NCBI RefSeq assembly: GCF_037023755.1
Contig: NZ_CP146100.1
Coordinates: forward strand, 4,929,501-4,993,500
Source: Saccharopolyspora sp. SCSIO 74807
Lineage (GTDB): Bacteria > Actinomycetota > Actinomycetes > Mycobacteriales > Pseudonocardiaceae
Length of the DNA stretch: 64,000 bases
Reading direction: 5' to 3'
Position numbers and translations under genes: made by a program. The notes under the pieces are model-generated. The model did not search any database. It was given only the letters and a program-made list of their open reading frames with translations, and was not told the DNA's origin. Below, in pieces: positions 1-64,000 of this stretch; position 1 is the stretch's first letter, and the number at the start of each line of letters is the position of its first letter.

Positions 1-456
1 CGCCGCGATCCGCCCGTAGCGGTTGGCCGGGAACCACTGCGCGGCCAACCGCAGCACGTTGGTGAACATGAACGCGTCGCCGATGCCGATGAGCACCCGG
101 CCGGCGATCCCGCCGACGATCGAGCCGCTGATCGCGAAGACGGCGGACCCGACCGCGAGCGCGACCACCCCGCCGGTGATCACTCGACGCGGCCCGAGAC
201 GGTCGGCAAGCAGACCCGACGGCACCTGCAGCACCAGGTACACCCCGAGCTGCAGCGCGGTGAACAGTGCCAGCACCGCAGGACCCGCGGAGAAGCGCAC
301 CAGCGCGTCCGGTGCGGCCACCCCCAGGCTCGCCCGGTGGAACAACGCCACGAAGTAGCACGCAGCGCCCACGCCCCACACCAGCCATGCGCCACGCGGC
401 GCCGTGGCTGGTGCGGCTGAGCGCTCGGTTCGGTCTTCGACCACCTCGGCCGTCAC
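1..456 (-). CDS. MFS transporter, N-terminal part (runs off the window)
   Basis: Reading the minus strand from a GTG at 456 gives about 152 residues of a major facilitator superfamily permease. The visible part holds roughly four hydrophobic helices and the family loop 2-3 signature GLLADRLGPRR, followed by a small-residue helix containing GRVLIGIGDA. A GGAGGTG ribosome site lies 8 bases upstream, which supports this start. The substrate cannot be told from this fragment. It is divergent from a GntR-type regulator gene, with a palindromic site between them, so control by that regulator is a reasonable inference. Confidence 0.85.
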   Translation of the reverse strand, partial: MTAEVVEDRTERSAAPATAPRGAWLVWGVGAACYFVALFHRASLGVAAPDALVRFSAGPAVLALFTALQLGVYLVLQVPSGLLADRLGPRRVITGGVVALAVGSAVFAISGSIVGGIAGRVLIGIGDAFMFTNVLRLAAQWFPANRYGRIAA

Positions 457-477
457 TGGTAACGCACCTCCCCAAAT

Positions 478-500
478 CTCGTATGCATGTTAGATACAAG
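478..500. promoter_or_regulatory. Palindromic operator between MFS and GntR genes
   Basis: Arms CTCGTAT and ATACAAG (inverted match 6 of 7) flank a 9-base centre. FCD-type GntR regulators typically bind short palindromes with GT/AC half-sites in their own promoter region. The element lies between the divergent MFS and GntR genes, so joint control is inferred. It covers the ATG at 487, which argues against that ATG as the regulator's start. Confidence 0.5.
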
Positions 501-522
501 TTGGGATCAGTACGATGTCCTC

Positions 523-1236
523 GTGTCGAGCGCAACACCACAGGAGCCCGTGCCCCATACCACCCAGGCCGCAGCGGGCGCCGCGGAAACACCGGCCGCC
601 GATCGCGCCTACCAGCACGTCAAAGCCGGTCTGCTCGACGGCTCCTATCCGGACGGGCATCTGCTGTCCGAAGGCGAAGTGGCCACCGCGCTGACGATGT
701 CGCGCACACCCGTGCGCGAGGCGTTCCTGCGCTTGCAGACCGAGGGGTTCCTGCGGTTGTATCCGAAGCGCGGCGCGCTGGTGGTGCCGGTGACCCCGAC
801 CGAAGCACGTGCACTCCTGGAAGCCCGGCTGGCCATGGAGACCTTCGCGATCGACAAGCTCGCCGCACAGGGTCTCGACGCGATGGCCACGGTCGGCCGC
901 GAACTCACCACGCACCCGGCCTGCGACGCCCGCGGGCTCAGCGATGCCGAGATGCACGAGGCGGACCGCGACTTCCACGCCCTGCTGGTCGCCGCTGCGG
1001 CGAACCCGGTGGTCGACGACCTCTACAACGCGCTGCGCGACCGGCAGCTGCGGATCACCGCCACCGCCCGCACCCAGGACCGGCGTCCGCTGATCACGCA
1101 CCAGCACAGCGGGGTCGCCGAGGCGATCAGGGACGGCGACGCCGAGACCGCGAAGACCCGGCTGCGCGAGCACCTGCTGGACGTCGTGCGCGTCCTCGGC
1201 GTGGCGGGCGGACCCATGCTCGAACCGCCGCAGTGA
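523..1236 (+). CDS. GntR family transcriptional regulator, FCD subfamily
   Basis: This is an FCD-type GntR regulator of about 237 residues. The winged helix-turn-helix contains SEGEVATALTMSRTPVREAF, the classic GntR recognition helix ending in SRTPVREA. The C-terminal all-helical FCD domain shows the family's spaced acidic and histidine positions (FHALLVAAA, HQHSGVAEAI) that usually bind a metal and an organic acid ligand. The start is uncertain: ATG 487 sits inside the palindrome, GTG 523 is used here, and GTG 550 has an AGGAG just upstream but very close. It probably controls itself and the divergent MFS gene. Confidence 0.85.
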   Translation: MSSATPQEPVPHTTQAAAGAAETPAADRAYQHVKAGLLDGSYPDGHLLSEGEVATALTMSRTPVREAFLRLQTEGFLRLYPKRGALVVPVTPTEARALLEARLAMETFAIDKLAAQGLDAMATVGRELTTHPACDARGLSDAEMHEADRDFHALLVAAAANPVVDDLYNALRDRQLRITATARTQDRRPLITHQHSGVAEAIRDGDAETAKTRLREHLLDVVRVLGVAGGPMLEPPQ

Positions 1237-1371
1237 CCCGACACAACTGATCGGCCCACCTCCGCCCCTTCCCGAGGGTCTTTAGGCGGACTCCACCAGG
1301 TCGCGTTGGTCTGCAGCGGTTTGTCTGGACCAGGTGGCCGACGCGAGCTGATTGCTGGTGTTAATTTCGGC

Positions 1372-1412
1372 TTGCACTGAAACATCTATATGTTTCGACT
1401 TGGAAAGTGCAA
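1372..1412. repeat. Nested inverted repeats 3' of the GntR gene
   Basis: TTGCACT (1372-1378) pairs perfectly with AGTGCAA (1406-1412), and inside this GAAACA (1379-1384) pairs with TGTTTC (1391-1396) around the AT-rich centre TCTATA. The stretch is much richer in A and T than its surroundings. It lies directly before the strong terminator hairpin. It could be a regulatory site or part of an extended RNA fold; nothing more can be said. Confidence 0.45.
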
Positions 1413-1414
1413 AG

Positions 1415-1450
1415 CGTGGGGGCGGTGCGAGAACGAGCACCGCCCCCACG
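1415..1450. terminator. Strong hairpin terminator between convergent genes
   Basis: A perfect 14 bp stem (left arm CGTGGGGGCGGTGC, right arm GCACCGCCCCCACG) surrounds an 8-base loop. It lies between the converging GntR gene (+) and the SPFH gene (-) and can serve both. No U-tract follows, which is usual for high-GC actinobacteria. Confidence 0.8.
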
Positions 1451-1512
1451 AAATCTGCTCAGCCGCTCACCGCACCTCGATCACCGATGCGCACCGAGCC
1501 CGGAGACGCCGG

Positions 1513-2733
1513 TCAGGCGGGTGGGTTGCCGCCCGCGGGCGGCTCGTCGAGACCACCGGGCCTGCCCAGCGCCCGCGCGGCCTCCGGACCGGACAACGCG
1601 CCGCCCTGCCCGGTGTTGCCCGGCGCCGAGGCGCTGGGCACCTCCTTGCGGGCCACTTCCTCGGCCGCCCGGACCGCTTCGGCGACCTCCGGATTCGTGG
1701 AGGTGTCGAACCAGCCGGCCACCGACTCCTCCTCGTCCTCCGGAGCGCCTGCGGGCGGTTCCTCGGCCGGCGGCTCGTAGCGGAAGGTGCCGTCCTCGCC
1801 GGGCGCGCCGAGCATCCGCGCGAAGCCCTCCAGCGACTTGTTGAAGTCGCTGGGCACCACCCACACCTTGTTCGCGTCGCCCTGCGCCATCTGCGGCAGG
1901 GTCTGCAGGTACTGGTAAGCCAGCAGTTCCGGAGTGGGCTTGCCGCGCTTGACCGCGGCGAAGACCTTCTCGATCGACTTCGCCTGGCCCTGGGCCTGCA
2001 GGTAGCGACCGGCCCGATCGCCCTGCGCACGCAGGATGCTGGACTGCCGCTCCCCCTCGGCATCCAGGATGGACGCCTGCTTGGCGCCCTCGGCGGCCAG
2101 GATCTGGGACTGCTTCTGGCCTTCGGCGGTCTTGATCGCCGACTCCCGCTCGCCTTCGGCGTTGAGGATCATCGCGCGCTTCTCCCGGTCGGCGCGCATC
2201 TGCTTCTCCATCGAGTCCTTGATCGACGGCGGCGGGTCGATGGCCTTGAGCTCCACCCGCGCGACCCGGATGCCCCAGCGCCCGGTCTCCTCGTCGAGCA
2301 CCCCGCGCAGCTGGGTGTTGATCTGGTCGCGGGAGGTCAGCGTCTCCTCCAGGCTCATCCCGCCGACGACGTTGCGCAGCGTCGTGGTGGTCAGCTGCTC
2401 CACGCCGACGATGTAGTTGGAGATCTCGTAGACCGCCGCGCGCGAATCGGTGACCTGGAAGTAGACGACGGTGTCGATGGACACCGTCAGGTTGTCCTGG
2501 GTGATCACCGGCTGCGGCGGGAACGACACCACCTGCTCGCGCAGATCGATCCGGGCCCGCACCCGGTCCAGGAACGGCATCAGGAAGTTCAGCCCCGGCG
2601 CGGCCACGGTCCGGAACCGGCCGAGCCGCTCGACCACCGACGCCTGCGCCTGCGGCACCACCAGCACCGACTTCACCAGCACCACGATGACCAGCAGTAC
2701 GACGACCACCAGCACGATCAATCCAGGACCCAC
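1513..2733 (-). CDS. SPFH/Band 7 (stomatin/prohibitin-like) membrane protein
   Basis: The 406-residue protein starts at a GTG preceded by GGAGG (2740-2744). It has an N-terminal membrane helix (residues 4-25), then the SPFH domain with the characteristic RFRTVAAPGLNFLMPFLDRV and QPVITQDN stretches. A long coiled coil follows with repeated Ala-Glu-Gly blocks (AEGERESAIKTAEG and similar), and the tail is rich in Pro, Glu and Ala. SPFH proteins scaffold membrane microdomains and often work with NfeD-type proteins; the nfeD-like gene is directly upstream with a 14-base gap. This pair matches the mycobacterial Rv1487-Rv1488 pair in type and order. Confidence 0.93.
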   Translation of the reverse strand: MGPGLIVLVVVVLLVIVVLVKSVLVVPQAQASVVERLGRFRTVAAPGLNFLMPFLDRVRARIDLREQVVSFPPQPVITQDNLTVSIDTVVYFQVTDSRAAVYEISNYIVGVEQLTTTTLRNVVGGMSLEETLTSRDQINTQLRGVLDEETGRWGIRVARVELKAIDPPPSIKDSMEKQMRADREKRAMILNAEGERESAIKTAEGQKQSQILAAEGAKQASILDAEGERQSSILRAQGDRAGRYLQAQGQAKSIEKVFAAVKRGKPTPELLAYQYLQTLPQMAQGDANKVWVVPSDFNKSLEGFARMLGAPGEDGTFRYEPPAEEPPAGAPEDEEESVAGWFDTSTNPEVAEAVRAAEEVARKEVPSASAPGNTGQGGALSGPEAARALGRPGGLDEPPAGGNPPA

Positions 2734-2747
2734 CTGAATCCTCCAGC

Positions 2748-3176
2748 TCAAGGTTGTGCCGAAACCACCGCGGTGGCCCCGGAGATCTCCACGACCAGCA
2801 CCGTCGCGCCGGTCTGCAGCACCTGCTCGTCTTCGGCCGTGCGGGCCGACCACACGGCGCCGTCGATGCGCACCCGGCCGCCCTGGTGATCGACCGGTTC
2901 GAGCACGGTGGCGCGTTTGCCGACCAATGCCTCGACGTTCGTCTTCAGCTCCTGCTCGACCTGGAAGCGGCGCTTCAGCGCCGGTCGCACACCGGCGACC
3001 AGTCCGGCCGACAGCGCGGCGAACACCAGCGCGTCGACCCACAGCGGAGCTCCCAGCGCCGCGGCGCCCGCCGTCCCCAGCGCGGCCGCGCCCAGCATCG
3101 CCAGGACGAAGTCCCCGGACAGCACTTCCGCGGCGATCAGCAGAAATCCGACGATCAGCCACAGCACCGGGACCAT
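2748..3176 (-). CDS. NfeD-like membrane protein
   Basis: This 142-residue protein has two or three tightly spaced membrane helices in residues 3-66, then a soluble beta-rich OB-fold domain (residues 85-140) with GKRATVLEPVDHQGGRVRIDG and GATVLVVEISG, typical of the short NfeD1b class. It lacks the serine protease domain of long NfeD proteins. Such proteins bind the SPFH protein encoded next to them and are thought to stabilise membrane microdomains. The two genes are almost certainly co-transcribed. Confidence 0.92.
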   Translation of the reverse strand: MVPVLWLIVGFLLIAAEVLSGDFVLAMLGAAALGTAGAAALGAPLWVDALVFAALSAGLVAGVRPALKRRFQVEQELKTNVEALVGKRATVLEPVDHQGGRVRIDGAVWSARTAEDEQVLQTGATVLVVEISGATAVVSAQP

Positions 3177-3259
3177 GCGTTCATGGTGGCAGAACCGGAC
3201 CGCCCTGGTGGCAGGATTACTCCGAAGTGATCAACGCGTGATCCGCCGCGTCGCGGCCC

Positions 3260-4069
3260 TCACTCGGCGGTGACGAAGTCGATCAGCTGTTCCACCGCAC
3301 CCAGCAGCGGCGCCTGCAGGTCCCGGAATCCGGAGACACCGGAGAGCACCCGGCGCCAGCCTTCGGCGGGTTCGCCCCAGCCGAGCGCGTCGCACACGCC
3401 CTGCTTCCAGTCCTGCCCGCGCGGCACCTGCGGCCACTGCGCGATGCCGAGCGCGGCGGGCTGCACCGCCTCCCACACGTCCACGTACGGATGGCCGGTG
3501 ATCAGCACGTTCGGGTCGGTGATGCCTTCGACGAGGCGGGACTCCTTGCTGCCCGGGACCAGGTGGTCCACCAGCACCCCGACCCGCCTGCCCGCGGCGG
3601 GCTCGAACTCGGCCAGCAGCCCGGGCAGATCGTCGACGCCGTGCAGCGGTTCGACCACCACGCCCTCGACCCGCAGGTCGTGGCCCCACACCCGTTCGAC
3701 CAGCTCCGCGTCGTGCAGCCCTTCCACCCAGATCCGGCTGCCGCGGGCCTGCCGGGCGCGCAGGCCTTCGACCCGCCTGGACCCGGAAGCCGAGCGAGCC
3801 GGTGCGGCCTCGGCGGGCCCGGAAGGGGCCGGTACGAGCGTGGCGGGTTTGCCTTCGTGCAGGAAAGCGGCCGGGCGCATCGGGAAGACCCGGCGAGCGC
3901 CGTGCCGGTCCTCCAGCAGCACCTCGCGCTTGTCGGCCCGGATGACCGCGCCGCAGAACCCGCTGGCCGGGTCCTCGACCACGAGGCCGGGTTCGGCGGG
4001 AATCTGCGGGACTTCGCGCCGCTTCCGCCCGCCGGCGAGCACATCCTTGCCGTAATTGACCGAACGCAC
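3260..4069 (-). CDS. DUF3097 family protein
   Basis: The roughly 269-residue protein resembles the actinobacterial DUF3097 family, with an N-terminal NYGKDVLAGG segment and conserved stretches LVDHLVPGSKESRLVEGI, VLITGHPYVDVWEAV and a C-terminal GFRDLQAPLLGAVEQLIDFVTAE. No enzyme motif is recognised and the family's function is unknown. The reading frame is open well upstream, so the start is a judgement: GTG 4069 has a weak GGTGAT upstream and GTG 4078 is the alternative. It is divergent from a second conserved unknown gene. Confidence 0.85.
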   Translation of the reverse strand: MRSVNYGKDVLAGGRKRREVPQIPAEPGLVVEDPASGFCGAVIRADKREVLLEDRHGARRVFPMRPAAFLHEGKPATLVPAPSGPAEAAPARSASGSRRVEGLRARQARGSRIWVEGLHDAELVERVWGHDLRVEGVVVEPLHGVDDLPGLLAEFEPAAGRRVGVLVDHLVPGSKESRLVEGITDPNVLITGHPYVDVWEAVQPAALGIAQWPQVPRGQDWKQGVCDALGWGEPAEGWRRVLSGVSGFRDLQAPLLGAVEQLIDFVTAE

Positions 4070-4195
4070 GACGATCACCGTACTGATCGGGTCCTGCGAG
4101 GTGCTGCGGACTCGCCCGGGAATGTCGGCGACGCGGCCCACATTCGCCTCCCCCGGGCCGCACGAGAACCCGCGCGGTCTCGTATCTTGAATACC

Positions 4196-4990
4196 GTGCC
4201 ATGCCCAAGCGCAACGATGGTCGTCTGGACTTCCGCCTGGCTGCACGGTGCGGCCGCCTCGGACGACGTGCTCGACGCCTTGCAGATCTGGGGCGAGTCG
4301 CAGGAAGTGCGCGCCGCCGACGACGAGCTGGCCGCGCAGCTGGAACTGCCCGGCCCGCAGGACGTCCCGGCAGGCCCGGCGATGCTGCTCGCGGCGTTGC
4401 GCAGAGCGGGCGCGGCAGGCGGCGAACTGGCGCTGCCGGTCTCCGGTGACGTGCGCGGCCTGGGCGGGGCGAGCGCGTTCGCGAAGCACGCGTTACGGCG
4501 CGGGGAAGCCGCGGTGCTGCCGGACGTCGGGCTCGGGCTGGTCCCGGAAACGATCGCGGAAGGAATTCTGCGCTGGAGCGTGCACTCGACCGGCGAGCTG
4601 CCCCCGGCCGAGCACCTGCCGATCGGCGAGGCCGAGCACGGCATGTCCTCGGCGATGCGCGAGGCCGCCAGCACGCTGGTCGACCTGGACATCGCCAAGC
4701 ACCGTCCCGGCGTGCGCGAGGAGATCGCCGAGACCGTAGCCGACCGCCCGAGCCCGCCCTGGCCGCAGACCGTCCCGCAACGCCCGCTGCGGATCCTGCA
4801 GCGGGCGTCCGAGGTCGAGGCGATCCTGTGGGTGGCCACCGACGACGCGCCCGGCGGAGCGTTGTCGGCATCGGCGACGCGCGCCCGGACCGAGGCGCTC
4901 AAGCCGCTGTTCGATTCGGTGCGGGCTGCGCGCCGCGCGTCGGTGGCCGAGATGGTGCGGGTCGTGGCCGAGAGCGCGGACAAGCACTGA
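4196..4990 (+). CDS. Conserved hypothetical protein
   Basis: A 264-residue, Ala-rich soluble protein from GTG 4196 (ATG 4217 is possible). It has no signal peptide or membrane helix. Seen features are an acidic N-terminal helix region (DDVLDALQIWGESQEVRAADDELA), a central GLGLVPETIAEGILRW block and a helical C-terminus. I do not recognise a domain. It is divergent from the DUF3097 gene and convergent with the MpaB-like gene with 15 bases between, and its codon use looks like its neighbours'. Confidence 0.75.
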   Translation: MPCPSATMVVWTSAWLHGAAASDDVLDALQIWGESQEVRAADDELAAQLELPGPQDVPAGPAMLLAALRRAGAAGGELALPVSGDVRGLGGASAFAKHALRRGEAAVLPDVGLGLVPETIAEGILRWSVHSTGELPPAEHLPIGEAEHGMSSAMREAASTLVDLDIAKHRPGVREEIAETVADRPSPPWPQTVPQRPLRILQRASEVEAILWVATDDAPGGALSASATRARTEALKPLFDSVRAARRASVAEMVRVVAESADKH

Positions 4991-5005
4991 GACCACCTCC
5001 CCGGA

Positions 5006-5830
5006 TCACACCAGGGGTTTTCCGGCCTTGATCCGCCGACGCACGTCCCACAGGTAGTAGTTGAACGGGAACTTCCGCAGCACCGGCGGCAGCCTGCGCA
5101 CCACCGCGCCGAGGCGGCGCATCATCCGCTCGAAGCGGCGCTGATCGCGGTCGGTCCACGGCAGCCGCATCTCCTCCCGGAACCGCGGCGGCAGGAAACC
5201 GGTGGTGATGAACTTGTTGAACCCGCCCAGCGGCAGGCTCACCCAGCGCGGCATGAACCCGAGCACCGCGATCTGGTGCAGGTACGCGCGCACGGTGTCG
5301 TCGACGTGCACCTGGTCCAAGGCGTCGTTCCAGTACTCCTCGAACGCCTTCCGGTTCGGCGGCCACATGTCCTCGGTGACTTGCAGCGTGGTGCCCAGCG
5401 TGATGGCGCGCCGGTAGAGCTCGTCGATCTCGTCGTCGGCGAGCTCGCCGATGAGCAGGTTGTAGGTGTCCTCCACGCCCCGGTACAGGCAGGCCGCGAC
5501 CCACAGCTGCAGGTTCTTGTCGAAGGCGTTGTAGCTCACCGGGCTGTCCGGGCCGGAGCGCACCTGCGCGTGCGAGCGGTTCGTCGCGCGGCGGAACTGC
5601 TTGCGTTCCTCGTCGGTGCCCATGGTGGCGACGGCGAGGTAGGTCAGCGTGGTGCGGGTGCGCTTGACCGGGTGCTTGAAGATGTTGCCGCTTTCGACCT
5701 TGCTCTCCACCACGCCGTAGCCGACACCGGGACGGGCGAGCTGCATGATCACGTTCGCGCCGCCTGCGAGCAGCCCGGCGCCGAGGATCAGTTCGTCCTC
5801 GCGCGCCCGGGATTCGACGGGAGCTGTCAT
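5006..5830 (-). CDS. Oxygenase MpaB family protein (DUF2236)
   Basis: The 274-residue product has the DUF2236/MpaB pattern: a conserved ARPGVGYGVVES segment, KHPVKRTRTTLTYLAVATMGT with the family's HP-x-R-T-type region, and FDKNLQLWVAACLYRGVEDTY. MpaB from mycophenolic acid synthesis and the latex-clearing protein Lcp use a heme b bound by conserved His/Lys residues to carry out oxidative C-C cleavage; the substrate here is unknown. It is divergent from a TetR gene with a perfect palindrome between them, so TetR repression is likely. Confidence 0.85.
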   Translation of the reverse strand: MTAPVESRAREDELILGAGLLAGGANVIMQLARPGVGYGVVESKVESGNIFKHPVKRTRTTLTYLAVATMGTDEERKQFRRATNRSHAQVRSGPDSPVSYNAFDKNLQLWVAACLYRGVEDTYNLLIGELADDEIDELYRRAITLGTTLQVTEDMWPPNRKAFEEYWNDALDQVHVDDTVRAYLHQIAVLGFMPRWVSLPLGGFNKFITTGFLPPRFREEMRLPWTDRDQRRFERMMRRLGAVVRRLPPVLRKFPFNYYLWDVRRRIKAGKPLV

Positions 5831-5860
5831 CGGTCCCTCCTTGACGACCGGGCGGCAAAC

Positions 5861-5882
5861 TCTGCTAACGCCCGTTAGCAGA
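5861..5882. promoter_or_regulatory. Perfect palindromic operator between MpaB and TetR genes
   Basis: The arms TCTGCTAACG and CGTTAGCAGA are exact inverted copies separated by 2 bases, giving a 22 bp palindrome 31 bases upstream of the MpaB start. Its size and position are those of a TetR-family operator in a divergent promoter. The TAACG/CGTTA core also appears in the operator beside the second TetR gene at 63.5 kb. Confidence 0.8.
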
Positions 5883-5945
5883 TATGGAAGCGATCTCCCG
5901 CCGCGCTGTCAAGGGTTGCGCCGCCGCTGCGCCCGCGATGCCAAG

Positions 5946-6581
5946 ATGGCGGGCATGAACCCCTCTCCCCTGCGGGTCTACGGCGGCGTCGAAGGCGACC
6001 ACCGCAAGGCCGAGCGCCGCGAGCAGATCATGGCCGCCGGCCTGGAGCTGCTCGGCACGCCAGGAGCCGAGGGCGCGCTGACCGTGCGCGGCGTGTGCAA
6101 GCAAGCCGGACTGGCCGCGCGCTACTTCTACGAGAGCTTCAGCGACCGCGACGCGCTGGCCGAGGCCGTCTACGACCAGGTCATCCGCGACCTGGCGGAC
6201 AGCGCGCTGGAAGCCGTCGCAGCGGCACCGGTGGACGCGCGGGCCAAAACGCACGCCGGGTTGAGCACCATCGTGCGCACCATCGCCGACGACCCCCGCC
6301 GCGGCAGGCTGCTGTTCGACACCAAGACCAGCACCACGCTCGCCCAGCGGCGCAAGAACTCCACCGCGCTGTTCGCCGGCCTGCTCGGCGGGCAGGCGAA
6401 GGACTTCTACGGGCTGGCTGACAGCCCCGACCTGGAACTGTCCACGCAGTTCGTCGTCGGCGGACTAGCGCAGACGCTGACGACGTGGCTGGACGGCACC
6501 CTGGCGATGAGCCGCGAGGAACTCGTCGAGCACTGCACGGAGATCTTCCTCGCCCTGGGAGCGCGCTCCCAGCAGCCGTGA
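5946..6581 (+). CDS. TetR family transcriptional regulator
   Basis: A 211-residue TetR protein. The HTH runs over about residues 20-66 (REQIMAAGLELLG ... GVCKQAGLAARYFYESFSDRDAL), with the usual Y-F-Y-x-x-F recognition-helix end. The C-terminal ligand domain is not informative. ATG 5946 is used; ATG 5955 in the same frame is equally plausible because neither has a strong ribosome site. The gene ends 4 bases from the convergent ferrochelatase gene. It is the obvious candidate to bind the palindrome at 5861-5882 and repress itself and the MpaB gene. Confidence 0.9.
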   Translation: MAGMNPSPLRVYGGVEGDHRKAERREQIMAAGLELLGTPGAEGALTVRGVCKQAGLAARYFYESFSDRDALAEAVYDQVIRDLADSALEAVAAAPVDARAKTHAGLSTIVRTIADDPRRGRLLFDTKTSTTLAQRRKNSTALFAGLLGGQAKDFYGLADSPDLELSTQFVVGGLAQTLTTWLDGTLAMSREELVEHCTEIFLALGARSQQP

Positions 6582-6585
6582 ACGC

Positions 6586-7614
6586 TCAGGCCGGCTCCGG
6601 CACGCAGCAGCCCGGCGCGCACGTTTCGCCGTTGACACCGCAACCCGCGGCGGGCATCAGCGACAGCTTGCGCGGGCGCACCTCGTCGGCGTGCTCGGCC
6701 AGCAGCTCCACGATCATCTTCGCGAACCGCGGATCGTCGCCGGCCGTAGCAGCGCGGCGGAAACCCATGCCCAGCTCGGCGGCCTTCTCCGCGGCCTCGT
6801 TGTCGAGATCCCAGACCACTTCGAGGTGGTCGGAGACGAATCCGATGGGGCTGAGCACCACCGAGCCGACGCCCTTGCCGTGCAACTCCTCGATGTGATC
6901 GACCACGTCCGGCTCCAGCCACGGCACCTGCGGCGGCCCGGACCGCGACTGCCACACCACGTCGTAGGCGTCCACCTCCGCGGCCTCGGCGACCAGCCGG
7001 GCGGCCTCGTGCACCTGCCGCGAGTACCACTCCGGGCGCCCGTCCGGGCCGGGCGCGTGATCGGCGCGCAGCGGGATCGAGTGCGCGGTGAACACCAGTC
7101 GCGCGTCCGGGTCGGCCAGCTCGGCCAGCGCCCGGCGGACCGCGTCGGCGTTGGCCTCGATGAACAGCGGGTGGTCGAAGAACTGCCGGATCTTGACCAG
7201 ATCGGGTGCGCGCTGGCCGACCGACTCGCGGGCCCGCGCGATGTCCTCGTGGTACTGCTTGCAGCCCGAGTACCCGCCCCACGCCGAGGTCGCGAACACC
7301 AGCGCTCTGCGCACTCCGTCGTCGGCCAGCTGCGCGACGGTGTCCTCGATCATCGGATGCCAGTTGCGGTTGCCCCAGTAGATCGGCACGTCCCGGCCCT
7401 CGGCGCGCAGCTCGTCCTGCAGCGCGGCCATCATCTCGCGATTGAGCCGGTTGATCGGCGAGACCCCGCCGAAGTGGTGGTAGTGCTCGGCGACCTCGTC
7501 GAGCCGTTCCGGCGGCACTCCCCTGCCTCTGGTGACGTTCTCGAGGAACGGGCGGACCTCTTCCGGGCCCTCCGGCCCGCCGAACGACAGGAACAGCAGC
7601 GCATCAAAGCTCAC
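6586..7614 (-). CDS. cpfC: Coproporphyrin III ferrochelatase
   Basis: The 342-residue enzyme inserts iron into coproporphyrin III in the coproporphyrin-dependent heme pathway of actinobacteria. Visible signatures are [29 protein letters not shown] at the N-terminus and FTAHSIP with the metal-facing His. The C-terminal tail with [13 protein letters not shown] supplies the extra cysteines that hold a [2Fe-2S] cluster in actinobacterial members. It follows fabG and the inhA-like fabI on the same strand, the arrangement known as mabA-inhA-hemZ in mycobacteria. A strong hairpin in the 69-base gap from fabI may reduce read-through. Confidence 0.97.
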
Positions 7615-7639
7615 CCGACCATGATGGCGCGGCGCCGGA

Positions 7640-7674
7640 ACGCGCGCGCACGCGGGTGGGGCGTGCGCGCGCGT
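7640..7674. terminator. Perfect GC-rich hairpin between fabI and cpfC
   Basis: A 14 bp perfect stem (ACGCGCGCGCACGC with GCGTGCGCGCGCGT) closes a 7-base loop GGGTGGG. It lies in the gap downstream of fabI and upstream of cpfC on the minus strand. It may be an attenuating or partial terminator within the fabG-fabI-cpfC group. Confidence 0.6.
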
Positions 7675-7683
7675 GGCACCGGC

Positions 7684-8451
7684 TCAGCCGCCGAGAGCGT
7701 GGTAACCACCGTCGGCCATGATCATCGAGCCGGTGGTGGTCGGCAGCCAGTCCGACAGCGCCGCGCAGATCGTGCGCGCGACCGGCTCCGGGTCCGTCAT
7801 GTCCCAGCCCAGCGGAGCGCGCTCGCCCCACTTGTCCTCCAGCGTGGCGAAGTCCGGAATGGACTTGGCCGCCATCGTGCGCACCGGCCCGGCCGAAACC
7901 AGGTTCACCCGCACCCCGCGCGGACCGACCTCGCGGGCCAGGTAGCGGTTGGTCGACTCCAGCGCCGCCTTGGCCACGCCCATCCAGTCGTAGCCGGGCC
8001 ACGCCACGCGCGCGTCGAAGTCCATGCCCACGATCCCGGAGCCCGCGGTCAGCAGCGGCAGCGTCGCGGTGGTCAGCGACTTCAGCGAGTACGCCGAGAT
8101 CTGCACACCGGTGGCGACGTCCTCCCACGGCGCCTCCAGGAAATCCCCGCCCAGGCAGGACGGCGGCGCGTAGGCGATCGAGTGCAGCACCCCGTCCAAC
8201 GCGGGCAGGTGCTCGCGCACCCGCTCGGCCAGGGTGTCGAGGTGTTCGGCGTTGGTGACGTCGAGCTCCAGCACCGGGGCGGGCTTCGGCAGCCTGCCCG
8301 CGATGCGCTCGACCAGGCTCAACCGGCCGAAACCGGTCAGCACCACCTCGGCGCCCTGTTCCTGGGCGGTCTTGGCGGCGTGGAACGCGATCGACGCGTC
8401 GGTGATCACGCCGGTGATCAGGATCCGCTTGCCTTCGAGCAATCCGCTCAC
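7684..8451 (-). CDS. fabI: InhA-like enoyl-[acyl-carrier-protein] reductase (NADH)
   Basis: This 255-residue SDR enzyme reduces trans-2-enoyl-ACP in the last step of each FAS II round. The nucleotide site reads KRILITGVITDASIAF, then SIAYAPPS and MDFDARVAWPGYDWMGVAKAALE, containing the catalytic Tyr-x6-Lys. The MDFD and YDWMxVAK stretches are closer to mycobacterial InhA than to enterobacterial FabI. The GTG at 8451 is chosen because GGAGG (8458-8462) precedes it with a 6-base spacer; the longer open frame upstream is not conserved. It lies between fabG and cpfC in a conserved order. Confidence 0.95.
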   Translation of the reverse strand: MSGLLEGKRILITGVITDASIAFHAAKTAQEQGAEVVLTGFGRLSLVERIAGRLPKPAPVLELDVTNAEHLDTLAERVREHLPALDGVLHSIAYAPPSCLGGDFLEAPWEDVATGVQISAYSLKSLTTATLPLLTAGSGIVGMDFDARVAWPGYDWMGVAKAALESTNRYLAREVGPRGVRVNLVSAGPVRTMAAKSIPDFATLEDKWGERAPLGWDMTDPEPVARTICAALSDWLPTTTGSMIMADGGYHALGG

Positions 8452-8469
8452 GTGCTTCCTCCGCGATGA

Positions 8470-8518
8470 TTGTGGCCCGCTGGCGCGGGCGGTGAAGGTT
8501 GTGGCCCGCTGGCGCGGG
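8470..8518. repeat. 20-base exact direct repeat between fabG and fabI
   Basis: The same 20 bases occur at 8470-8489 and 8499-8518 (period 29), beginning TTGTGGCCCGCTGG. They sit in the 118-base fabG-fabI gap, just upstream of the fabI ribosome site on the minus strand. The repeat could be a slippage duplication or a tandem regulatory site. Confidence 0.7.
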
Positions 8519-8569
8519 GTGGGAACCGGCCGCCGAGCCCCGGGCGCGGCGGCAAGAATCCGCCGTTGG

Positions 8570-9602
<1,033 letters not shown>

Positions 9603-12491
9603 ATGACCGCCACCCCGGACAGGGCGACCGCCCAGCCCACCACCACTCACCTTCCGCAGGACTTCGCCGCCGAACTGCGCGGCGCGCTCGACGGGCAGGC
9701 ACGGTTCGACCCCGGAACCCGCGCGCTGTACTCCACCGACGCCTCCAACTACCGGCGCGTGCCGGTCGGCGTGGTCTACCCGCGCCACGCCGACGACGTC
9801 GCCGCCACGGTCGCGCTCGCCCGCGAGCACGGCGTGCCGATCACCGGCCGCGGTGCGGGCACCAGCATCGCGGGCAACGCCTGCGGCTCCGGCCTGGTGC
9901 TGGACTTCGCCCGGCACATGAACCGGATCTCCGAGATCGACCCGCAGGCCCGCACCGCCACGGTCGAACCCGGCGTCGTGCTCGACACCCTGCAGGCTGC
10001 GGCGAAACCGCACGGGCTGGCGTTCGGCCCGGACCCGTCGACGCACAGCCGCTGCACGCTCGGCGGGATGATCGGCAACAACTCCTGCGGCACGCACTCG
10101 GTCGCCTGGGGCAAGACCGTCGACAACGTGCGGTCGCTGGACGTGCTGCTCTCCGACGGGACGCGGCTGCAAGTCGGCCCTACCGCACCGGCCGAACTGG
10201 ACGCGCTCTGCGCTCGCGGCGACCGCGTCGGGCGGCTCTACCAGCAGCTGCGGAACCTGCGCGACGAAACCGGTGAGCTGGTGCGCGGCTCGTTCCCGGA
10301 CCTGACCCGCCGGGTCTCCGGTTACAACCTGGACCAGCTGCTGCCGGAGAACGGTTTCCACCTCGCCCGCGCGCTGGTCGGCACCGAAGGCTCCTGCGCC
10401 ACGGTGCTCGGCGCGACCGTCGACCTCGCCGAAACTCCCGCGGTGCGCACGATGATCGTGCTCGGGTTCGACGACAGCTACGCCGCGGCCGACCAGGTGA
10501 CCCGGCTGCGCGGGCTGGGCGCGCTGGCGATCGAAGGGCTCAGCGCCGAGCTGGTCGACGTGGTCCGCGCCCGCAACCCGGAATCCCCCGCGCTGCGGCT
10601 GCTGCCGGGCGGGCGAAGCTGGCTGCTGGTCGAAGTCGGCGGCGCCGAGCCCGGCGAAGCCGAAGCCGCCGCCGAGAAGGTGCGCAGCGCCATGGGCTCG
10701 CGGGCCGAGTCGGTCGTGCACACCGACCCGGCCCGGATGGGCGCGCTGTGGAAGATCCGCGAGGAGGGCTCGGGCTATTCCACCCGCATGTCCGACGGGT
10801 CCGAACGCTGGTCGGGCTGGGAGGACGCCGCCGTGCCGCCCGAACACCTCGGCAGCTACCTGCGCGAGTTCGACCAGCTGCTGGAGCGCCACGGGCGCAA
10901 GGGCGTGACCTACGGCCACTACGGCGACGGCTGCATCCACGTGCGCATCGACTTCGATCTGCTCACCGGCGGCGGTGCGCAGAACTACCGGGAGTTCATG
11001 GAGGCCGCCGCTGACCTCGTCGTCTCCCACGGCGGCTCGGTCTCCGGCGAACACGGCGACGGGCAGGCCCGCTCCGAGTTGCTGGCGCGGATGTACCCGG
11101 CGGAGGTGATCGGCGCGTTCGAGCGGTTCAAGTTCGCCTTCGACCCCGACGACCTGCTCAACCCGGGCCAAATCGTGCGGCCCCGGCCGCTGGACTCCGA
11201 CCTGCGGCTGCTGGTCGCGCCGCCGAACATCCCCACCCGCACCACGCTGGCGCTGCACGCCGACGACGGCGACCTCGCCCCGGCGTCGCGGCGCTGCGTC
11301 GGCATGGGCAAATGCCTCAACACCACAGGTGGGGTGATGTGTCCGAGCTACCGGGCCACCAAGGAGGAGAAGCACTCCACCCGCGGGCGCGCGCACCTGC
11401 TGTTCGAGATGCTCAACGGCTCGCTGATCAAAGGCGGCTGGCGCTCCGAAGAAGTGCACGACGCACTCGACCTGTGCCTGTCCTGCAAGGGCTGCAAGAC
11501 CGACTGCCCCGTCGGCGTCGACATGGCCACCTACAAGGCCGAGTTCCTGCACCAGCACTACCGCGGGCGCGTGCGCCCGGCCGCGCACTACTCGATGGGT
11601 TTCCTGCCGCTGTGGCTCGCGCTCGGCCAGTACGCGCCCGGCGCGGCCAACCGCGTCCTCAGTGGACCGATCGCGTCGCTGATCAAGCGGATCGGCGGCA
11701 TCGCGGCCGAACGCGACATGCCCGCACTGGCCGGGCGCACCCTGCGCTCGTGGTGGCGGCAACGCGAACACCGGCCCGCGGGCGGTGACCGGGTCGTGCT
11801 GTTCCCCGACACCTTCACCAACCACTTCGACCCGCACATCGGCCGGGATGCGGTGCTGGCGCTGGAAAAACTCGGATCGGCCGTGGAAATCCCGCGCTCG
11901 CAGGTCTGCTGTGGACTGACGTGGGCATCCACCGGCCAGCTCGACATCGCCCGCCGCGTGGTGCGCCGCACCGCGCGGCTGCTGCGCCCGCAGGTCCGCT
12001 CCGGCCTGCCGGTCGTCGGCCTCGAACCCAGCTGCACCGCATTCCTGCGCAACGACGCGCTCGAACTCGCACCAGAGGATCCGGACGTGCGGGCGCTGGC
12101 GGAAGCCACCGAAACCTTCGCCGAGCACGTCGAACCCACGCGGTCGCGGTGGGAACGTTCCGGTGACGGCAAAGCACTGGTGCAGCAGCACTGCCACCAG
12201 TACTCCGAACTCGGCTTCGACGCCGACCGCTCGGCGCTGGCCGCCACCGGCACCGATGCGCAGGTGCTCGACGCCGGCTGCTGCGGGCTCGCGGGCAACT
12301 TCGGCTTCGAGCGCGGGCACTACGACGTGTCGATGGCTTGCGCCGAACAAGCACTGCTGCCCGCCGTGCGGCAGGCCGAACCGGGGACCGAGGTCGTCGC
12401 CGACGGGTTCAGCTGCCGCCTGCAGATCCGCCAAGCCACCGAAACCGAACCGGTCCACCTGGCGACCCTGGTCCGCCGAGCGCTCGACTGA
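9603..12491 (+). CDS. FAD-binding and (Fe-S)-binding oxidoreductase, D-lactate/glycolate dehydrogenase type
   Basis: The 962-residue protein fuses a GlcD/D-2-hydroxyacid dehydrogenase flavin module to a GlpC/LutA-like Fe-S module. The PCMH-type FAD domain comes first, with PITGRGAGTSIAGNACGSG and GGMIGNNSCGTHS, and the FAD-oxidase C domain follows with YGHYGDGCIHVRIDF and EHGDGQARSELL. Two Cys clusters for [4Fe-4S] centres begin near residues 565 and 625, the second being CLSCKGCKTDCP. Two CCG motifs lie near residues 768 and 892 (CCGLAGNFGFE). It probably oxidises a 2-hydroxy acid and passes electrons to the quinone pool. An AGGAGC sits before ATG 9603. Confidence 0.93.
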   Translation: MTATPDRATAQPTTTHLPQDFAAELRGALDGQARFDPGTRALYSTDASNYRRVPVGVVYPRHADDVAATVALAREHGVPITGRGAGTSIAGNACGSGLVLDFARHMNRISEIDPQARTATVEPGVVLDTLQAAAKPHGLAFGPDPSTHSRCTLGGMIGNNSCGTHSVAWGKTVDNVRSLDVLLSDGTRLQVGPTAPAELDALCARGDRVGRLYQQLRNLRDETGELVRGSFPDLTRRVSGYNLDQLLPENGFHLARALVGTEGSCATVLGATVDLAETPAVRTMIVLGFDDSYAAADQVTRLRGLGALAIEGLSAELVDVVRARNPESPALRLLPGGRSWLLVEVGGAEPGEAEAAAEKVRSAMGSRAESVVHTDPARMGALWKIREEGSGYSTRMSDGSERWSGWEDAAVPPEHLGSYLREFDQLLERHGRKGVTYGHYGDGCIHVRIDFDLLTGGGAQNYREFMEAAADLVVSHGGSVSGEHGDGQARSELLARMYPAEVIGAFERFKFAFDPDDLLNPGQIVRPRPLDSDLRLLVAPPNIPTRTTLALHADDGDLAPASRRCVGMGKCLNTTGGVMCPSYRATKEEKHSTRGRAHLLFEMLNGSLIKGGWRSEEVHDALDLCLSCKGCKTDCPVGVDMATYKAEFLHQHYRGRVRPAAHYSMGFLPLWLALGQYAPGAANRVLSGPIASLIKRIGGIAAERDMPALAGRTLRSWWRQREHRPAGGDRVVLFPDTFTNHFDPHIGRDAVLALEKLGSAVEIPRSQVCCGLTWASTGQLDIARRVVRRTARLLRPQVRSGLPVVGLEPSCTAFLRNDALELAPEDPDVRALAEATETFAEHVEPTRSRWERSGDGKALVQQHCHQYSELGFDADRSALAATGTDAQVLDAGCCGLAGNFGFERGHYDVSMACAEQALLPAVRQAEPGTEVVADGFSCRLQIRQATETEPVHLATLVRRALD

Positions 12492-12503
12492 CCCGGGATC
12501 TCG

Positions 12504-12538
12504 CGGCTCGGGTGGCCGTTCCAGCGCCACCCGAGCCG
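12504..12538. terminator. Bidirectional hairpin terminator
   Basis: A perfect 13 bp stem (CGGCTCGGGTGGC with GCCACCCGAGCCG) surrounds a 9-base loop. It lies between the ends of the convergent FAD/Fe-S oxidoreductase (+) and mgtC-like (-) genes. Confidence 0.85.
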
Positions 12539-12615
12539 GATCGTCGCCTCCGACGGCGAAAACGTCGGCTGATCTCCGCACCCATCCGCGACTGGCCTCC
12601 GGCCGCGACCGACGC

Positions 12616-13374
12616 CTAGATCCCGCTGTCCGCCGAATCCGCGGCCGAGGCGTGCAGCACGCCGTCCAGTTCGGTGAGGTCGTTGACCAGGTCCGCCACC
12701 GGCTGCTTGCCCTGGAGGTGCACCGCCACGACCGCCGTTCGCTGCTCGTCGGCGTCGGTGTCCTCCCGCTCCACCTGCAGGTCCAGCACCTTCCAGCCGC
12801 GACTGGTGCACAACGTCAGCACGTTGCGCAGCACCCCGTATCCGTCCAGGTAGCCGATGCGCACCACTTGGGGCTCGCGCAACGCGCTGCGCATCAGTCG
12901 CAACACCCGCGGATAGCCCACCGCGACCAGGAAATGCACCGCCGTCGTCGCGGTCCCCAGCAGCAGCAACCCGCTGCCGCAGGCCGTGCCGATCGCGGCG
13001 ACCAGCCACACCGTCGCCGCCGTGGTCAGCCCGCGCACCACGTCGCGGCGCACGAAGATCAAACCGGCACCGATGAACCCGATGCCGGAGACGATCTGCG
13101 CGGCCACCCGGGACGGGTCGAACGAGACCTTGTCGAACTCCAGCACGTCCCCGAAGCCGTACTTCGACACCAGCATGAACAGCGCCGCCCCCACCCCGAC
13201 CAGGGTGTGCGTGCGCAGCCCGGCGCTTTTCGCGCGCAGCTCGCGTTCGAGTCCGACCAAACTGGACAGCACCAGCGCGGAGCCCAGCTCGACCAGCAGC
13301 GGCAGCTCCCGCAAGCCCGTGATCACCTCGTCCGCCACCCCGCGAACGTAGCGCACAGTGGACCGTCCCGGCAT
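12616..13374 (-). CDS. MgtC/SapB family membrane protein
   Basis: The 252-residue protein has four or five membrane helices in its first 150 residues, with the family signature LVLSSLVGLEREL, AGLRTHTLVGVGAALFMLVS and QIVSGIGFIGAGLIF. The C-terminal 90 residues form a soluble ACT-like domain (VVRIGYLDGYGVLRNVLTLC). MgtC proteins are linked to growth under low magnesium and to control of ATP synthase. The start is ATG 13374, with an in-frame GTG 12 codons downstream (ahead of ADEVITGL) as the alternative. Confidence 0.92.
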   Translation of the reverse strand: MPGRSTVRYVRGVADEVITGLRELPLLVELGSALVLSSLVGLERELRAKSAGLRTHTLVGVGAALFMLVSKYGFGDVLEFDKVSFDPSRVAAQIVSGIGFIGAGLIFVRRDVVRGLTTAATVWLVAAIGTACGSGLLLLGTATTAVHFLVAVGYPRVLRLMRSALREPQVVRIGYLDGYGVLRNVLTLCTSRGWKVLDLQVEREDTDADEQRTAVVAVHLQGKQPVADLVNDLTELDGVLHASAADSADSGI

Positions 13375-13556
13375 TGGTGAGATCGACTACCAGCGGTTAT
13401 GCCGTTCTCAGCGCACTTCCGCGCAGACGGCCGCGACCGGGAGATGAGCGAGTGCTGAGAGCGCAGTGGTGCTCGAGACACCAGCGACATTCGGGACGAC
13501 AGCGGACTACCGCGACGCACCCCGAATCGACCGACTCAACTCGACACCGCGCGACC

Positions 13557-14153
13557 TCACCTCGGCCGCCGCGCCAAGTACACCAGCGCGGGCGGGACGT
13601 TGCGCCACACCGTCCGGCTGACCACGGTCTCCTCGAACACCGCCCGCAGATCCGCGTGCTGGCGCCGTGCCGGTGCCGCCCACTGCGTCCACGTGTAGGC
13701 GAACTGCGTGAACGCGCCCTGCTCGGTCAGCGAATCCGCCACGAGCCGGATCAGCGGAACCCCGTCCTTCGGCGTGTGCGCCACCCACGGCAGGCCGCTG
13801 ACCACCACATCCGCCCGCAGTCCCCGCTCCGAGAGCAACTCCGGAAGCTGCCGCGCGTCCCCGCGCACGACCTCCACATCGCCGAATCGGGCATCCAGCG
13901 AGTCCGCCCACCGCTGGTTGAGCTCCACCGCCAGGTGCCTGCCCCGGCCGCCCAACCGCTGCTGGATCGCCTCGGTGAACGCACCCGTGCCCGGCCCGAG
14001 CTCCACCACCACCGGATCACCCGACGCAGGCACCGGCGCGACCATGTCGCGGGTCAGGTACCGCGAACTCGGACCCACCGCGGCCGTGGTGGTCGGAGAC
14101 TTCACGAACTCACGCAGGAACTCCCCCGCGCCTGCGGCAACGCTCACGTCCAC
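13557..14153 (-). CDS. Class I SAM-dependent methyltransferase, KsgA/PmtA-like
   Basis: The 198-residue protein has methyltransferase motif I as VVVELGPGTGAFTEAI and a GDARQLPELL motif II/III region. A SGLPWVAHT segment stands where adenine methylases have NPPY. The N-terminus (FLREFVKSPTTTAAVGPSSRYLTRDM) is typical of the group annotated as rRNA adenine dimethylase-like or phospholipid N-methyltransferase-like. The substrate cannot be decided. It starts 33 bases after the VWA gene's end on the same strand, so it may be the last gene of the moxR group. Confidence 0.85.
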   Translation of the reverse strand: MDVSVAAGAGEFLREFVKSPTTTAAVGPSSRYLTRDMVAPVPASGDPVVVELGPGTGAFTEAIQQRLGGRGRHLAVELNQRWADSLDARFGDVEVVRGDARQLPELLSERGLRADVVVSGLPWVAHTPKDGVPLIRLVADSLTEQGAFTQFAYTWTQWAAPARRQHADLRAVFEETVVSRTVWRNVPPALVYLARRPR

Positions 14154-14186
14154 TCCCGTGCTCGAACCTGCGGAGCACGCCGCGGC

Positions 14187-15167
14187 TCACGGCAACCGCC
14201 TGCCGAACAGCAGCGCCAACGCGGCCGCGACGATCGCGGTGAGCGTACCCAGCACCAACCACGGCTTGCTGGCGTCTGTGTGCTTGATCTCGTAGCCGAT
14301 CTGCTCGCCCAGCGTCGCGTAGACCCGGCGCAACTGCTCGGCGCTGGCGGCCTTGTGGAACTCCCCGCCGGACAGGCCCGCGATCTCCTCCATCGCCTCG
14401 TCGTCGACGTCCACCGGCTGCGGCTGGCCCTCGATGTCGATGGTGCCGTGCCGGGTGCCGAACGAGATCGTGGTGATCGGGATGTTCGCCTTCTTCGCCT
14501 CGCCCGCCTTGGTGTAAGCCCCGCGCGGCGCGTCCAGGTCCCGCGGGATCGTCTGCCCGCCATCGGCCATCAGCACGATCCGCGCAGGCGGCGCACCCTC
14601 CGGGCCGCCGACCATCTTGCCGAACGAGTCGATCGCCGACATCGAGGCGTTGATCCCGTCGCCGGTGGCCGTGGCCTCGGACAGCGTCAGGTTGTCGATC
14701 GCCTGCTTCACGCTGGTCCGGTCGGTCGTGGGCATCGTCATCACCGTCGCGGTGCCCGCGAACGACACCAAGCCCAGGTTGATGCCGGGGGTGAGCTTGT
14801 CCGCGAACTCCTTGGCCGCGATCTTCGCCGCCTCCAAGCGGCTCGGCTCGACGTCCTTGGCCATCATCGACAGCGACACGTCCACGGTCAGCATCACCGT
14901 CGCGCGATTGCGCGGAATGCGCTGCTCCGAAGTCGGCCCCGCCAGCGCGATCGTCAGCACCAGCACCGCCACGCCCAGCAACGCGGGCGGCGCGTGCTTG
15001 AACCAGCCCTGCCGCTTCGGCGCCACCCGGTCCAACAGCTCCAGGTTGCTGAACCGCAACGTCTCCTTGCGCGCACGCCGCTGCACCCACACGTACCCGG
15101 CGACCAGCGCGGCCAGCACCAGCAGCAGCAAGAACCACCAGGGCGAAGCGAAACCCCACAAGCTCAT
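14187..15167 (-). CDS. VWA domain-containing membrane protein (BatA/Rv1481-like)
   Basis: The 326-residue protein has two N-terminal membrane helices (about residues 8-28 and 60-77), a von Willebrand A domain and a third helix at the C-terminus. The metal-ion-dependent adhesion site reads DVSLSM from residue 96, with MTMPTTDRTS and ADGGQT as later loop elements. In bacteria such proteins act with MoxR ATPases and DUF58 proteins in envelope protein maturation. Start and stop are coupled to the DUF58 gene in a TGATG overlap, so the two are translated together. Confidence 0.94.
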   Translation of the reverse strand: MSLWGFASPWWFLLLLVLAALVAGYVWVQRRARKETLRFSNLELLDRVAPKRQGWFKHAPPALLGVAVLVLTIALAGPTSEQRIPRNRATVMLTVDVSLSMMAKDVEPSRLEAAKIAAKEFADKLTPGINLGLVSFAGTATVMTMPTTDRTSVKQAIDNLTLSEATATGDGINASMSAIDSFGKMVGGPEGAPPARIVLMADGGQTIPRDLDAPRGAYTKAGEAKKANIPITTISFGTRHGTIDIEGQPQPVDVDDEAMEEIAGLSGGEFHKAASAEQLRRVYATLGEQIGYEIKHTDASKPWLVLGTLTAIVAAALALLFGRRLP

Positions 15168-16150
15168 CAGGCCGCTCCCCCGGACCAGCCGCGTTTGCGG
15201 GCCATCACGAACCGAACGATGTCAGCGATCCAATCCGAATCCGTCCGCAGCACCAGGTGCGCGCAACCCGCGCGCCGCAGCGCCGCGGCCACCTCCTCGC
15301 GATGCGCCGCGGCCGCCGCGGCGAATTCCTTGCGCAGCACCGGAGTCGTACGCACCTCCCGCTGCTTGCCGGTCTCCGGGTCCGACAGCACCACCGTGCC
15401 CACGTCCGGCAACTCGATGTCGCGCGGATCCAGCACCTCGATCGCCAGCAGCGAGTGCCGCGCGCTCAACCCGCGCAGCGCGCGCTGCCAATCGAGGCCA
15501 CCGACGAAATCCGAGATCACCACGGCGAGCCCGCGCCTGCGCGGCGGCCGCCGCAACGACTCGAGCAACGCGTTCAGATCCCCGCGCGTGCCCGCCTGCG
15601 CGCGCGGCGTCTCGGCGACCTTCTTCAGCATCGCCCGCGAATGCGCGAGACCTCCGCGCGCGGGCAGCCGGACGTGCCCGGAACCGTTGTCGAGCACGGT
15701 GCCGATCCGGTTGCCACCACCGCTGGTCAGATGGGTGACCGCGGCAAGCGCCGCGATCGCGAGTTCCCGCTTGTCGCAAGCCGCGGAGCCGAAGTCCAAG
15801 CTGGCCGAGAGGTCCAGCGCCACCCAGGTCTCCAGCTCGCGGTCGGCCTCGGTCTGGCGGATGTGCGGCTCGGCCATCCGCGCGGTCACCGCCCAGTCCA
15901 TCCGGCGCACGTCGTCGCCGGGCTGGTAGGTCCGGGCCTCGCCCGGCTCGGTTCCCGGACCGGGCACCAGGCCGAGGTGATTGCCCTGCAGCAGACCGTC
16001 CAGGCGGCCGCGCACGGTCAGCTCCAGCGAACGCAGCGCGGACTGCATCCGCGGCTCGTCCAGCGCGGGCGGAGCCCACGAGGGGCGCTCGTCGCCGGAA
16101 TCCCGCGAAGGGCGCCGCTCGCCTTGCGGCACGCCGGGCTGCTCGGTCAT
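15167..16150 (-). CDS. DUF58 domain-containing protein (MoxR partner)
   Basis: This 327-residue soluble protein carries the DUF58 hallmark YQPGDDVRRMDWAVTARM near residues 75-92, then a degenerate VWA-like fold (VALDLSASLDFG; VISDFVGG). The N-terminal 30 residues are polar and likely disordered. DUF58 proteins are almost always encoded next to MoxR ATPases, as here, with a 14-base gap to moxR upstream and an overlap with the VWA gene downstream. The three presumably form one chaperone-like module acting on a membrane or secreted client. Confidence 0.94.
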   Translation of the reverse strand: MTEQPGVPQGERRPSRDSGDERPSWAPPALDEPRMQSALRSLELTVRGRLDGLLQGNHLGLVPGPGTEPGEARTYQPGDDVRRMDWAVTARMAEPHIRQTEADRELETWVALDLSASLDFGSAACDKRELAIAALAAVTHLTSGGGNRIGTVLDNGSGHVRLPARGGLAHSRAMLKKVAETPRAQAGTRGDLNALLESLRRPPRRRGLAVVISDFVGGLDWQRALRGLSARHSLLAIEVLDPRDIELPDVGTVVLSDPETGKQREVRTTPVLRKEFAAAAAAHREEVAAALRRAGCAHLVLRTDSDWIADIVRFVMARKRGWSGGAA

Positions 16151-16164
16151 CGGGTCCTGCCCCG

Positions 16165-17268
16165 TCACGGGTACTGCGGCGAACCGGCCGCGGCGTGCCC
16201 GTAACCGCCCGCCTGCGGCTGCGGCTGGCCTGCCTGCGAACGGGCCGAGACTTGCGGCAGCGGCACCGTCTGCAACACCCGGTTGATGATGTGGTCGACC
16301 GGCACGCCGTCGGCCAGCGCGTCGTAGGACAGCACCAGCCGGTGCCGGAACACGTCCGGCACCACGTCCACCACATCTTGCGGCAGCACGTAATCCCGCC
16401 CGCGCACCAGCGCCAACGCCCGCGACGCCGACACCACGCCGAGGCTGGCGCGCGGCGAGGCCCCGTAGGACACCCAGCCCGCGATGTCGGACAGCCCGTG
16501 ATCGTTCGGCTGCCGCGTGGCCAGCACCAGCCGCACCACGTAGTCCACCAGCGCGTGGTGCACGAACACCTGCGCGGCGACCTCCTGCAACCGGGTCAGC
16601 GCGGCCGGGTCGAGCACCGGGTTCGGCTCCGGAGAAGCGACGCCCATCCGGTAGACGATCTCGCGTTCCTCCTCCGCGGTCGGGTACTCGACCTGGAGCT
16701 TGAACAGGAACCGGTCGCGCTGCGCCTCCGGCAGCGGGTAGACGCCCTCGTTCTCGATCGGGTTCTGGGTGGCCAGCACCAGGAACGGCTGCGGCATCGG
16801 GAAGCTCTGCCCACCGATCGAGACGTGCCGCTCCGCCATGACCTCCAGCAGCGCCGACTGCACCTTCGCGGGCGCGCGGTTGATCTCGTCGGCGAGCACG
16901 AAGTTGGCCAGCACCGGGCCGAGTTCGACGTCGAACCGCTCGCTGCCCTGCCGGTAGATCCGGGTGCCGAGGATGTCGGCGGGCACCAGGTCGGGGGTGA
17001 ACTGCAACCGGGAGAACGAGCCGCCGACGACGTTGGCGAAGGTCTCCACCGCGAGCGTCTTGGCCACACCGGGCACGCCTTCGAGCAGGATGTGGCCCTT
17101 GGCGAGCAGGCCGACCAGCACCCGCTCCACGAGCCGGTCCTGCCCGACGATGATCCGCTTGACCTCGAAGACGGTGCGTTCCAGCAGCTGCGCGTCCCGG
17201 GCCGGGGTGTTCACCTGCTCCGCGGGCGTCCCTGCCTCGGTCGCGCCGCCCTCGCCGGCCTCGGTCAC
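16165..17268 (-). CDS. moxR: MoxR family AAA+ ATPase
   Basis: The 367-residue ATPase has Walker A GVPGVAKT at residues 64-71, Walker B FVLADEINRAP near residue 130, and sensor 1 in LATQNPIENEGVYPLPEAQRDRF. The C-terminal AAA lid contains the family stretch YGASPRASLGVV. GTG 17268 is chosen because AAGG precedes it closely; upstream codons in the same frame are Arg-rich and unconserved. It heads the moxR-DUF58-VWA operon, the same order as Rv1479-Rv1481. The last 30 residues are Gln/Gly/Ala-rich. Confidence 0.95.
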   Translation of the reverse strand: MTEAGEGGATEAGTPAEQVNTPARDAQLLERTVFEVKRIIVGQDRLVERVLVGLLAKGHILLEGVPGVAKTLAVETFANVVGGSFSRLQFTPDLVPADILGTRIYRQGSERFDVELGPVLANFVLADEINRAPAKVQSALLEVMAERHVSIGGQSFPMPQPFLVLATQNPIENEGVYPLPEAQRDRFLFKLQVEYPTAEEEREIVYRMGVASPEPNPVLDPAALTRLQEVAAQVFVHHALVDYVVRLVLATRQPNDHGLSDIAGWVSYGASPRASLGVVSASRALALVRGRDYVLPQDVVDVVPDVFRHRLVLSYDALADGVPVDHIINRVLQTVPLPQVSARSQAGQPQPQAGGYGHAAAGSPQYP

Positions 17269-17633
17269 TTCGGCACCTTCCGTTCGCGCTTGTCCTCGCA
17301 CCGGCCGCGCAGCGCACCGGTTCCCCAACCGGCACCGGGAGCCCGGTTTCCGCGTCGCCCGCCGGCCGATCTTGGCACGCGCCCGCCACGTCCGCGCGAG
17401 GGGGCGCCGCACCGGCGACCAGTCAACCTCGCAGCCGGTATGAGCGTTGTGAAGCGCTCGGCGCTCGGTGCGTCGTTGTGGTTTCGCCGGCTCGGCATAA
17501 TTTCACTCGGCACTGAAGTTACAAAGTCATCGAAATGCTGCGCGCGGCTCCGGAATGGGGTTTGACCTTGACCTCGGGGCAGGGAGCACCGTCGAGGTCA
17601 TCGGGCAGATCGCCCGCGATGCGGAGGGGAATC
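17269..17633. other. Divergent intergenic region, moxR / MerR-PP2C
   Basis: This 365-base gap holds the promoters of moxR (-) and the MerR-PP2C fusion gene (+). A relatively AT-rich stretch near 17496-17530 (CATAATTTCACT, GAAGTTACAAAGTC) is the likeliest promoter/operator area for the + strand gene. I find no clear -35/-10 pair with standard spacing. No gene is supported here: short open frames run through it but have no ribosome site. Confidence 0.4.
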
Positions 17634-18713
17634 GTGCGCAGGTTGAGCATCGGTGCGTTCGCGCAGGAATCGGGTTTGAGCCCGAAAGCGCTGCGGCTCT
17701 ACGACGACCTGGGCCTGCTGGCCCCGGCCGACGTTGATCCGCGGACCGGCTACCGCTCCTACGACCGCTGCCAGCTCGCCACGGCGAAGCTCATCGTCCG
17801 ATTGCGCGTGCTGGGGATGCCGCTGGAACGGATCCGGGTGGTGCTGGCCCTGCCGTCGGAAGCCGCCGCGGCGGAGGTCGCTTCGTACTGGCGGCAGGTC
17901 GAAGCCGACACTGCGGCCCGCCGCGAAGCAGCCGCATCCCTCATCGACCAACTGTCCAGGAAGGACGCGACCATGACGGACGCAGTGCGGGAACTCGAGG
18001 TGCGCGGCTCCGCGAGCACCGACATCGGACTGGTGCGCGACAGCAACCAGGACGCGGTGCTCGCGGGCGACCGCCTGTTCGCGGTGGCCGATGGTTTCGG
18101 CGCGCAGGGCTTGGGCCGTGCCGCGAGCTCGGCCGCGCTCGACGCACTCGAACGGCTCGAGCGGCAAGGCCCTGCCGAGGATCCTCTGGGCGCGCTCAGC
18201 GACGCGGTGCGCAATGCGCGCGCTGCGGTGCGCGAGTTCACCAAGTCCGACATCGCCGCGCAGGGCGCGGGTACGACCTTGACGGCGATGCTGTGGTCAG
18301 GCGTGCGCTTCGCGCTGGCGCACGTCGGGGACTCGCGGGCGTACCTGCTGCGGGGTGCGGAGCTGACCCGGCTCACCCACGACCACAGCTTCGTGCAGTC
18401 GCTTGTCGACGAGGGGAAGCTGACCGTGGAAGAGGCCGCGGCACATCCGCAACGTGCGATGTTGCTGCGCGCGTTGGAGCACGAAGGCACGGCGGAACCG
18501 GACATGCACCTGCGCGAAGCCCGGGCGGGCGATCGCTACCTGCTCTGCTCGGACGGGCTCACCAGCGTGCTCGACGAGCAGGAGATCTCCCGCGCGCTCG
18601 GCAGCAACGGCACTTCCCAGCAAGCCGCGGACCGATTGGTCGAGCTGGTGCGTTCGGCGGGGGCGCCGGACAACGTCTCCTGCTCGGTCGTCGACGCGAC
18701 TGCCCGCGCGTGA
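17634..18713 (+). CDS. MerR-type DNA-binding domain fused to a PP2C-type phosphatase
   Basis: The 359-residue protein joins two domains. Residues 1-70 are a MerR winged HTH (LSIGAFAQESGLSPKALRLYDDLGLLAP ... YRSYDRCQL), followed by the usual dimer helix to about residue 115. Residues 125-355 are a PP2C-like Ser/Thr phosphatase with RDSNQD (135-140), VADGFGAQG (151-159), HVGDSRAYLLR, LCSDGLTSVL and PDNVSCSVV; the metal-binding aspartates are present. GTG 17634 has an ideal GGAGG six bases upstream. It could be a transcription factor controlled by, or controlling, protein phosphorylation. Gene order places it between moxR and ripA-like genes, where mycobacteria have none. Confidence 0.93.
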   Translation: MRRLSIGAFAQESGLSPKALRLYDDLGLLAPADVDPRTGYRSYDRCQLATAKLIVRLRVLGMPLERIRVVLALPSEAAAAEVASYWRQVEADTAARREAAASLIDQLSRKDATMTDAVRELEVRGSASTDIGLVRDSNQDAVLAGDRLFAVADGFGAQGLGRAASSAALDALERLERQGPAEDPLGALSDAVRNARAAVREFTKSDIAAQGAGTTLTAMLWSGVRFALAHVGDSRAYLLRGAELTRLTHDHSFVQSLVDEGKLTVEEAAAHPQRAMLLRALEHEGTAEPDMHLREARAGDRYLLCSDGLTSVLDEQEISRALGSNGTSQQAADRLVELVRSAGAPDNVSCSVVDATARA

Positions 18714-18743
18714 CGCGGAGCCGAGCAACGTTGAACGGCCCCT

Positions 18744-18759
18744 CTGCGAGGAATCGCAG
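18744..18759. terminator. Short hairpin between convergent genes
   Basis: CTGCGA and TCGCAG pair perfectly around a GGAA loop, and flanking GGCC pairs can extend the stem. It lies in the 88-base gap between the end of the MerR-PP2C gene and the end of mobA. Confidence 0.4.
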
Positions 18760-18801
18760 TCGGCCAGGCCGCCGTCGCTGTGGGTCTTGCGCACCGGTGA
18801 T

Positions 18802-19353
18802 CTAGGTGAGGCGGCGGTAGTCGTCCGGGGTGTCCACATCGGATGCTTCGGTGCCGGTGGCGGGCACGCGGGCCGGTTCGAGCTGGGCCAGCAGGTCGCG
18901 GACCGGGCGGTTCACCACTTCCGCCGGCATGTGCTCGCGCAGCGCCTCGGCCCGCCACACCCCCAGCAGCCACTGTGGACGATCGTCCGAGTCGATCAGT
19001 ACCGCGCCCGCATCGCGCACGGCCGCGCGCAGCCGGTCGATCGTCGAGGCGGTCAGGCCGGGGTGGTCGGCGGCCACGACGGCCACCAGCCCGACCTCGC
19101 GCGGGACTTCCCGCAGACCCGCGTGCAAACCGGCCAGCGGTCCGCTGCGCGGAGGGTCCTCCCGAGCCCATCGGACCGGCACCGCCACCGGCCGTTCCGG
19201 TCCGACGATGACGATCGGCTCGGCTCCGCCCACCGCCGCCAGCGTGCGATCCAGCAACGTGCAGCCACCGACCCGCAGAGCGAGTTTGTCCACGCCGCCG
19301 AGCCGCTTGGCCTCGCCGCCCGCGAGCACCACCGCAGCGAATCCGTTCGTCAC
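18802..19353 (-). CDS. mobA: Molybdenum cofactor guanylyltransferase
   Basis: A 183-residue nucleotidyltransferase that attaches GMP to molybdopterin to make the MGD cofactor. The N-terminal signature VVLAGGEAKRLGGVDKLAL matches LAGGxSxRxGxDK, and GPLAGLHAGL and VVAADHPGL follow at the expected places. GTG 19353 has AAGGA upstream. Its presence about 2.6 kb from a molybdopterin nitrate reductase operon fits a supporting role, though it lies on the opposite strand with two unrelated genes in between. Confidence 0.88.
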   Translation of the reverse strand: MTNGFAAVVLAGGEAKRLGGVDKLALRVGGCTLLDRTLAAVGGAEPIVIVGPERPVAVPVRWAREDPPRSGPLAGLHAGLREVPREVGLVAVVAADHPGLTASTIDRLRAAVRDAGAVLIDSDDRPQWLLGVWRAEALREHMPAEVVNRPVRDLLAQLEPARVPATGTEASDVDTPDDYRRLT

Positions 19354-19402
19354 GCAGCGATCCTTATCGCACCGGTTCCACCGCCGCCGGGCCGGCCCGG
19401 AT

Positions 19403-20743
19403 TCAGAACATGCGCACCGCGTAAGGCGCGATCCCGTCGTAGCGCACAGGCGCGACACGCACCTGCGAGCCGGAGTACGGCGCTTCCACCATCTTGCCGT
19501 TGCCCAGGTACAGCGCCACGTGGTGGACGCTGCCGCTGCTGCGCCAGAACAGCATGTCGCCGCGCTGCATCGACGACAGCGAAACCTGCTCGCCCGCCTT
19601 GTACTGGTAGCCGCTGTAGTGGTCGAGCTCCACACCGGCCGCGGCGAATGCGTAGACCATCAGGCCCGAGCAGTCGAAGCCGGTCTTGCGGTAGTCGCCG
19701 TAGGAGTCGGCCACTCCCCCGTCCCGGATGCCTTGCGTCGGTCCGTCCTCGTCGCCGCCGCCCCATGCGTACGGCATCCCGAGCTGGGACATCGCCCGCT
19801 GCACGACGGTCTCGACCCCGGCTGGCGCCGCGTCGTCGGAGTCGTCGGAATCATCCGAGCCACCGGAGTCCCCGGTGGGCGCCGGCCGGGACGCCGCCTG
19901 CGCGGCCTGTGCGGCCTGCTGGGCTTGCGCCTGCGCCTGCTGCTCGGCCTCGCGGGCGTCGAGCCATTCCTGGTAGCGGTCCTTCTGGCCCTCCATGCCC
20001 TGCACCGTGGAGCGGGCCTGCCGCAGTTCGGCCTGCGCGCCGTCGCGTTCGGCTGCGAGCCGTTGTGCGCTACCGGCCTGCCCAGCGCGCGCGGCGATGG
20101 CGGCGCTCTGCGCGGCTTCGGCCCGGCCGCGCGCGGCGTCGGCCGCAGCGCGCTTGGCCGCGGCGTCCTGCAACGCCTGGCGGGCCAGCGAGTCCTTGTT
20201 GACCCGCTCGATGCGGGCGCGTTCGAGGTCGTCGAGGACGTCGAGCTGATCGCGGCTGACGATGTCCAGCAGTTCGGCGCGGTTGAGCAGCTCTTCCGGA
20301 CCACGCGCGCCCGCGAAGGCGGTCAGCGAGCCGATGCGGCTGCCCTGGCGGTAGCTGCCCGCGGCGAAACGGTCGAGCCGCTCCCGCTGGCGCTCGACCT
20401 CGGTGGCAGCGGCGGTGGCTTGATCCCCGGCGCCGTGCGCCAGCTGCTCGGCGCGGCTGTGCGCGCGTTCGGCGCGGGTCATGTCGACGCGGGCCTTGTT
20501 GGCCTCTTCCATCGCGACTTCGACGCCGGCCCCGAGTTCGTCGAGGCGGGTCTCGGCTTCGGCGAGCCGCTGGGTCAGCGCACCCACCTGGCCGGCCCGG
20601 TCCCCGGCGAGCTCGCGCTGCGCCTGCAGGTCGCCTTCGTCCGGTCGCGGGGGCGGCGGCGTGCTGCCCGCGACCGGAGGGCAGCTCACCGCCACCAGCG
20701 CAGCCAGCAGGAGCCCGCCGGAAAGCTGTCGGGATCGCCGCAC
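19403..20743 (-). CDS. Secreted NlpC/P60 (C40) peptidoglycan endopeptidase, RipA-like
   Basis: The 446-residue protein begins with an Arg-rich N-terminus and a hydrophobic signal segment (LLLAALVAVSC), so it is exported. A weak lipobox-like Ala-Val-Ser-Cys is present but is not convincing. Residues 40-290 form a long Ala/Arg/Glu/Gln coiled coil, then a Ser/Asp linker. The C-terminal NlpC/P60 domain has the catalytic Cys in TGFDCSGLMVYAF and His in GSVHHVALYLGNGKMVEAP. It would cleave peptide stems in peptidoglycan during growth and division. GTG 20743 has AGGAGGTGA upstream. It takes the ripA place in the conserved locus. Confidence 0.93.
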   Translation of the reverse strand: MRRSRQLSGGLLLAALVAVSCPPVAGSTPPPPRPDEGDLQAQRELAGDRAGQVGALTQRLAEAETRLDELGAGVEVAMEEANKARVDMTRAERAHSRAEQLAHGAGDQATAAATEVERQRERLDRFAAGSYRQGSRIGSLTAFAGARGPEELLNRAELLDIVSRDQLDVLDDLERARIERVNKDSLARQALQDAAAKRAAADAARGRAEAAQSAAIAARAGQAGSAQRLAAERDGAQAELRQARSTVQGMEGQKDRYQEWLDAREAEQQAQAQAQQAAQAAQAASRPAPTGDSGGSDDSDDSDDAAPAGVETVVQRAMSQLGMPYAWGGGDEDGPTQGIRDGGVADSYGDYRKTGFDCSGLMVYAFAAAGVELDHYSGYQYKAGEQVSLSSMQRGDMLFWRSSGSVHHVALYLGNGKMVEAPYSGSQVRVAPVRYDGIAPYAVRMF

Positions 20744-20995
20744 GAGCCGTCACCTCCTGTCGCCGACGGCTCGTTGGACCGTTCGGCCTTGCAGGCATTG
20801 CGCCATTCGGCGCACAGGACGGAAGCAACTCTGCGATGCGACCTCAAAGCTCGCAATTCGTAACTTGCACCTCTTGCGGCACAACATGCACACCACGGCG
20901 GTGGTAATGATCTTGTGCGCAGCGCGGATCGCCGGCACGTGACTTGCCAACAAAAATTTCGCGGGCGAGCCGCCCGGGCGGGCAGCGGAGCGGGC

Positions 20996-21850
20996 TCAGC
21001 TCCAGGTGCCGGGGTCGCCCCAAGTGCTCAGCGGCTCGTCGGAGCCGGTGGCGGGGACGGCGACCAGTTCCGGCAGCACCTCGACCAGCGGCTCGCGCAG
21101 CACGGCCGCGGCCAGCTCGTCATAGGGAGTGGGCTCTGCGTTGCAGACCACCAAGTCCGCCCCGGCCCGCACGGCCAGTTCGGCGAGCCCAGCGGCGGGC
21201 TGCACGGTCAGCGAGGTGCCCGCGGTCAGGAACAGGTCGCAGTCCAGCGCCGCCCGCTGCGCGGACCGGATCACGTCCGCGTCCAGGGCTTGCCCGAAGG
21301 AGATCGTGCTGGACTTCAGGATGCCGCCGCAGGAGTTGCACGGCGGGTCCGGCTCGCCCGCGGCGACCCGTTGCAGCGCGGCGCGCATCGTGCCGGTCGA
21401 GCCGCAATCCAGGCACACCACGCCGAAAACCGAACCGTGCAGTTCCAGCACCGAACCGGAGTCCAGCCCGGCGCTCTGGTGCAGCCCGTCGATGTTCTGG
21501 GTCAGCACCGTGCGCAACCGCTGCTGGGCGGCGAGGTCGGTGAACGCGCGGTGCGCGGCGTTCGGCTCCGCGCTCCACGCCGGATGCTCGGCGCGGCTGC
21601 GCCACGCCTTCCTGCGCACCTCCGGATCGGCGACGTAGCAGTTGATGTCGCTGAGCCGCTGCGCCTCCGGGTCCCGCGTCCACACCCCGTTCGGACCGCG
21701 GAAGTCCGGGATGCCGGAGGCGGTGGAAAGCCCGGCCCCGGTCAACGCGGTGATCCGCCGCGCCCCGGCGAACAGGGCGCGGGCGCGCTCGAGGGCTTCG
21801 GAACTTCCGCGTGCTGGCACATCCCCACCGTGCCACGTGTCCCAGCTCAC
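20996..21850 (-). CDS. NAD-dependent protein deacetylase, sirtuin family
   Basis: The 284-residue sirtuin has all core motifs: TALTGAGLSTASGIPDFRGPNGVW, TQNIDGLHQSAG and ELHGSVFGVVCLDCG with the catalytic His. The zinc cysteines are CLDCG and CNSCG, and GTSLTVQPAAG is also present. It removes acyl groups from lysines using NAD+. ATG 21850 is used, with a downstream GTG possible. The 252-base gap between it and the upstream peptidase gene contains nothing recognised. Confidence 0.95.
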   Translation of the reverse strand: MSWDTWHGGDVPARGSSEALERARALFAGARRITALTGAGLSTASGIPDFRGPNGVWTRDPEAQRLSDINCYVADPEVRRKAWRSRAEHPAWSAEPNAAHRAFTDLAAQQRLRTVLTQNIDGLHQSAGLDSGSVLELHGSVFGVVCLDCGSTGTMRAALQRVAAGEPDPPCNSCGGILKSSTISFGQALDADVIRSAQRAALDCDLFLTAGTSLTVQPAAGLAELAVRAGADLVVCNAEPTPYDELAAAVLREPLVEVLPELVAVPATGSDEPLSTWGDPGTWS

Positions 21851-21916
21851 CCGTATGCCGGGCGGATTCGCAGCGCACTGCGGCCGCGCGGGCCTGCGAA
21901 GGTCGTTTTCCCGGTG

Positions 21917-21943
21917 GTAACTCGCGAAGAGCAGCGGTGAAAC
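21917..21943. promoter_or_regulatory. Candidate GlnR-like site upstream of the nitrate operon
   Basis: GTAAC (21917-21921), six bases, AGAGC, six bases, then GAAAC (21939-21943) gives the 11-base phasing of actinobacterial GlnR half-sites (GTnAC-n6-GAAAC). The middle half-site is poor. It lies 44 bases before the narK start. GlnR activates nitrate assimilation genes in many actinomycetes, so the placement is sensible but unproven. Confidence 0.4.
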
Positions 21944-21986
21944 ACCGGCTTCCTAACGTCTGGCCAGCCCGACGAGAGGAGCCGAT

Positions 21987-23357
21987 GTGCCCGCCGCCCC
22001 GCACACCCGACCCGGCCGGTGGATCGACGGCTGGGATCCCGAGGACGCGGTCTTCTGGGAGCGCACCGGCAGGCGCGTGGCCCGCCGGAACCTGCGGCTG
22101 TCGATCCTGTCCGAGCACATCGGATTCTCGGTGTGGAGCATCTGGTCGGTCATGGTGCTGTTCATGTCGCCGGCCATCGGACTGGGATTCACCGCCTCCG
22201 AGAAGTTCCTGCTGACCACGGTGCCGACGCTGGTGGGAGCGCTGCTGCGGCTGCCGTACAGCTACGCGGTGACGCGGTTCGGCGGTCGCAATTGGACGGT
22301 CGTCTCGACCGCCGCGCTGCTGGTGCCGACGGCGTCGACGGCCTACTTCGTGCAGCAGCCGGGCACCGAGCTGTGGGTGTTCCTGGTGCTGGGCGCGCTG
22401 ACCGGCGTGGGCGGCGGGAACTTCGCCTCGTCGATGACCAACATCACCGCGTTCTTCCCGCAGCGCGCGCAGGGCTGGGCGCTGGGGTTGAACGCGGGCG
22501 GCGGCAACATCGGCGTCGCGGTCGTCCAACTGGTCGGGCTGCTGGTGGTCGCGCTGGCCGGGAACACCTCCCCCGCACTGGTGGCCGGGGTGTACCTGCC
22601 GCTGATCGTGCTGGCCGCCCTGCTGGCGGCAGTGCGGATGGACAACGTCGACGCGGTCGTGGCCGCGCCCGGCGCGCAGCTGGAAGTGGTGCGAGACCGG
22701 CACGCCTGGTGGATCTCGCTGCTGTACGTCGGCACCTTCGGGTCGTTCATCGGCTACGGCTTCGCGTTCGGGCTGGTGCTGCAGAACGAGTTCGGTTCCA
22801 GCCCGCTGCAGGCGGCGACCTGGACGTTCCTGGGACCGCTGCTGGGTTCGCTGGCGCGACCGCTGGGCGGGCGGATGTCGGACCGCTTCGGCGGAGCGCG
22901 GGTGACGTTCTGGAACTTCCTGGCCATGGCGGTCGCGACCGGGGTGCTGCTGGTGGCTTCCGGGTCGGGTTCGTTCCCGCTGTACCTGACCGCGTTCATC
23001 GCGCTGTTCGTGCTGACCGGGGTCGGCAACGGATCGGTGTACAAGATGATCCCGGGGATCTTCACCGCGCGGGCGGCGCTTTCCGCCACCCCGGACGCGT
23101 TCGCGCAGGCCAGGCGGCTTTCGGGCGCGTTGATGGGGGTGGCCGGTGCGGTCGGCGCGCTGGGCGGGGTGTTCATCAACCTGACCTTCCGCGCCTCGTT
23201 CGGCGGGTCCGCGGCCAACGGGAACGCCGCGCTGCTGACGTTCCTCGCGTTCTACGTGCTGTGCCTGGTCCTGACCTGGGCGGTGTACCTGCGCCCGGCG
23301 CCCGGCCGGGTGGCGACGCGCCGGGAACCGGTCGCCGAAGGGGTCACCAGTGCCTGA
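21987..23357 (+). CDS. narK: Nitrate/nitrite transporter, MFS
   Basis: The 456-residue permease has 12 predicted helices and the nitrate-porter signatures GVGGGNFASSMTNITAFFP and LGLNAGGGNIGVAVVQ, plus GNGSVYKMIPGIF late in the protein. It imports nitrate for assimilation, possibly with nitrite exchange. GTG 21987 is preceded by GAGAGGAG. It is the first gene of the operon and overlaps the nitrate reductase start by 8 bases. Confidence 0.95.
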   Translation: MPAAPHTRPGRWIDGWDPEDAVFWERTGRRVARRNLRLSILSEHIGFSVWSIWSVMVLFMSPAIGLGFTASEKFLLTTVPTLVGALLRLPYSYAVTRFGGRNWTVVSTAALLVPTASTAYFVQQPGTELWVFLVLGALTGVGGGNFASSMTNITAFFPQRAQGWALGLNAGGGNIGVAVVQLVGLLVVALAGNTSPALVAGVYLPLIVLAALLAAVRMDNVDAVVAAPGAQLEVVRDRHAWWISLLYVGTFGSFIGYGFAFGLVLQNEFGSSPLQAATWTFLGPLLGSLARPLGGRMSDRFGGARVTFWNFLAMAVATGVLLVASGSGSFPLYLTAFIALFVLTGVGNGSVYKMIPGIFTARAALSATPDAFAQARRLSGALMGVAGAVGALGGVFINLTFRASFGGSAANGNAALLTFLAFYVLCLVLTWAVYLRPAPGRVATRREPVAEGVTSA

Positions 23358-25458
23358 GCCGCGCACCGTCGCCACCCACTGCCCCTATTGCGCCTTGCAG
23401 TGCGGAACCCGGCTCACCCGCGAACGCGCGGGCGTGACCGTGGTTCCGACGGACTTCCCGGTGAATCGGGGCGGGTTGTGCCAGAAGGGCTGGACCGCGG
23501 CGTCCCTGTTGGACATTCCGGACCGCCTGGTGCATCCGATGGTCCGCCGTGGCGGGGAACTCGTAGCCGCGGACTGGGACACGGCGCTGGGAACCGTCGC
23601 CGATCGGCTGCTGGGATTGCGCGCCGAACACGGCCCGGACGCGGTGGCCGTGTTCGGCGGCGGCGGGCTGACCAACGAGAAGGCTTACCTGCTCGGGAAG
23701 TTCGCCCGGCTGGCGCTGGGCACCAGCCGGATCGACTACAACGGGCGGTTCTGCATGTCCTCGGCCGCGGCTGCGGGCAACGCCGCGTTCGGGCTGGACC
23801 GCGGGCTGCCGTTCCCGGTGACCGACCTGGGCGCGGCGGACGCGGTGCTGCTGGCCGGTGCGAACCCGGCGGAGACGATGCCGCCGCTGATGCAGCACCT
23901 CGCCCGGCCGGACCTGGTCGTGATCGACCCGCGGCGCACCGCCACGGCCGAGCGCGCCGCGCTGCACCTGCAACCCGCACCGGGCACGGATCTCGCGCTG
24001 GCGCTGGGTCTGCTGCACATCGCGGTCGTCGACGGCTGGTACGACGACGGCTACGTACGCGAGCGCACCAGCGGTTTCGACGCGGCTCGGCAACGGGCGA
24101 TGACGTGGTGGCCGGAGCGGGTCGAACGGGTCACCGGCGTGCCGGTGGGCGCGCAACGCGCGGCGGTGCGGATGCTGGCGCGGGCCGAGCGGGCCTACGT
24201 GCTCACCGGCCGCGGCGCCGAGCAGCACAGCAAGGGCACCGACACCGTCGCCGCATTCATCAACCTGTCCCTGGCGCTGGGCCTGCCGGGCCGCGAAGGC
24301 AGCGGCTACGGCTGCCTGACCGGACAGGGCAACGGGCAGGGCGGCCGGGAACACGGGCAGAAGGCCGATCAGCTGCCGGGCTACCGGATGATCACCGACG
24401 AGGCCGCTCGCGAACACGTCTCCCGGATCTGGGGCGTGCCGCCGGAGACCCTGCCGGGACCGGGCAGCAGCGCCTACGAGCTGCTCAACGGGCTCGGCAC
24501 CCCGCACGGCCCCCGCGCGATGCTGGTGTTCGGCTCGAACCCGGCCGTTTCCGCGCCGCACGCCGCGCACATCACCGCACGTCTGTCCAGTTTGGACTTC
24601 TTGGTGGTGGCGGACTTCGTGCCGTCGGAGACCGCGCGGATGGCCGACGTGGTGCTGCCGGTGACGCAGTGGGCCGAGGAGGACGGCACCATGACCAACC
24701 TCGAAGGCCGCGTGTTGCGCCGCCGCCGGTTGCAGAACCCGCCCGGGCACGTCCGCTCCGACCTCGAAGTGCTGCACGGGCTGGCGCGGCGGCTGGGCGA
24801 ACCGGCGCAGCGCTACCCCACTGCACCGCGCGAAGTGTTCGAGGAGCTGCGGCGCGCCTCCGCAGGCGGCAAGGCCGACTACTCCGGTATCGACTACGAA
24901 CGCCTCGACACCGAGGCGCTGTACTGGCCGTGCCCGGCGGAAGGCCCGGACGGGACCGCTCATCCCGGCACGCCGCGGCTGTTCCTGCACGGCTTCGCCC
25001 ACCCCGACGGGCGGGCGCGGTTCGCAGCGGTCGAGCACCGCGCCGCGGCCGAGTCGGTGCGCGCGGAGTTCCCGCTGCTGGCCACCACCGGCCGCGAGCT
25101 GGCGCAGTACCAATCCGGTGCGCAGACCCGCCGGGTCGCCGAACTCGACGCAGCGGCACCGGAGGCGTTCGTCGAGGTCCATCCGGACACCGCAGAACGC
25201 GCCGGGCTGCGCGCGGGCGCTCTGGCGGTGGTGACCTCCGCGCGCGGCGAAGTGGTTGCGCGCGTGCGGCTGGTCGCGTCGATGCGCACCGACACCGTGT
25301 TCCTGCCGTTCCACTTCCCGGGCGATGGCCGCGCGAACCTGCTCACCAACCCGGCGCTGGACCCGCGCAGCCGGATGCCGGAGTTCAAGGTCGCCGCGGT
25401 GCGGATCGGCCCGCACCCGCCGCCCGGGATCACGGCTGCCGAGGAGGTGCCCGCGTGA
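23350..25458 (+). CDS. Assimilatory nitrate reductase, molybdopterin catalytic subunit
   Basis: The 702-residue cytoplasmic oxidoreductase reduces nitrate to nitrite. Cys 11, 14, 18 and 44 form the N-terminal [4Fe-4S] site (HCPYCALQCG ... GGLCQKGW). Then come molybdopterin-binding stretches YNGRFCMSSAAAAGN, GANPAETMPP, YGCLTGQGNGQGGREHGQKADQLPG and the C-terminal MopB domain (TTGRELAQYQSGAQTRR; VFLPFHFPGDGRANLLTNPALDP). No Tat signal is present, which fits an assimilatory enzyme. It overlaps narK upstream and the FAD reductase downstream (GTGA). Confidence 0.94.
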   Translation: MPEPRTVATHCPYCALQCGTRLTRERAGVTVVPTDFPVNRGGLCQKGWTAASLLDIPDRLVHPMVRRGGELVAADWDTALGTVADRLLGLRAEHGPDAVAVFGGGGLTNEKAYLLGKFARLALGTSRIDYNGRFCMSSAAAAGNAAFGLDRGLPFPVTDLGAADAVLLAGANPAETMPPLMQHLARPDLVVIDPRRTATAERAALHLQPAPGTDLALALGLLHIAVVDGWYDDGYVRERTSGFDAARQRAMTWWPERVERVTGVPVGAQRAAVRMLARAERAYVLTGRGAEQHSKGTDTVAAFINLSLALGLPGREGSGYGCLTGQGNGQGGREHGQKADQLPGYRMITDEAAREHVSRIWGVPPETLPGPGSSAYELLNGLGTPHGPRAMLVFGSNPAVSAPHAAHITARLSSLDFLVVADFVPSETARMADVVLPVTQWAEEDGTMTNLEGRVLRRRRLQNPPGHVRSDLEVLHGLARRLGEPAQRYPTAPREVFEELRRASAGGKADYSGIDYERLDTEALYWPCPAEGPDGTAHPGTPRLFLHGFAHPDGRARFAAVEHRAAAESVRAEFPLLATTGRELAQYQSGAQTRRVAELDAAAPEAFVEVHPDTAERAGLRAGALAVVTSARGEVVARVRLVASMRTDTVFLPFHFPGDGRANLLTNPALDPRSRMPEFKVAAVRIGPHPPPGITAAEEVPA

Positions 25459-26861
25459 GCCACGTGCTGGTCATCGGGAACGGTCCGGCCGCGCACCGAC
25501 TGGTGGAGCGGCTGCGCCACCACGGGCACCACGGGCCGATCACCGTGCTGGGCCAGGAGCCGCGTCCCGCGTACAACCGGGTGCTGCTGGCCTCGGTGCT
25601 GGACGGGACGCTCAGTCCGGACTCGGTCACGCTGCCGGAGTCCGAAGCGCAAGTGCGGCTGGGCGTGACCGCCACCGCCATCGATCCGGCGCGGCGGCTG
25701 GTGCGCACCACCACCGGCGTGGTGCACCGCTACGACGAGCTCGTGCTGGCCACCGGAGCGCGGGCGACCGTGCCGGGGATTGCCGGGGTGCGGAGCAGGA
25801 ACGGCGGACTCGCGGACGGCGTGACGACGCTGCGCACGCTGGCCGATTGCGAACGGATCGCCGGTGACGCGCAGCGCGCGGTCGTGCTCGGCGGCGGAGT
25901 GCTCGGAGTCGAGACCGCGCGCGGGCTCCAAGGCCGCGGCATCGACGTCACGCTCGTGCACCCGCAGCCGCATCCGATGGACCGCCAGCTCGATGCCGCC
26001 GGTGGCGAACTGCTCGCGGAGCACCTGCGAGGTATGGGCGTGGCCACCGAGCTGGGCCGTCGCGCGGTGACCTACCGGCCCGGCGAACTCGTGCTCGACG
26101 ACGGCCGGGTGCTGCGAGCCGACGCGCTCGTGCTGTGCACCGGGGTGCAGCCGGAGACGGACACGGCGGGCACGGCCGGGCTCGCGGTCGGGCGCGGCGT
26201 GCTCGTGGACGACCGGATGCGCACCACCGACCCGCACGTGCACGCGATCGGCGACTGCGCCGAGCACGACGGGCTGGTGCCGGGGCTGATCGCGCCCGCT
26301 TGGGAGCAGGCGGACGTGCTCGCGCAGGTGCTCACCGGCGGGCACGCGCGTTATGCGCCCGCAGGCAGCGTGACCCGGCTGAAGGCTCGCGGCATCGACC
26401 TGTCCGCCATCGGCGCGGCGTCCAGTTTGGACGGTTCGCGGACCGATGTGGAGCTGGTGACCGTGGCCGATCCGGCGCGCGGCCGGTACGCGAAGCTCGC
26501 GCTGCGCCGGGACCGGGTCGCCGGTGCCGTGCTGATCGGGTTCCCGCAGGCCGGTGCCGCGATCGGCCAGCTGCACGAGCGCGACCTGCCCGTGCCCGCG
26601 GACCGGCTGGGACTGCTGCTGGGCGGCGGCGCGCCCGAGCGGTCCGCACCCGCCGAACTCGCCGACGACGCGGTGCTCTGCCGCTGCAACAACGTCACCA
26701 AGAACCGCCTCGTGCGGGCCTTCCACGACGGTGCTCGCGACGCCGGCGCGCTCGCGCGGGCGACCAGGGCGACCACCGGCTGCGGCGGCTGCGGCGACGA
26801 GGTGCGCCGGCTCTGCGGCGCCTTGCTGGAGACCTCGACCGAACAGGAGGGAGCGGCATGA
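25455..26861 (+). CDS. FAD/NAD(P)-dependent reductase with C-terminal [2Fe-2S] BFD domain
   Basis: The 468-residue protein looks like the N-terminal half of NirB standing alone. It has an N-terminal FAD motif LVIGNGPAAHRLVERL, an NAD(P) motif VVLGGGVLGVETARGL, AIGDCAEHDGL, and a C-terminal CRCNNVTKNRL ... TGCGGCGDEV cysteine set for [2Fe-2S]. It most likely passes electrons from NAD(P)H to the nitrate reductase encoded just before it, like NasB. Starts and stops overlap by 4 bases on both sides. Confidence 0.9.
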   Translation: MSHVLVIGNGPAAHRLVERLRHHGHHGPITVLGQEPRPAYNRVLLASVLDGTLSPDSVTLPESEAQVRLGVTATAIDPARRLVRTTTGVVHRYDELVLATGARATVPGIAGVRSRNGGLADGVTTLRTLADCERIAGDAQRAVVLGGGVLGVETARGLQGRGIDVTLVHPQPHPMDRQLDAAGGELLAEHLRGMGVATELGRRAVTYRPGELVLDDGRVLRADALVLCTGVQPETDTAGTAGLAVGRGVLVDDRMRTTDPHVHAIGDCAEHDGLVPGLIAPAWEQADVLAQVLTGGHARYAPAGSVTRLKARGIDLSAIGAASSLDGSRTDVELVTVADPARGRYAKLALRRDRVAGAVLIGFPQAGAAIGQLHERDLPVPADRLGLLLGGGAPERSAPAELADDAVLCRCNNVTKNRLVRAFHDGARDAGALARATRATTGCGGCGDEVRRLCGALLETSTEQEGAA

Positions 26862-29383
26862 CCCGGACCCTTGTCGTGATCGGCCACGGAATGGTCGGCC
26901 ACCGCCTCGTGCAAGACCTGCGCGCCCGCGATGCGGCGGGTACCTGGCGGGTGGTGGTGCTGGCCGAGGAGCCGCACGCCGCTTATGACCGGGTGGCGCT
27001 GTCGTCCTACTTGGACGGCAAGAGCGCCGCGGACCTGAGCCTGGCCGGGCCGGACTTCCGCACCGATCCGGCCGTCGAGCTGCGACTGGACTGCGGCGCC
27101 GCGCGCATCGACCGCGCGGAGCGGACGGTGACCACCACCGGCGGTGCACAGCTCGGCTACGACGCGCTGGTGCTGGCCACCGGCTCGCGCCCGTTCGTGC
27201 CGCCGGTGCCCGGGCACCAGCTGGCCGGCTGCCACGTGTACCGCACGCTCGACGATCTGGACGCCATCCGGGACGAAGCGGTCCCCGACCGGCCCGGCGT
27301 GGTCATCGGCGGCGGTCTGCTCGGGCTGGAAGCGGCCAACGCCTTGCGGCTGCTGGGCATGCGCCCGCACGTGGTGGAGATGGCGCCGCGGCTGATGCCG
27401 ATGCAGGTCGACGAAGGCGGCGGACAGGTGCTCGCCAAGCTCGTCGGGGACCTCGGGCTCGAGTTGCACTGCGACGTCGCCACGCAGTCCATCGACGCCG
27501 GGCCGGACGGCCGGGTAGCCGGGGTGACGCTGTCCGACGGGACCTCGGTGGAGACGGACCTGGTCGTGTTCTCCGCCGGGATCCGCCCGCGCGACGAACT
27601 CGCCGAGCCGGCCGGGCTGGACCGCGCCCATCGCGGCGGCGTGCTCGTCGACGACCGCTGCCGCACCAGCGACGAGCGCATCTGGGCGGTCGGCGAGTGC
27701 GCGGCGGTCGAAGGCCGTTGCTACGGCCTGGTCGCGCCCGGCTACAGCATGGCCGAGGTCGTCGTGGCCCAGCTGCTGGAGCTGGGCGACGACCCGTTCC
27801 CCGGCGCCGACATGTCGACGAAGCTCAAACTGCTCGGCGTCGACGTGGCCAGCTTCGGCGACGCGCACGGGAGCAACGCGGGCGCGCTGGAGGTCGTCTA
27901 CGCCAACAACGCCGCGGGCACCTACGCGAAGCTGGTGCTCAGCGACGACGCCTCGACGCTGCTCGGCGGGGTGCTGGTGGGCGATGCGAGCGCGTACGCG
28001 GCGCTGCGTCCGCTGATCGGGCGGGAACTACCGGCTCCGCCGGAGCAACTGCTGCTGCCCGCGGGCTCGGGTGCGGACGCCGCAGCGCTGCCCGGCGATG
28101 CGCTCGTCTGCTCCTGCAACAACGTGTCCAAAGCGGACATCACCGGCGCCATCACCGGCGAGTCGCTGACCGATGTGGCGGGCGTCAAGGGCTGCACCAA
28201 GGCGGGCACCAGCTGCGGCTCCTGCGTGCCGATGCTGAAGAACCTGCTCGCCGAATGCGGCGTGGCGACCTCCGATGCGCTGTGCGAGCACTTCGGGCGA
28301 TCCCGCGCCGAACTGTTCGAGATCGTCCGCGCCACCGGCATCGGCACGTTCTCCGAGCTGATCGGCAAGCACGGCACCGGGCACGGCTGCGACATCTGCA
28401 AACCCGCGGTGGCCTCGATCCTGGCCAGCCTCGGCAACGGGCACATCCTCGAAGGCGAGCAGGCCGGGCTGCAGGACACCAACGACCGGTTCTTGGCGAA
28501 CATGCAGCGCAACGGCAGCTACTCGGTGGTTCCGCGGGTGCCCGGCGGGGAGATCACGCCGGAGAAGCTGATCGTGCTCGGCGAGGTGGCCCGCGCGTTC
28601 GGGCTCTACACCAAGATCACCGGTGGGCAGCGGATCGACCTGTTCGGTGCGCGGGTGGAGCAGCTGCCGCAGATCTGGCGGCGGCTGGTCGAGGCCGGTT
28701 TCGAGTCCGGGCACGCCTACGGCAAGGCGCTGCGCACGGTGAAGTCCTGCGTCGGCGACGACTGGTGCCGCTACGGGGTGCAGGACTCGGTGGCGATGGC
28801 GATCCGGCTGGAGCTGCGCTACCGCGGGCTGCGCTCGCCGCACAAGGTCAAGGCCGGGGTGTCCGGCTGCGCGCGGGAGTGCGCGGAGGCGCGTTCGAAG
28901 GACTTCGGCGTCATCGCCACCGAAACCGGCTGGAACCTCTACGTCGGCGGCAACGGCGGGTTCGCCCCGCGGCACGCCGGACTGCTGGCCGCCGACCTCG
29001 ACGACGAGACGCTGGTGCGGTTCGTCGACCGGTTCCTGATGTTCTACGTGCGCACCGCCGACCGGTTGCAGCGCACCGCCGCGTGGATCGAGGCCATGGA
29101 CGGCGGGATCGAGCACCTCCGCGCGGTGGTGGTCGGCGACTCCCTGGGCATCGCCGCGGAACTGGAGGCCGCGATGGCCGAGCACGTCGCCGGCTACACC
29201 GACGAATGGGCCGGGGTGCTGCAAGACCCGGCGAAGTTGTCCCGCTTCGTCTCGTTCGTCAACGCCCCCGGAACGCCGGATCCGACGATCAGCTTCACCG
29301 AGGAACGCGGCCGGGTCCGGCCCGGTCCGGTGGCGCTGCCGATGCCGTCCGCGCGCGCCGGGGCCGAGGAGGTCTCCGCATGA
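26858..29383 (+). CDS. nirB: Nitrite reductase (NAD(P)H), large subunit
   Basis: The 841-residue enzyme reduces nitrite to ammonium. It has FAD (VVIGHGMVGHRLVQDL) and NAD(P) (GVVIGGGLLGLEAANAL) domains, and a BFD-type [2Fe-2S] domain (CSCNNVSKADI ... CTKAGTSCGSC). A nitrite/sulfite reductase ferredoxin-like domain and the siroheme/[4Fe-4S] domain follow, with CVGDDWCRYG near residue 631 and SGCARECAEARSKDFG near 669. ATG 26858 has AGGAGGGAG upstream. Length and domain order are those of full NirB. Confidence 0.97.
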   Translation: MTRTLVVIGHGMVGHRLVQDLRARDAAGTWRVVVLAEEPHAAYDRVALSSYLDGKSAADLSLAGPDFRTDPAVELRLDCGAARIDRAERTVTTTGGAQLGYDALVLATGSRPFVPPVPGHQLAGCHVYRTLDDLDAIRDEAVPDRPGVVIGGGLLGLEAANALRLLGMRPHVVEMAPRLMPMQVDEGGGQVLAKLVGDLGLELHCDVATQSIDAGPDGRVAGVTLSDGTSVETDLVVFSAGIRPRDELAEPAGLDRAHRGGVLVDDRCRTSDERIWAVGECAAVEGRCYGLVAPGYSMAEVVVAQLLELGDDPFPGADMSTKLKLLGVDVASFGDAHGSNAGALEVVYANNAAGTYAKLVLSDDASTLLGGVLVGDASAYAALRPLIGRELPAPPEQLLLPAGSGADAAALPGDALVCSCNNVSKADITGAITGESLTDVAGVKGCTKAGTSCGSCVPMLKNLLAECGVATSDALCEHFGRSRAELFEIVRATGIGTFSELIGKHGTGHGCDICKPAVASILASLGNGHILEGEQAGLQDTNDRFLANMQRNGSYSVVPRVPGGEITPEKLIVLGEVARAFGLYTKITGGQRIDLFGARVEQLPQIWRRLVEAGFESGHAYGKALRTVKSCVGDDWCRYGVQDSVAMAIRLELRYRGLRSPHKVKAGVSGCARECAEARSKDFGVIATETGWNLYVGGNGGFAPRHAGLLAADLDDETLVRFVDRFLMFYVRTADRLQRTAAWIEAMDGGIEHLRAVVVGDSLGIAAELEAAMAEHVAGYTDEWAGVLQDPAKLSRFVSFVNAPGTPDPTISFTEERGRVRPGPVALPMPSARAGAEEVSA

Positions 29384-29703
29384 GCTGGCAATCCATCTGC
29401 CCGTTGAGCGCGGTGCCGCCCGCCTGCGGTGTTCCCGCGCTGCTCGGCGGCTATCCGGTCGCGGTGTTCCGCACCACCGACGACGAGCTGTTCGCGGTCG
29501 GCGGCGTCGATCCGCTCTGCGGAGCGGGTGTGATCAGCCGCGGCATCGTCGGTGACCGCGGCGGCGAACCGACGGTGGCCTCGCCGCTGCTCAAGCAGGT
29601 CTACTCGCTGCGCACCGGCGAATGCCTGGACGAGCCCGCGGCGAAGCTGCCGACCTACCGGGTGCGGCTGCGCGACGAGATGGTGGAGATCGCAGTCCCG
29701 TGA
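29380..29703 (+). CDS. nirD: Nitrite reductase (NAD(P)H), small subunit
   Basis: The 107-residue NirD is a Rieske-fold subunit of the assimilatory nitrite reductase. The sequence has no paired C-x-H and C-x2-H ligands, so it should not bind a Rieske cluster, as is common in NirD. Conserved blocks are VAVFRTTDDELFAVGGVDPLCGAGVISRGIVGD and VASPLLKQVYSLRTGECLDE. It overlaps nirB by ATGA, and AGGAGG lies in the end of nirB. Confidence 0.94.
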   Translation: MSWQSICPLSAVPPACGVPALLGGYPVAVFRTTDDELFAVGGVDPLCGAGVISRGIVGDRGGEPTVASPLLKQVYSLRTGECLDEPAAKLPTYRVRLRDEMVEIAVP

Positions 29704-29780
29704 CTGCGCGGACGAACGCACCGGGCTACGACCGGCATCGGTTCCCGCCGGTTGCCGGCACCGATGAAGGACGCGCACGG

Positions 29781-30476
29781 ATGCGCGCAAGCATGAAAGC
29801 CACACCTCCCCTGCTGCTCGTCGCGCACGGAACCCGCGACCCCGCCGGTCCCGTCGTCGTCGAACGCATCGCGGCGGCGGTCGCCGACCGCGCGAGCGTT
29901 CCGGTGCACGTCGCCTACGTCGACGTCATCGGCCCCACCGTGGCCGAGGCGCTGGGTGCGCTGCACGGCCCCGTGGTGGTGCTGCCCGCGTTCCTGGCGT
30001 CCGGCTACCACGTGCGCACGGATCTGCCCGCGCAGATCGCCGAGGTCGGCCGCACCGGCGATGTCGCGGTGACCGCGTCGCTGGGTCCGAGTCCGGAACT
30101 CGCGGAGGCGATGCTCGACCGGCTCCTCGGAGCCGGTTGGCGCCCGGGCGAACAGGTGCTGTTGTCCGCCGCGGGCTCCTCCGACGAAGGTGCGCTCGCC
30201 GACGTGCGTACCGCGGCGAACCTGCTCGGGCGGCTGTGCGGGCAGTGGCTGCACCCGAGTTTCGTCACGACAGCCGCGCCGCTGACCGCGGACCTGTGCG
30301 CGGACGGACGCGCGGGTTTCATCGCGCCGTACCTGCTGGCGCCCGGACTGTTCCACCGCAAGCTCAACGAACTACCGGTGCACGCGGTTGCCGAACCCAT
30401 CGGTGCGCACCCGCGCGTCATCGACCTCGTCGTGCGGCGGCACAGCGCGGCGTGCCGGGATTCCTTCGCCGCCTGA
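29781..30476 (+). CDS. Sirohydrochlorin chelatase, CbiX/SirB type
   Basis: The 231-residue protein has the chelatase signature LLLVAHGTRDPAG at the N-terminus and LPAFLASGYHVRTDLP, giving the two metal-site histidines. A second half repeats the fold with FVTTAAPLTADLC. It inserts iron (or cobalt) into sirohydrochlorin, and in this operon it most likely makes the siroheme needed by NirB. ATG 29781 with GAAGGA upstream is chosen; a GTG overlapping the nirD stop at 29700 is in frame and would add 27 residues that do not look conserved. Confidence 0.9.
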   Translation: MRASMKATPPLLLVAHGTRDPAGPVVVERIAAAVADRASVPVHVAYVDVIGPTVAEALGALHGPVVVLPAFLASGYHVRTDLPAQIAEVGRTGDVAVTASLGPSPELAEAMLDRLLGAGWRPGEQVLLSAAGSSDEGALADVRTAANLLGRLCGQWLHPSFVTTAAPLTADLCADGRAGFIAPYLLAPGLFHRKLNELPVHAVAEPIGAHPRVIDLVVRRHSAACRDSFAA

Positions 30477-30550
30477 CGACCGCGGCGCGCACGCCGTCGC
30501 CGTGACCGTGCGCAGCAATGCGCGGCCGGGCAGAACACGATCGTGCTTTT

Positions 30551-30578
30551 CACTCCTTGTTCGATTCATTCCTTGTTC
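30551..30578. repeat. Direct repeat upstream of the Ser/Arg-rich gene
   Basis: CACTCCTTGTTC (30551-30562) and CATTCCTTGTTC (30567-30578) differ at one base and are 16 bases apart. They lie in the 154-base gap ahead of the Ser/Arg-rich membrane protein gene, in a locally T-rich patch, about 50 bases before its start. This may be a tandem binding site for an unknown regulator of the ATPase locus. Confidence 0.45.
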
Positions 30579-30630
30579 AACCTCCCGTACGCTGGACGTT
30601 TCTCAACGACATCTTCGTTCTGGAGGGCTC

Positions 30631-31182
30631 ATGACCACCGCAGCCAGTTCCGGAGGGCGTTCGGCACCGAGCCGGAGCACGTCCCGTAGCGGGACGCAGG
30701 GGCGGCGCACCGGCACGTCGAGTTCGGGCGCTTCACGAACGTCAAGCTCCAGCGCTTCCAGCACGCGAACCCGCGGGCAAACCACCGGCAGCGGGCGCTC
30801 CCGCACCCAGACCTCGTCGCCGTCGGCGCGCAGCCAGTCCGGCAGCGGACGCACCGGCACCCAGACCTCGACGTCCGCGCGCAGCGGATCCGGTGGCGCG
30901 TCGAGCTCGGCGCAGTCGCACGGCGCGACCGTGAACCTGCCCTTCGTCACCGCGGAGTTCCACCGGCCGGACGTGCAGCTGCCGGGCCGCGAGGACTTCG
31001 CCTCCGCTGCCGAGACCGTCCGTTCGCAACTGCCCACGCCGAAGCAGGCGCTGTTCTACGGCGGCCTGGCCGCAGGAACCGCGCTGAGCCTGCTCGAATG
31101 GCCCGTCGCGCTGGCCATCGGCGTCGGCACCGCGGTCGTCACCAGCGGCCAAGGCGGTCAGGGCAGCGCCCAGCGGTCCTGA
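30631..31182 (+). CDS. Ser/Arg/Thr-rich low-complexity protein with C-terminal membrane segment
   Basis: The 183-residue protein has two parts. Residues 1-100 are almost only Ser, Thr, Arg, Gly, Gln and Ala, strongly basic and surely disordered. The rest begins with a conserved-looking patch (VNLPFVTAEFHRPDVQLPGREDF) and ends with one or two hydrophobic helices (ALFYGGLAAGTALSLLEWPVALAIGVGTAVV). TGGAGGG before the ATG is a strong ribosome site. I know no named family. It is followed 232 bases later by the giant P-type ATPase gene on the same strand, so it may be an accessory or regulatory subunit; the stretch between them holds no recognised gene. Confidence 0.75.
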   Translation: MTTAASSGGRSAPSRSTSRSGTQGRRTGTSSSGASRTSSSSASSTRTRGQTTGSGRSRTQTSSPSARSQSGSGRTGTQTSTSARSGSGGASSSAQSHGATVNLPFVTAEFHRPDVQLPGREDFASAAETVRSQLPTPKQALFYGGLAAGTALSLLEWPVALAIGVGTAVVTSGQGGQGSAQRS

Positions 31183-31414
31183 CCGGACGCATTCCGGCCG
31201 AGGCGCGGGCGGCAGGACGGCCGCCCCGCCCCGGCGATCCCGCCGGACGAATCCCCCTGCTCGGCCGCTTCGCGCGGGTGGCGCCACCCGACCCCGGCTG
31301 ACCCCGCGCCGCACACGGCGAGCACGAGCCCGGCGACCCCTTCCGCGGCCCGCACGTTCACGCGCGATTCTTCGCCGCCGCGCGCTCATTCCCGACATTC
31401 CAGGAAGGCAATCG

Positions 31415-34400
31415 ATGCCGTTCGGCAAGCTGCTGTCGCTGGCCGCCGAAACCACCGGGCAGGTGGTCGACGCGGTGCGCACCCTCGGTACCGCTCCGGC
31501 GAGCCAGCGAACGTACTCCGGTGCCGACCGCACGCACCTCGAGGTGCGCGGGCTGCACCGGCCAGGAACCGAGCAGGCCAACCGCGAGCTGCGCAACCGT
31601 CTGTCCGATTTGGACGGAGTGCGCGGGGTCGAGGTGAACGCCGTGCTCGGCCGCGTGGTCGTGCAGCACGAGCCGGAGATCGATCCCGCCGACCTCGGCG
31701 AAGTGGTCTCGCAGGTCGAGGACGAGCACGACCTCACCGAGCTCGGGCGCGCCCCCGGCGGCATGGCGCACCCCGGCGACGCGGGAGCGCTGGTTCGCGA
31801 CGTGGGCGCACTGGGCATGAGCGTGCTCGGGCTGGGCTATTCGGCGGTCGCCGGCATGCTGCCGCTGCGGCCCGCGTCACCGCTGGTGCCGACCGCGGTC
31901 TCGCTGGTCGACTCGGTTCCGTGGTTGCACAACGGGGCCGAGCGCGCGCTCGGCCGGGACGCCACCGAAACCGCGCTCACCGTCGGCGGCGCGCTCACCC
32001 AAGGGCTGTCGCAGAATCCGCTGTCGGTGTTCACCGACCTGGCCGGCCGGTTCTGCACCTCGCGGGAGACGATCGCGCGCGGTCAGGCGTGGCGCCGTTG
32101 GGAAGAGGCCAATGCCGGTCTCCCGGGCGTGCACGAGGCGGAGGCGCTGGAACTCGAACCGCGCCCGGCCGAACTGCCGAACGGTCCGGTGGAGCACGTC
32201 TCGAACCTCTCCGGCACCTTCGCCCTCGGCGGCTACGGCACGGTGCTGGCCGCCACCCGCAACGACCAGCGCGCGCAGGCGACGATGCTCGCCGGAGTGC
32301 CGCGACCGGCCAGAACCGGCCGGGAGGCGTTCGCAGCGCAGCTCACCACCGCCATCTCCGAACGCGGCACGGTCGTGCTGGAGCCGCGGGCGCTGCGCCG
32401 GATGGACCGGGTGGACACCGTCGTGCTCGACGCGCCCGCGCTGCTGACCGGACGGCACGTGGTCGAAGAGGTACTGCCGCTGGACACCGACGCCGACCAG
32501 ACGCGGCTGTTCGCCCGCGCCGGTGAACTCGTCGACCCGGAGCAGCCCAAGGCGCGGCACACCCGCGGCGCATGGTCCTGCGCCCCGCTCGGTCGGCCTT
32601 CGCTGCCGGACCGGTTGCGGGACGCGGTGCGCGAACACCGCGAGCACGGAGCGAACTTGTTGATGCTGAGCCACGAATCGGAGCCGGTAGCGGTCGTCGT
32701 GGTCGTCACCGAACTGGATCCGCTGGCAGAAGCGCTCGTGGAAGCGGGGCGTTGCGCGGGTTCGGTGGTGCTGGCGGGCATCGGCAGCCGCCTCGACCAC
32801 CGGCTCGCCGTCGACGACGCCGTGCACGGCGGCAACCGGCTCGCAGAGTCGGTGCGCAGGTTGCAGCAGGACGGGCACGTGGTGGCGCTGCTGTCCGCCC
32901 GCGGGCACACCGCACTCGCCGCCGCCGACGTCGGCATCGGTGTCCCCGAATCCGAACGGCCCGCGCCGTGGGGCGCGGACGCGCTGTGCCCGAACCGGGC
33001 GGAGGCGCACGCGCTGCTCTCGGCAGTCACCGAGGCGCGCACCGCCAGCAAGCACGCAGCCGCGTTGTCCGTCGGCGGATCCTGCCTGGGCGTGCTGTTC
33101 GGCGCGCTCGGCCCGTCGCTGGGCGCCCCGGCGCGCGCGTCCATGCCGGTGCAGGCCGCCACGATCTTCGCGCTGGGCACCGGCACGCTCGCCGGGTTGC
33201 AGGCGGGCAACCGGCCACCGCCGGCGCCACGGCAGCGCACCCCGTGGCACGCGCTGCCGGGCAAGGCGGTGCTGGGGATGCTGTCGAGTTCGGTCGACGG
33301 GCTCAGCTCCGTCGCGGCCCGCCGGTTGCGCCGCGGCCAGCCGCGCGAGGCGGGCCCGGAAGACACCGGCGTGCTCTCGGCGACGCTGGAAGGGCTGGTG
33401 AACCCGATGACGCCGGTGCTGTTCGCCGGCGCGGTGGTCTCCGCCGGGCTCGGATCGGTGATCGACGCGGTGCTGATCGCCGGCGTGCTCGGCGTCAGCG
33501 CGCTCGTGGACGGCGTGCAGCGGGTGGCCACCGACCGCGAGCTGGCGCGGCTGCTCGACGCCGGGCAGCTGCCCGCGCGGGTGTACCGCGACGGCGAGAC
33601 GACCACCGTGCCCGCCGACCAGCTGGTGCCCGGCGACGTGGTCGAGCTGCAATCCGGCGACGGCGTGCCCGCCGACTGCCGGGTGCTGTCCGCGGAGTTC
33701 CTGGAGATCGACGAATCCAGCCTCACCGGCGAGTCCAACCTGGTGGTCAAGACACCGGAGGCGACCACGGCGGCCGCGCTCGGCGATCGCACCAGCATGG
33801 TCTACCAGGGCACCACCGTGGCCACCGGTACCGCCACCGCGGTCGTGGTCGCGACCGGGACCACCACCGAGATCGGCCGCACGACGCACGAGAACGGCGG
33901 CGAGGTCGGCAGCGCAGGCGGCGTGGAGGCACGGCTGGCCGAGCTGACGCAGCAGATCCTGCCGCTGTCGATCGGCGCGGGCGGCGTGCTGCTGGTGGCC
34001 GACCTGCTGCGCGGAATCCCGCTCGCGCAGACCATCGGCCGCGCCGTCGGCCTGGCCGTGGCCGCGGTGCCGGAAGGCTTGCCGTTCGTGGCCACGCTCG
34101 CCGAACTCGCCGCTGCACGCCGGTTGTCCCAGCGCGGGGTGCTGGTGCGCAGCCCCGCCACGATCGAAGCGCTCGGGCGGGTGGACGCGCTGTGCTTCGA
34201 CAAGACCGGCACGCTCACCCAGGGCCGGATCAGCCTCGGCCAGGTCTCGGACGGCAGGCACAGCAGCGCTCCGGACGCGCTGGACGGAACCCGGCGCCGC
34301 GTGGTCGAGATCGCGGTGCGGGCGAATCCGCAGCCCGATCCGGACCAGCCGCTGCCGCATCCCACCGACCGCGCGGTGCTGGAGGGTGCGGTCAACGCAG

Positions 34401-35908
34401 GCATCGATCCGAACGGGCGCGACGTGCTCGCGGACCTTCCGTTCGAGCCCGCCCGCAGCTACCACGCCACTCGCACGCGCGGCCGGGACGGCACCGCGCT
34501 GCACGTCAAGGGCGCGCCCGAAGTCGTGCTCGAGCGCTGCACGCGGTGGCGCTGCGCGGACGGGGACCTGCCGTTCGACGTGGCCGCGCGCGCCGAAGTC
34601 GAGGACGAGATCGAACGCCTGGCACTGCGCGGATACCGGCTGCTCGCGGTCGCCGAGAAGTCCGAACAGGACGAATCCGGGTCCGAATTGGACGATTCCG
34701 ATGTGGACGATCTGGAACTGGTCGGACTGCTGGGACTCGCCGATCCAGTGCACCCGACCGCGGCCGAGGCGGTCGGCAGGCTGCAACGGGCGGGCGTCGG
34801 CGTCATCATGATCACCGGCGATCACCCGAGCACCGCGGAGGCGATCGCCGCCGAGCTCGGGATGCTGGGCGAGCGCTGGGTGCTCGGCGGCGGGCAGCTC
34901 GACGAGCTCGACGACGAGCAGCTCGCGGCCGCGCTGCCGCAGGTCTCGGTGTTCGCGCGGGTCAGCCCGGCGCAGAAGGCGCGGATCGTGCGGCTGCTGC
35001 GCGCCGACGGGCGCACCGTGGCGATGACCGGGGACGGGGCCAACGACGTGCCCGCGATCAAGCTCGCGCACGTCGGCATCGCGCTGGGCTCGCGGGCCAC
35101 CCCGGCGGCGCGGGAGTCCGCGGACCTGGTGGTGGCCGACGACCGGATCGAGACGATCACCGACGGCATCGTGGAAGGCCGGGGCATGTGGGCCTCGGTG
35201 CACGACGCGCTGTCGATGCTGCTCGGCGGCAACCTCGGCGAGATCGGGTACGCGGTGGGATCGGGTTTCCTCGGCTCCGGTGCCGCGCTCAACGCGCGGC
35301 AGCTGCTGGTGGTCAACATGCTCACCGACGTGTTGCCCGCGATCGCCATCGCGGTGCGCCCGCCGCCGCACGCGACGCCGGAGAAGCTGCTCGCCGAGGG
35401 ACCGGAGGCTTCCCTGGGCAAGGCGTTGACCCGCGACGTGTACGTGCGGGCGGTGGGTACGGCGACCGCGGCCGGCTTGGCGTGGGCGCTGGCCCGCCCG
35501 GTCTCCACACCTGGGCAGGCGCAGACGACGGGGCTGGTGGCGCTGGTGTCCGCGCAGCTGGCGCAGACACTGGCGGTGCGCGGCCGCACACCGCTGGTGC
35601 TGGCCTCCGGCGCGGTTTCGCTGCTGATCCTGCTCGGGGTCGTGCAGGTGCCGGGGGTGAGCCAGTTCTTCGGCAGCAGGCCGCTGCTGCCGCACCAGTG
35701 GCTGATCGCGCTCGGGGCGGCGATGGCGAGCACCGCAGGGGTGGTGGCTTGGCAGCACTGGCCCGGGGACGACGGTGCAGACGGCGCCTCGCAGGCACCG
35801 GCGCTGCCCGGTGCGCCGTCGGAGTCCGTGGTGCAACCGGGCTCCCTGGACGAGTCTCCGCGCGTCGTGGAAGGCGTGGTGGAACCGAGCGAACCGGCGA
35901 GGGTGTGA
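31415..35908 (+). CDS. Very large P-type ATPase with a degenerate second ATPase half (CtpI-like)
   Basis: The 1497-residue membrane pump has an N-terminal ferredoxin-like, HMA-type segment without CxxC (residues 40-105), then a decayed ATPase-like half, then a complete one. In the complete half TGES is near residue 771, the membrane motif PEGLP points to the P2-like cation class, the phosphorylated Asp in DKTGTLT is residue 929, and GDGANDVP is near 1206. In the N-terminal half the matching Asp 339 sits in LDAPALL and the hinge reads SARGHTALAAADVGIGV (494-510), so it cannot hydrolyse ATP. The C-terminus is acidic and disordered. Its ion is unknown. It resembles mycobacterial CtpI in size and plan. 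AGGAAGG precedes the ATG. Confidence 0.93.
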   Translation: MPFGKLLSLAAETTGQVVDAVRTLGTAPASQRTYSGADRTHLEVRGLHRPGTEQANRELRNRLSDLDGVRGVEVNAVLGRVVVQHEPEIDPADLGEVVSQVEDEHDLTELGRAPGGMAHPGDAGALVRDVGALGMSVLGLGYSAVAGMLPLRPASPLVPTAVSLVDSVPWLHNGAERALGRDATETALTVGGALTQGLSQNPLSVFTDLAGRFCTSRETIARGQAWRRWEEANAGLPGVHEAEALELEPRPAELPNGPVEHVSNLSGTFALGGYGTVLAATRNDQRAQATMLAGVPRPARTGREAFAAQLTTAISERGTVVLEPRALRRMDRVDTVVLDAPALLTGRHVVEEVLPLDTDADQTRLFARAGELVDPEQPKARHTRGAWSCAPLGRPSLPDRLRDAVREHREHGANLLMLSHESEPVAVVVVVTELDPLAEALVEAGRCAGSVVLAGIGSRLDHRLAVDDAVHGGNRLAESVRRLQQDGHVVALLSARGHTALAAADVGIGVPESERPAPWGADALCPNRAEAHALLSAVTEARTASKHAAALSVGGSCLGVLFGALGPSLGAPARASMPVQAATIFALGTGTLAGLQAGNRPPPAPRQRTPWHALPGKAVLGMLSSSVDGLSSVAARRLRRGQPREAGPEDTGVLSATLEGLVNPMTPVLFAGAVVSAGLGSVIDAVLIAGVLGVSALVDGVQRVATDRELARLLDAGQLPARVYRDGETTTVPADQLVPGDVVELQSGDGVPADCRVLSAEFLEIDESSLTGESNLVVKTPEATTAAALGDRTSMVYQGTTVATGTATAVVVATGTTTEIGRTTHENGGEVGSAGGVEARLAELTQQILPLSIGAGGVLLVADLLRGIPLAQTIGRAVGLAVAAVPEGLPFVATLAELAAARRLSQRGVLVRSPATIEALGRVDALCFDKTGTLTQGRISLGQVSDGRHSSAPDALDGTRRRVVEIAVRANPQPDPDQPLPHPTDRAVLEGAVNAGIDPNGRDVLADLPFEPARSYHATRTRGRDGTALHVKGAPEVVLERCTRWRCADGDLPFDVAARAEVEDEIERLALRGYRLLAVAEKSEQDESGSELDDSDVDDLELVGLLGLADPVHPTAAEAVGRLQRAGVGVIMITGDHPSTAEAIAAELGMLGERWVLGGGQLDELDDEQLAAALPQVSVFARVSPAQKARIVRLLRADGRTVAMTGDGANDVPAIKLAHVGIALGSRATPAARESADLVVADDRIETITDGIVEGRGMWASVHDALSMLLGGNLGEIGYAVGSGFLGSGAALNARQLLVVNMLTDVLPAIAIAVRPPPHATPEKLLAEGPEASLGKALTRDVYVRAVGTATAAGLAWALARPVSTPGQAQTTGLVALVSAQLAQTLAVRGRTPLVLASGAVSLLILLGVVQVPGVSQFFGSRPLLPHQWLIALGAAMASTAGVVAWQHWPGDDGADGASQAPALPGAPSESVVQPGSLDESPRVVEGVVEPSEPARV

Positions 35909-35933
35909 GCGCGCCGACGGCCCGCCCGGACCA

Positions 35934-35966
35934 GTGATCACCACGCCGGTGGTGGTTCGTGATCAC
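35934..35966. repeat. Paired GTGATCAC palindromes just after the ATPase gene
   Basis: GTGATCAC occurs at 35934-35941 and 35959-35966, 25 bases apart, with an inner CCAC-GCCG-GTGG hairpin between them. The two copies are self-complementary, so the stretch can fold into one 33-base stem-loop or hold two regulator dimers. It starts 26 bases after the ATPase stop codon. It may be a terminator or an operator for what follows. Confidence 0.55.
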
Positions 35967-36020
35967 CCCGGATGTGGTGTGCGCACTCGGTGCAAGAGCA
36001 TCGTGCAGCGCCGCTTGCGA

Positions 36021-36067
36021 GTGAAGGACCTCTTCGCCCGGCTAGGTTGGTCGAAGGGGTTCTTCAC
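36021..36067. ncRNA. Long imperfect hairpin, possible structured RNA
   Basis: A 16-base left arm (36021-36036, GTGAAGGACCTCTTCG) faces a right arm (36052-36067, CGAAGGGGTTCTTCAC) with 14 of 16 complementary pairs; the other two can form G-U pairs on one strand. The loop is 15 bases. Flanking CGA/TCG and TTGC/GCAA pairs can extend it to about 23 pairs with small bulges. It lies in non-coding DNA between the ATPase and the micropeptide gene. It could be a leader structure, a small RNA or a remnant inverted repeat. Confidence 0.4.
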
Positions 36068-36164
36068 CTCGGTGCAACCGTTGCGCGGGCGGGCGTCATC
36101 GGAACGCCAGGGCCGCGGGGCTCTGCGGCCGCACCTTCACCCACGTGAGGGCGTGCTGAGCTGC

Positions 36165-36194
36165 GGTAACGACAATATTCCCGGTCGTTTTACC
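36165..36194. promoter_or_regulatory. AT-centred inverted repeat upstream of the micropeptide gene
   Basis: GGTAACGAC faces GTCGTTTTACC (match with a 2-base bulge) around AATATTCCCG. The AT-rich centre stands out in this GC-rich DNA. It lies about 90 bases before the micropeptide start, so a promoter with an operator is plausible. Confidence 0.35.
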
Positions 36195-36282
36195 CGCTCG
36201 TCACCCGGCACCCACCTCGTCCTCACTCCGGAACGGCACCGTCGGGGCGTACGAGCTGGACACGGCAGAAAGCACGCTGACC

Positions 36283-36399
36283 ATGAACTTCCTGGCGAAC
36301 CTGCTGACCGGGGTGGCCGTGGCCCTCCTGGAAGGTCTCATCGTCCACTTGGCCAAGAACGCCTTCACGCGCGTGGCCCGCTCCCGCGCGGCGGCCTGA
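36283..36399 (+). CDS. 38-residue hydrophobic/basic micropeptide
   Basis: A short open frame from ATG 36283 to TGA 36397-36399. It starts MNFLANLLTGVAVALLEG, continues as one hydrophobic helix to about residue 24, and ends in a basic Arg/Lys/Ala tail (KNAFTRVARSRAAA). The codons have high-GC third positions like real genes here. The ribosome site is weak. A single helix with a cationic tail could be a membrane micropeptide that tunes the neighbouring P-type ATPase, a type I toxin-like peptide, or a secreted amphipathic peptide. I do not recognise a family. Confidence 0.5.
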   Translation: MNFLANLLTGVAVALLEGLIVHLAKNAFTRVARSRAAA

Positions 36400-36466
36400 G
36401 CGCGGCCGCACCGACCGGTCACGGCTGATCAGCACCGAGCCCGCTGCGGGCGCTGAAACCGGCGCG

Positions 36467-37426
36467 TCAGCGGGCAGATGAACCGCTCTCGGGCACCAGC
36501 GGGGTTTCCGCCTCCGCCGGCGCCGCACGTTGCGCCACGTACGCGCCGGCCAGGATCAACGCTCCCCCGGCCAGCTGCCACGGCCCGAGCCGCTCCCCGA
36601 GCAGCAGCCACGCGAGCAGCGTGGCGACCACCGGTTCCAGGAACGCCACGGCGCCTGCCACCGGCGGGGACAACCTCCGCACCGCGACGATGCCGGTGAG
36701 GTACGCCAGCACGGTGCTCACCAGGACCATCCAGGCCGCCGCCAAGGCGGCGGGCAGCGCGGCACCGGCCAGTTCGACCGACCCGGCCAGCAGCGCCCAA
36801 TCCATCTCCCACGGCCGCGCCAGCACGGTGACCACCGCCGCGCCGATCAGCAGCCCGTAGGAGGCAAGTGCCCGCGGGTCGATCTCGGCCGAGGAATCCG
36901 ACAACAGGAAATAAGCGGCCTGGCAGCCTGCGGCCACGAGCGCGAGCAGCAGTCCGAGCGCGTCGAACCGCATCCCCGCGCCGATCTCGACCACGCACGC
37001 CAGCCCGGCCAGCGCGAGCCCGATACCGCCCGCGGCCCGCCGGGTCACCGGGCGCCGCCGCACGAACCTGATCCAGCCGAGCACCAGCACCGGCCCGAGG
37101 AACTCGACCAGCAGCGCCACCGCGACCGGGATCGAGGCGATGGCCGCGAAGTAGCTCGTCTGCACCCCGGCGATGGCGAACAGGCCGTACCCGAGCAGCA
37201 GCCACGGTGCGCGCCGCAGCGCGGACACGTGCCGGAACGCGAACGGCAGCATCAGCAGCGCTCCGCCCGCGAGCCTGATCCAGGCCACTTGCAGCGGGGT
37301 GAAACCCGCGGTGATCAGCGGTTTCGCGAACGGTCCCGAACCGCCGAAGCAGAACGCGGACGCGACCGCGGCGAGCAGCCCGGCGGAACCGGCGTGCTGG
37401 GTGAAGCTGCGCATCCGAGCATCCAA
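36467..37426 (-). CDS. EamA/DMT family transporter
   Basis: The 319-residue protein has ten hydrophobic helices in two EamA repeats. The first repeat has CFGGSGPFAKPLITAGFTPLQVAWIRLAGGALLMLPF and the second YFLLSDSSAEIDPRALASYG, ending in FLEPVVATLLAWLLLGERLGPWQLAGGALILAGAY, the usual second-repeat ending. RhtA/YdcZ-like exporters of amino acids or metabolites have this layout; the substrate is unknown. The start is ATG 37426, or ATG 37414 four codons in. Confidence 0.92.
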   Translation of the reverse strand: MDARMRSFTQHAGSAGLLAAVASAFCFGGSGPFAKPLITAGFTPLQVAWIRLAGGALLMLPFAFRHVSALRRAPWLLLGYGLFAIAGVQTSYFAAIASIPVAVALLVEFLGPVLVLGWIRFVRRRPVTRRAAGGIGLALAGLACVVEIGAGMRFDALGLLLALVAAGCQAAYFLLSDSSAEIDPRALASYGLLIGAAVVTVLARPWEMDWALLAGSVELAGAALPAALAAAWMVLVSTVLAYLTGIVAVRRLSPPVAGAVAFLEPVVATLLAWLLLGERLGPWQLAGGALILAGAYVAQRAAPAEAETPLVPESGSSAR

Positions 37427-37474
37427 ACACGCGGTCCCGGGACCGTTCCGGGGTTTTCCGCGTTCGCTGCCGCC

Positions 37475-38416
37475 TCAGTCGCCTGCCCGGCCGGGTTCGG
37501 GCGCGGTCTCGCGGGCGTCGAGCACGCGGCCGATGCAGAAGTCGTAGATCAGCGCCCCGGCGACGCCGCCGATCAGCGGCCCGGCGATCGGAATCCAGAA
37601 GTACCAGGAGAACGACTCGTAGCTGCCGGGCAGCGCGAGATCGCCCCAGCCGGTCAGGAACGTCCACAACCGCGGGCCGAAATCGCGGGCGGGGTTGATC
37701 GCGTAGCCGGCGTTCACACCGAACGACATTCCGATGACGGTGACGACCATGCCGATCAGGAATGGTCCCATGTTCCCCAGCGGCGCGGAGTTGCGCTTGT
37801 CGATGAGCGCGAAGATCAACCCCACCAGAATCGCCGTGCCGATGATCTGGTCCAGCAGCGGACCCCACCACGAGGAACCGAAGTACTCGGCGGGGAAAGT
37901 CGCGAAAATGGCGAACGTGTCCAGCGACTGCTCACGCGGCAGGCCCTCCTTGGCGTTGAACGCGTCGATGGCCCAGCTGTAGGAGGCGTAGACGAGCGCG
38001 GCGGCGAGGAAAGCTCCGACCAGCTGCGCGACCCAGTACGGAACCACCTTGCGCCAGGGGAAGCCGCGCCGTGCGGCGAAGGCCAGGGTGACGGCCGGGT
38101 TGATGTGCGCGCCGCTGACGCCCCCGGCGACGTAGACGCCGAAGACCACGCCGAAACCCCAGCCCCACGCGACGATCAGCCAGTTCGCGGCGCCGAAGGC
38201 GTCCGCTTGCCTGCCGGAGCCGGGCAGCCCGGCAACGGCCACCGCCACCGCGCCGCACCCCAGCAGGATCAGCACGAAAGTCCCGAGGAACTCGGCGAGC
38301 AATTCGCCGCTGAGCCCGGAACCGTATCCGCGGCGCCGGTTTTCCGAACCGCCGCGCGCCGATCGGCCGCTTTCCGAACCGCTTTCGGATACCGAGTCGT
38401 CCGCCCGCTCAGCCAT
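37475..38416 (-). CDS. glpF: Aquaglyceroporin, MIP family
   Basis: The 313-residue channel has six membrane helices and both half-helix signatures, SGAHINPAVTLAF and GYAINPARDFGPRL. The Asp after the second NPA-Arg is typical of glycerol facilitators rather than water-specific aquaporins. The N-terminal 35 residues are Ser/Arg-rich and cytoplasmic. No glpK or glpD lies next to it, so it may serve general polyol or water flux. It is 48 bases upstream of the EamA gene and may be co-transcribed with it. Confidence 0.93.
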   Translation of the reverse strand: MAERADDSVSESGSESGRSARGGSENRRRGYGSGLSGELLAEFLGTFVLILLGCGAVAVAVAGLPGSGRQADAFGAANWLIVAWGWGFGVVFGVYVAGGVSGAHINPAVTLAFAARRGFPWRKVVPYWVAQLVGAFLAAALVYASYSWAIDAFNAKEGLPREQSLDTFAIFATFPAEYFGSSWWGPLLDQIIGTAILVGLIFALIDKRNSAPLGNMGPFLIGMVVTVIGMSFGVNAGYAINPARDFGPRLWTFLTGWGDLALPGSYESFSWYFWIPIAGPLIGGVAGALIYDFCIGRVLDARETAPEPGRAGD

Positions 38417-38862
38417 TCCGTCCCCCTAGCCCGGGCGCGGAGTTCGTCGGCATCCGCAGGTCGGGCAGATCTTTTCGGCAGCTGGTCCCGCCGGGATTGT
38501 AGGTCGCGGCGGATTCCTCCGCCGGGTTCCGCGAACGGGCGCCGCGGGAATTCGCCGTGAGCGAACTTCGGAAACAGTTGTGCGATCAGGACCGCGCCCT
38601 CCCGCGGTGGGCGCGGCGCGCCGGCTCCGGTGCACCCGACCGCTGGCCCCGGTGCCACAGGTCACACCTGCGAAAACGGCGGGTATTTGCGCACCCGGCA
38701 CATCGCCGCGATCTTCCGCGACCCGGCCTTGAAGCCATTTACAGGACAAGCGTACTGTTACTGGCACGCGACCCGAGGGGCTGCGCGCACGCTCGGCCGA
38801 CGTGCGCGAGACTCCCGGTCGTTCCCGAACTGACTTGCGCCCGTCGCGACATGGAGTTGAAC
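38417..38862. other. Divergent intergenic region, glpF / acn
   Basis: This 446-base gap between the aquaglyceroporin (-) and aconitase (+) genes contains the promoters of both. Open frames cross it on both strands but have no ribosome sites and no recognisable product, so no gene is called. Confidence 0.5.
38729..38758 (+). promoter_or_regulatory. Candidate sigma-70-type promoter of acn
   Basis: TTGAAG (38729-38734) and TACTGT (38753-38758) are separated by 18 bases, 104 bases before the acn start. The pair fits the actinobacterial housekeeping consensus TTGACN / TANNNT reasonably well. It is in a locally AT-richer patch. Confidence 0.45.
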
Positions 38863-41673
<2,811 letters not shown>

Positions 41674-41677
41674 AGGC

Positions 41678-41696
41678 ACCTGCCGATCCGGCAGGT
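41678..41696. terminator. Small hairpin after acn
   Basis: ACCTGCC and GGCAGGT pair perfectly around a 5-base loop directly after the acn stop codon. It stands just before the larger terminator and may work with it. Confidence 0.5.
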
Positions 41697-41704
41697 AACG
41701 TACG

Positions 41705-41739
41705 ACGGCCCCGGTGCGCCACAAGCGCGCCGGGGCCGT
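41705..41739. terminator. Bidirectional terminator between acn and the LCP gene
   Basis: A 15-base stem (ACGGCCCCGGTGCGC with GCGCGCCGGGGCCGT, one G-U position) closes a 5-base loop CACAA. It separates the convergent acn and LCP genes. Confidence 0.85.
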
Positions 41740-41779
41740 CTTGCGCCGTGCCGCGGTCCGGCTTCTTGCGTCGGGGCGG

Positions 41780-43399
41780 TCAGTTCACGCAGGTGAGGCC
41801 GCCCGCGTTGAGGGCATCGGGCGGGACCGGCTGTGCTGGGCCGGTCGGATCGGGGCTGGTCGGATCGGGGCTCGTCGGCTCGGTCCCGGCGCTCGTCGCT
41901 TCGGTCTGCGGCTGCGGCGCGGAGGTTTCGCCGGTGGACTGCTGCGAGTCGCTCGTCTCCGGTTCGGCTGAGTACTCCGACGTCGTCCGGGGCGTCGTCT
42001 GGGGCGTGGTCCGGCCGGTCGCCGTGCTCGCCGGGTGCTCGCTGGTCGCGGGGGCGCGTCCGGTGGTTTCGCCGGTTCCGGTCTCGGCCGATCCGGTTTC
42101 GGCCGTGCCCGGTGCGCCAGTGCCGGGCGATCCGGTTCCGGTTTCGGCGGTGCCCTGCTCGCCGGTTTGCGTCTCGCGACCGCCGGTCTCACCGGTCGTG
42201 GGCGCACTGCCCTCGCCGGTTTCGGGAGTACTCGCGCCTTCGCCGGTGGTCTCGGCGGCGCCGGTGGGGGCCTCTCCCGTTTCCTGCGCCGTCTCTCCCG
42301 TTTCCTGGCCGGACTCCCCTGTTTCCTGCGCGGGCGCCGGCCTGCCGTGCGCCGCGTGGTGCACGGCGCGGCTCACCTCCAGCGGATCCACCCGCACCGC
42401 CTCCCCGTCCGGGGTGTCGTAGGCGGCGTCCTGGATCGGGATCGTGGAGAACGCCACGTCCCCGGCCGCGAGCCCTTGCATCCGCTGCGCGAACGCGAGC
42501 AGGTCCCAGTCCCGGTCCAGCACGATCGAACGCCGCGCCGAGTCGATCAGCCCGCCGAGCTTGGCGGGCTGGGCCAGCAACCCACCGGAGGTCGCGGTGC
42601 GCACGAACCCGGCGAGGAACGCCTGCTGGCGCACCATCCGGTCCAGGTCACCACGAGGCAGTCCGTGCCGCTGCCGCACGAACGACAGCGCCTGCGCACC
42701 CGAGATCAGCTGGTGCCCGGCGCGGAAGTCGGCACCGGAGTACGGGTCGTGCACGGCCTCGCGCAGGCACACCGGCACGCCGCCGATCGCCTCGGTGAGC
42801 TGGGCGAAGCCGAGCAGGTTCACTTCGGCGTAGTGGTCGACCTGCACGCCGGTCAACTGCTGCACGGTGTCGGTGAGGGTCCTGCGGCCTGCGTCGGCGG
42901 CCCGGCGCTCCCGCTCAGCGGGATCGGCGACACCGGTGAGCGCCTCCGCGGCCTGGCTCTTGCCGCGCCCGTACGCCGAATTGATCTTGTGCTCGCCGTG
43001 GCCGGGAATGCTGGTGTAGGTGTCGCGCGGCAGCGACATGGCGGTGGCGCCCGCGCCGTTCGACGGGATGTGCACCAGCATCAGCGTGTCGGTGAGGTTC
43101 GCCGGGTTGTCGCCCGCGCGCAGCCGCCGCAGCACGTCGTCCGGCAGCGGCCTGCCCTGCGAGTCGGTGCGGCTGTCCAGCCCGACCAGCAGGATGTCGG
43201 TGGCCCCGTCGGCGGCCGCGCCGTCGGTGGCGGAACTGGTGCTCAGCGCCCAGCGCAGTTCGCCGTAGTTCGCCCATCCGTACCCGGTGACCGCCAGCAC
43301 CAGCACCGACAGCAACGCGAAACCAACCCGACCGGCGATCACGGCACGTGATCGGCGCGGCAGCTGCGGTGCGTCGTAATCGCGCGGATCCTCCGCCAC
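41780..43399 (-). CDS. LytR-CpsA-Psr (LCP) family cell-wall glycopolymer ligase
   Basis: The 539-residue protein has one N-terminal membrane helix (about residues 22-45) and an extracellular LCP domain with DILLVGLDSRTDSQG, SLPRDTYTSIPGHGEHKINSAYGRG and the Arg-rich RQRHGLPRGDLDRMVRQQAF. LCP enzymes move polymers from lipid carriers to peptidoglycan. From about residue 375 the tail is a long Thr/Gly/Glu/Ser/Pro-rich stretch full of ETGE-like units, likely a flexible wall-spanning stalk, ending with a lone Cys (GGLTCVN). It starts at GTG 43399. Confidence 0.92.
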   Translation of the reverse strand: MAEDPRDYDAPQLPRRSRAVIAGRVGFALLSVLVLAVTGYGWANYGELRWALSTSSATDGAAADGATDILLVGLDSRTDSQGRPLPDDVLRRLRAGDNPANLTDTLMLVHIPSNGAGATAMSLPRDTYTSIPGHGEHKINSAYGRGKSQAAEALTGVADPAERERRAADAGRRTLTDTVQQLTGVQVDHYAEVNLLGFAQLTEAIGGVPVCLREAVHDPYSGADFRAGHQLISGAQALSFVRQRHGLPRGDLDRMVRQQAFLAGFVRTATSGGLLAQPAKLGGLIDSARRSIVLDRDWDLLAFAQRMQGLAAGDVAFSTIPIQDAAYDTPDGEAVRVDPLEVSRAVHHAAHGRPAPAQETGESGQETGETAQETGEAPTGAAETTGEGASTPETGEGSAPTTGETGGRETQTGEQGTAETGTGSPGTGAPGTAETGSAETGTGETTGRAPATSEHPASTATGRTTPQTTPRTTSEYSAEPETSDSQQSTGETSAPQPQTEATSAGTEPTSPDPTSPDPTGPAQPVPPDALNAGGLTCVN

Positions 43400-43665
43400 G
43401 ATTCACCCCCTAGACCCCGGTGACCGCTGGTGAGACTAGCCGCGACTGCTCCGTTCAGCCGTGTGCCGCCGGCGTCCGCGATGCCGGTCATCGGGCCGAA
43501 TTCGGGACGATCGGCGGCGTGCGGTCACGCTCGGCGGTGGAAGTCGCCGATCGGCCCGACCACCCGCGGGCGAGTGGCGGCGGTCGTTACCCTGCTCGGT
43601 AGCGGAATCACGGATTTCACGTCACTCGCGGTCACCGGCCGCGTCGCAGCCCCCGGAGGTGAACC

Positions 43666-43953
43666 ATGTCCGACGATTCGGAGGATGCTCACTCCAGCGG
43701 AGAGCTGCCCGCGCGGGAGGGGCGGCCGATCGCGGTCCGCTACCAGCCCGGAGTGGTCGGTGAATCGCGCAGGCAAGCTCACCTGGCGCTGACCGAGCCC
43801 GGCACCGACGACGCCGCATATTGGACGACCGCGTGTGGCCAGGTGATCCCGGCCGACGTCGCCGAGGTCGCCGACCGGCCTTGGGGGATGCCGTGCCTGC
43901 GCTGCCTGGTGGGGATGCCCGAAGCGCCGTGCCCGGCGGGTACGGGCGAGTGA
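43666..43953 (+). CDS. Small conserved Cys-containing protein
   Basis: A 95-residue soluble protein with GGAGGTGA before ATG 43666. The N-terminal third is polar. The second half has ACGQVIPADVAEVADRPWGMPCLRCLVGMPEAPC, whose four or five cysteines (C-x2-C plus flanking ones) could hold zinc. I do not know a named family. It is 13 bases from the convergent haloacid dehalogenase gene. Confidence 0.7.
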   Translation: MSDDSEDAHSSGELPAREGRPIAVRYQPGVVGESRRQAHLALTEPGTDDAAYWTTACGQVIPADVAEVADRPWGMPCLRCLVGMPEAPCPAGTGE

Positions 43954-43966
43954 CCGCCTCGCGCGT

Positions 43967-44638
43967 TCAGGCGCGGGTGATGGCGCGGCAGGCGTCGAGC
44001 ACGTCGGAGCCGGTGAAGTCCGGTTCGCTCAACGAGCCGAGGAACAGCCGCTCCTTGCGTGCAACCCATGCGGTGGCCATGCCGGAGGCTTTCGCACCGT
44101 GCAGGTCCCAACCGTGCGAGGCGATCATCACCGCACGGGACGCATCGGTCCCGATCCTTTCCAGACCGCTTCGGTAGACCTCCGGCGCGGGTTTGTAGGC
44201 ACGCGGCCGGTCGCTTCCGGTGACCACGTCGAAGCGCTCGCGCAGCCCGGCGGCTTCCAGCGCGGCTTCGGCGGTCGCGGTGGTGCTGTTGGTGACCGTG
44301 GCGATCCGCAGCCCGGCCTCGCGCAGCAGCGCCAGCGCGTCCGGCACTTCCGGGTAGGGCGGCATCCGGCCTGCGGTTTCGACCGCTGCCTGCACGACGC
44401 CGGATTCGGCGGTGAGCCCGGCCAGCTGCAACCGCCGCGTCACGGCGGACCGCAGGTAGTCCGCGAACGGCAGGTACTGGCCGACGAGCGTGTCGACCAT
44501 CGCCCGCTGCACGGTCTCGTCGAGCAGGTCCAGGCCCGCCTGTTCGCCGTTGCACGGCGCGGGCAGCGCGGCGCTGAGCGCCGCCGGGTCGAGCAGCGTG
44601 CCGTTGAGGTCGAACACCGCCCAGTCCAGGTCCGCCAC
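43967..44638 (-). CDS. HAD superfamily hydrolase, haloacid dehalogenase type II-like
   Basis: The 223-residue protein has HAD motif I as FDLNGTLLD, with the nucleophile Asp and Asn in place of the second Asp, as in 2-haloacid dehalogenases rather than phosphatases. Motif II is VTNSTTATAEAAL, the Lys is in RAYKPAPEVYRSGL, and ASHGWDLHGAKASGM matches the motif III/IV region of the dehalogenase group. It starts at GTG 44638 after AAAGGA. The actual substrate is unknown. Confidence 0.88.
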   Translation of the reverse strand: MADLDWAVFDLNGTLLDPAALSAALPAPCNGEQAGLDLLDETVQRAMVDTLVGQYLPFADYLRSAVTRRLQLAGLTAESGVVQAAVETAGRMPPYPEVPDALALLREAGLRIATVTNSTTATAEAALEAAGLRERFDVVTGSDRPRAYKPAPEVYRSGLERIGTDASRAVMIASHGWDLHGAKASGMATAWVARKERLFLGSLSEPDFTGSDVLDACRAITRA

Positions 44639-44764
44639 GTCCCGGGTCCTTTCATGTCATCGCCGCCAGAGCCGTTACCGCGTCGGCACGGCGCAGGGTC
44701 GTTACGGCGGCGCAGGATCGTCGTTGCCTCGCGCAGCCTCGCAGAGTCCGGGCGGACTCGGGAA

Positions 44765-44932
44765 TCAGGTCGCGGTGCCCGCCGGTGTGGAGCTGGGGAA
44801 CTCGGTCATCTCGTGCTCGGGCGGCCTGCCGCGCCCCGCTCGCACCGGGGTCGGCCGTTGCGAACCGATTTCGCGCCACTTGGCGGAATTCGTAACCCGA
44901 TCAGGTTCCCGGAATTCGAGTGAACGACTCAT
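44765..44932 (-). CDS. Possible small open reading frame, unknown
   Basis: A 55-codon frame from ATG 44932 (start MSRSLEFREPDRV, end TEFPSSTPAGTAT) with high-GC third positions in its second half. It lacks a good ribosome site and a recognised domain. It lies in the 341-base gap between the dehalogenase and zinc-ribbon genes, where nothing else is seen except two GGAATTC copies at about 44885 and 44911. Treat as a candidate only. Confidence 0.22.
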   Translation of the reverse strand: MSRSLEFREPDRVTNSAKWREIGSQRPTPVRAGRGRPPEHEMTEFPSSTPAGTAT

Positions 44933-44979
44933 CGGTCCGCGAAAAACGAGCAGCGCGGTCTGTTTCCCGCCGGAAGCCG

Positions 44980-45189
44980 TCACGGCGGATCGTGCCTGCC
45001 GGTGTCGTGTTCGCCGTCGCAGCCCCATTCTTCGTTGCACTTGATGCACACCATCCCGCCGCCTTGCTTCGGCATCAGCACGTGCTCGCCCCCTTGCGGG
45101 CATTCGCCCATCCGCGGCGGGGGCCGGAACCGGCCGGTCCGCGGGAACCTCCTCGCGGCACCGCTTCGACGTGCGCGCGCAGGGGTCAT
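44980..45189 (-). CDS. Small zinc-ribbon protein
   Basis: This 69-residue frame has AGGAGG four bases before ATG 45189. The N-terminal 26 residues are Arg/Pro-rich and basic. The C-terminal part contains GECPQGGEHVLMPKQGGGMVCIKC and then NEEWGC, giving Cys/His pairs that fit a small zinc ribbon or rubredoxin-like knuckle. A basic tail plus a ribbon suggests nucleic-acid or protein binding. It is divergent from a methyltransferase gene. Confidence 0.65.
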   Translation of the reverse strand: MTPARARRSGAARRFPRTGRFRPPPRMGECPQGGEHVLMPKQGGGMVCIKCNEEWGCDGEHDTGRHDPP

Positions 45190-45313
45190 CTGGCCTCCTG
45201 TCGAGTCCACCACAGCTGCCCGCAACTTTTCCGCGGCAGCGCGGCCGCGCCCAGGCGCCATCCGGTCGGCATCGCGCAAAACCGGTGTGCGCGGTCCGTT
45301 ACAGTGATCGCCG

Positions 45314-46033
45314 ATGAACGAAACCGAATACGTCGCCATCGCCGAGTCCGGGCACGAGGTGCAGAACCCCACCAGCCCGGCGAAGCTCGGCGAAGTCGCC
45401 GAGCACTTGGAGATCGGCGCGGGCGACCGGGTGCTGGACGTCGGATCCGGGCGCGGTTTCTGGGCGGTGGAGCTGGCCAAGCTCGGAGCCGACGTCGTCG
45501 GCCTGGAGATCAACGCGGATTTCACCGCGGCCGCCGAACAGCGCGCGGCGGCCGCCGGGGTGCGCCAGCGGCTGCGCACCGTGCTCGGCCCTGCCGCGGA
45601 GTTCGAGCCGGAGCCGGGCGCGAGCACGGTCGGCAGCTGCCTCGGCGCGAGCTTCGCGTTCGGCGGCTACCGGCAGGCGCTGGAGTGGCTGGCGGGCGCG
45701 CTGGCCGATGGCGGCAGGCTCGCGATCGGCGAGCTGCATTCGCTGGACGACTCCGCCGGCGACGAGTTGCCCTCGCTGTCCGAGCTGGTGCACATCGCCG
45801 AGGAACTCGACTTCGAGGTCACCGGGCTCGTCTCGGCCAGCACCGACGATTGGGACCGCTACGAGTCGCAGCACTGGAAGAACGTGCTCGACTGGGCGAA
45901 GCGCAACCCGGAGCATCCGGAGCGGGATTCGGTGCTGGCCGATTCGCGGCGATTCCGCAACGACTACCTGAGCCACCGCGGCGAGCTGGGCTGGACGATC
46001 GTGCTCGGCGCCAAGAAGGTCAGCGCGGGCTGA
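45314..46033 (+). CDS. Class I SAM-dependent methyltransferase
   Basis: The 239-residue protein has motif I RVLDVGSGRGFWAVELAKLGADVVGLE, ending in an acidic residue for the SAM ribose, and a YRQALEWLAGALADGGRLAIGELHSLDD motif IV-V region. The substrate cannot be inferred. Its end overlaps the end of the convergent F420-type oxidoreductase gene by 14 bases. The start ATG lies 124 bases from the divergent zinc-ribbon start. Confidence 0.88.
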   Translation: MNETEYVAIAESGHEVQNPTSPAKLGEVAEHLEIGAGDRVLDVGSGRGFWAVELAKLGADVVGLEINADFTAAAEQRAAAAGVRQRLRTVLGPAAEFEPEPGASTVGSCLGASFAFGGYRQALEWLAGALADGGRLAIGELHSLDDSAGDELPSLSELVHIAEELDFEVTGLVSASTDDWDRYESQHWKNVLDWAKRNPEHPERDSVLADSRRFRNDYLSHRGELGWTIVLGAKKVSAG

Positions 46034-46493
46034 GCACGAACACCCGCAGCTCGCGGTGCGGCGCGCGAGCCGCGTAGTCGTCGTAGGCCGGCCAGGCCGC
46101 GGTGATCACGTCGCGCCACAGGCGCTCGCGCTCCGCGCCGGTGATCAGCCTGGCGCGCACCGGGATTTCCCGCGTGTCCACGCGCACGCTCGCCTCCGGA
46201 TTCGCCAGCAGGTTCGCCGACCAGCCGGGGTGCTTCTCGCCGCCCCAGTTCGAGCCGATCAGCACGAACTCGTCGCCGTGCGGCACGTACTGCAGCGGCA
46301 CCTGCCGGACCTTCCCGCTGCGGCGGCCGGTGGTGCTCAGCACCAGCGACGACTGCCCCGCCAGCTTCGCCAGGCTGACCCGCCCGCCGGTGCGCTGCTG
46401 CATCGCGAGGTCGAGCGGCACCAGCTTCTTCCCCAGCGCGGCGAACCACGGTTGCCTGCCGAGCTTCCGGGCCACTTTGGACATCGGCTTCAT
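46020..46493 (-). CDS. Nitroreductase family deazaflavin (F420)-dependent oxidoreductase
   Basis: The 157-residue protein belongs to the Ddn/split-barrel family, with LVLSTTGRRSGKVRQVPLQYV and FVLIGSNWGGEKHPGWSANLLANPEASVRV as the F420-binding core. Such enzymes use reduced F420 to reduce quinones and nitro compounds. ATG 46493 is used; GTG 46502 in the same frame is an alternative. Confidence 0.9.
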   Translation of the reverse strand: MKPMSKVARKLGRQPWFAALGKKLVPLDLAMQQRTGGRVSLAKLAGQSSLVLSTTGRRSGKVRQVPLQYVPHGDEFVLIGSNWGGEKHPGWSANLLANPEASVRVDTREIPVRARLITGAERERLWRDVITAAWPAYDDYAARAPHRELRVFVLSPR

Positions 46494-46655
46494 GCCGACC
46501 ACTGTCCCATGTCCCAAATGCGAACTGCGCCGGGTAGTGCCGACGGTGGGCGATCCGATTCGGACCGTGATCGCGCGGCGGCTGCGCCCGACGCACGCGG
46601 ACGTTCCGGTACCGTCCGGCCAACCCGACTCACCGGCCCTTGTGGAGGGACTCTG

Positions 46656-46967
46656 ATGACAGCGGTGCCCGTCGAAGACCTCAGAGCCGTCCTCGGCACC
46701 GTCGCCGACCTGATCGACGGCGTCGGACCGGGCGAGTGGAACAACCCCACGCCCTGCCCGGAGTGGGAGGTCCGCGACTTGGTCAACCACATGGTCCTCG
46801 GGCACCGCTTGTTCACCGGCATTCTGCGCGGTGAGGCGACCGTTGCGCCTGGTGCCTTGGACCCTGCGGCAGCCGACCTGCTCAGCGACGACCAAGCTCA
46901 CCGTGCCCAGCGCGCGGTTCCTGCAGGGGTGAGGGCGTCATCGGCGATCAGGATGCGCAGGCCGTAG
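46656..46967 (+). pseudogene. Truncated TIGR03086/DinB-like metal-binding protein
   Basis: Residues 1-85 of this 103-residue frame match the start of TIGR03086/mycothiol maleylpyruvate isomerase N-terminal proteins (VEDLRAVLGTVADLIDGVGPGEWNNPTPCPEWEVRDLVNHMVLGHRLF), including a metal-site His. Full members have about 180-200 residues. Here the frame breaks off into unrelated residues after SDDQAHRAQ. GGAGGG precedes the ATG. It looks like a gene remnant left by a deletion, though expression of a short product cannot be excluded. Confidence 0.65.
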
Positions 46968-47028
46968 ACGTCGTGATCGACACCTTCCACGTCTTCCGGG
47001 ATCCGCGGCCTGGTCCTGCCCCGCCTCC

Positions 47029-47045
47029 GCCGGGCTGAGCCCGGC
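47029..47045. terminator. Short perfect hairpin
   Basis: GCCGGGC and GCCCGGC pair around a TGA loop in the gap between the truncated TIGR03086 gene (+) and the end of the OPT transporter gene (-). It can end transcription from either side. Confidence 0.6.
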
Positions 47046-47096
47046 GCACGGGCTACGAGTCCTCAATGGACAGCGGGTTTCTGCCGGGCCCGCGGG

Positions 47097-49127
47097 CTAT
47101 TCCTCCTTGCGCGCGGTGCGGTACAGCCACACCACGAAGAACAGGAACGCCGCGATCCCCAACGTGTTCGTGAGAACGGTGAACGCACCCTCGGACATCC
47201 CGAGCGCCGACGGCGCGACCGCGAACACGTCCGAACTCTGCGCGATGGCGAACGGAATGGCGAGCACGATGCCCACCAGCGCCTCACCGGTGATCAGCCC
47301 GGAGGCGAACAGGACTCCCGGACCGTTGTCCGCGCCACGCTTGCGGCGAGCGACGAGATGGGCGATCACGCCGCCCACGAAGATCGGCACCGACAGCTCC
47401 AGCGGCAGGTACAACCCGACGGCGACGGCGAGCACGGGCATCCGGAACGACGCCTCGCGGCGCTGGAGAACCTGGTCGGCCACGATCAGCAGCACGGCCA
47501 GCACGCCGCCCCCGGCGATCATCGCCCAGGGCAGCCCGCCGCCGAAAACGCCCTCGCCGATGGAACTCATCAGCGCCGCCTGCGGCGCCTGCAACGCTTG
47601 CGACGGGTCCATGCCGGATCGCGGGAACGAGTTGCCCATCCCGTAGGCCGCGTAGAGCACCGACAGGATCGGCGCGATGCACAGCGCGGAGACCACGACG
47701 CCCACGATCAGCATGATCTGCTGCTTGAACGGCGTCGCGCCGAGCAACCGCCCGGTCTTGAGGTCGTGCAGGTTGTCCCCGGCGATCGCCGCCGCGCAGC
47801 TGACCACGCCGGAGATCAGCACCGCCGTGGCTGCGCCTATGGTCGCCTTGGCCTCGTCGGCGCCGAAATCGATCTGGGTGCCGAGGATGCCCAGCAGCAC
47901 CAGCGAACTCGTCAGCAGCGTCAGCACGGTCACGCCGGACACTGGATTGTTCGACGAACCGACCAGCCCGGTCATGTACCCGGAAACCGACGAGAACACG
48001 AACCCGGCCAGCAGCGCGAAAACCAGGCCGAAGGCGAGCGTCCCGGCGAACACGCCGCTGCCGATCTCCAGCCGCGAACGGTCCACCACGAACAGGAACA
48101 CCAGCAGCACCGGCGCCGCCATCACGAGCGTGCCGTAGCCGAGCCAGTTCGCCGGGATGTCGCGTTCGGTGCGCGGCACATCGGTGCCTTCGCCGCTGCG
48201 CGCGGCGCGGACCGCGCTGATCGACGAGCGGATGCTGGTCACCATCGGCCGCACGACCGACAGCAGCGCCCACACTCCGCCCACGGCCATCGCGCCGACG
48301 CCGAGGTACCGGATCTGCTCGTCCCACACGGCCTCCGCCGCGTCGAAACCGGTGGCGTCGCCGACGACCCCTTGCAGCGCAACGGGATCCGCCAGCGCCA
48401 TGTACAGCGGGATTCCCGCGAACCAGGCCAGCGCACCGCCCGCGAAGACGAGAACGGCGATGTTCAGGCCCACGATGTAGCCGACGCCCAGCAACGCGAC
48501 GCCGAGCTCGCTGCCGAGGCCGATGACCACGCCACCGGCTTTCACCGCCCCGGTGACGGTGCCGGACGCGATGCCCAGCCCGGTCTGCGCGAACTTCAGC
48601 AACGCGCCCGCGAGACCGGCGATCGTGATGTAGCGGGCGCTGCGCCCACCGCGCTGCCCCGCTTTGAGCACTTCGGCGGTGGCCACGCCTTCGGGGAACC
48701 GCAACGGTTTCTCGACGATGAGCGCGCGCCGCAGCGGCACGGTGAACAGCACGCCGAGCACGCCGCCGCACAACGCGATCGTGGCCACCGGCAGGAACGG
48801 GAATCCGTTCCAGTAGCCCAGCAGCACCAGCGCGGGCAGCGTGAAGATCACTCCCGCGGCCAGCGCCTCACCGGCCGATGCCGCGGTCTGCACGATGTTG
48901 TTCTCCACCACGGTGGCGCCGCGCAGCATCCGCAGCACCGCCATCGAGATCACCGCCGCCGGGATCGAGGCGGACACGGTCAGCCCGACCTTGAGCCCGA
49001 GGTAGGCGTTGGCCCCGGCGAGGACCGCCGCCAGCACGATGCCGAGCACGACGGCCTTGGCGGTGATCTCCCGCGGGCTCGAGCTCGCGGGCACGTAAGG
49101 TTCGTGATCCGTACTCGTCGGCTTCAT
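47097..49127 (-). CDS. OPT family oligopeptide/metallophore transporter
   Basis: The 676-residue permease has about 14-16 hydrophobic helices. Early signatures are REITAKAVVLGIVLAAVLAGANAYLGLKVGLTVSASIPAAVISMAVLR and VVENNIVQTAASAGEALAAGVIFTLPAL; the NNIVQT and LRFPEGVATAEVLKAG stretches are typical of the bacterial OPT family. Later SSNNPVSGVTVLTLL and DNLHDLKTGRLLGATPFKQQ follow. The substrate (peptides or metal chelates) is unknown. ATG 49127 is used; an in-frame GTG at 49199 is less likely. The 165-base gap upstream holds nothing recognised. Confidence 0.93.
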   Translation of the reverse strand: MKPTSTDHEPYVPASSSPREITAKAVVLGIVLAAVLAGANAYLGLKVGLTVSASIPAAVISMAVLRMLRGATVVENNIVQTAASAGEALAAGVIFTLPALVLLGYWNGFPFLPVATIALCGGVLGVLFTVPLRRALIVEKPLRFPEGVATAEVLKAGQRGGRSARYITIAGLAGALLKFAQTGLGIASGTVTGAVKAGGVVIGLGSELGVALLGVGYIVGLNIAVLVFAGGALAWFAGIPLYMALADPVALQGVVGDATGFDAAEAVWDEQIRYLGVGAMAVGGVWALLSVVRPMVTSIRSSISAVRAARSGEGTDVPRTERDIPANWLGYGTLVMAAPVLLVFLFVVDRSRLEIGSGVFAGTLAFGLVFALLAGFVFSSVSGYMTGLVGSSNNPVSGVTVLTLLTSSLVLLGILGTQIDFGADEAKATIGAATAVLISGVVSCAAAIAGDNLHDLKTGRLLGATPFKQQIMLIVGVVVSALCIAPILSVLYAAYGMGNSFPRSGMDPSQALQAPQAALMSSIGEGVFGGGLPWAMIAGGGVLAVLLIVADQVLQRREASFRMPVLAVAVGLYLPLELSVPIFVGGVIAHLVARRKRGADNGPGVLFASGLITGEALVGIVLAIPFAIAQSSDVFAVAPSALGMSEGAFTVLTNTLGIAAFLFFVVWLYRTARKEE

Positions 49128-49292
49128 GCTGCCGCCATTCGGTCCGCTCTCGGATGTTGTACGGGAGCTGAACCTATCTACGGGCGGCGTGGTCCACACC
49201 GAGTTTGCACCGAGCCGTTACCCGCGGATTTCCCATAATATGGGCATTGCGGACGAAGCGGCCGAATCGCCGGGGGCTTCTCGAACCAGCCG

Positions 49293-50375
49293 TCAGCGGC
49301 GGAGGTGTTCCAGGATCGCTCCGGTGACGTCGCCGGTCTTGGCGGTGCCGCCGACGTCGGGCGTGCGCACGCCTGCGGCCGCGGTCGCCTCGATCGCCGC
49401 GTTCAGCCGCGCCGCCTCGGCGGCGAGCCCGAAGTGCTCCAGCATGAGCGCGGCGCTGCCGATGGCACCTGCCGGGTTCGCCAGCCCCTGCCCGGCGATG
49501 TCCGGCGCGGAACCGTGCACCGGCTCGAACATCGACGGGAACCGGCGGTCCGGGTTGAGGTTCGCGCTCGCGGCCAGACCGAGACTGCCCGCCAACGCCG
49601 AACCGAGGTCGGACAGGATGTCCGCGTTGAGATTCGACGCGACCACGACGGAGAGTTCTTCCGGATTCAGCACGAACTTCGCCGCCATCGCATCGACCAG
49701 CACGCTCTCGGTCTCCACATCGGGATAATCGCCCGCGACCCGTTCAAAGATCTCGTCCCACAGCACCATGCCGTACTGCTGGGCATTGCTCTTGGTCACC
49801 GAAGAGACCTTCTTGCGAGTACGGGTCCGCGCGAGGTCGAAGGCGAACCGGATGATCCGCTCGCACCCGCGCTCGGTGAACAACGCGGTCTGCAACGCAA
49901 CCTCGTTGCCCGCCCCCCGGCCGGACAGGTTGCGCCCGCCCAGCCCGGCGTACTCGCCCTCGCTGTTCTCCCGCACCACAACCCAGTCCAACTCGGACTC
50001 ATCGGCCTTGCGCAGCGGCGACGTGATGCCGCGGTGGAACCGGACCGGACGGATGTTCGCCCACTGGTCGAAGTTCTGGCAGATGTTCAGCCGCAACCCC
50101 CACAGACTGGTGTGATCCGGCACCGACGGCCAGCCGACCGCGCCGAAGTAGATCGCGTCAAAGCCGGCCAGCTGCTCCAGACCGTCCTCGGCCATCATCC
50201 GGCCGGTCCTGGTGTAGTACTCGCAGCCCCAGTCGAACTCGGTCCAATCGAAGGCAAACGCGCCGCCGGAATCCTGCGCCATCGCGTCGAGAACGGTGCG
50301 CCCGGCCGCCACGACCTCGGCTCCCACCCCGTCGGCGGGGATCGCGGCGATGCGGAACGTGCGGGTGGATGACAT
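49293..50375 (-). CDS. Tartrate dehydrogenase/D-malate dehydrogenase family enzyme
   Basis: The 360-residue enzyme belongs to the isocitrate/isopropylmalate dehydrogenase superfamily. IAAIPADGVGAEVV, IYFGAVGWPSVPDHTSLWGLRLNICQNFDQWANIRPVRF, VVVRENSEGEYAGLGG and FEPVHGSAPDIAGQGLANPAGAIGSAALML are visible, and the DHTSLWGLRL segment is the tartrate/D-malate (TDH/DmlA) subgroup mark. It oxidatively decarboxylates a C4 hydroxy acid with NAD+. A LysR regulator gene lies 87 bases upstream on the same strand and a dicarboxylate symporter beyond it, so a C4-acid utilisation unit is likely. Confidence 0.92.
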   Translation of the reverse strand: MSSTRTFRIAAIPADGVGAEVVAAGRTVLDAMAQDSGGAFAFDWTEFDWGCEYYTRTGRMMAEDGLEQLAGFDAIYFGAVGWPSVPDHTSLWGLRLNICQNFDQWANIRPVRFHRGITSPLRKADESELDWVVVRENSEGEYAGLGGRNLSGRGAGNEVALQTALFTERGCERIIRFAFDLARTRTRKKVSSVTKSNAQQYGMVLWDEIFERVAGDYPDVETESVLVDAMAAKFVLNPEELSVVVASNLNADILSDLGSALAGSLGLAASANLNPDRRFPSMFEPVHGSAPDIAGQGLANPAGAIGSAALMLEHFGLAAEAARLNAAIEATAAAGVRTPDVGGTAKTGDVTGAILEHLRR

Positions 50376-50462
50376 CGGTGCGGCTCCCGGGTCCGGTTTT
50401 CGTGGTGCACCGAGTCAAGCCCGCTCAGCCGAGCAGCGTCCAACACGCGTTCGCGATCCGAT

Positions 50463-51386
50463 TCATAGGCAGCGGCTATCCGAGGCGATCTGAGCCAGGT
50501 AATCCGCCGGGCGATGACCGCGCGCCACCGCGAGGAAAGCGCTCGCGGTCGGCGTCAGCGCAGCCGTACGGCTGACCAGTGCGATGTGCAGCTGGGCGGA
50601 GTGCTCGATGCGGGCGATCCGCGCGCCCGCGCGCCGCGCCAGCGGTACCCACCCGGCGGGCAGCACGGCCAGGCCGACGCCTTGCAGCACCAGCGGCAGG
50701 ACCGAGGTGCGGTGCGCGACCTCCGCGGCGATCCGCAGGTCCACGCCCGCGGCGAGCACGTCGTCGACGATCCGCCGCATGAGGCTTCCCGGCGGGGACA
50801 CGATCATGCGCGCGCCGGCCAGCGCGGACGGCGAAACCGGGTCGCCTTCGGGGAATTCGACGTCACCGGCACCGACGAGGAAGAATTCCTGCGATTCCAG
50901 CTCGTGCACCTGCACCCCGGGCGGCCGCGGCACCTCGGGCGCGCCGATCAGGCCGAGTTCGCAGACGCCGTTGCGGATCTGCGCCACCACCTCGTCCGGG
51001 GTGAACGCGGCCTCGGCGCCGACGGTCACACCGGGATGCTCGCGGGAGAACGACCGGGTCAGCGTGCCCAGCGGTTCCACACCGGGCGACGGCATGGTGG
51101 CCAGCTCCACCCTGCCGCGCAGCAGGCCGCGCACCGAGTCCACCGCGGAGCGGGCGGTGCGCAGGTCGCGCAGCACCTGACGGGCCGGGCCGACCAGTTC
51201 CGTCCCGGCGTCGCTGATCACCACTCCGCGGCCCACCCGGTGGAACAGCGGCACGCCGAGTTCGCGCTCCAGGCCCGCGATCGCCTGCGACAGCGAGGGT
51301 TGCGCCAGGTGCAGCGCCTCGGCGGCGCGTCCGAATCCGCCGTGGTCGACGACCGCGAGGAAGTACTCCAGCTGCCGGGTGTCCAT
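50463..51386 (-). CDS. LysR family transcriptional regulator
   Basis: A 307-residue LysR regulator with the winged HTH at residues 1-60 (RQLEYFLAVVDHGGFGRAAEALHLAQPSLSQAIAGLERELGVPLFHR) and an effector domain starting near residue 90. GGAGGT precedes ATG 51386. It is divergent from the symporter gene and upstream of the tartrate-type dehydrogenase, so it probably controls both in response to a C4 acid. Confidence 0.94.
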   Translation of the reverse strand: MDTRQLEYFLAVVDHGGFGRAAEALHLAQPSLSQAIAGLERELGVPLFHRVGRGVVISDAGTELVGPARQVLRDLRTARSAVDSVRGLLRGRVELATMPSPGVEPLGTLTRSFSREHPGVTVGAEAAFTPDEVVAQIRNGVCELGLIGAPEVPRPPGVQVHELESQEFFLVGAGDVEFPEGDPVSPSALAGARMIVSPPGSLMRRIVDDVLAAGVDLRIAAEVAHRTSVLPLVLQGVGLAVLPAGWVPLARRAGARIARIEHSAQLHIALVSRTAALTPTASAFLAVARGHRPADYLAQIASDSRCL

Positions 51387-51446
51387 GCACGACCTCCGTT
51401 TTCCCTGGCAGTGCGTTCGTCGGCGGCTTTCATCGGCGGAGCCTAT

Positions 51447-51467
51447 GAGTCGGTTAGCAACTTACTC
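51447..51467. promoter_or_regulatory. Candidate LysR box
   Basis: GAGT and ACTC are inverted copies 13 bases apart in the 189-base LysR/symporter gap, in a patch clearly richer in A and T than the rest. LysR regulators bind short dyads of this size near their own promoter. The arms are short, so this is tentative. Confidence 0.35.
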
Positions 51468-51575
51468 TTGGACGCGCCGCGGCCCCCGGCTGCACCGTGA
51501 TCGCACGTTTCCCCGGGGTCGTCCCGCCGCCAACCGCCGCGCCACCCGCGATCCCTCGACGTGCAGGAGAATGCA

Positions 51576-53030
51576 ATGGCGCATACCGCACCGGCCGAAC
51601 CGGACCCCGCCCGACAGCGGCCGGACCAGCACCGGACGGACCAGCACCGGCCAGGGCCGAGGCGCTGGTACCGCCAGCTGTACGTGCAGGTGCTCGCCGC
51701 GATCGTCATCGGCGTCCTGGTCGGCTGGCTGTGGCCCGACATCGGTTCGGCCATGCAGCCGATCGGCACCACCTTCATCGCGGCGATGAAGATGCTCATC
51801 GGGCCGATCGTGTTCCTGACGATCATCGGCGGCATCGCCAACGTCGCCGATCTGCGCAAGGTCGGCATGACCGGTCTGAAAGCGCTCACCTACTTCCAGG
51901 TCGGCACCATCGTCGCGCTGCTGATCGGCCTGGTGGCCATCAACATCGCGCGCCTCGGCGAAGGCGTGCACGCCGATCCCGCCAAGATCCAGGCTTCCGG
52001 GACCGCGCAGCAGTACGTCGAGCAGGGCGAAGGCCGGCACTGGTGGGACGTGTTCACCCAGCTCGTGCCGGAGAGCTTCTTCGGCGCGTTCGTCGAGGGC
52101 GACATCCTGCAGATCATCTTCCTGGCGGTGCTGTTCGGCATCGCGATCAAGGCGGTCGGCGCGGTCGGCGAGCCGATCGTGGCCGGGGTCAACCGGCTCA
52201 CCGAAGTCGTGTTCAAGGTGCTGAGCTTCGTGATGAAAGCCGCGCCGCTGGGCGCTTTCGGCGCGATGGCCTACGCCGTCGGCGCGTTCGGACTGTCCAC
52301 TTTGAGCAGTCTCGGCTCGTTGATCGCGTTGTTCTACGCAACTTCGATCGTGTTCGTGCTCGTCGTGCTCGGCGGGTTCCTCGCCGCCTACGTCCGGCTG
52401 AACATCTTCGCGCTGCTGCGCTACCTCAAGGACGAGTTCTTCCTGGTGCTCGGGACCTCGACCGCCGAGCCCGCGCTGCCGGGCCTGATGCGCAAGATGA
52501 CGTTCATGGGCGCCGAACGCGCGACCGTGGGCCTGGTGGTGCCCACCGGGTACAGCTTCAACCTGGACGGTGCGGCGATCTACCTGTCGCTGGCCACGCT
52601 CTACATCGCCCAGGCCACCGACACCCCGCTGAGCATCGGCCAGCAGCTCGGCCTGCTCGCGATCATGCTGTTGACCTCCAAAGGCGCCGCGGGCGTCGCC
52701 GGAGGCGGCTTCATCGCGCTGACCGCGACGCTGTCCACCATCGGCACGGTGCCCGCCGCGGGCATCATGCTGATCTTCGGCATCGACAAGTTCATGTCCG
52801 AGTGCCGCGCGCTGGTGAACTTCTACGGCAACGCCGTCGCGACGCTGGCCATCGCGAAATGGGACGGCAACCTCGACCTGGATCGCGCGCGGCGCGTGCT
52901 GGCCGACCGCAATTCCGCCGAGCGCGCCGACGCGATGGCCGCCGAGGACACCGCGGAGCCGGTCGCGGCCCCGGCACCCGGTGCGCCGCGCGAATCGGAG
53001 GCGGAACTCCCCGGTGCAGCGGCGCGCTGA
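51576..53030 (+). CDS. Dicarboxylate/amino acid:cation symporter (DAACS family)
   Basis: The 484-residue transporter has the GltP/DctA fold: VLAAIVIGVLVGWLWP at the start, FIAAMKMLIGPIVFLTIIGGIANV, the serine-rich hairpin LVLGTSTAEPALPGLMRKM, VVPTGYSFNLDGAAIYLSLATLYIAQA and the C-terminal LLTSKGAAGVAGGGFIALTATL. It imports C4-dicarboxylates or glutamate with cations. ATG 51576 follows AGGAG; a GTG five codons upstream is in frame. The tail of 40 residues is Ala/Glu-rich. Control by the divergent LysR gene is likely. Confidence 0.94.
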   Translation: MAHTAPAEPDPARQRPDQHRTDQHRPGPRRWYRQLYVQVLAAIVIGVLVGWLWPDIGSAMQPIGTTFIAAMKMLIGPIVFLTIIGGIANVADLRKVGMTGLKALTYFQVGTIVALLIGLVAINIARLGEGVHADPAKIQASGTAQQYVEQGEGRHWWDVFTQLVPESFFGAFVEGDILQIIFLAVLFGIAIKAVGAVGEPIVAGVNRLTEVVFKVLSFVMKAAPLGAFGAMAYAVGAFGLSTLSSLGSLIALFYATSIVFVLVVLGGFLAAYVRLNIFALLRYLKDEFFLVLGTSTAEPALPGLMRKMTFMGAERATVGLVVPTGYSFNLDGAAIYLSLATLYIAQATDTPLSIGQQLGLLAIMLLTSKGAAGVAGGGFIALTATLSTIGTVPAAGIMLIFGIDKFMSECRALVNFYGNAVATLAIAKWDGNLDLDRARRVLADRNSAERADAMAAEDTAEPVAAPAPGAPRESEAELPGAAAR

Positions 53031-53126
53031 TACCCGCGCGGCTTGCTGATCAAGACCGTCCGATGTGGTCCGCGAGCGGCGAGTGCGCTTCGCCCGGCAA
53101 CGCGGGATCAGCTCGGCTCAGGACTG

Positions 53127-53528
53127 CTAGCGCCGACGCTGCGCGGGATTCGCCTGCTGGGCGGCCTTCTCCTTCTGGCGGGCGGCTTCCTTGCGGACCT
53201 CGGCCTGGTTGGCGCGCTCGTGCTCGAGCCACTCCGGCATTTCCGCCTTCAACGCCTTGATCTGCTCGGTGGTCAGCGGCTCGGTGATCCCGCCCCGCGC
53301 GAGAGCACCGATCGAAACGCCCAGCCGCGCCGCCACGACCTGCCGCGGGTGCGGGCCGTCGCGGCGCAGTTCCTGCAACCACTCGGGCGGGTCGGCCTGC
53401 AGCGCGTTGAGCTCGTCGCGCGAGACCACGCCCTCCTGGAACTCCGCGGGCGTGGCTTCGAGGTAGACGCTGAGCTTCTTCGCGGCGGTGGCGGGCTTCA
53501 TCGTCTGGCTGGTCTTGCGCGACGTCAT
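53127..53528 (-). CDS. DUF5997 family protein
   Basis: The 133-residue soluble protein has MKPATAAKKLSVYLEATPAEFQEGVVSRDELNALQADPPEWLQELRRDGPHPRQVVAARLGVSIGALARGG, the usual DUF5997 core, and a Lys/Arg/Glu-rich helical tail. ATG 53528 is used although the frame extends upstream. The VVAARLGVSIGALAR stretch looks like a small HTH. It is divergent, with a 73-base gap, from a gene for an HTH-less LysR-type effector domain, so a two-part regulator can be imagined. Confidence 0.85.
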   Translation of the reverse strand: MTSRKTSQTMKPATAAKKLSVYLEATPAEFQEGVVSRDELNALQADPPEWLQELRRDGPHPRQVVAARLGVSIGALARGGITEPLTTEQIKALKAEMPEWLEHERANQAEVRKEAARQKEKAAQQANPAQRRR

Positions 53529-53601
53529 GCCCCCAGGGTATCGGCCGGGCGACCGGCCCCGGCACCGACGCCCGGAAGACGGCGGCCGGTAGCCTGGCGG
53601 T

Positions 53602-54354
53602 GTGGCAGCCGACGCGTCTTTCACGCTCGCCTACGTTCCGGGCGTGACGCCCGACAAGTGGGTGCGCAAGTGGCAGGAACGGGTGCCCGGGGTGCCGCTG
53701 CACCTCGTCCAGGTCCCCGCTGCCGGCGCCGACGGCATGGTGCGCGAACGCGAAGCCGACGCGGTCCTGCTGCGGCTGCCGATCGACAAGACCGGCCTGC
53801 ACGCGATCCCGCTCTACACCGAGACGACCGTGGTGGTCACGCCCAAGGACCACGTGGTGACCGCGGCCGACGAGGTCGGTCCCGCGGACCTGGCGGACGA
53901 GATCCTGCTGCATCCCCACGACGACACACTCGATTGGGAGCAACCGCCCGGACGGCCCGCGATCGAGCGCCCGGCCACGACCGCGGACGCGATCCAGCTG
54001 GTGGCGGCCGGTGTCGGGCTGCTGGTCGTGCCGCAGTCGCTCGCCCGGCTGCACCACCGCAAAGACCTCACCTATCGGCCGCTGGCCGAGGTTCCGCAGT
54101 CCGGTGTGGCGCTGTCCTGGCTGGAGGACGAGACGACCGACCTGATGGAGCAGTTCATCGGCATCGTCCGCGGCCGCACGGTCAACAGCACCCGCGGTCG
54201 CCAGCACGAGCAGGCACCGGCCAAGCGCAAGAAGACCGAGCGCGACGGCAAGAAGCCCGCAGTCCGCAATCCGGCCGCCCGCAAGTCGGCCGCGAAGCCC
54301 CGGCCGGGTCCTCGCGCGCCGAACGGCAAGCGCGGCAAACCTCGCCGCCGCTGA
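53602..54354 (+). CDS. LysR-type substrate-binding domain protein without HTH, with basic tail
   Basis: The 250-residue protein begins directly with a LysR effector (periplasmic-binding-like) fold (FTLAYVPGVTPDKWVRKWQERVPGVPLHLVQVP; VVTPKDHVVTAADEVGPADLADE; VAAGVGLLVVPQSLARLHHRKDLTYRPL). There is no N-terminal winged helix. From about residue 200 it has a Lys/Arg/Pro-rich tail with repeated KK, KP and RR, like a histone-type or nucleic-acid-binding tail. GTG 53602 is the start. Confidence 0.85.
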   Translation: MAADASFTLAYVPGVTPDKWVRKWQERVPGVPLHLVQVPAAGADGMVREREADAVLLRLPIDKTGLHAIPLYTETTVVVTPKDHVVTAADEVGPADLADEILLHPHDDTLDWEQPPGRPAIERPATTADAIQLVAAGVGLLVVPQSLARLHHRKDLTYRPLAEVPQSGVALSWLEDETTDLMEQFIGIVRGRTVNSTRGRQHEQAPAKRKKTERDGKKPAVRNPAARKSAAKPRPGPRAPNGKRGKPRRR

Positions 54355-54365
54355 CTCGGCTCGCG

Positions 54366-54668
54366 CTACCCGGCGCGATGCCGGACCGGGCACCAGCCGC
54401 TGCGGCTGCTGGAGCGCACAGCGGTCGCCGGTATGCGGTCGCCGTGCAACCGCCACTGACGGCCGTCGTGGCACCAGTGCAGCAGCTCCTCCCGCCACGG
54501 TTGTTCGGCCAGCATCCGCCGCTCGTGCAGCTCGGCTTGGACGGCGCCGAACTCGCGCAGGTTGGCGACCAGCCGCCCGGTCAGCGCCCGCAGGCGGGCC
54601 AGGGCCGGGTGAACAGCAACGACGCGACGCATGCGAGCAGCATGAACAACCCGGAGGCCGCCGACCAT
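54366..54668 (-). CDS. Small conserved hypothetical protein
   Basis: A 100-residue, helical, mostly charged protein. The middle (HPALARLRALTGRLVANLREFGAVQAELHERRMLAEQPWREELLHW) reads like a conserved actinobacterial helical hairpin of unknown function. The start could be ATG 54668 or ATG 54632. It ends 11 bases from the convergent LysR-effector gene. Confidence 0.5.
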   Translation of the reverse strand: MVGGLRVVHAARMRRVVAVHPALARLRALTGRLVANLREFGAVQAELHERRMLAEQPWREELLHWCHDGRQWRLHGDRIPATAVRSSSRSGWCPVRHRAG

Positions 54669-54808
54669 GGCACGATCGGCGTGGTCCCCCGATCTCGGCG
54701 CCGGTTCCGAACCCGCTGATCGCCCGGCTCGTCCTCGGCGGCGTCACCCGGATCGCCCGCGACTCGCGGGGAAACCGCCGAGCAGCCGCTCCGTCCTAAA
54801 GGGACGAA

Positions 54809-56236
54809 TCAGGTGCCGCCGAGGAGGCGGCCGGTGAGCCGGTGGCCCTGCCGGGTCAGCTCCTCGAGCGTGGCGCGCAAGCGGGATTCGTCGAGGACCG
54901 GCTCGGCCACCCCTTCGGACAGCTGGGTGACGATCGTGCGGCGCACCCACTCGCGGACGAACGACGCGGTCACGCCCTCGGTCGCGGCGATCAACTCGGC
55001 AGGGTCGGCCACGTCGAGCCGGGTGGGCCCCGCGTACAGGCGCAGCAGCCGCTCGCGGGCGGCGGCGTCCGGGCGCGGCACCTCGACCGCGAGGTCGACC
55101 CGCCCCGGCCGGTCGACCAGCGCCTGCTCCAGCGCGTCGACGCGGTTGGTGGTGAGCACGAACGTGACATCGGCGTCCGGGTCGATGCCGTCGATGCGGT
55201 TGAGCAGCTCGAACAACAACGGTGTCGCACCGTGCGACACCGCGCGGTCCTCCGCGATCAGATCCACGTCCTCGATGATCAGCACCGCTGGCTGCAACCG
55301 GCGCACCAGCGCGGTGGCCGCGGGCAGCAGCGAAGTCAGGGCTCGCCCGGACAACACCGCCGCGGTGACTCCCTTCAGGCGGGACAGCAGGTAGCGCACC
55401 GTGTGGGTCTTGCCGGTGCCCGGCGGCCCGTGCAACAACAACCCGCGCTTGAGGTGCTGCCCCAGTTCCACCAGGCGAGCGTTGTGCCCGGCGCTGCGCA
55501 CCACGTGGCGCTCGATCGCCTCCAGCGCTCCGCCCGGAAGCACCACGTCGGCCGCATCGAGCCGGGGCCGGTGCAGGAAGGTGACCAGCTCGTTGCCGTA
55601 GTGGTCACCGATGTCGAACTGCAGCACAGCCCCGCGGTGCACGTCCCGCGCCCGGATGTTGGCTTCGAGGTCGTCCCTGGCGGCCGTCGCGACCGCGCGG
55701 CTCGCTGCGAAGACCTGCACCAGGCACGACGTCGAGTGGTCCTGCGGCCCGCGCAGCCCGAACACCACCGGGGAGCCGTCCGGTGCGCGGGAGGCGACGA
55801 AGCCGAGCTGCACCGCTTCGGTGACTTCGTCCGGTCCGATCGCGACGGTCCGGTAGTCCACCGCACCCAGTCGCACCATCCCGTGGTGCTCGGCCATCGA
55901 CAGCAGATTTCGCAGATCATGGCCGGAAACCCCGACACCGGCCGAGATCCCGAACCACTCCGCTCGCGGCGAACGCTGCGCCAGCAGCGCGTCGAAACCG
56001 CGCTGCACGTTGGCGTGCTCCCAGCCGCCGAACGACGACGACACGTTCGGCATCTCCCCCAGCTCGCAGCCCACGTGCGCGGTCACCCGGTCGACCAGGT
56101 CCGACGAGCGCTGCTCGCGAACCCGCGAGCGCGCCGCCTCGACCAGCTCGGTCAGCCCCGACGCCAGCCGCAGCGCGCGCTCGGCGTCCAGCGGATTTCC
56201 GTTGTCATCCCCAGTTTCGCCCATGGCGATCGACAC
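54809..56236 (-). CDS. AAA+ ATPase with large unknown N-terminal domain
   Basis: The 475-residue protein has an N-terminal region of about 235 residues that I do not recognise, then a classical CDC48/SpoVK-like AAA module: Walker A GPPGTGKT at 270-277, Walker B VLIIEDVDLIAED with E322-D323, sensor TTNR at 362-365, and an arginine-finger region RPGRVDLAVEVPRP. It probably remodels a protein substrate. It is not in an obvious operon: 69 bases separate it from the end of the amidohydrolase gene upstream. Confidence 0.88.
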   Translation of the reverse strand: MSIAMGETGDDNGNPLDAERALRLASGLTELVEAARSRVREQRSSDLVDRVTAHVGCELGEMPNVSSSFGGWEHANVQRGFDALLAQRSPRAEWFGISAGVGVSGHDLRNLLSMAEHHGMVRLGAVDYRTVAIGPDEVTEAVQLGFVASRAPDGSPVVFGLRGPQDHSTSCLVQVFAASRAVATAARDDLEANIRARDVHRGAVLQFDIGDHYGNELVTFLHRPRLDAADVVLPGGALEAIERHVVRSAGHNARLVELGQHLKRGLLLHGPPGTGKTHTVRYLLSRLKGVTAAVLSGRALTSLLPAATALVRRLQPAVLIIEDVDLIAEDRAVSHGATPLLFELLNRIDGIDPDADVTFVLTTNRVDALEQALVDRPGRVDLAVEVPRPDAAARERLLRLYAGPTRLDVADPAELIAATEGVTASFVREWVRRTIVTQLSEGVAEPVLDESRLRATLEELTRQGHRLTGRLLGGT

Positions 56237-56305
56237 TGTCAGAACTCGGCGAGAGCGCTCAACCGGAATGCGCGGATCGGAACTCTCAGGACACAGTGGA
56301 CGAAC

Positions 56306-57433
56306 TCACGGCCATTCCCCGCCGAGCCCGTAGGCGCGGGCAGCGTTGCCGCCGGCGATCCCGCGGACGAGCCGTTCCGCGTCGGTTGCGGCCAGCACGT
56401 CCTCGCCGAGCCACCGGTCGATCAGGCGCCCGAACCGCTCGCGCCACAGCAGCGCGCCGAGGTGGTGCAGCTCGGGCAGTCCGAACCCGTCCGATGAGAA
56501 GCAGACTGCGGGCCATGGCGCGATTTCCAGCGTTTCGGCCAGCACCGCGGCGGCCTGCGCACCCACGTGCGGGATCGTCAGTCCGAGATCGACCAGCACG
56601 TGCGGGTAAGCGTGCGCCAGGTATGCGGCGTTGCGGTGAAACGGCCAGCAGTGCAGCAGCACCAGCGTCGGACCAGTATCCACTGTGGATCGAATGAAGT
56701 CGGTCAGCAGCAGCGGATCCGCCTCGTGCAACCGCAAGTCCGGGTCGCCGAACCCGGTGTGCAGCTGCAACGGCAAACCCAGCTCGGCCCCGATCGAGGC
56801 GCCCAGGTGCACCAGCCAAGCCAGCAGCACCGGATCCCGCAGCCTGCGGTCCGGTCCGGACAACCACGCCGCGGCCCGCGAATCCACCTGCCCGGAGCCC
56901 GGGCGTCGATCCGGCATCCGCAAGCCGCAGCGGTAGGCCACGACGCTTTTGAGCCCGATCGCGTTCGCCGCCTGCGAGCGGATCTCCCGCTCCACTTCGG
57001 CGGCCAGGCATGCGGCCGACACTCCGCGTTGCGCGACCTGTTCGGCGACGGCTTCCAGGCGCACGACCTCCCGCGCGTGCCCGCCACCGAGATCGGCGAG
57101 CTCGGCGACGCCGGTCAACGGTGGCGTGTTCAACCCGGTGTCGACCAGCCAGGTCGTGGTTCCCGAGGCGCGCAGCAGGCGACGGCTGACCTCGCGCCAG
57201 CCCAGCGCGGCCCGCCGGGCCAGGTAGTCCTCGGCGGGCGCGTGCCGCGGCAGGTCCAGCACCGGCGCGCACAGCCTGCGCAGCGTGACACCGAGCATCG
57301 ACTCGAACGGGCTGCGGCCCGGCACCACCCGGTCGGCCTCCGTCAGCAGCAGTTCGAAGCCGGCCCGGTCCAGGTCGGCGTCGCGCACGCCGTGGCAGTG
57401 CTGGTCGAGCAGCGGGAGCCCGTCGGTGAGCAC
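56306..57433 (-). CDS. Amidohydrolase family protein (FluG N-terminal-like)
   Basis: The 375-residue protein has the metal-binding DQHCHG at residues 10-15, LQLHTGFGDPDLRL, LLHCWPFHRNAAYLAHAYPHVLVDLG and CFSSDGFGLPELHHLGALLWRE, giving a TIM-barrel amidohydrolase with His and Asp ligands. It starts 6 bases after the stop of the glutamine-synthetase-like gene, so the two are translationally linked. In fungal FluG an amidohydrolase and a GS domain are fused in one chain; here they are separate. It may hydrolyse the gamma-glutamyl product or a related amide. Confidence 0.87.
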   Translation of the reverse strand: MLTDGLPLLDQHCHGVRDADLDRAGFELLLTEADRVVPGRSPFESMLGVTLRRLCAPVLDLPRHAPAEDYLARRAALGWREVSRRLLRASGTTTWLVDTGLNTPPLTGVAELADLGGGHAREVVRLEAVAEQVAQRGVSAACLAAEVEREIRSQAANAIGLKSVVAYRCGLRMPDRRPGSGQVDSRAAAWLSGPDRRLRDPVLLAWLVHLGASIGAELGLPLQLHTGFGDPDLRLHEADPLLLTDFIRSTVDTGPTLVLLHCWPFHRNAAYLAHAYPHVLVDLGLTIPHVGAQAAAVLAETLEIAPWPAVCFSSDGFGLPELHHLGALLWRERFGRLIDRWLGEDVLAATDAERLVRGIAGGNAARAYGLGGEWP

Positions 57434-57439
57434 GGCGAC

Positions 57440-58804
57440 CTACCAGCGGGACCGGGTGGCGGCCACCAGCTCGTCCGCGCTTGCCGAACCGAAGCGGCGC
57501 GCTTCGGCTCGGCGCACCGTCACCACCGCATCGTGCAGCACCTCGCCCATGGCTTCGGCCAGCACGGCGGAGTTCGCCAGCGCCTCGGCCGCGTCCGCCC
57601 CGGTGGCAGGCAGCCGCGGCACGTCTTGCGTTTCGAGCAGTGCCGGGTCACCGGTGGTCTCCGCGGGCAGCCGCAACCCGCGGCGAACACCCGCCGCTCC
57701 GGCGGCGAGCACGCTGCCCATCACCAGGTAGGGGTTCGCGGTGGCGTCGAAGCACTTCACCTCCGCGTTCGCCGCCCACTCGGCGGTTCCGCGCACACCG
57801 GGGACGAGGCGGATCGCGGATTCCCTGGCCTCCCGGCCCCACGCCTGCCAGACCCCGGCCCAGCGGGACGGCACCATCCGCAGGAAGCTCGCCGGGTTCC
57901 CGGCCCCGACCGCCAGCAGCGCAGGCAGTTCCACCAGCACACCGGCCAGGAAGGCCTCGGCTTCCCGGCGCAGGCCGTGCGGCCCGTCGCCGCCGGTGAA
58001 CAGGTTGCCCGCGTCGTCGTGGACGGACAGGTGCACGTGCGCGCCGGAACCCGGCATCCCCGGCACCACGCACGGCGCGAAGCTCGCCCGCCAGCCGTGG
58101 CGGCGCGCCACTTGCCGGGCGGTGTGCCGCACCAAGATCGCGTCGTCGGCCGCGGCCACCGGATCGGCCGCGGACACCGACAGCTCCACCTGTCCCGAGG
58201 TGTATTCCGGATGGAACTGCTCTACCGGCAATCCTTGGGCGTGCAGGGTGTGCACCAGCTCCCGCGCGTACTCCGCGGCACCTTCGAGGCGCGTCTGGCC
58301 GTACGCGGGACCGACGACGGCGGGGACGAATTCCTCGGTTCCGCCCGCACCGAGCGCCCACTCGTGTTCGACCGCGGCACGCACCGACAGCCCCGAGCTC
58401 TGCAGCGCCGCCGCCTGGTTCCGGGCGAACGCCCGCTGGCAGGCGGTGAAGCGCCCGCCTTCCTGCACGAACTTGTCGACCGGCGCCCATGCCCAGCCGG
58501 GCTGCGCGGCCAGCGGCACCAGTCGCCCGAGATCGGGGATCAGCCGCAGGTCGCCGTCCGGGCCGCCGAGGTGACGGCCGTAGACCATCTCGTCGTCGAA
58601 GCAGAACGTCTCGAAGCACGGCGAGACACCGATCCCGTAGTGGGACGCGGTGCCGAGCCGCTCCAGCGGAACCGCCTTCGACCGGACCACTCCGGCGTTG
58701 TCCGCGAAGGACAGTTCGACCATCGAGACCCCGGACGCGCGCAGCCGCGCGAGCAAGCCGCCGAGGCCGGGCGGTTCGGCGGCGGGAATGCGATCGGCTG
58801 TCAT
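57440..58804 (-). CDS. Glutamine synthetase-like ligase (type I fold)
   Basis: The 454-residue protein has GS features: a beta-grasp N-terminus (VELSFADNAGVVRSKAVPLERL), metal-site glutamates in QFHPEYTSGQVELSV (E200, E207), the ATP-site GSGAHVHLSV near 252-260 and FDATANPYLVMGSVLAAG. The C-terminal adenylylation loop of true GlnA is missing. Such proteins often join glutamate to amines rather than ammonia. ATG 58804 is chosen because GGAGG lies 8 bases away; GTG 58810 is too close. It forms an operon with the amidohydrolase. Confidence 0.88.
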   Translation of the reverse strand: MTADRIPAAEPPGLGGLLARLRASGVSMVELSFADNAGVVRSKAVPLERLGTASHYGIGVSPCFETFCFDDEMVYGRHLGGPDGDLRLIPDLGRLVPLAAQPGWAWAPVDKFVQEGGRFTACQRAFARNQAAALQSSGLSVRAAVEHEWALGAGGTEEFVPAVVGPAYGQTRLEGAAEYARELVHTLHAQGLPVEQFHPEYTSGQVELSVSAADPVAAADDAILVRHTARQVARRHGWRASFAPCVVPGMPGSGAHVHLSVHDDAGNLFTGGDGPHGLRREAEAFLAGVLVELPALLAVGAGNPASFLRMVPSRWAGVWQAWGREARESAIRLVPGVRGTAEWAANAEVKCFDATANPYLVMGSVLAAGAAGVRRGLRLPAETTGDPALLETQDVPRLPATGADAAEALANSAVLAEAMGEVLHDAVVTVRRAEARRFGSASADELVAATRSRW

Positions 58805-58860
58805 CCGCACGGCCTCCTGCGACTGGCGGGCCGTTGAACCGGCCCCGGACGCGGCCGATC

Positions 58861-60108
58861 TTACCCGGCGTGCCCGGTCGGCCGCGGCGAGTCACGAGCC
58901 GCGCGGGAGCCGGTGTTGACCAATCCAGCGGCGACCGACCGCTCGCCCGTACCGGACGGGAGCGGACGACCGATCAGGGCGCGGAACTCGGGCGCGGGCA
59001 CCGCAGGCGAGAACAGGAACCCCTGGAACTTGTCGTAACCGAAACCGGCGAGCCGGTGCAGCTGCCCTGCGGTTTCCACCCCTTCGGCGACGCAGACGCT
59101 GCCGCGGGCGCGGGCGATGCTCAGCGCGGCACCGGCGATCGCGGTGTCCACCGGATCGTCCTCGACGCCGGAGACGAACTTGCGGTCGAGCTTGATGGCC
59201 TGCACGGGCAGGTCCTTGAGCCGCTCCAGCGAGGAGTAGCCGGTGCCGAAGTCGTCCACCGCGAACCGCACCCCGCGTTCGACCAGGCCGGTGATGGCGC
59301 CGTGGGTGGCCGGGGCGAGGTCGAGCAGGTCGGTCTCGGTGATCTCCAGGATCAGGCGGTCCCACGGCAGGCCGCAAGCGGCGACGATCTCGGCGAGCAG
59401 CTCGTCGAACGCCGGGTCGTGCAGCAGCTGGCTGCCCAGGTTGATCGCGATCCCCACCGGGCGGTCCCCGCACGCAGGCCAGGCCGTGGCCTGCTGCAGC
59501 GCGGCGCGCAGCACCCATTCGTCGAGTTCGGGCAGCAGACCGGCGTGCCGTGCGGCGGGCATGATGCTGCTGGGAAACAGCAGCCCGTGCTGCGGGTGCG
59601 GCCACCGCACCAGCGCTTCTGCACTGCTGATGTACCCCGCCCGGTCCACGACGGGCTGGTAGTGCACGGTGAGCTGGTCGTGCGCGATCGCCTCCCGGAG
59701 CTGCTGCTCCAACGAGGCGTGCGGCGCCGCGGGCTCGAACTGCCCGGTCCGCTGCTGCCGCTCACCGACATCGACGAACGTCGTCAGCCACACCCGCTCG
59801 CCGTTCTGCTGCGGAGAGGCGGCCGAACTGATGTCGCAGACCACTTGTTCCCCGTGCTTGCCGATCAGGCGGTGCAGGTGGCCCGCCCGGCCGCCGCAGT
59901 CGGCGAAGGAACCGTCCGGATCCTGCGGCGCGTGCAGGTCGGCCCAGGTCAGCTCGGTGATCTCGGCGCGGGTATAGCCCAGGATCGCGCACAGCGCGGC
60001 GTTGGCCTCCAGCACAGTCCCCCGCGCATCCAGCGCGGCCAGCGCCACCGGCAGGCTGTGGAACAGCTCGGCCGACTCCGCGGTGAATGCTGGCGGCTGC
60101 TGGTTCAC
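58861..60108 (-). CDS. PAS-EAL protein, cyclic di-GMP phosphodiesterase
   Basis: The 415-residue soluble protein has a PAS domain (residues 10-125; FHSLPVALAALDARGTVLEANAALCAILGYTRAEI) and a full EAL domain. Its EAL motifs are AEALVRW, INLGSQLL, EITETD, VDDFGTGYSSL, KLDRKFV, VAEGVET and FQGFLFS, so all catalytic residues are present. There is no GGDEF domain. It should degrade c-di-GMP under control of a PAS-sensed signal. GTG 60108 with GGGAG upstream is used; the frame stays open upstream. Confidence 0.9.
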   Translation of the reverse strand: MNQQPPAFTAESAELFHSLPVALAALDARGTVLEANAALCAILGYTRAEITELTWADLHAPQDPDGSFADCGGRAGHLHRLIGKHGEQVVCDISSAASPQQNGERVWLTTFVDVGERQQRTGQFEPAAPHASLEQQLREAIAHDQLTVHYQPVVDRAGYISSAEALVRWPHPQHGLLFPSSIMPAARHAGLLPELDEWVLRAALQQATAWPACGDRPVGIAINLGSQLLHDPAFDELLAEIVAACGLPWDRLILEITETDLLDLAPATHGAITGLVERGVRFAVDDFGTGYSSLERLKDLPVQAIKLDRKFVSGVEDDPVDTAIAGAALSIARARGSVCVAEGVETAGQLHRLAGFGYDKFQGFLFSPAVPAPEFRALIGRPLPSGTGERSVAAGLVNTGSRAARDSPRPTGHAG

Positions 60109-60445
60109 GTGAGGCTCCCGGTTCGACCGATGCAGGCACCGCACCGGTGCCGTAGTCGCCATGTCGCTGTAGGTGCAGGTGACACACGTACCGCTTTCGG
60201 CGGACGCGCAACGCTCACCGCCGATGCTACCGGCGCAGTATGAAGGCCGACCGTTGCACGGCAAACGTGCACCGGCACGACGCCCGCGGCTTACCAGGAT
60301 CGTTTCCACTCCGCGGATTCGCACGCTCTGGCCAGCGTCGACGAGCCGTCCGGCTTGCCACCGCGCCGCGTGCACGCAGCGAGCACGCCGCCGTCTCCTA
60401 TAGTCGGCGGCGGCATTCCCGATCATCGCAGCTTGGAGGCAAGGT
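60109..60445. other. Divergent intergenic region, EAL gene / reductase gene
   Basis: This 337-base gap holds the promoters of the PAS-EAL gene (-) and the NmrA-like gene (+). TATAGT at 60399-60404, 42 bases before the + strand start, is a good -10 candidate, but no -35 at the right distance is seen. Open frames in it have no ribosome site or recognisable product. Confidence 0.4.
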
Positions 60446-61327
60446 TTGGCCATCGCAGCGAAGGACCGCGGCACCGTGGCGGTCACCGGCGCGACAGGCG
60501 CGCTCGGCAGCCGGATCGCCGCACGGCTCGCCGACGGCGGGGTGCCGCAGCTGCTGATCGGGCGCGATCCGTCCCGGCTGCCCGAGCTGCCCTTCGCCGA
60601 GAAGCGCGGTCCGGCCGCCTACGACGACGCCGCGGCCATGCGCAGCGCGCTCGACGGCGCCTCCACGCTCGTGCTGATCTCCTCGCACCCGACCGGCAAG
60701 CGGCTGGAGGAACACGCCTCCGCCGTGCAGGCCGGGATGGACGTCGGCGTCGGCCGGGTGCTGTACGTGTCGCTGATCGGAGCGGCGGCAACGGCGACCT
60801 ACCGCAACGCCCGCGACCACTGGCTGACCGAGCAGTACCTGGCGGGTGCGGGAGTCCGGCACACCGTCTTCCGCGCCGGTTTCTACGCCTCCACCCCTGC
60901 CGCGCTGGCCGACGAGGAGTTCACGATCCGCGGTCCCGGCGGCGACGGCAGGGTCGCGTTCACCACCCACGACGACATCGCCGCGACGATCACCGGCGTG
61001 GCCACCGACGAGAGCACCGAGCACGACGGCGCCGTCCTGGAGGTCACCGGCCCCGAGTCGCTCACCCTCGCCGAAGCCGTCCCGCGGATCGCCGAGGCCA
61101 CCGGCAAGCCCTACCGGTACGAGCCGGAGACCTTGCCGGAGGCGTTCGCGCGGCGGTGGCGGCTGGGCATCAGCGGCACCCAGATCGAGGCGTGGATCTC
61201 CTGGTACCAGGCCATCGCCGGGGGCGAGCTGGACAAGGTGACCGACGTCGTGCCCCGCATCACCGGCTCGCCTGCCACACCCATCCGCGAAGCGGGGTGG
61301 TGGCCCGCGCCGAAGACGGCGCGCTGA
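60446..61327 (+). CDS. NmrA-like NAD(P)-binding reductase (atypical SDR)
   Basis: The 293-residue protein begins with the dinucleotide motif VAVTGATGALGSRIAARL and has YVSLIGAAATATYRNARDHWLTEQYL and TVFRAGFYASTPA, as in QOR2/NmrA-type atypical short-chain reductases. It uses TTG as start codon, with TTGGAGGCAAGG just upstream. The substrate is unknown. Confidence 0.88.
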   Translation: MAIAAKDRGTVAVTGATGALGSRIAARLADGGVPQLLIGRDPSRLPELPFAEKRGPAAYDDAAAMRSALDGASTLVLISSHPTGKRLEEHASAVQAGMDVGVGRVLYVSLIGAAATATYRNARDHWLTEQYLAGAGVRHTVFRAGFYASTPAALADEEFTIRGPGGDGRVAFTTHDDIAATITGVATDESTEHDGAVLEVTGPESLTLAEAVPRIAEATGKPYRYEPETLPEAFARRWRLGISGTQIEAWISWYQAIAGGELDKVTDVVPRITGSPATPIREAGWWPAPKTAR

Positions 61328-61356
61328 TCCGCGGGACCCCGGTCGTGATCGGCGGG

Positions 61357-61530
61357 CTACTCGCCTTCGGCTGCGGTGTCCGCGTGCGGGCGCCGGTCCG
61401 GATCAACGGCCGGGCGAGCCGGTTGCTTGTCGCCGGTATCCGAGTCCGGTGTGGCGAGCACCTCCGGTTGCCGGATCCCTTCGGCCGGGTCCGAGTTGTG
61501 CTCTCGCGGTGGCTGGTTCATCCGTGTCAT
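61357..61530 (-). CDS. Small polar hypothetical protein
   Basis: A 57-residue frame with an excellent GGGGAGG ribosome site before ATG 61530. The product starts MTRMNQPPREHNSDPAEG and is rich in Pro, Asp, Glu and Ala, highly charged, with no hydrophobic core, so it is probably disordered. It sits between the reductase gene and the DsbA-like gene. No family is recognised. Confidence 0.5.
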   Translation of the reverse strand: MTRMNQPPREHNSDPAEGIRQPEVLATPDSDTGDKQPARPAVDPDRRPHADTAAEGE

Positions 61531-61596
61531 GACGTGCCTCCCCGAGTCGGCTCACCCGGCGGATGCCCCCGCTCGGCGACCCGAAAACCGCGCGGC

Positions 61597-62301
61597 TCAC
61601 CGCACCTGGGTGCCGGTCCGGGCGAGCTTCGCGGTCAACGGGGTGTCCGGGAAGCTGCGCAGGTTCCGCTTGAGCTCGGCGAAGCCGGGCCAGGTGGCGA
61701 GCGTTTCCACCGCAGACCACAGGCGCAGCGCATCCGTCCCTGCGGGCGGCGAGTCGACGACCGGCCCGAACAGCGCCGGGCCGTCGGGCGGCGCGAAGGA
61801 CAAGATCGGAGTGCCCACTCCGCCCCCGCAACGGTCCACGCCTTCGAACGTCTCGGCCCGCAGGTCCGCGTCGCGGTCCGCGTCGTCGGCCGCCTCGGCG
61901 AGGTCCGCGGGCAGTCCGGCCCGTTCGAGCGCCGGGCGCAGATCGCGGTGGCGGGCCATCTCCTGCATGACCGCGTCGAAGTCGTCGCCCTGCGGTGCCT
62001 CGGAATCCCAAACCAGTTCGCCGAGCGCGGTGTAGAGATCACCGACGCGTTCCGGGCCCGCGCGCTCGCGGGCGGCGTGCACCACCCGCAGCATTTCCAG
62101 TCCGCGCACGTGGCTGTCCGGGTAGGCGGGTGAGGCCTGCTTGCGCTGTTCGTAGCTGATGTCCTCGTTGAGGATCGCCAGCGACAGCGGACGCCAGCGC
62201 ACTGCGAGCGTCCGCTGCCGCTGCACCTCCACCACCCAGCGCGAGGTCACCCAGCAGAACGGGCAAAGCGGGTCGAAGAAGAACTCGAGATCTGCACTCA
62301 C
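61597..62301 (-). CDS. DsbA-family mycothiol-dependent nitroreductase (Rv2466c-like)
   Basis: The 234-residue protein has a thioredoxin-fold active site FDPLCPFCWVTSRW (Cys 13 and 16) and a helical insert typical of the DsbA-like Rv2466c group (PLSLAILNEDISYEQRKQASPAYPDSHVRGLEMLRVVHAARE). Rv2466c uses mycothiol to reduce substrates including nitro prodrugs and protects against oxidative stress. The third-domain GGGVGTPILSF contains the cis-Pro. It starts at GTG 62301. Confidence 0.92.
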   Translation of the reverse strand: MSADLEFFFDPLCPFCWVTSRWVVEVQRQRTLAVRWRPLSLAILNEDISYEQRKQASPAYPDSHVRGLEMLRVVHAARERAGPERVGDLYTALGELVWDSEAPQGDDFDAVMQEMARHRDLRPALERAGLPADLAEAADDADRDADLRAETFEGVDRCGGGVGTPILSFAPPDGPALFGPVVDSPPAGTDALRLWSAVETLATWPGFAELKRNLRSFPDTPLTAKLARTGTQVR

Positions 62302-62404
62302 ACCGACCGGCTACCCACTGCCCCGGGCCGTGCACACGCACCGCTGCGGCAACCAGAACCCGGCCGCTACGAGCGAATTTCGCCGTCGCGGCCCGCGGTT
62401 CGGG

Positions 62405-62620
62405 TCAAGCGACCGGTTGTCGTTCCGGCTCGCCCTCCCGCGCGGGCTGCTCGGCCGCGCGCGGTTCACGCACGTCTTCATCGGAAACCGGGTCGCCCCG
62501 ACCGCGATCATCGAGGACGCGTTCGGACTCGCGCATCGTCCGGTTCGAGCGCGACGCCAGCCACGAGATCAGCAAGCACATGGCCAGCGCCAGCGCGGGC
62601 ACAAGCCACTGGAAGAGCAT
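62405..62620 (-). CDS. Small single-helix membrane protein
   Basis: A 71-residue frame starting with one strong hydrophobic helix (LFQWLVPALALAMCLLISWLA), followed by a highly charged, Arg/Glu/Asp-rich cytoplasmic tail. The ribosome site is weak. The layout (short helix, long charged tail) is common among small actinobacterial membrane proteins of unknown role. The 206 bases upstream, to 62826, show nothing else. Confidence 0.45.
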   Translation of the reverse strand: MLFQWLVPALALAMCLLISWLASRSNRTMRESERVLDDRGRGDPVSDEDVREPRAAEQPAREGEPERQPVA

Positions 62621-62826
62621 TTCGCGCTCGCACTTTCAGGCGGGAATCAATTCGCAACACCGGCCGCTCACTGCTGCACCACCCAGGTCACGGCTGAAGC
62701 TTCGCAAAACCGCTGGAGCGAGCCGATGATCTGCTCGCCAGTGCCGCCGGCCGCGGGGCAACACCGCACCGCGCCCGTGCATTCCCGGCGATCCATCCGC
62801 CGGGATCGGCCGCCGGCCGATCATCC

Positions 62827-63507
62827 TCAGTGGACGGAGTTCGCGCGGACGCTCCCGGCCGCGGCCAACGCCCGCCGCCCCGAACGCGCGGCCCGTTCCG
62901 GATCGTCGCCGAGTCCGACGAGCAGGTTGAACGCCATCGGCATGAACACCTGCTCCGGTCCGTCGAACTGATCGAAGTGCCCGGACAGCTCGAGCGTGAC
63001 GTAACCGTGCAGCAGACTCCAGAGCTGCGCGGCGACGTGGGCGGGTTCGGCTTCCCGGATGCGGCCGCTGCGGACCGTCCGTTCCGTCGCGGCGACGAGG
63101 TGCCCGTAGGCGCGCTGCGACACGCTCGGCTCGTCCGCCCCCGGCTGCTCGTGTTCTTCCGGCCGATGACCGCCGGGGGCCGACAGCCCGAACATCACGT
63201 CGTAGAGGTGCGGGTTCTCGCGAGCCACGTCGCGGTAGGCCAGCGCCAGCCTGCCGAGGTCCACTACCGGATCGTCGGTGGCGGCGACCTCCGCAAGCCG
63301 CGCATCCAGCCGCCGGAACCCTTCCTCGATCACCGTGCTGAGCAGCTGAGGCATGCCGCCGAAGTAGTGGTAGACCGCCATCGTCGACGCGCCGACCTCC
63401 CGCGCCAACCGGCGGGCCTGCAACGCCGCCGGGCCTTCCGCGGCCAGCAGCGCCACCGCGGCCTGCACGAGCCGATCACGCATTCCGGCCGAACCTGTCG
63501 TGCTCAC
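62827..63507 (-). CDS. TetR family transcriptional regulator with TetR_C-type ligand domain
   Basis: The 226-residue regulator has an N-terminal HTH (RDRLVQAAVALLAAEGPAALQARRLAREVGASTMAVYHYFGGMPQLL) and a helical ligand domain (ENPHLYDVMFG ... AAQLWSLLHGYVTLELSGHF), typical of the TetR_C_33/WHG group. GTG 63507 with GGGAGG upstream is chosen over a TTG three codons earlier. It is divergent from the carotenoid oxygenase gene with two palindromes between, so it very likely represses that gene and itself. Confidence 0.92.
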   Translation of the reverse strand: MSTTGSAGMRDRLVQAAVALLAAEGPAALQARRLAREVGASTMAVYHYFGGMPQLLSTVIEEGFRRLDARLAEVAATDDPVVDLGRLALAYRDVARENPHLYDVMFGLSAPGGHRPEEHEQPGADEPSVSQRAYGHLVAATERTVRSGRIREAEPAHVAAQLWSLLHGYVTLELSGHFDQFDGPEQVFMPMAFNLLVGLGDDPERAARSGRRALAAAGSVRANSVH

Positions 63508-63523
63508 CCTTGGCAACCTCCCA

Positions 63524-63559
63524 TAACGTCGTTACATTAATCCTATAACCGCGTTATAG
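63524..63559. promoter_or_regulatory. Two palindromic TetR operators
   Basis: TAACG-T-CGTTA (63524-63534) and CTATAAC-CGC-GTTATAG (63543-63559) are both perfect inverted repeats, side by side in the 70-base divergent gap. Both share a TAAC/GTTA core. The second one is also the likeliest promoter -10 area of the oxygenase gene, since it is AT-rich. Confidence 0.75.
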
Positions 63560-63577
63560 CCAGCAGGGGGATGCGCC

Positions 63578-64000
63578 ATGAGCAGCAACGACTACCTCAA
63601 CGGCAGCTTCGCTCCGGTCGAGGACGAGCGGACGCTGACCGAGCCGGCCGTCACCGGCTCGATCCCGCAACACCTCGACGGGCGGTATCTGCGCAACGGC
63701 CCCAATCCGATGCGGGAAGTCGATCCGGCCGCGTACCACTGGTTCATGGGCGACGGGATGGTGCACGGACTCCGGCTCCGGGAAGGCCGCGCGGAGTGGT
63801 ACCGCAACCGCTGGGTCCGCTCTCCCGACGTGGCGGCAGCGCTCGGAGAACCCCGCCGCGGCGGCCGGAGCCGCCGAGCCGGACTCCCCAGCCTCGGTGC
63901 CAACACCAACGTGATCGGCCACGCAGGCCGCACCCTGGCGCTGATCGAGGGCGGCGTGACCAACTACGAGCTCACCGACACGCTGGACACCGTCGGTCCG
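63578..64000 (+). CDS. Carotenoid oxygenase family protein, N-terminal part (runs off the window)
   Basis: The first 141 residues match the carotenoid cleavage oxygenase/RPE65 family: NGSFAPVEDERTLTEPAVTGSIPQHLDGRYLRNGPNPM, then FMGDGMVHGLRLREGRAEWYRNRWV with the first iron-binding-type His region. These iron enzymes split conjugated double bonds of carotenoids, stilbenes or lignin-type compounds; the substrate is not known. AGGGGG lies before ATG 63578. The rest of the gene is outside the window. Confidence 0.93.
   Translation, partial: MSSNDYLNGSFAPVEDERTLTEPAVTGSIPQHLDGRYLRNGPNPMREVDPAAYHWFMGDGMVHGLRLREGRAEWYRNRWVRSPDVAAALGEPRRGGRSRRAGLPSLGANTNVIGHAGRTLALIEGGVTNYELTDTLDTVGP

Follow-up and report, generated by a model that had tools for sequence, protein, structure and literature searches.

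The locus analyzed here raises the question of what two small genes are doing on either side of a very long P-type ATPase gene of Saccharopolyspora sp. SCSIO 74807. The window, i.e. the whole stretch of DNA that was analyzed, comprised 64,000 nucleotides (contig NZ_CP146100.1, positions 4,929,501 to 4,993,500 of the forward strand). With belief and doubt about evenly balanced, we read the locus from sequence comparison as a conserved cassette of the Pseudonocardiaceae, the small proteins of which would be partner subunits of FUPA24-like pumps, probably under phosphate control. The three-part, one-direction layout pointed out in an earlier sequence-only reading was found again as three conserved + strand ORFs (183, 1497 and 38 aa), and the cassette comprises the following features:

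30565..30593, + strand: cassette element resembling a promoter, in which two TTCA units at an 11-base spacing precede GTACGCT, as read in the sequence
30631..31182, + strand: Ser/Arg/Thr-rich protein, 183 aa, with a C-terminal hairpin (ORF; homologues upstream in 56/63 peptide loci)
31027..31143, + strand: hairpin core (LP...FYGGLA...EWPVA..IGVGTA), the segment of the Ser/Arg/Thr-rich protein that is conserved (search hit and alignment)
31415..35908, + strand: long P-type ATPase, 1497 aa, of FUPA24 build (ORF; Pfam and NCBIfam matches in the second half)
31415..33244, + strand: dead first pump half, residues 1-610, with an HMA-like start and a P-domain remnant (sequence comparison)
33245..35905, + strand: catalytic second pump half, P2A-like, with the phosphorylation Asp at residue 929 (sequence comparison)
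36177..36231, + strand: PHO-box-like array of 11-base units (TTTTACC, CGTCACC, ACCCACC, CCTCACT) before the peptide gene
36283..36399, + strand: micropeptide of 38 aa with a basic end and a single hydrophobic helix that includes Glu17 (ORF, profile and pN/pS)

The hairpin and pump genes are 232 bases apart in the window, and in 23 of the 37 loci measured this distance is 3-17 bases, as in an operon. The gap between pump and peptide genes spans 374 bases in the window versus 168-182 in four sister species, and the best palindrome of the window (36021-36067) has three partial copies elsewhere in the same genome. The inverted-repeat DNA that had been noticed in this gap is thus present, but it is local rather than conserved and was rejected as a part of the system.

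Closer examination of the pump reversed the earlier view that its second half is decayed, as the second half is intact and the first degenerate. The motifs TGES, PEGLP, DKTGT and TGDGxND are all located in the second half (residues 771-1305), where their key residues were identical in all 53 aligned rows having that half, with one exception each at T771 and T1205 and an A for G888 in two rows. PEGLP, NxGE and NxLTD were likewise present in 53/53 rows, apart from rare deviations at the G and the L of PEGLP, and we take NxGE and NxLTD to be SERCA-like calcium ligands of M4-M6. The first half has retained D339 and lost DKTGT and GDGxND, and is considered akin to P-type ATPases because it was aligned with the second half by hhalign (E 1.4e-8 over 145 columns). 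At E<=0.1, 16 of the 28 members showed an HMA domain, the window's own member being without a match. Single first-half pieces matched P1B pumps weakly, with E from 0.0011 (the best, HMA4) to 0.029, and the match of the protein as a whole to ATP7B (E 1.8e-14) is a sum of such weak pieces. A P1B origin of the first half is a lead suggested by these comparisons. The AlphaFold single-sequence model of this half had a mean pLDDT of 39.4 and was confident only for approximately residues 51-107.

With respect to the P2A calcium pumps (LMCA1, SPCA1 and SERCA), the second half aligned with the listerial calcium pump over nearly its entire length (E about 1e-150), with NLGE and NxLTD in the window pump in place of NLGA and NLVND. 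Unlike these pumps, the window pump carries a preceding dead ATPase half and stays below the NCBIfam calcium-pump cut-offs, scoring 396 bits against the equivalog TIGR01522 with its cut-off of 798. Passages of one paper describe FUPA24 (TC 3.A.3.24; CtpH and CtpI) as about twice the usual length, with a large N-terminal segment and C-terminal functional motifs (PMC3573892), and the window pump agrees in its 1497 aa, N-terminal segment and motifs at residues 771-1305, the likeness to FUPA24 and to CtpH and CtpI being one to this published description. Partner proteins are not mentioned in these FUPA24 passages, whereas the window pump has two candidates. CtpH/CtpI-type pumps are referred to as uncharacterized and possibly a unique family in part of a 2023 review (PMC10654040). 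Relatives of the same build in another family (f8) were 35-40% identical to the window pump.

When a profile of the 38-residue peptide was run against 346 genomes of the family (E<=0.01), 63 genomes matched at 64 places. Sixty-three peptide loci were viewed for context, leaving out seven weak hits (G006, G013, G031, G116, G234, G343 and G344) as well as G060; L035 and L224 stop at contig ends, and L234 and L235 resemble chance matches. A full pump gene was located directly upstream of the peptide in 49 loci, while in five the pump was split, truncated at a contig end or represented by its N-half only. It was broken in two loci (L106 and L230), absent next to a retained hairpin gene in two (L109 and L112), and missing together with the hairpin gene in five. 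The expectation of the sequence-only reading that the small genes recur beside the ATPase in relatives was borne out, with the pump gene or its N-half directly upstream in 54/63 and a small protein with the EWPVA hairpin upstream in 56/63 peptide loci. In the tree, one clade of 38 pumps (support 98) included all 37 peptide-bearing full-length rows, L176 being the one pump of this clade without the peptide; the tree labels mark L141 as 'none' although its pump is preceded by a hairpin core, and L042, L053, L054, L115 and L143 form long branches.

The Ser/Arg/Thr-rich protein had no family in the Pfam or NCBIfam libraries. Its ORF is present as first described; its tail is 95-154 residues long in four Saccharopolyspora loci measured and 16-30 in several others, and was rejected as a conserved feature on account of this variation. 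The hairpin core, on the other hand, was found in 104 of 397 genomes of the order. A long pump lay beside it in 6/7 f8 loci and 4/4 loci of a further family (f15), in a chosen sample in which 17 of the 20 stretches fetched were at or next to places from the order-wide search. Hairpin genes were located away from pumps in one genome, and no hairpin core was seen in the fetched flanks of 12 of the 16 long pumps without the peptide. Comparison of the hairpin and peptide profiles yielded a probability of 3.3 (P 0.013), for which no homology is claimed.

Arrays of 11-base repeats were present upstream of the peptide in 35/45 loci, compared to 1% of shuffles, and in 31 of 39 peptide loci versus 1 of 17 others, this one (L056) in fact being a peptide locus. 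An 11-base spacing is common to other OmpR-type regulators as well. On a two-unit PHO score with a cut of 11 of 14, both window sites, before the hairpin gene and before the peptide, reached 10, below the cut, while 10 of 41 loci reached it before the hairpin gene. Genome matches to the two-unit motif numbered 130 at <=2 mismatches versus 13 for the backward pattern, a control that does not preserve word composition, and phoU and pstS were among the best matches. The exact promoter pattern TTCA-N7-TTCA-N7-GTA-N3-T occurred once in this genome, at the source cassette, and in three of six genomes of the genus, one of which has it at a site outside the cassette; no regulon was found by this search of the own and genus genomes. 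The S. erythraea PHO box is given as GtTCacc plus 4, twice, in part of PMC6880422, and the 11-base GTTCACC-type units described for S. erythraea and Streptomyces in passages of PMC6880422 and PMC4415409 resemble those of the arrays, while the window's own copies differ in scoring 10 of 14, with binding predicted. Read in this way, the PHO-type array hints at phosphate control of the small genes.

In 3/63 loci both small genes were retained with the dead N-half alone, at pN/pS values (uncorrected counts, with few codons for the peptide) of 0.28, 0.42 and 0.42, an indication that the partner is the dead half. Against the partner-subunit reading, the small genes persist with a broken (L106 and L230) or absent (L109 and L112) pump. 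The hairpin protein and the peptide could together make up an independent membrane system responsive to phosphate, with the pump a neighbor held by history and shared control, an explanation that we consider unlikely. It draws on these four loci, on the pN/pS of 0.10 of the L106 and L109 hairpin genes, and on the peptide having its own array, including L229 with peptide and array and neither partner gene within the fetched flanks. However, the peptide follows one pump clade, the hairpin domain accompanies long pumps in other families too, and a further long pump, fragmented in the case of G138, is encoded in all six genomes whose cassette is reduced, offering a possible target for the small proteins. 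The L109-L106 peptide pair gave a pN/pS of 1.30 (again from few codons), contrary to our reading.

For some P-type pumps a small membrane protein is on record that acts on the pump or is encoded together with it, e.g. PacL1 for CtpC and MgtS for MgtA, as described in parts of PMC9374683 and PMC10925321. Following these examples, the small proteins might scaffold or stabilize the pump without modulating transport. The basic disordered tail of the hairpin protein in some genera would fit, yet the libraries searched contain no described family to which either small protein shows a resemblance, and the results would suit an effect on stability and one on activity alike; we regard this option as improbable. 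The arrangement resembles PacL1/2/3 with CtpC/G/V in that an actinobacterial P-type ATPase gene has a small membrane protein gene as its neighbor (passages of PMC9374683 and PMC13043812), while PacL1 has a metal-binding motif at its C-terminal end, where the window protein has its hairpin after the disordered tail. PacL (DUF1490) membership was rejected as the hairpin protein had neither a DUF1490 nor any other Pfam match.

Under the partner-subunit reading, a P2A-like pump would stand behind a dead P-type ATPase half, with the hairpin protein as an accessory subunit accompanying many such pumps across the order. The micropeptide would be another subunit, a single helix restricted to the family and served by a PhoP-type control site of its own. 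Both may bind the pump within the membrane, the dead half being the likeliest docking site, and control how stable or active the pump is or how it assembles, such that cation export, probably of Ca2+, would be adjusted as phosphate runs low. More tentatively, the dead half of FUPA24 pumps may be a former pump, perhaps for heavy metals, turned into a docking and sensing module, with the EWPVA hairpin as the order-wide subunit and the micropeptide as the family regulator. If true, calcium export would be governed by small membrane proteins under PhoP, and where lineages have reduced loci, a paralogous pump would be the target, in trans, of the dead half together with the small proteins. CtpH/CtpI-type pumps gain two candidate subunits, phosphate as a candidate signal and, in the naturally reduced loci, cases in which the parts occur separately, and because these are at hand, pump function becomes directly testable.

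The peptide was present in 6/6 genomes of the genus searched, and its true frame had pN/pS values of 0.69, 0.45 and 0.24 in three sets of relatives versus 0.85 to 3.8 in shifted frames, so it is more than a chance ORF, an option rejected by this frame-specific conservation. That the ORF is an untranslated by-product of a conserved regulatory stretch, as the conserved array directly upstream and the weak ribosome-binding sequence (by eye) at the window's ATG might suggest, is very hard to reconcile with the frame-specific conservation in all three sets, Met and Glu invariant in 28/28 rows and a best 19-residue hydropathy of at least 1.64 in 44/44 peptides. Like MgtS, KdpF, phospholamban and sarcolipin, described in part of PMC10925321, it is a peptide with one helix and less than 50-60 residues, found next to or on a P-type pump, with its gene conserved beside the pump in 54/63 loci. 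It differs from them in lacking a sequence family match (none in Pfam or NCBIfam), in the invariant Glu within the helix, in its own PHO-box-like site and in being sometimes kept without a pump. If the peptide binds the pump, a new group of bacteria would join the phospholamban/MgtS theme, here with an invariant Glu around which the helix is built. At 100 degrees, the hydrophobic moment of the peptide did not exceed that of shuffles (mean z -0.34). At 90 degrees, a four-residue pattern was observed in the peptide.

The three genes at this locus of Saccharopolyspora sp. SCSIO 74807 share one direction and are best read as a pump cassette that responds to phosphate, its two small membrane proteins being candidate partners of a FUPA24-type P-type ATPase:

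30631-31182, + strand, ORF for the Ser-rich hairpin protein (183 residues)
31415-35908, + strand, ORF for the P-type ATPase or pump (1497 residues)
36283-36399, + strand, ORF for the micropeptide (38 residues)

The cassette is flanked upstream by a CbiX-type gene and downstream by an opposite-strand EamA-type gene, and its ATPase is identical to that of Saccharopolyspora sp. HNM0986. Searches of Pfam and NCBIfam assigned neither small protein to a family (threshold E<=1). A 19-base palindrome between the pump and peptide genes (36021-36067) has three partial copies elsewhere in the same genome (80-87% over 39-50 bases) and represents a low-copy intergenic repeat.

The micropeptide constitutes a gene family. 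It was present in all six genus genomes searched, and a 28-row profile located it at 64 places in 63 of 346 family genomes (E<=0.01), while seven of 298 order genomes were matched, six from the same family and one a weak outsider (E 0.004). Met and one Glu were invariant in 28/28 rows; among 44 sequences this Glu stood at position 17 or 18, and the highest hydropathy over 19 residues had a mean of 2.03. In three sets the true frame gave pN/pS values of 0.69, 0.45 and 0.24, compared to 0.85 to 3.8 for shifted frames.

Gene order was examined at 63 of the 64 peptide places (nine loci first, the next 36, then the last 18, weaker ones). A full single-frame pump gene was situated just upstream of the peptide in 49 of the 63, and 56 encode the hairpin core upstream in the same orientation (42 of the first 45 loci and 14 of the 18 weaker ones). 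Among 37 loci measured, 23 have 3-17 bases between the end of the hairpin gene and the pump gene; in the window this distance is 232 bases. The 37 full-length pumps of peptide-bearing loci used for the tree all fell into one clade of 38 with a support of 98; the locus of the remaining member, L176, has kept the hairpin gene, and a peptide ORF was not found there. Both pump halves are present in L218, in two overlapping frames (4006-8290) that reflect either a natural two-gene split or a sequencing fault, and a contig end leaves only the end of the pump visible in L224. Three loci (L056, L114 and L118) carry only the first half, and the pump is broken in two others, being a short remnant in L106, whereas in L230 the frame changes and a stretch with the phosphorylation site is missing. 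L109 and L112 have the hairpin gene without a pump, while neither was found in L127, L138, L229, L234 and L235. L229 (at 8501), a second copy in genome G185, combines a peptide gene with a good array (12 of 14) of the type described below, with pump and hairpin gene both absent from the fetched flanks.

The catalytic machinery resides in the second half of the pump. In the 53 alignment rows that have this half, the key residues of TGES, PEGLP, DKTGT and TGDGxND as well as NxGE and NxLTD were constant with rare exceptions, the latter two motifs being counterparts of calcium ligands in SERCA. A listerial calcium pump was matched by the second-half profile over nearly its whole length (E about 1e-150). 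The first half (residues 1-610) is degenerate, with DKTGT and GDGxND lost and D339 retained in 52 of 56 rows. Its kinship with P-type ATPases nevertheless shows in an hhalign alignment to the second half that spans 145 columns (E 1.4e-8). The start of the first half is predicted to be HMA-like: Pfam HMA matched there in 16 of 28 members (threshold E<=0.1; lowest value 1.1e-5) but not in the pump of the window, and the structural model, confident only at about residues 51-107, has a strand/helix order fitting HMA. A P1B origin of the first half is suggested by matching pieces that are each weak. Among 60 relatives searched, 23 encode long relatives with both halves, at 24 places in all. One of these is a second long pump in the window's own genome (L033, G000:C1:6161262-6165266; ~51% identical); a hairpin gene precedes it, and the peptide was not found there. 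The window's pump resembles FUPA24, as described in PMC3573892, in length, large N-terminal segment and motif placement; PMC10654040 presents CtpH and CtpI as isolated in the tree and uncharacterised.

An array of 11-base GTTCACC-related units usually precedes the peptide start by about 93-114 bases. Scored by its best two units (maximum 14), it averaged 11.02 in 45 loci compared to 8.34 (sd 0.81) for shuffles, and 35 of the 45 reached the cut of 11 vs 1% of shuffles; only 11 stood out among periods of 7 to 15. The two sites in the window score 10 each, below the cut. The array is retained where it overlaps the 3' end of the pump gene and also in pump-less loci. When the region surrounding the stop codon of the pump (or N-half) gene was scored, the array was detected in 31/39 peptide-bearing loci vs 1/17 others, the sole positive among the latter being L056, which carries the peptide, and 0.6% of random windows inside pump genes reached the cut. 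A weaker signal precedes the hairpin gene (10/41 loci at the cut vs 0.6% of shuffles). The PHO box of S. erythraea is described as a pair of 11-base units, each being GtTCacc plus 4 (PMC6880422; see also PMC4415409). With no more than one mismatch allowed, GTTCACC-N4-GTTCACC occurs at nine places in the window's own genome: the perfect match precedes phoU, another place precedes pstS, and a third, on the opposite strand, precedes a PhoR-like kinase scoring below its NCBIfam cut-offs, while inspection by eye gave no clear tie to phosphate genes for the remaining six. An 11-base spacing is common to other OmpR-type regulators as well, so that PhoP is a likely candidate as regulator of the array.

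The small proteins, as putative partners of the pump, probably bind its dead half. The nearest working models are PacL with CtpC (PMC9374683, PMC13043812) and MgtS with MgtA (PMC10925321), but the small proteins of the cassette lie outside the families described in the libraries searched. Between L114 and L118, which belong to one genus, pN/pS was 0.28 for the hairpin gene and 0.42 for both the N-half and the peptide, values that suggest ongoing selection even though the catalytic half has been lost. Between L106 and L109, with a broken and no pump, respectively, the hairpin genes gave 0.10 and the peptides 1.30 with very few changes. Each of eight genomes searched for other long pumps (six have a reduced cassette and two the peptide alone) contained another long-pump relative (best matches 49-56% identical), in pieces in G138 and G193; the small proteins may therefore work in trans or serve a function independent of the pump.

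The hairpin core (LP...FYGGLA...IEWPVA..IG.GTA) was detected in 104 of 397 order genomes (E<=0.001). In two other families of the order, f8 and f15, which we guess to be Mycobacterium and Nocardia-like kin, it is encoded downstream of a long pump (35-40% identity, 6/7 fetched loci) and divergently from one (43-44% identity, 4/4), respectively. Three hairpin proteins of such loci had no Pfam or NCBIfam family. Counter to the pairing of core and long pump, the core was absent from the fetched flanks in 12 of 16 long pumps without the peptide, and genome G016, with six core matches, has two hairpin genes (L178 and L179) whose fetched flanks contain no pump. Only some genera have a long Ser/Arg/Thr tail; the hairpin, not the tail, is therefore the conserved part. 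L162, L164, L165 and L170 each encode a second protein that matches the core weakly (GLVEWP) and that has a basic C-terminal tail in three of the four. In L165 and L170 it is encoded ahead of the pump and in L162 on the pump's upstream side, while in L164 it adjoins the hairpin gene and no pump was seen. Weak core matches of different wording, YYGGAAAAVALGLVEPPLGLVIAAVP, were observed near the cassette in L218 (at 9312) and L220 (at 9317) as well as, on the other strand, in L222 (at 2652).
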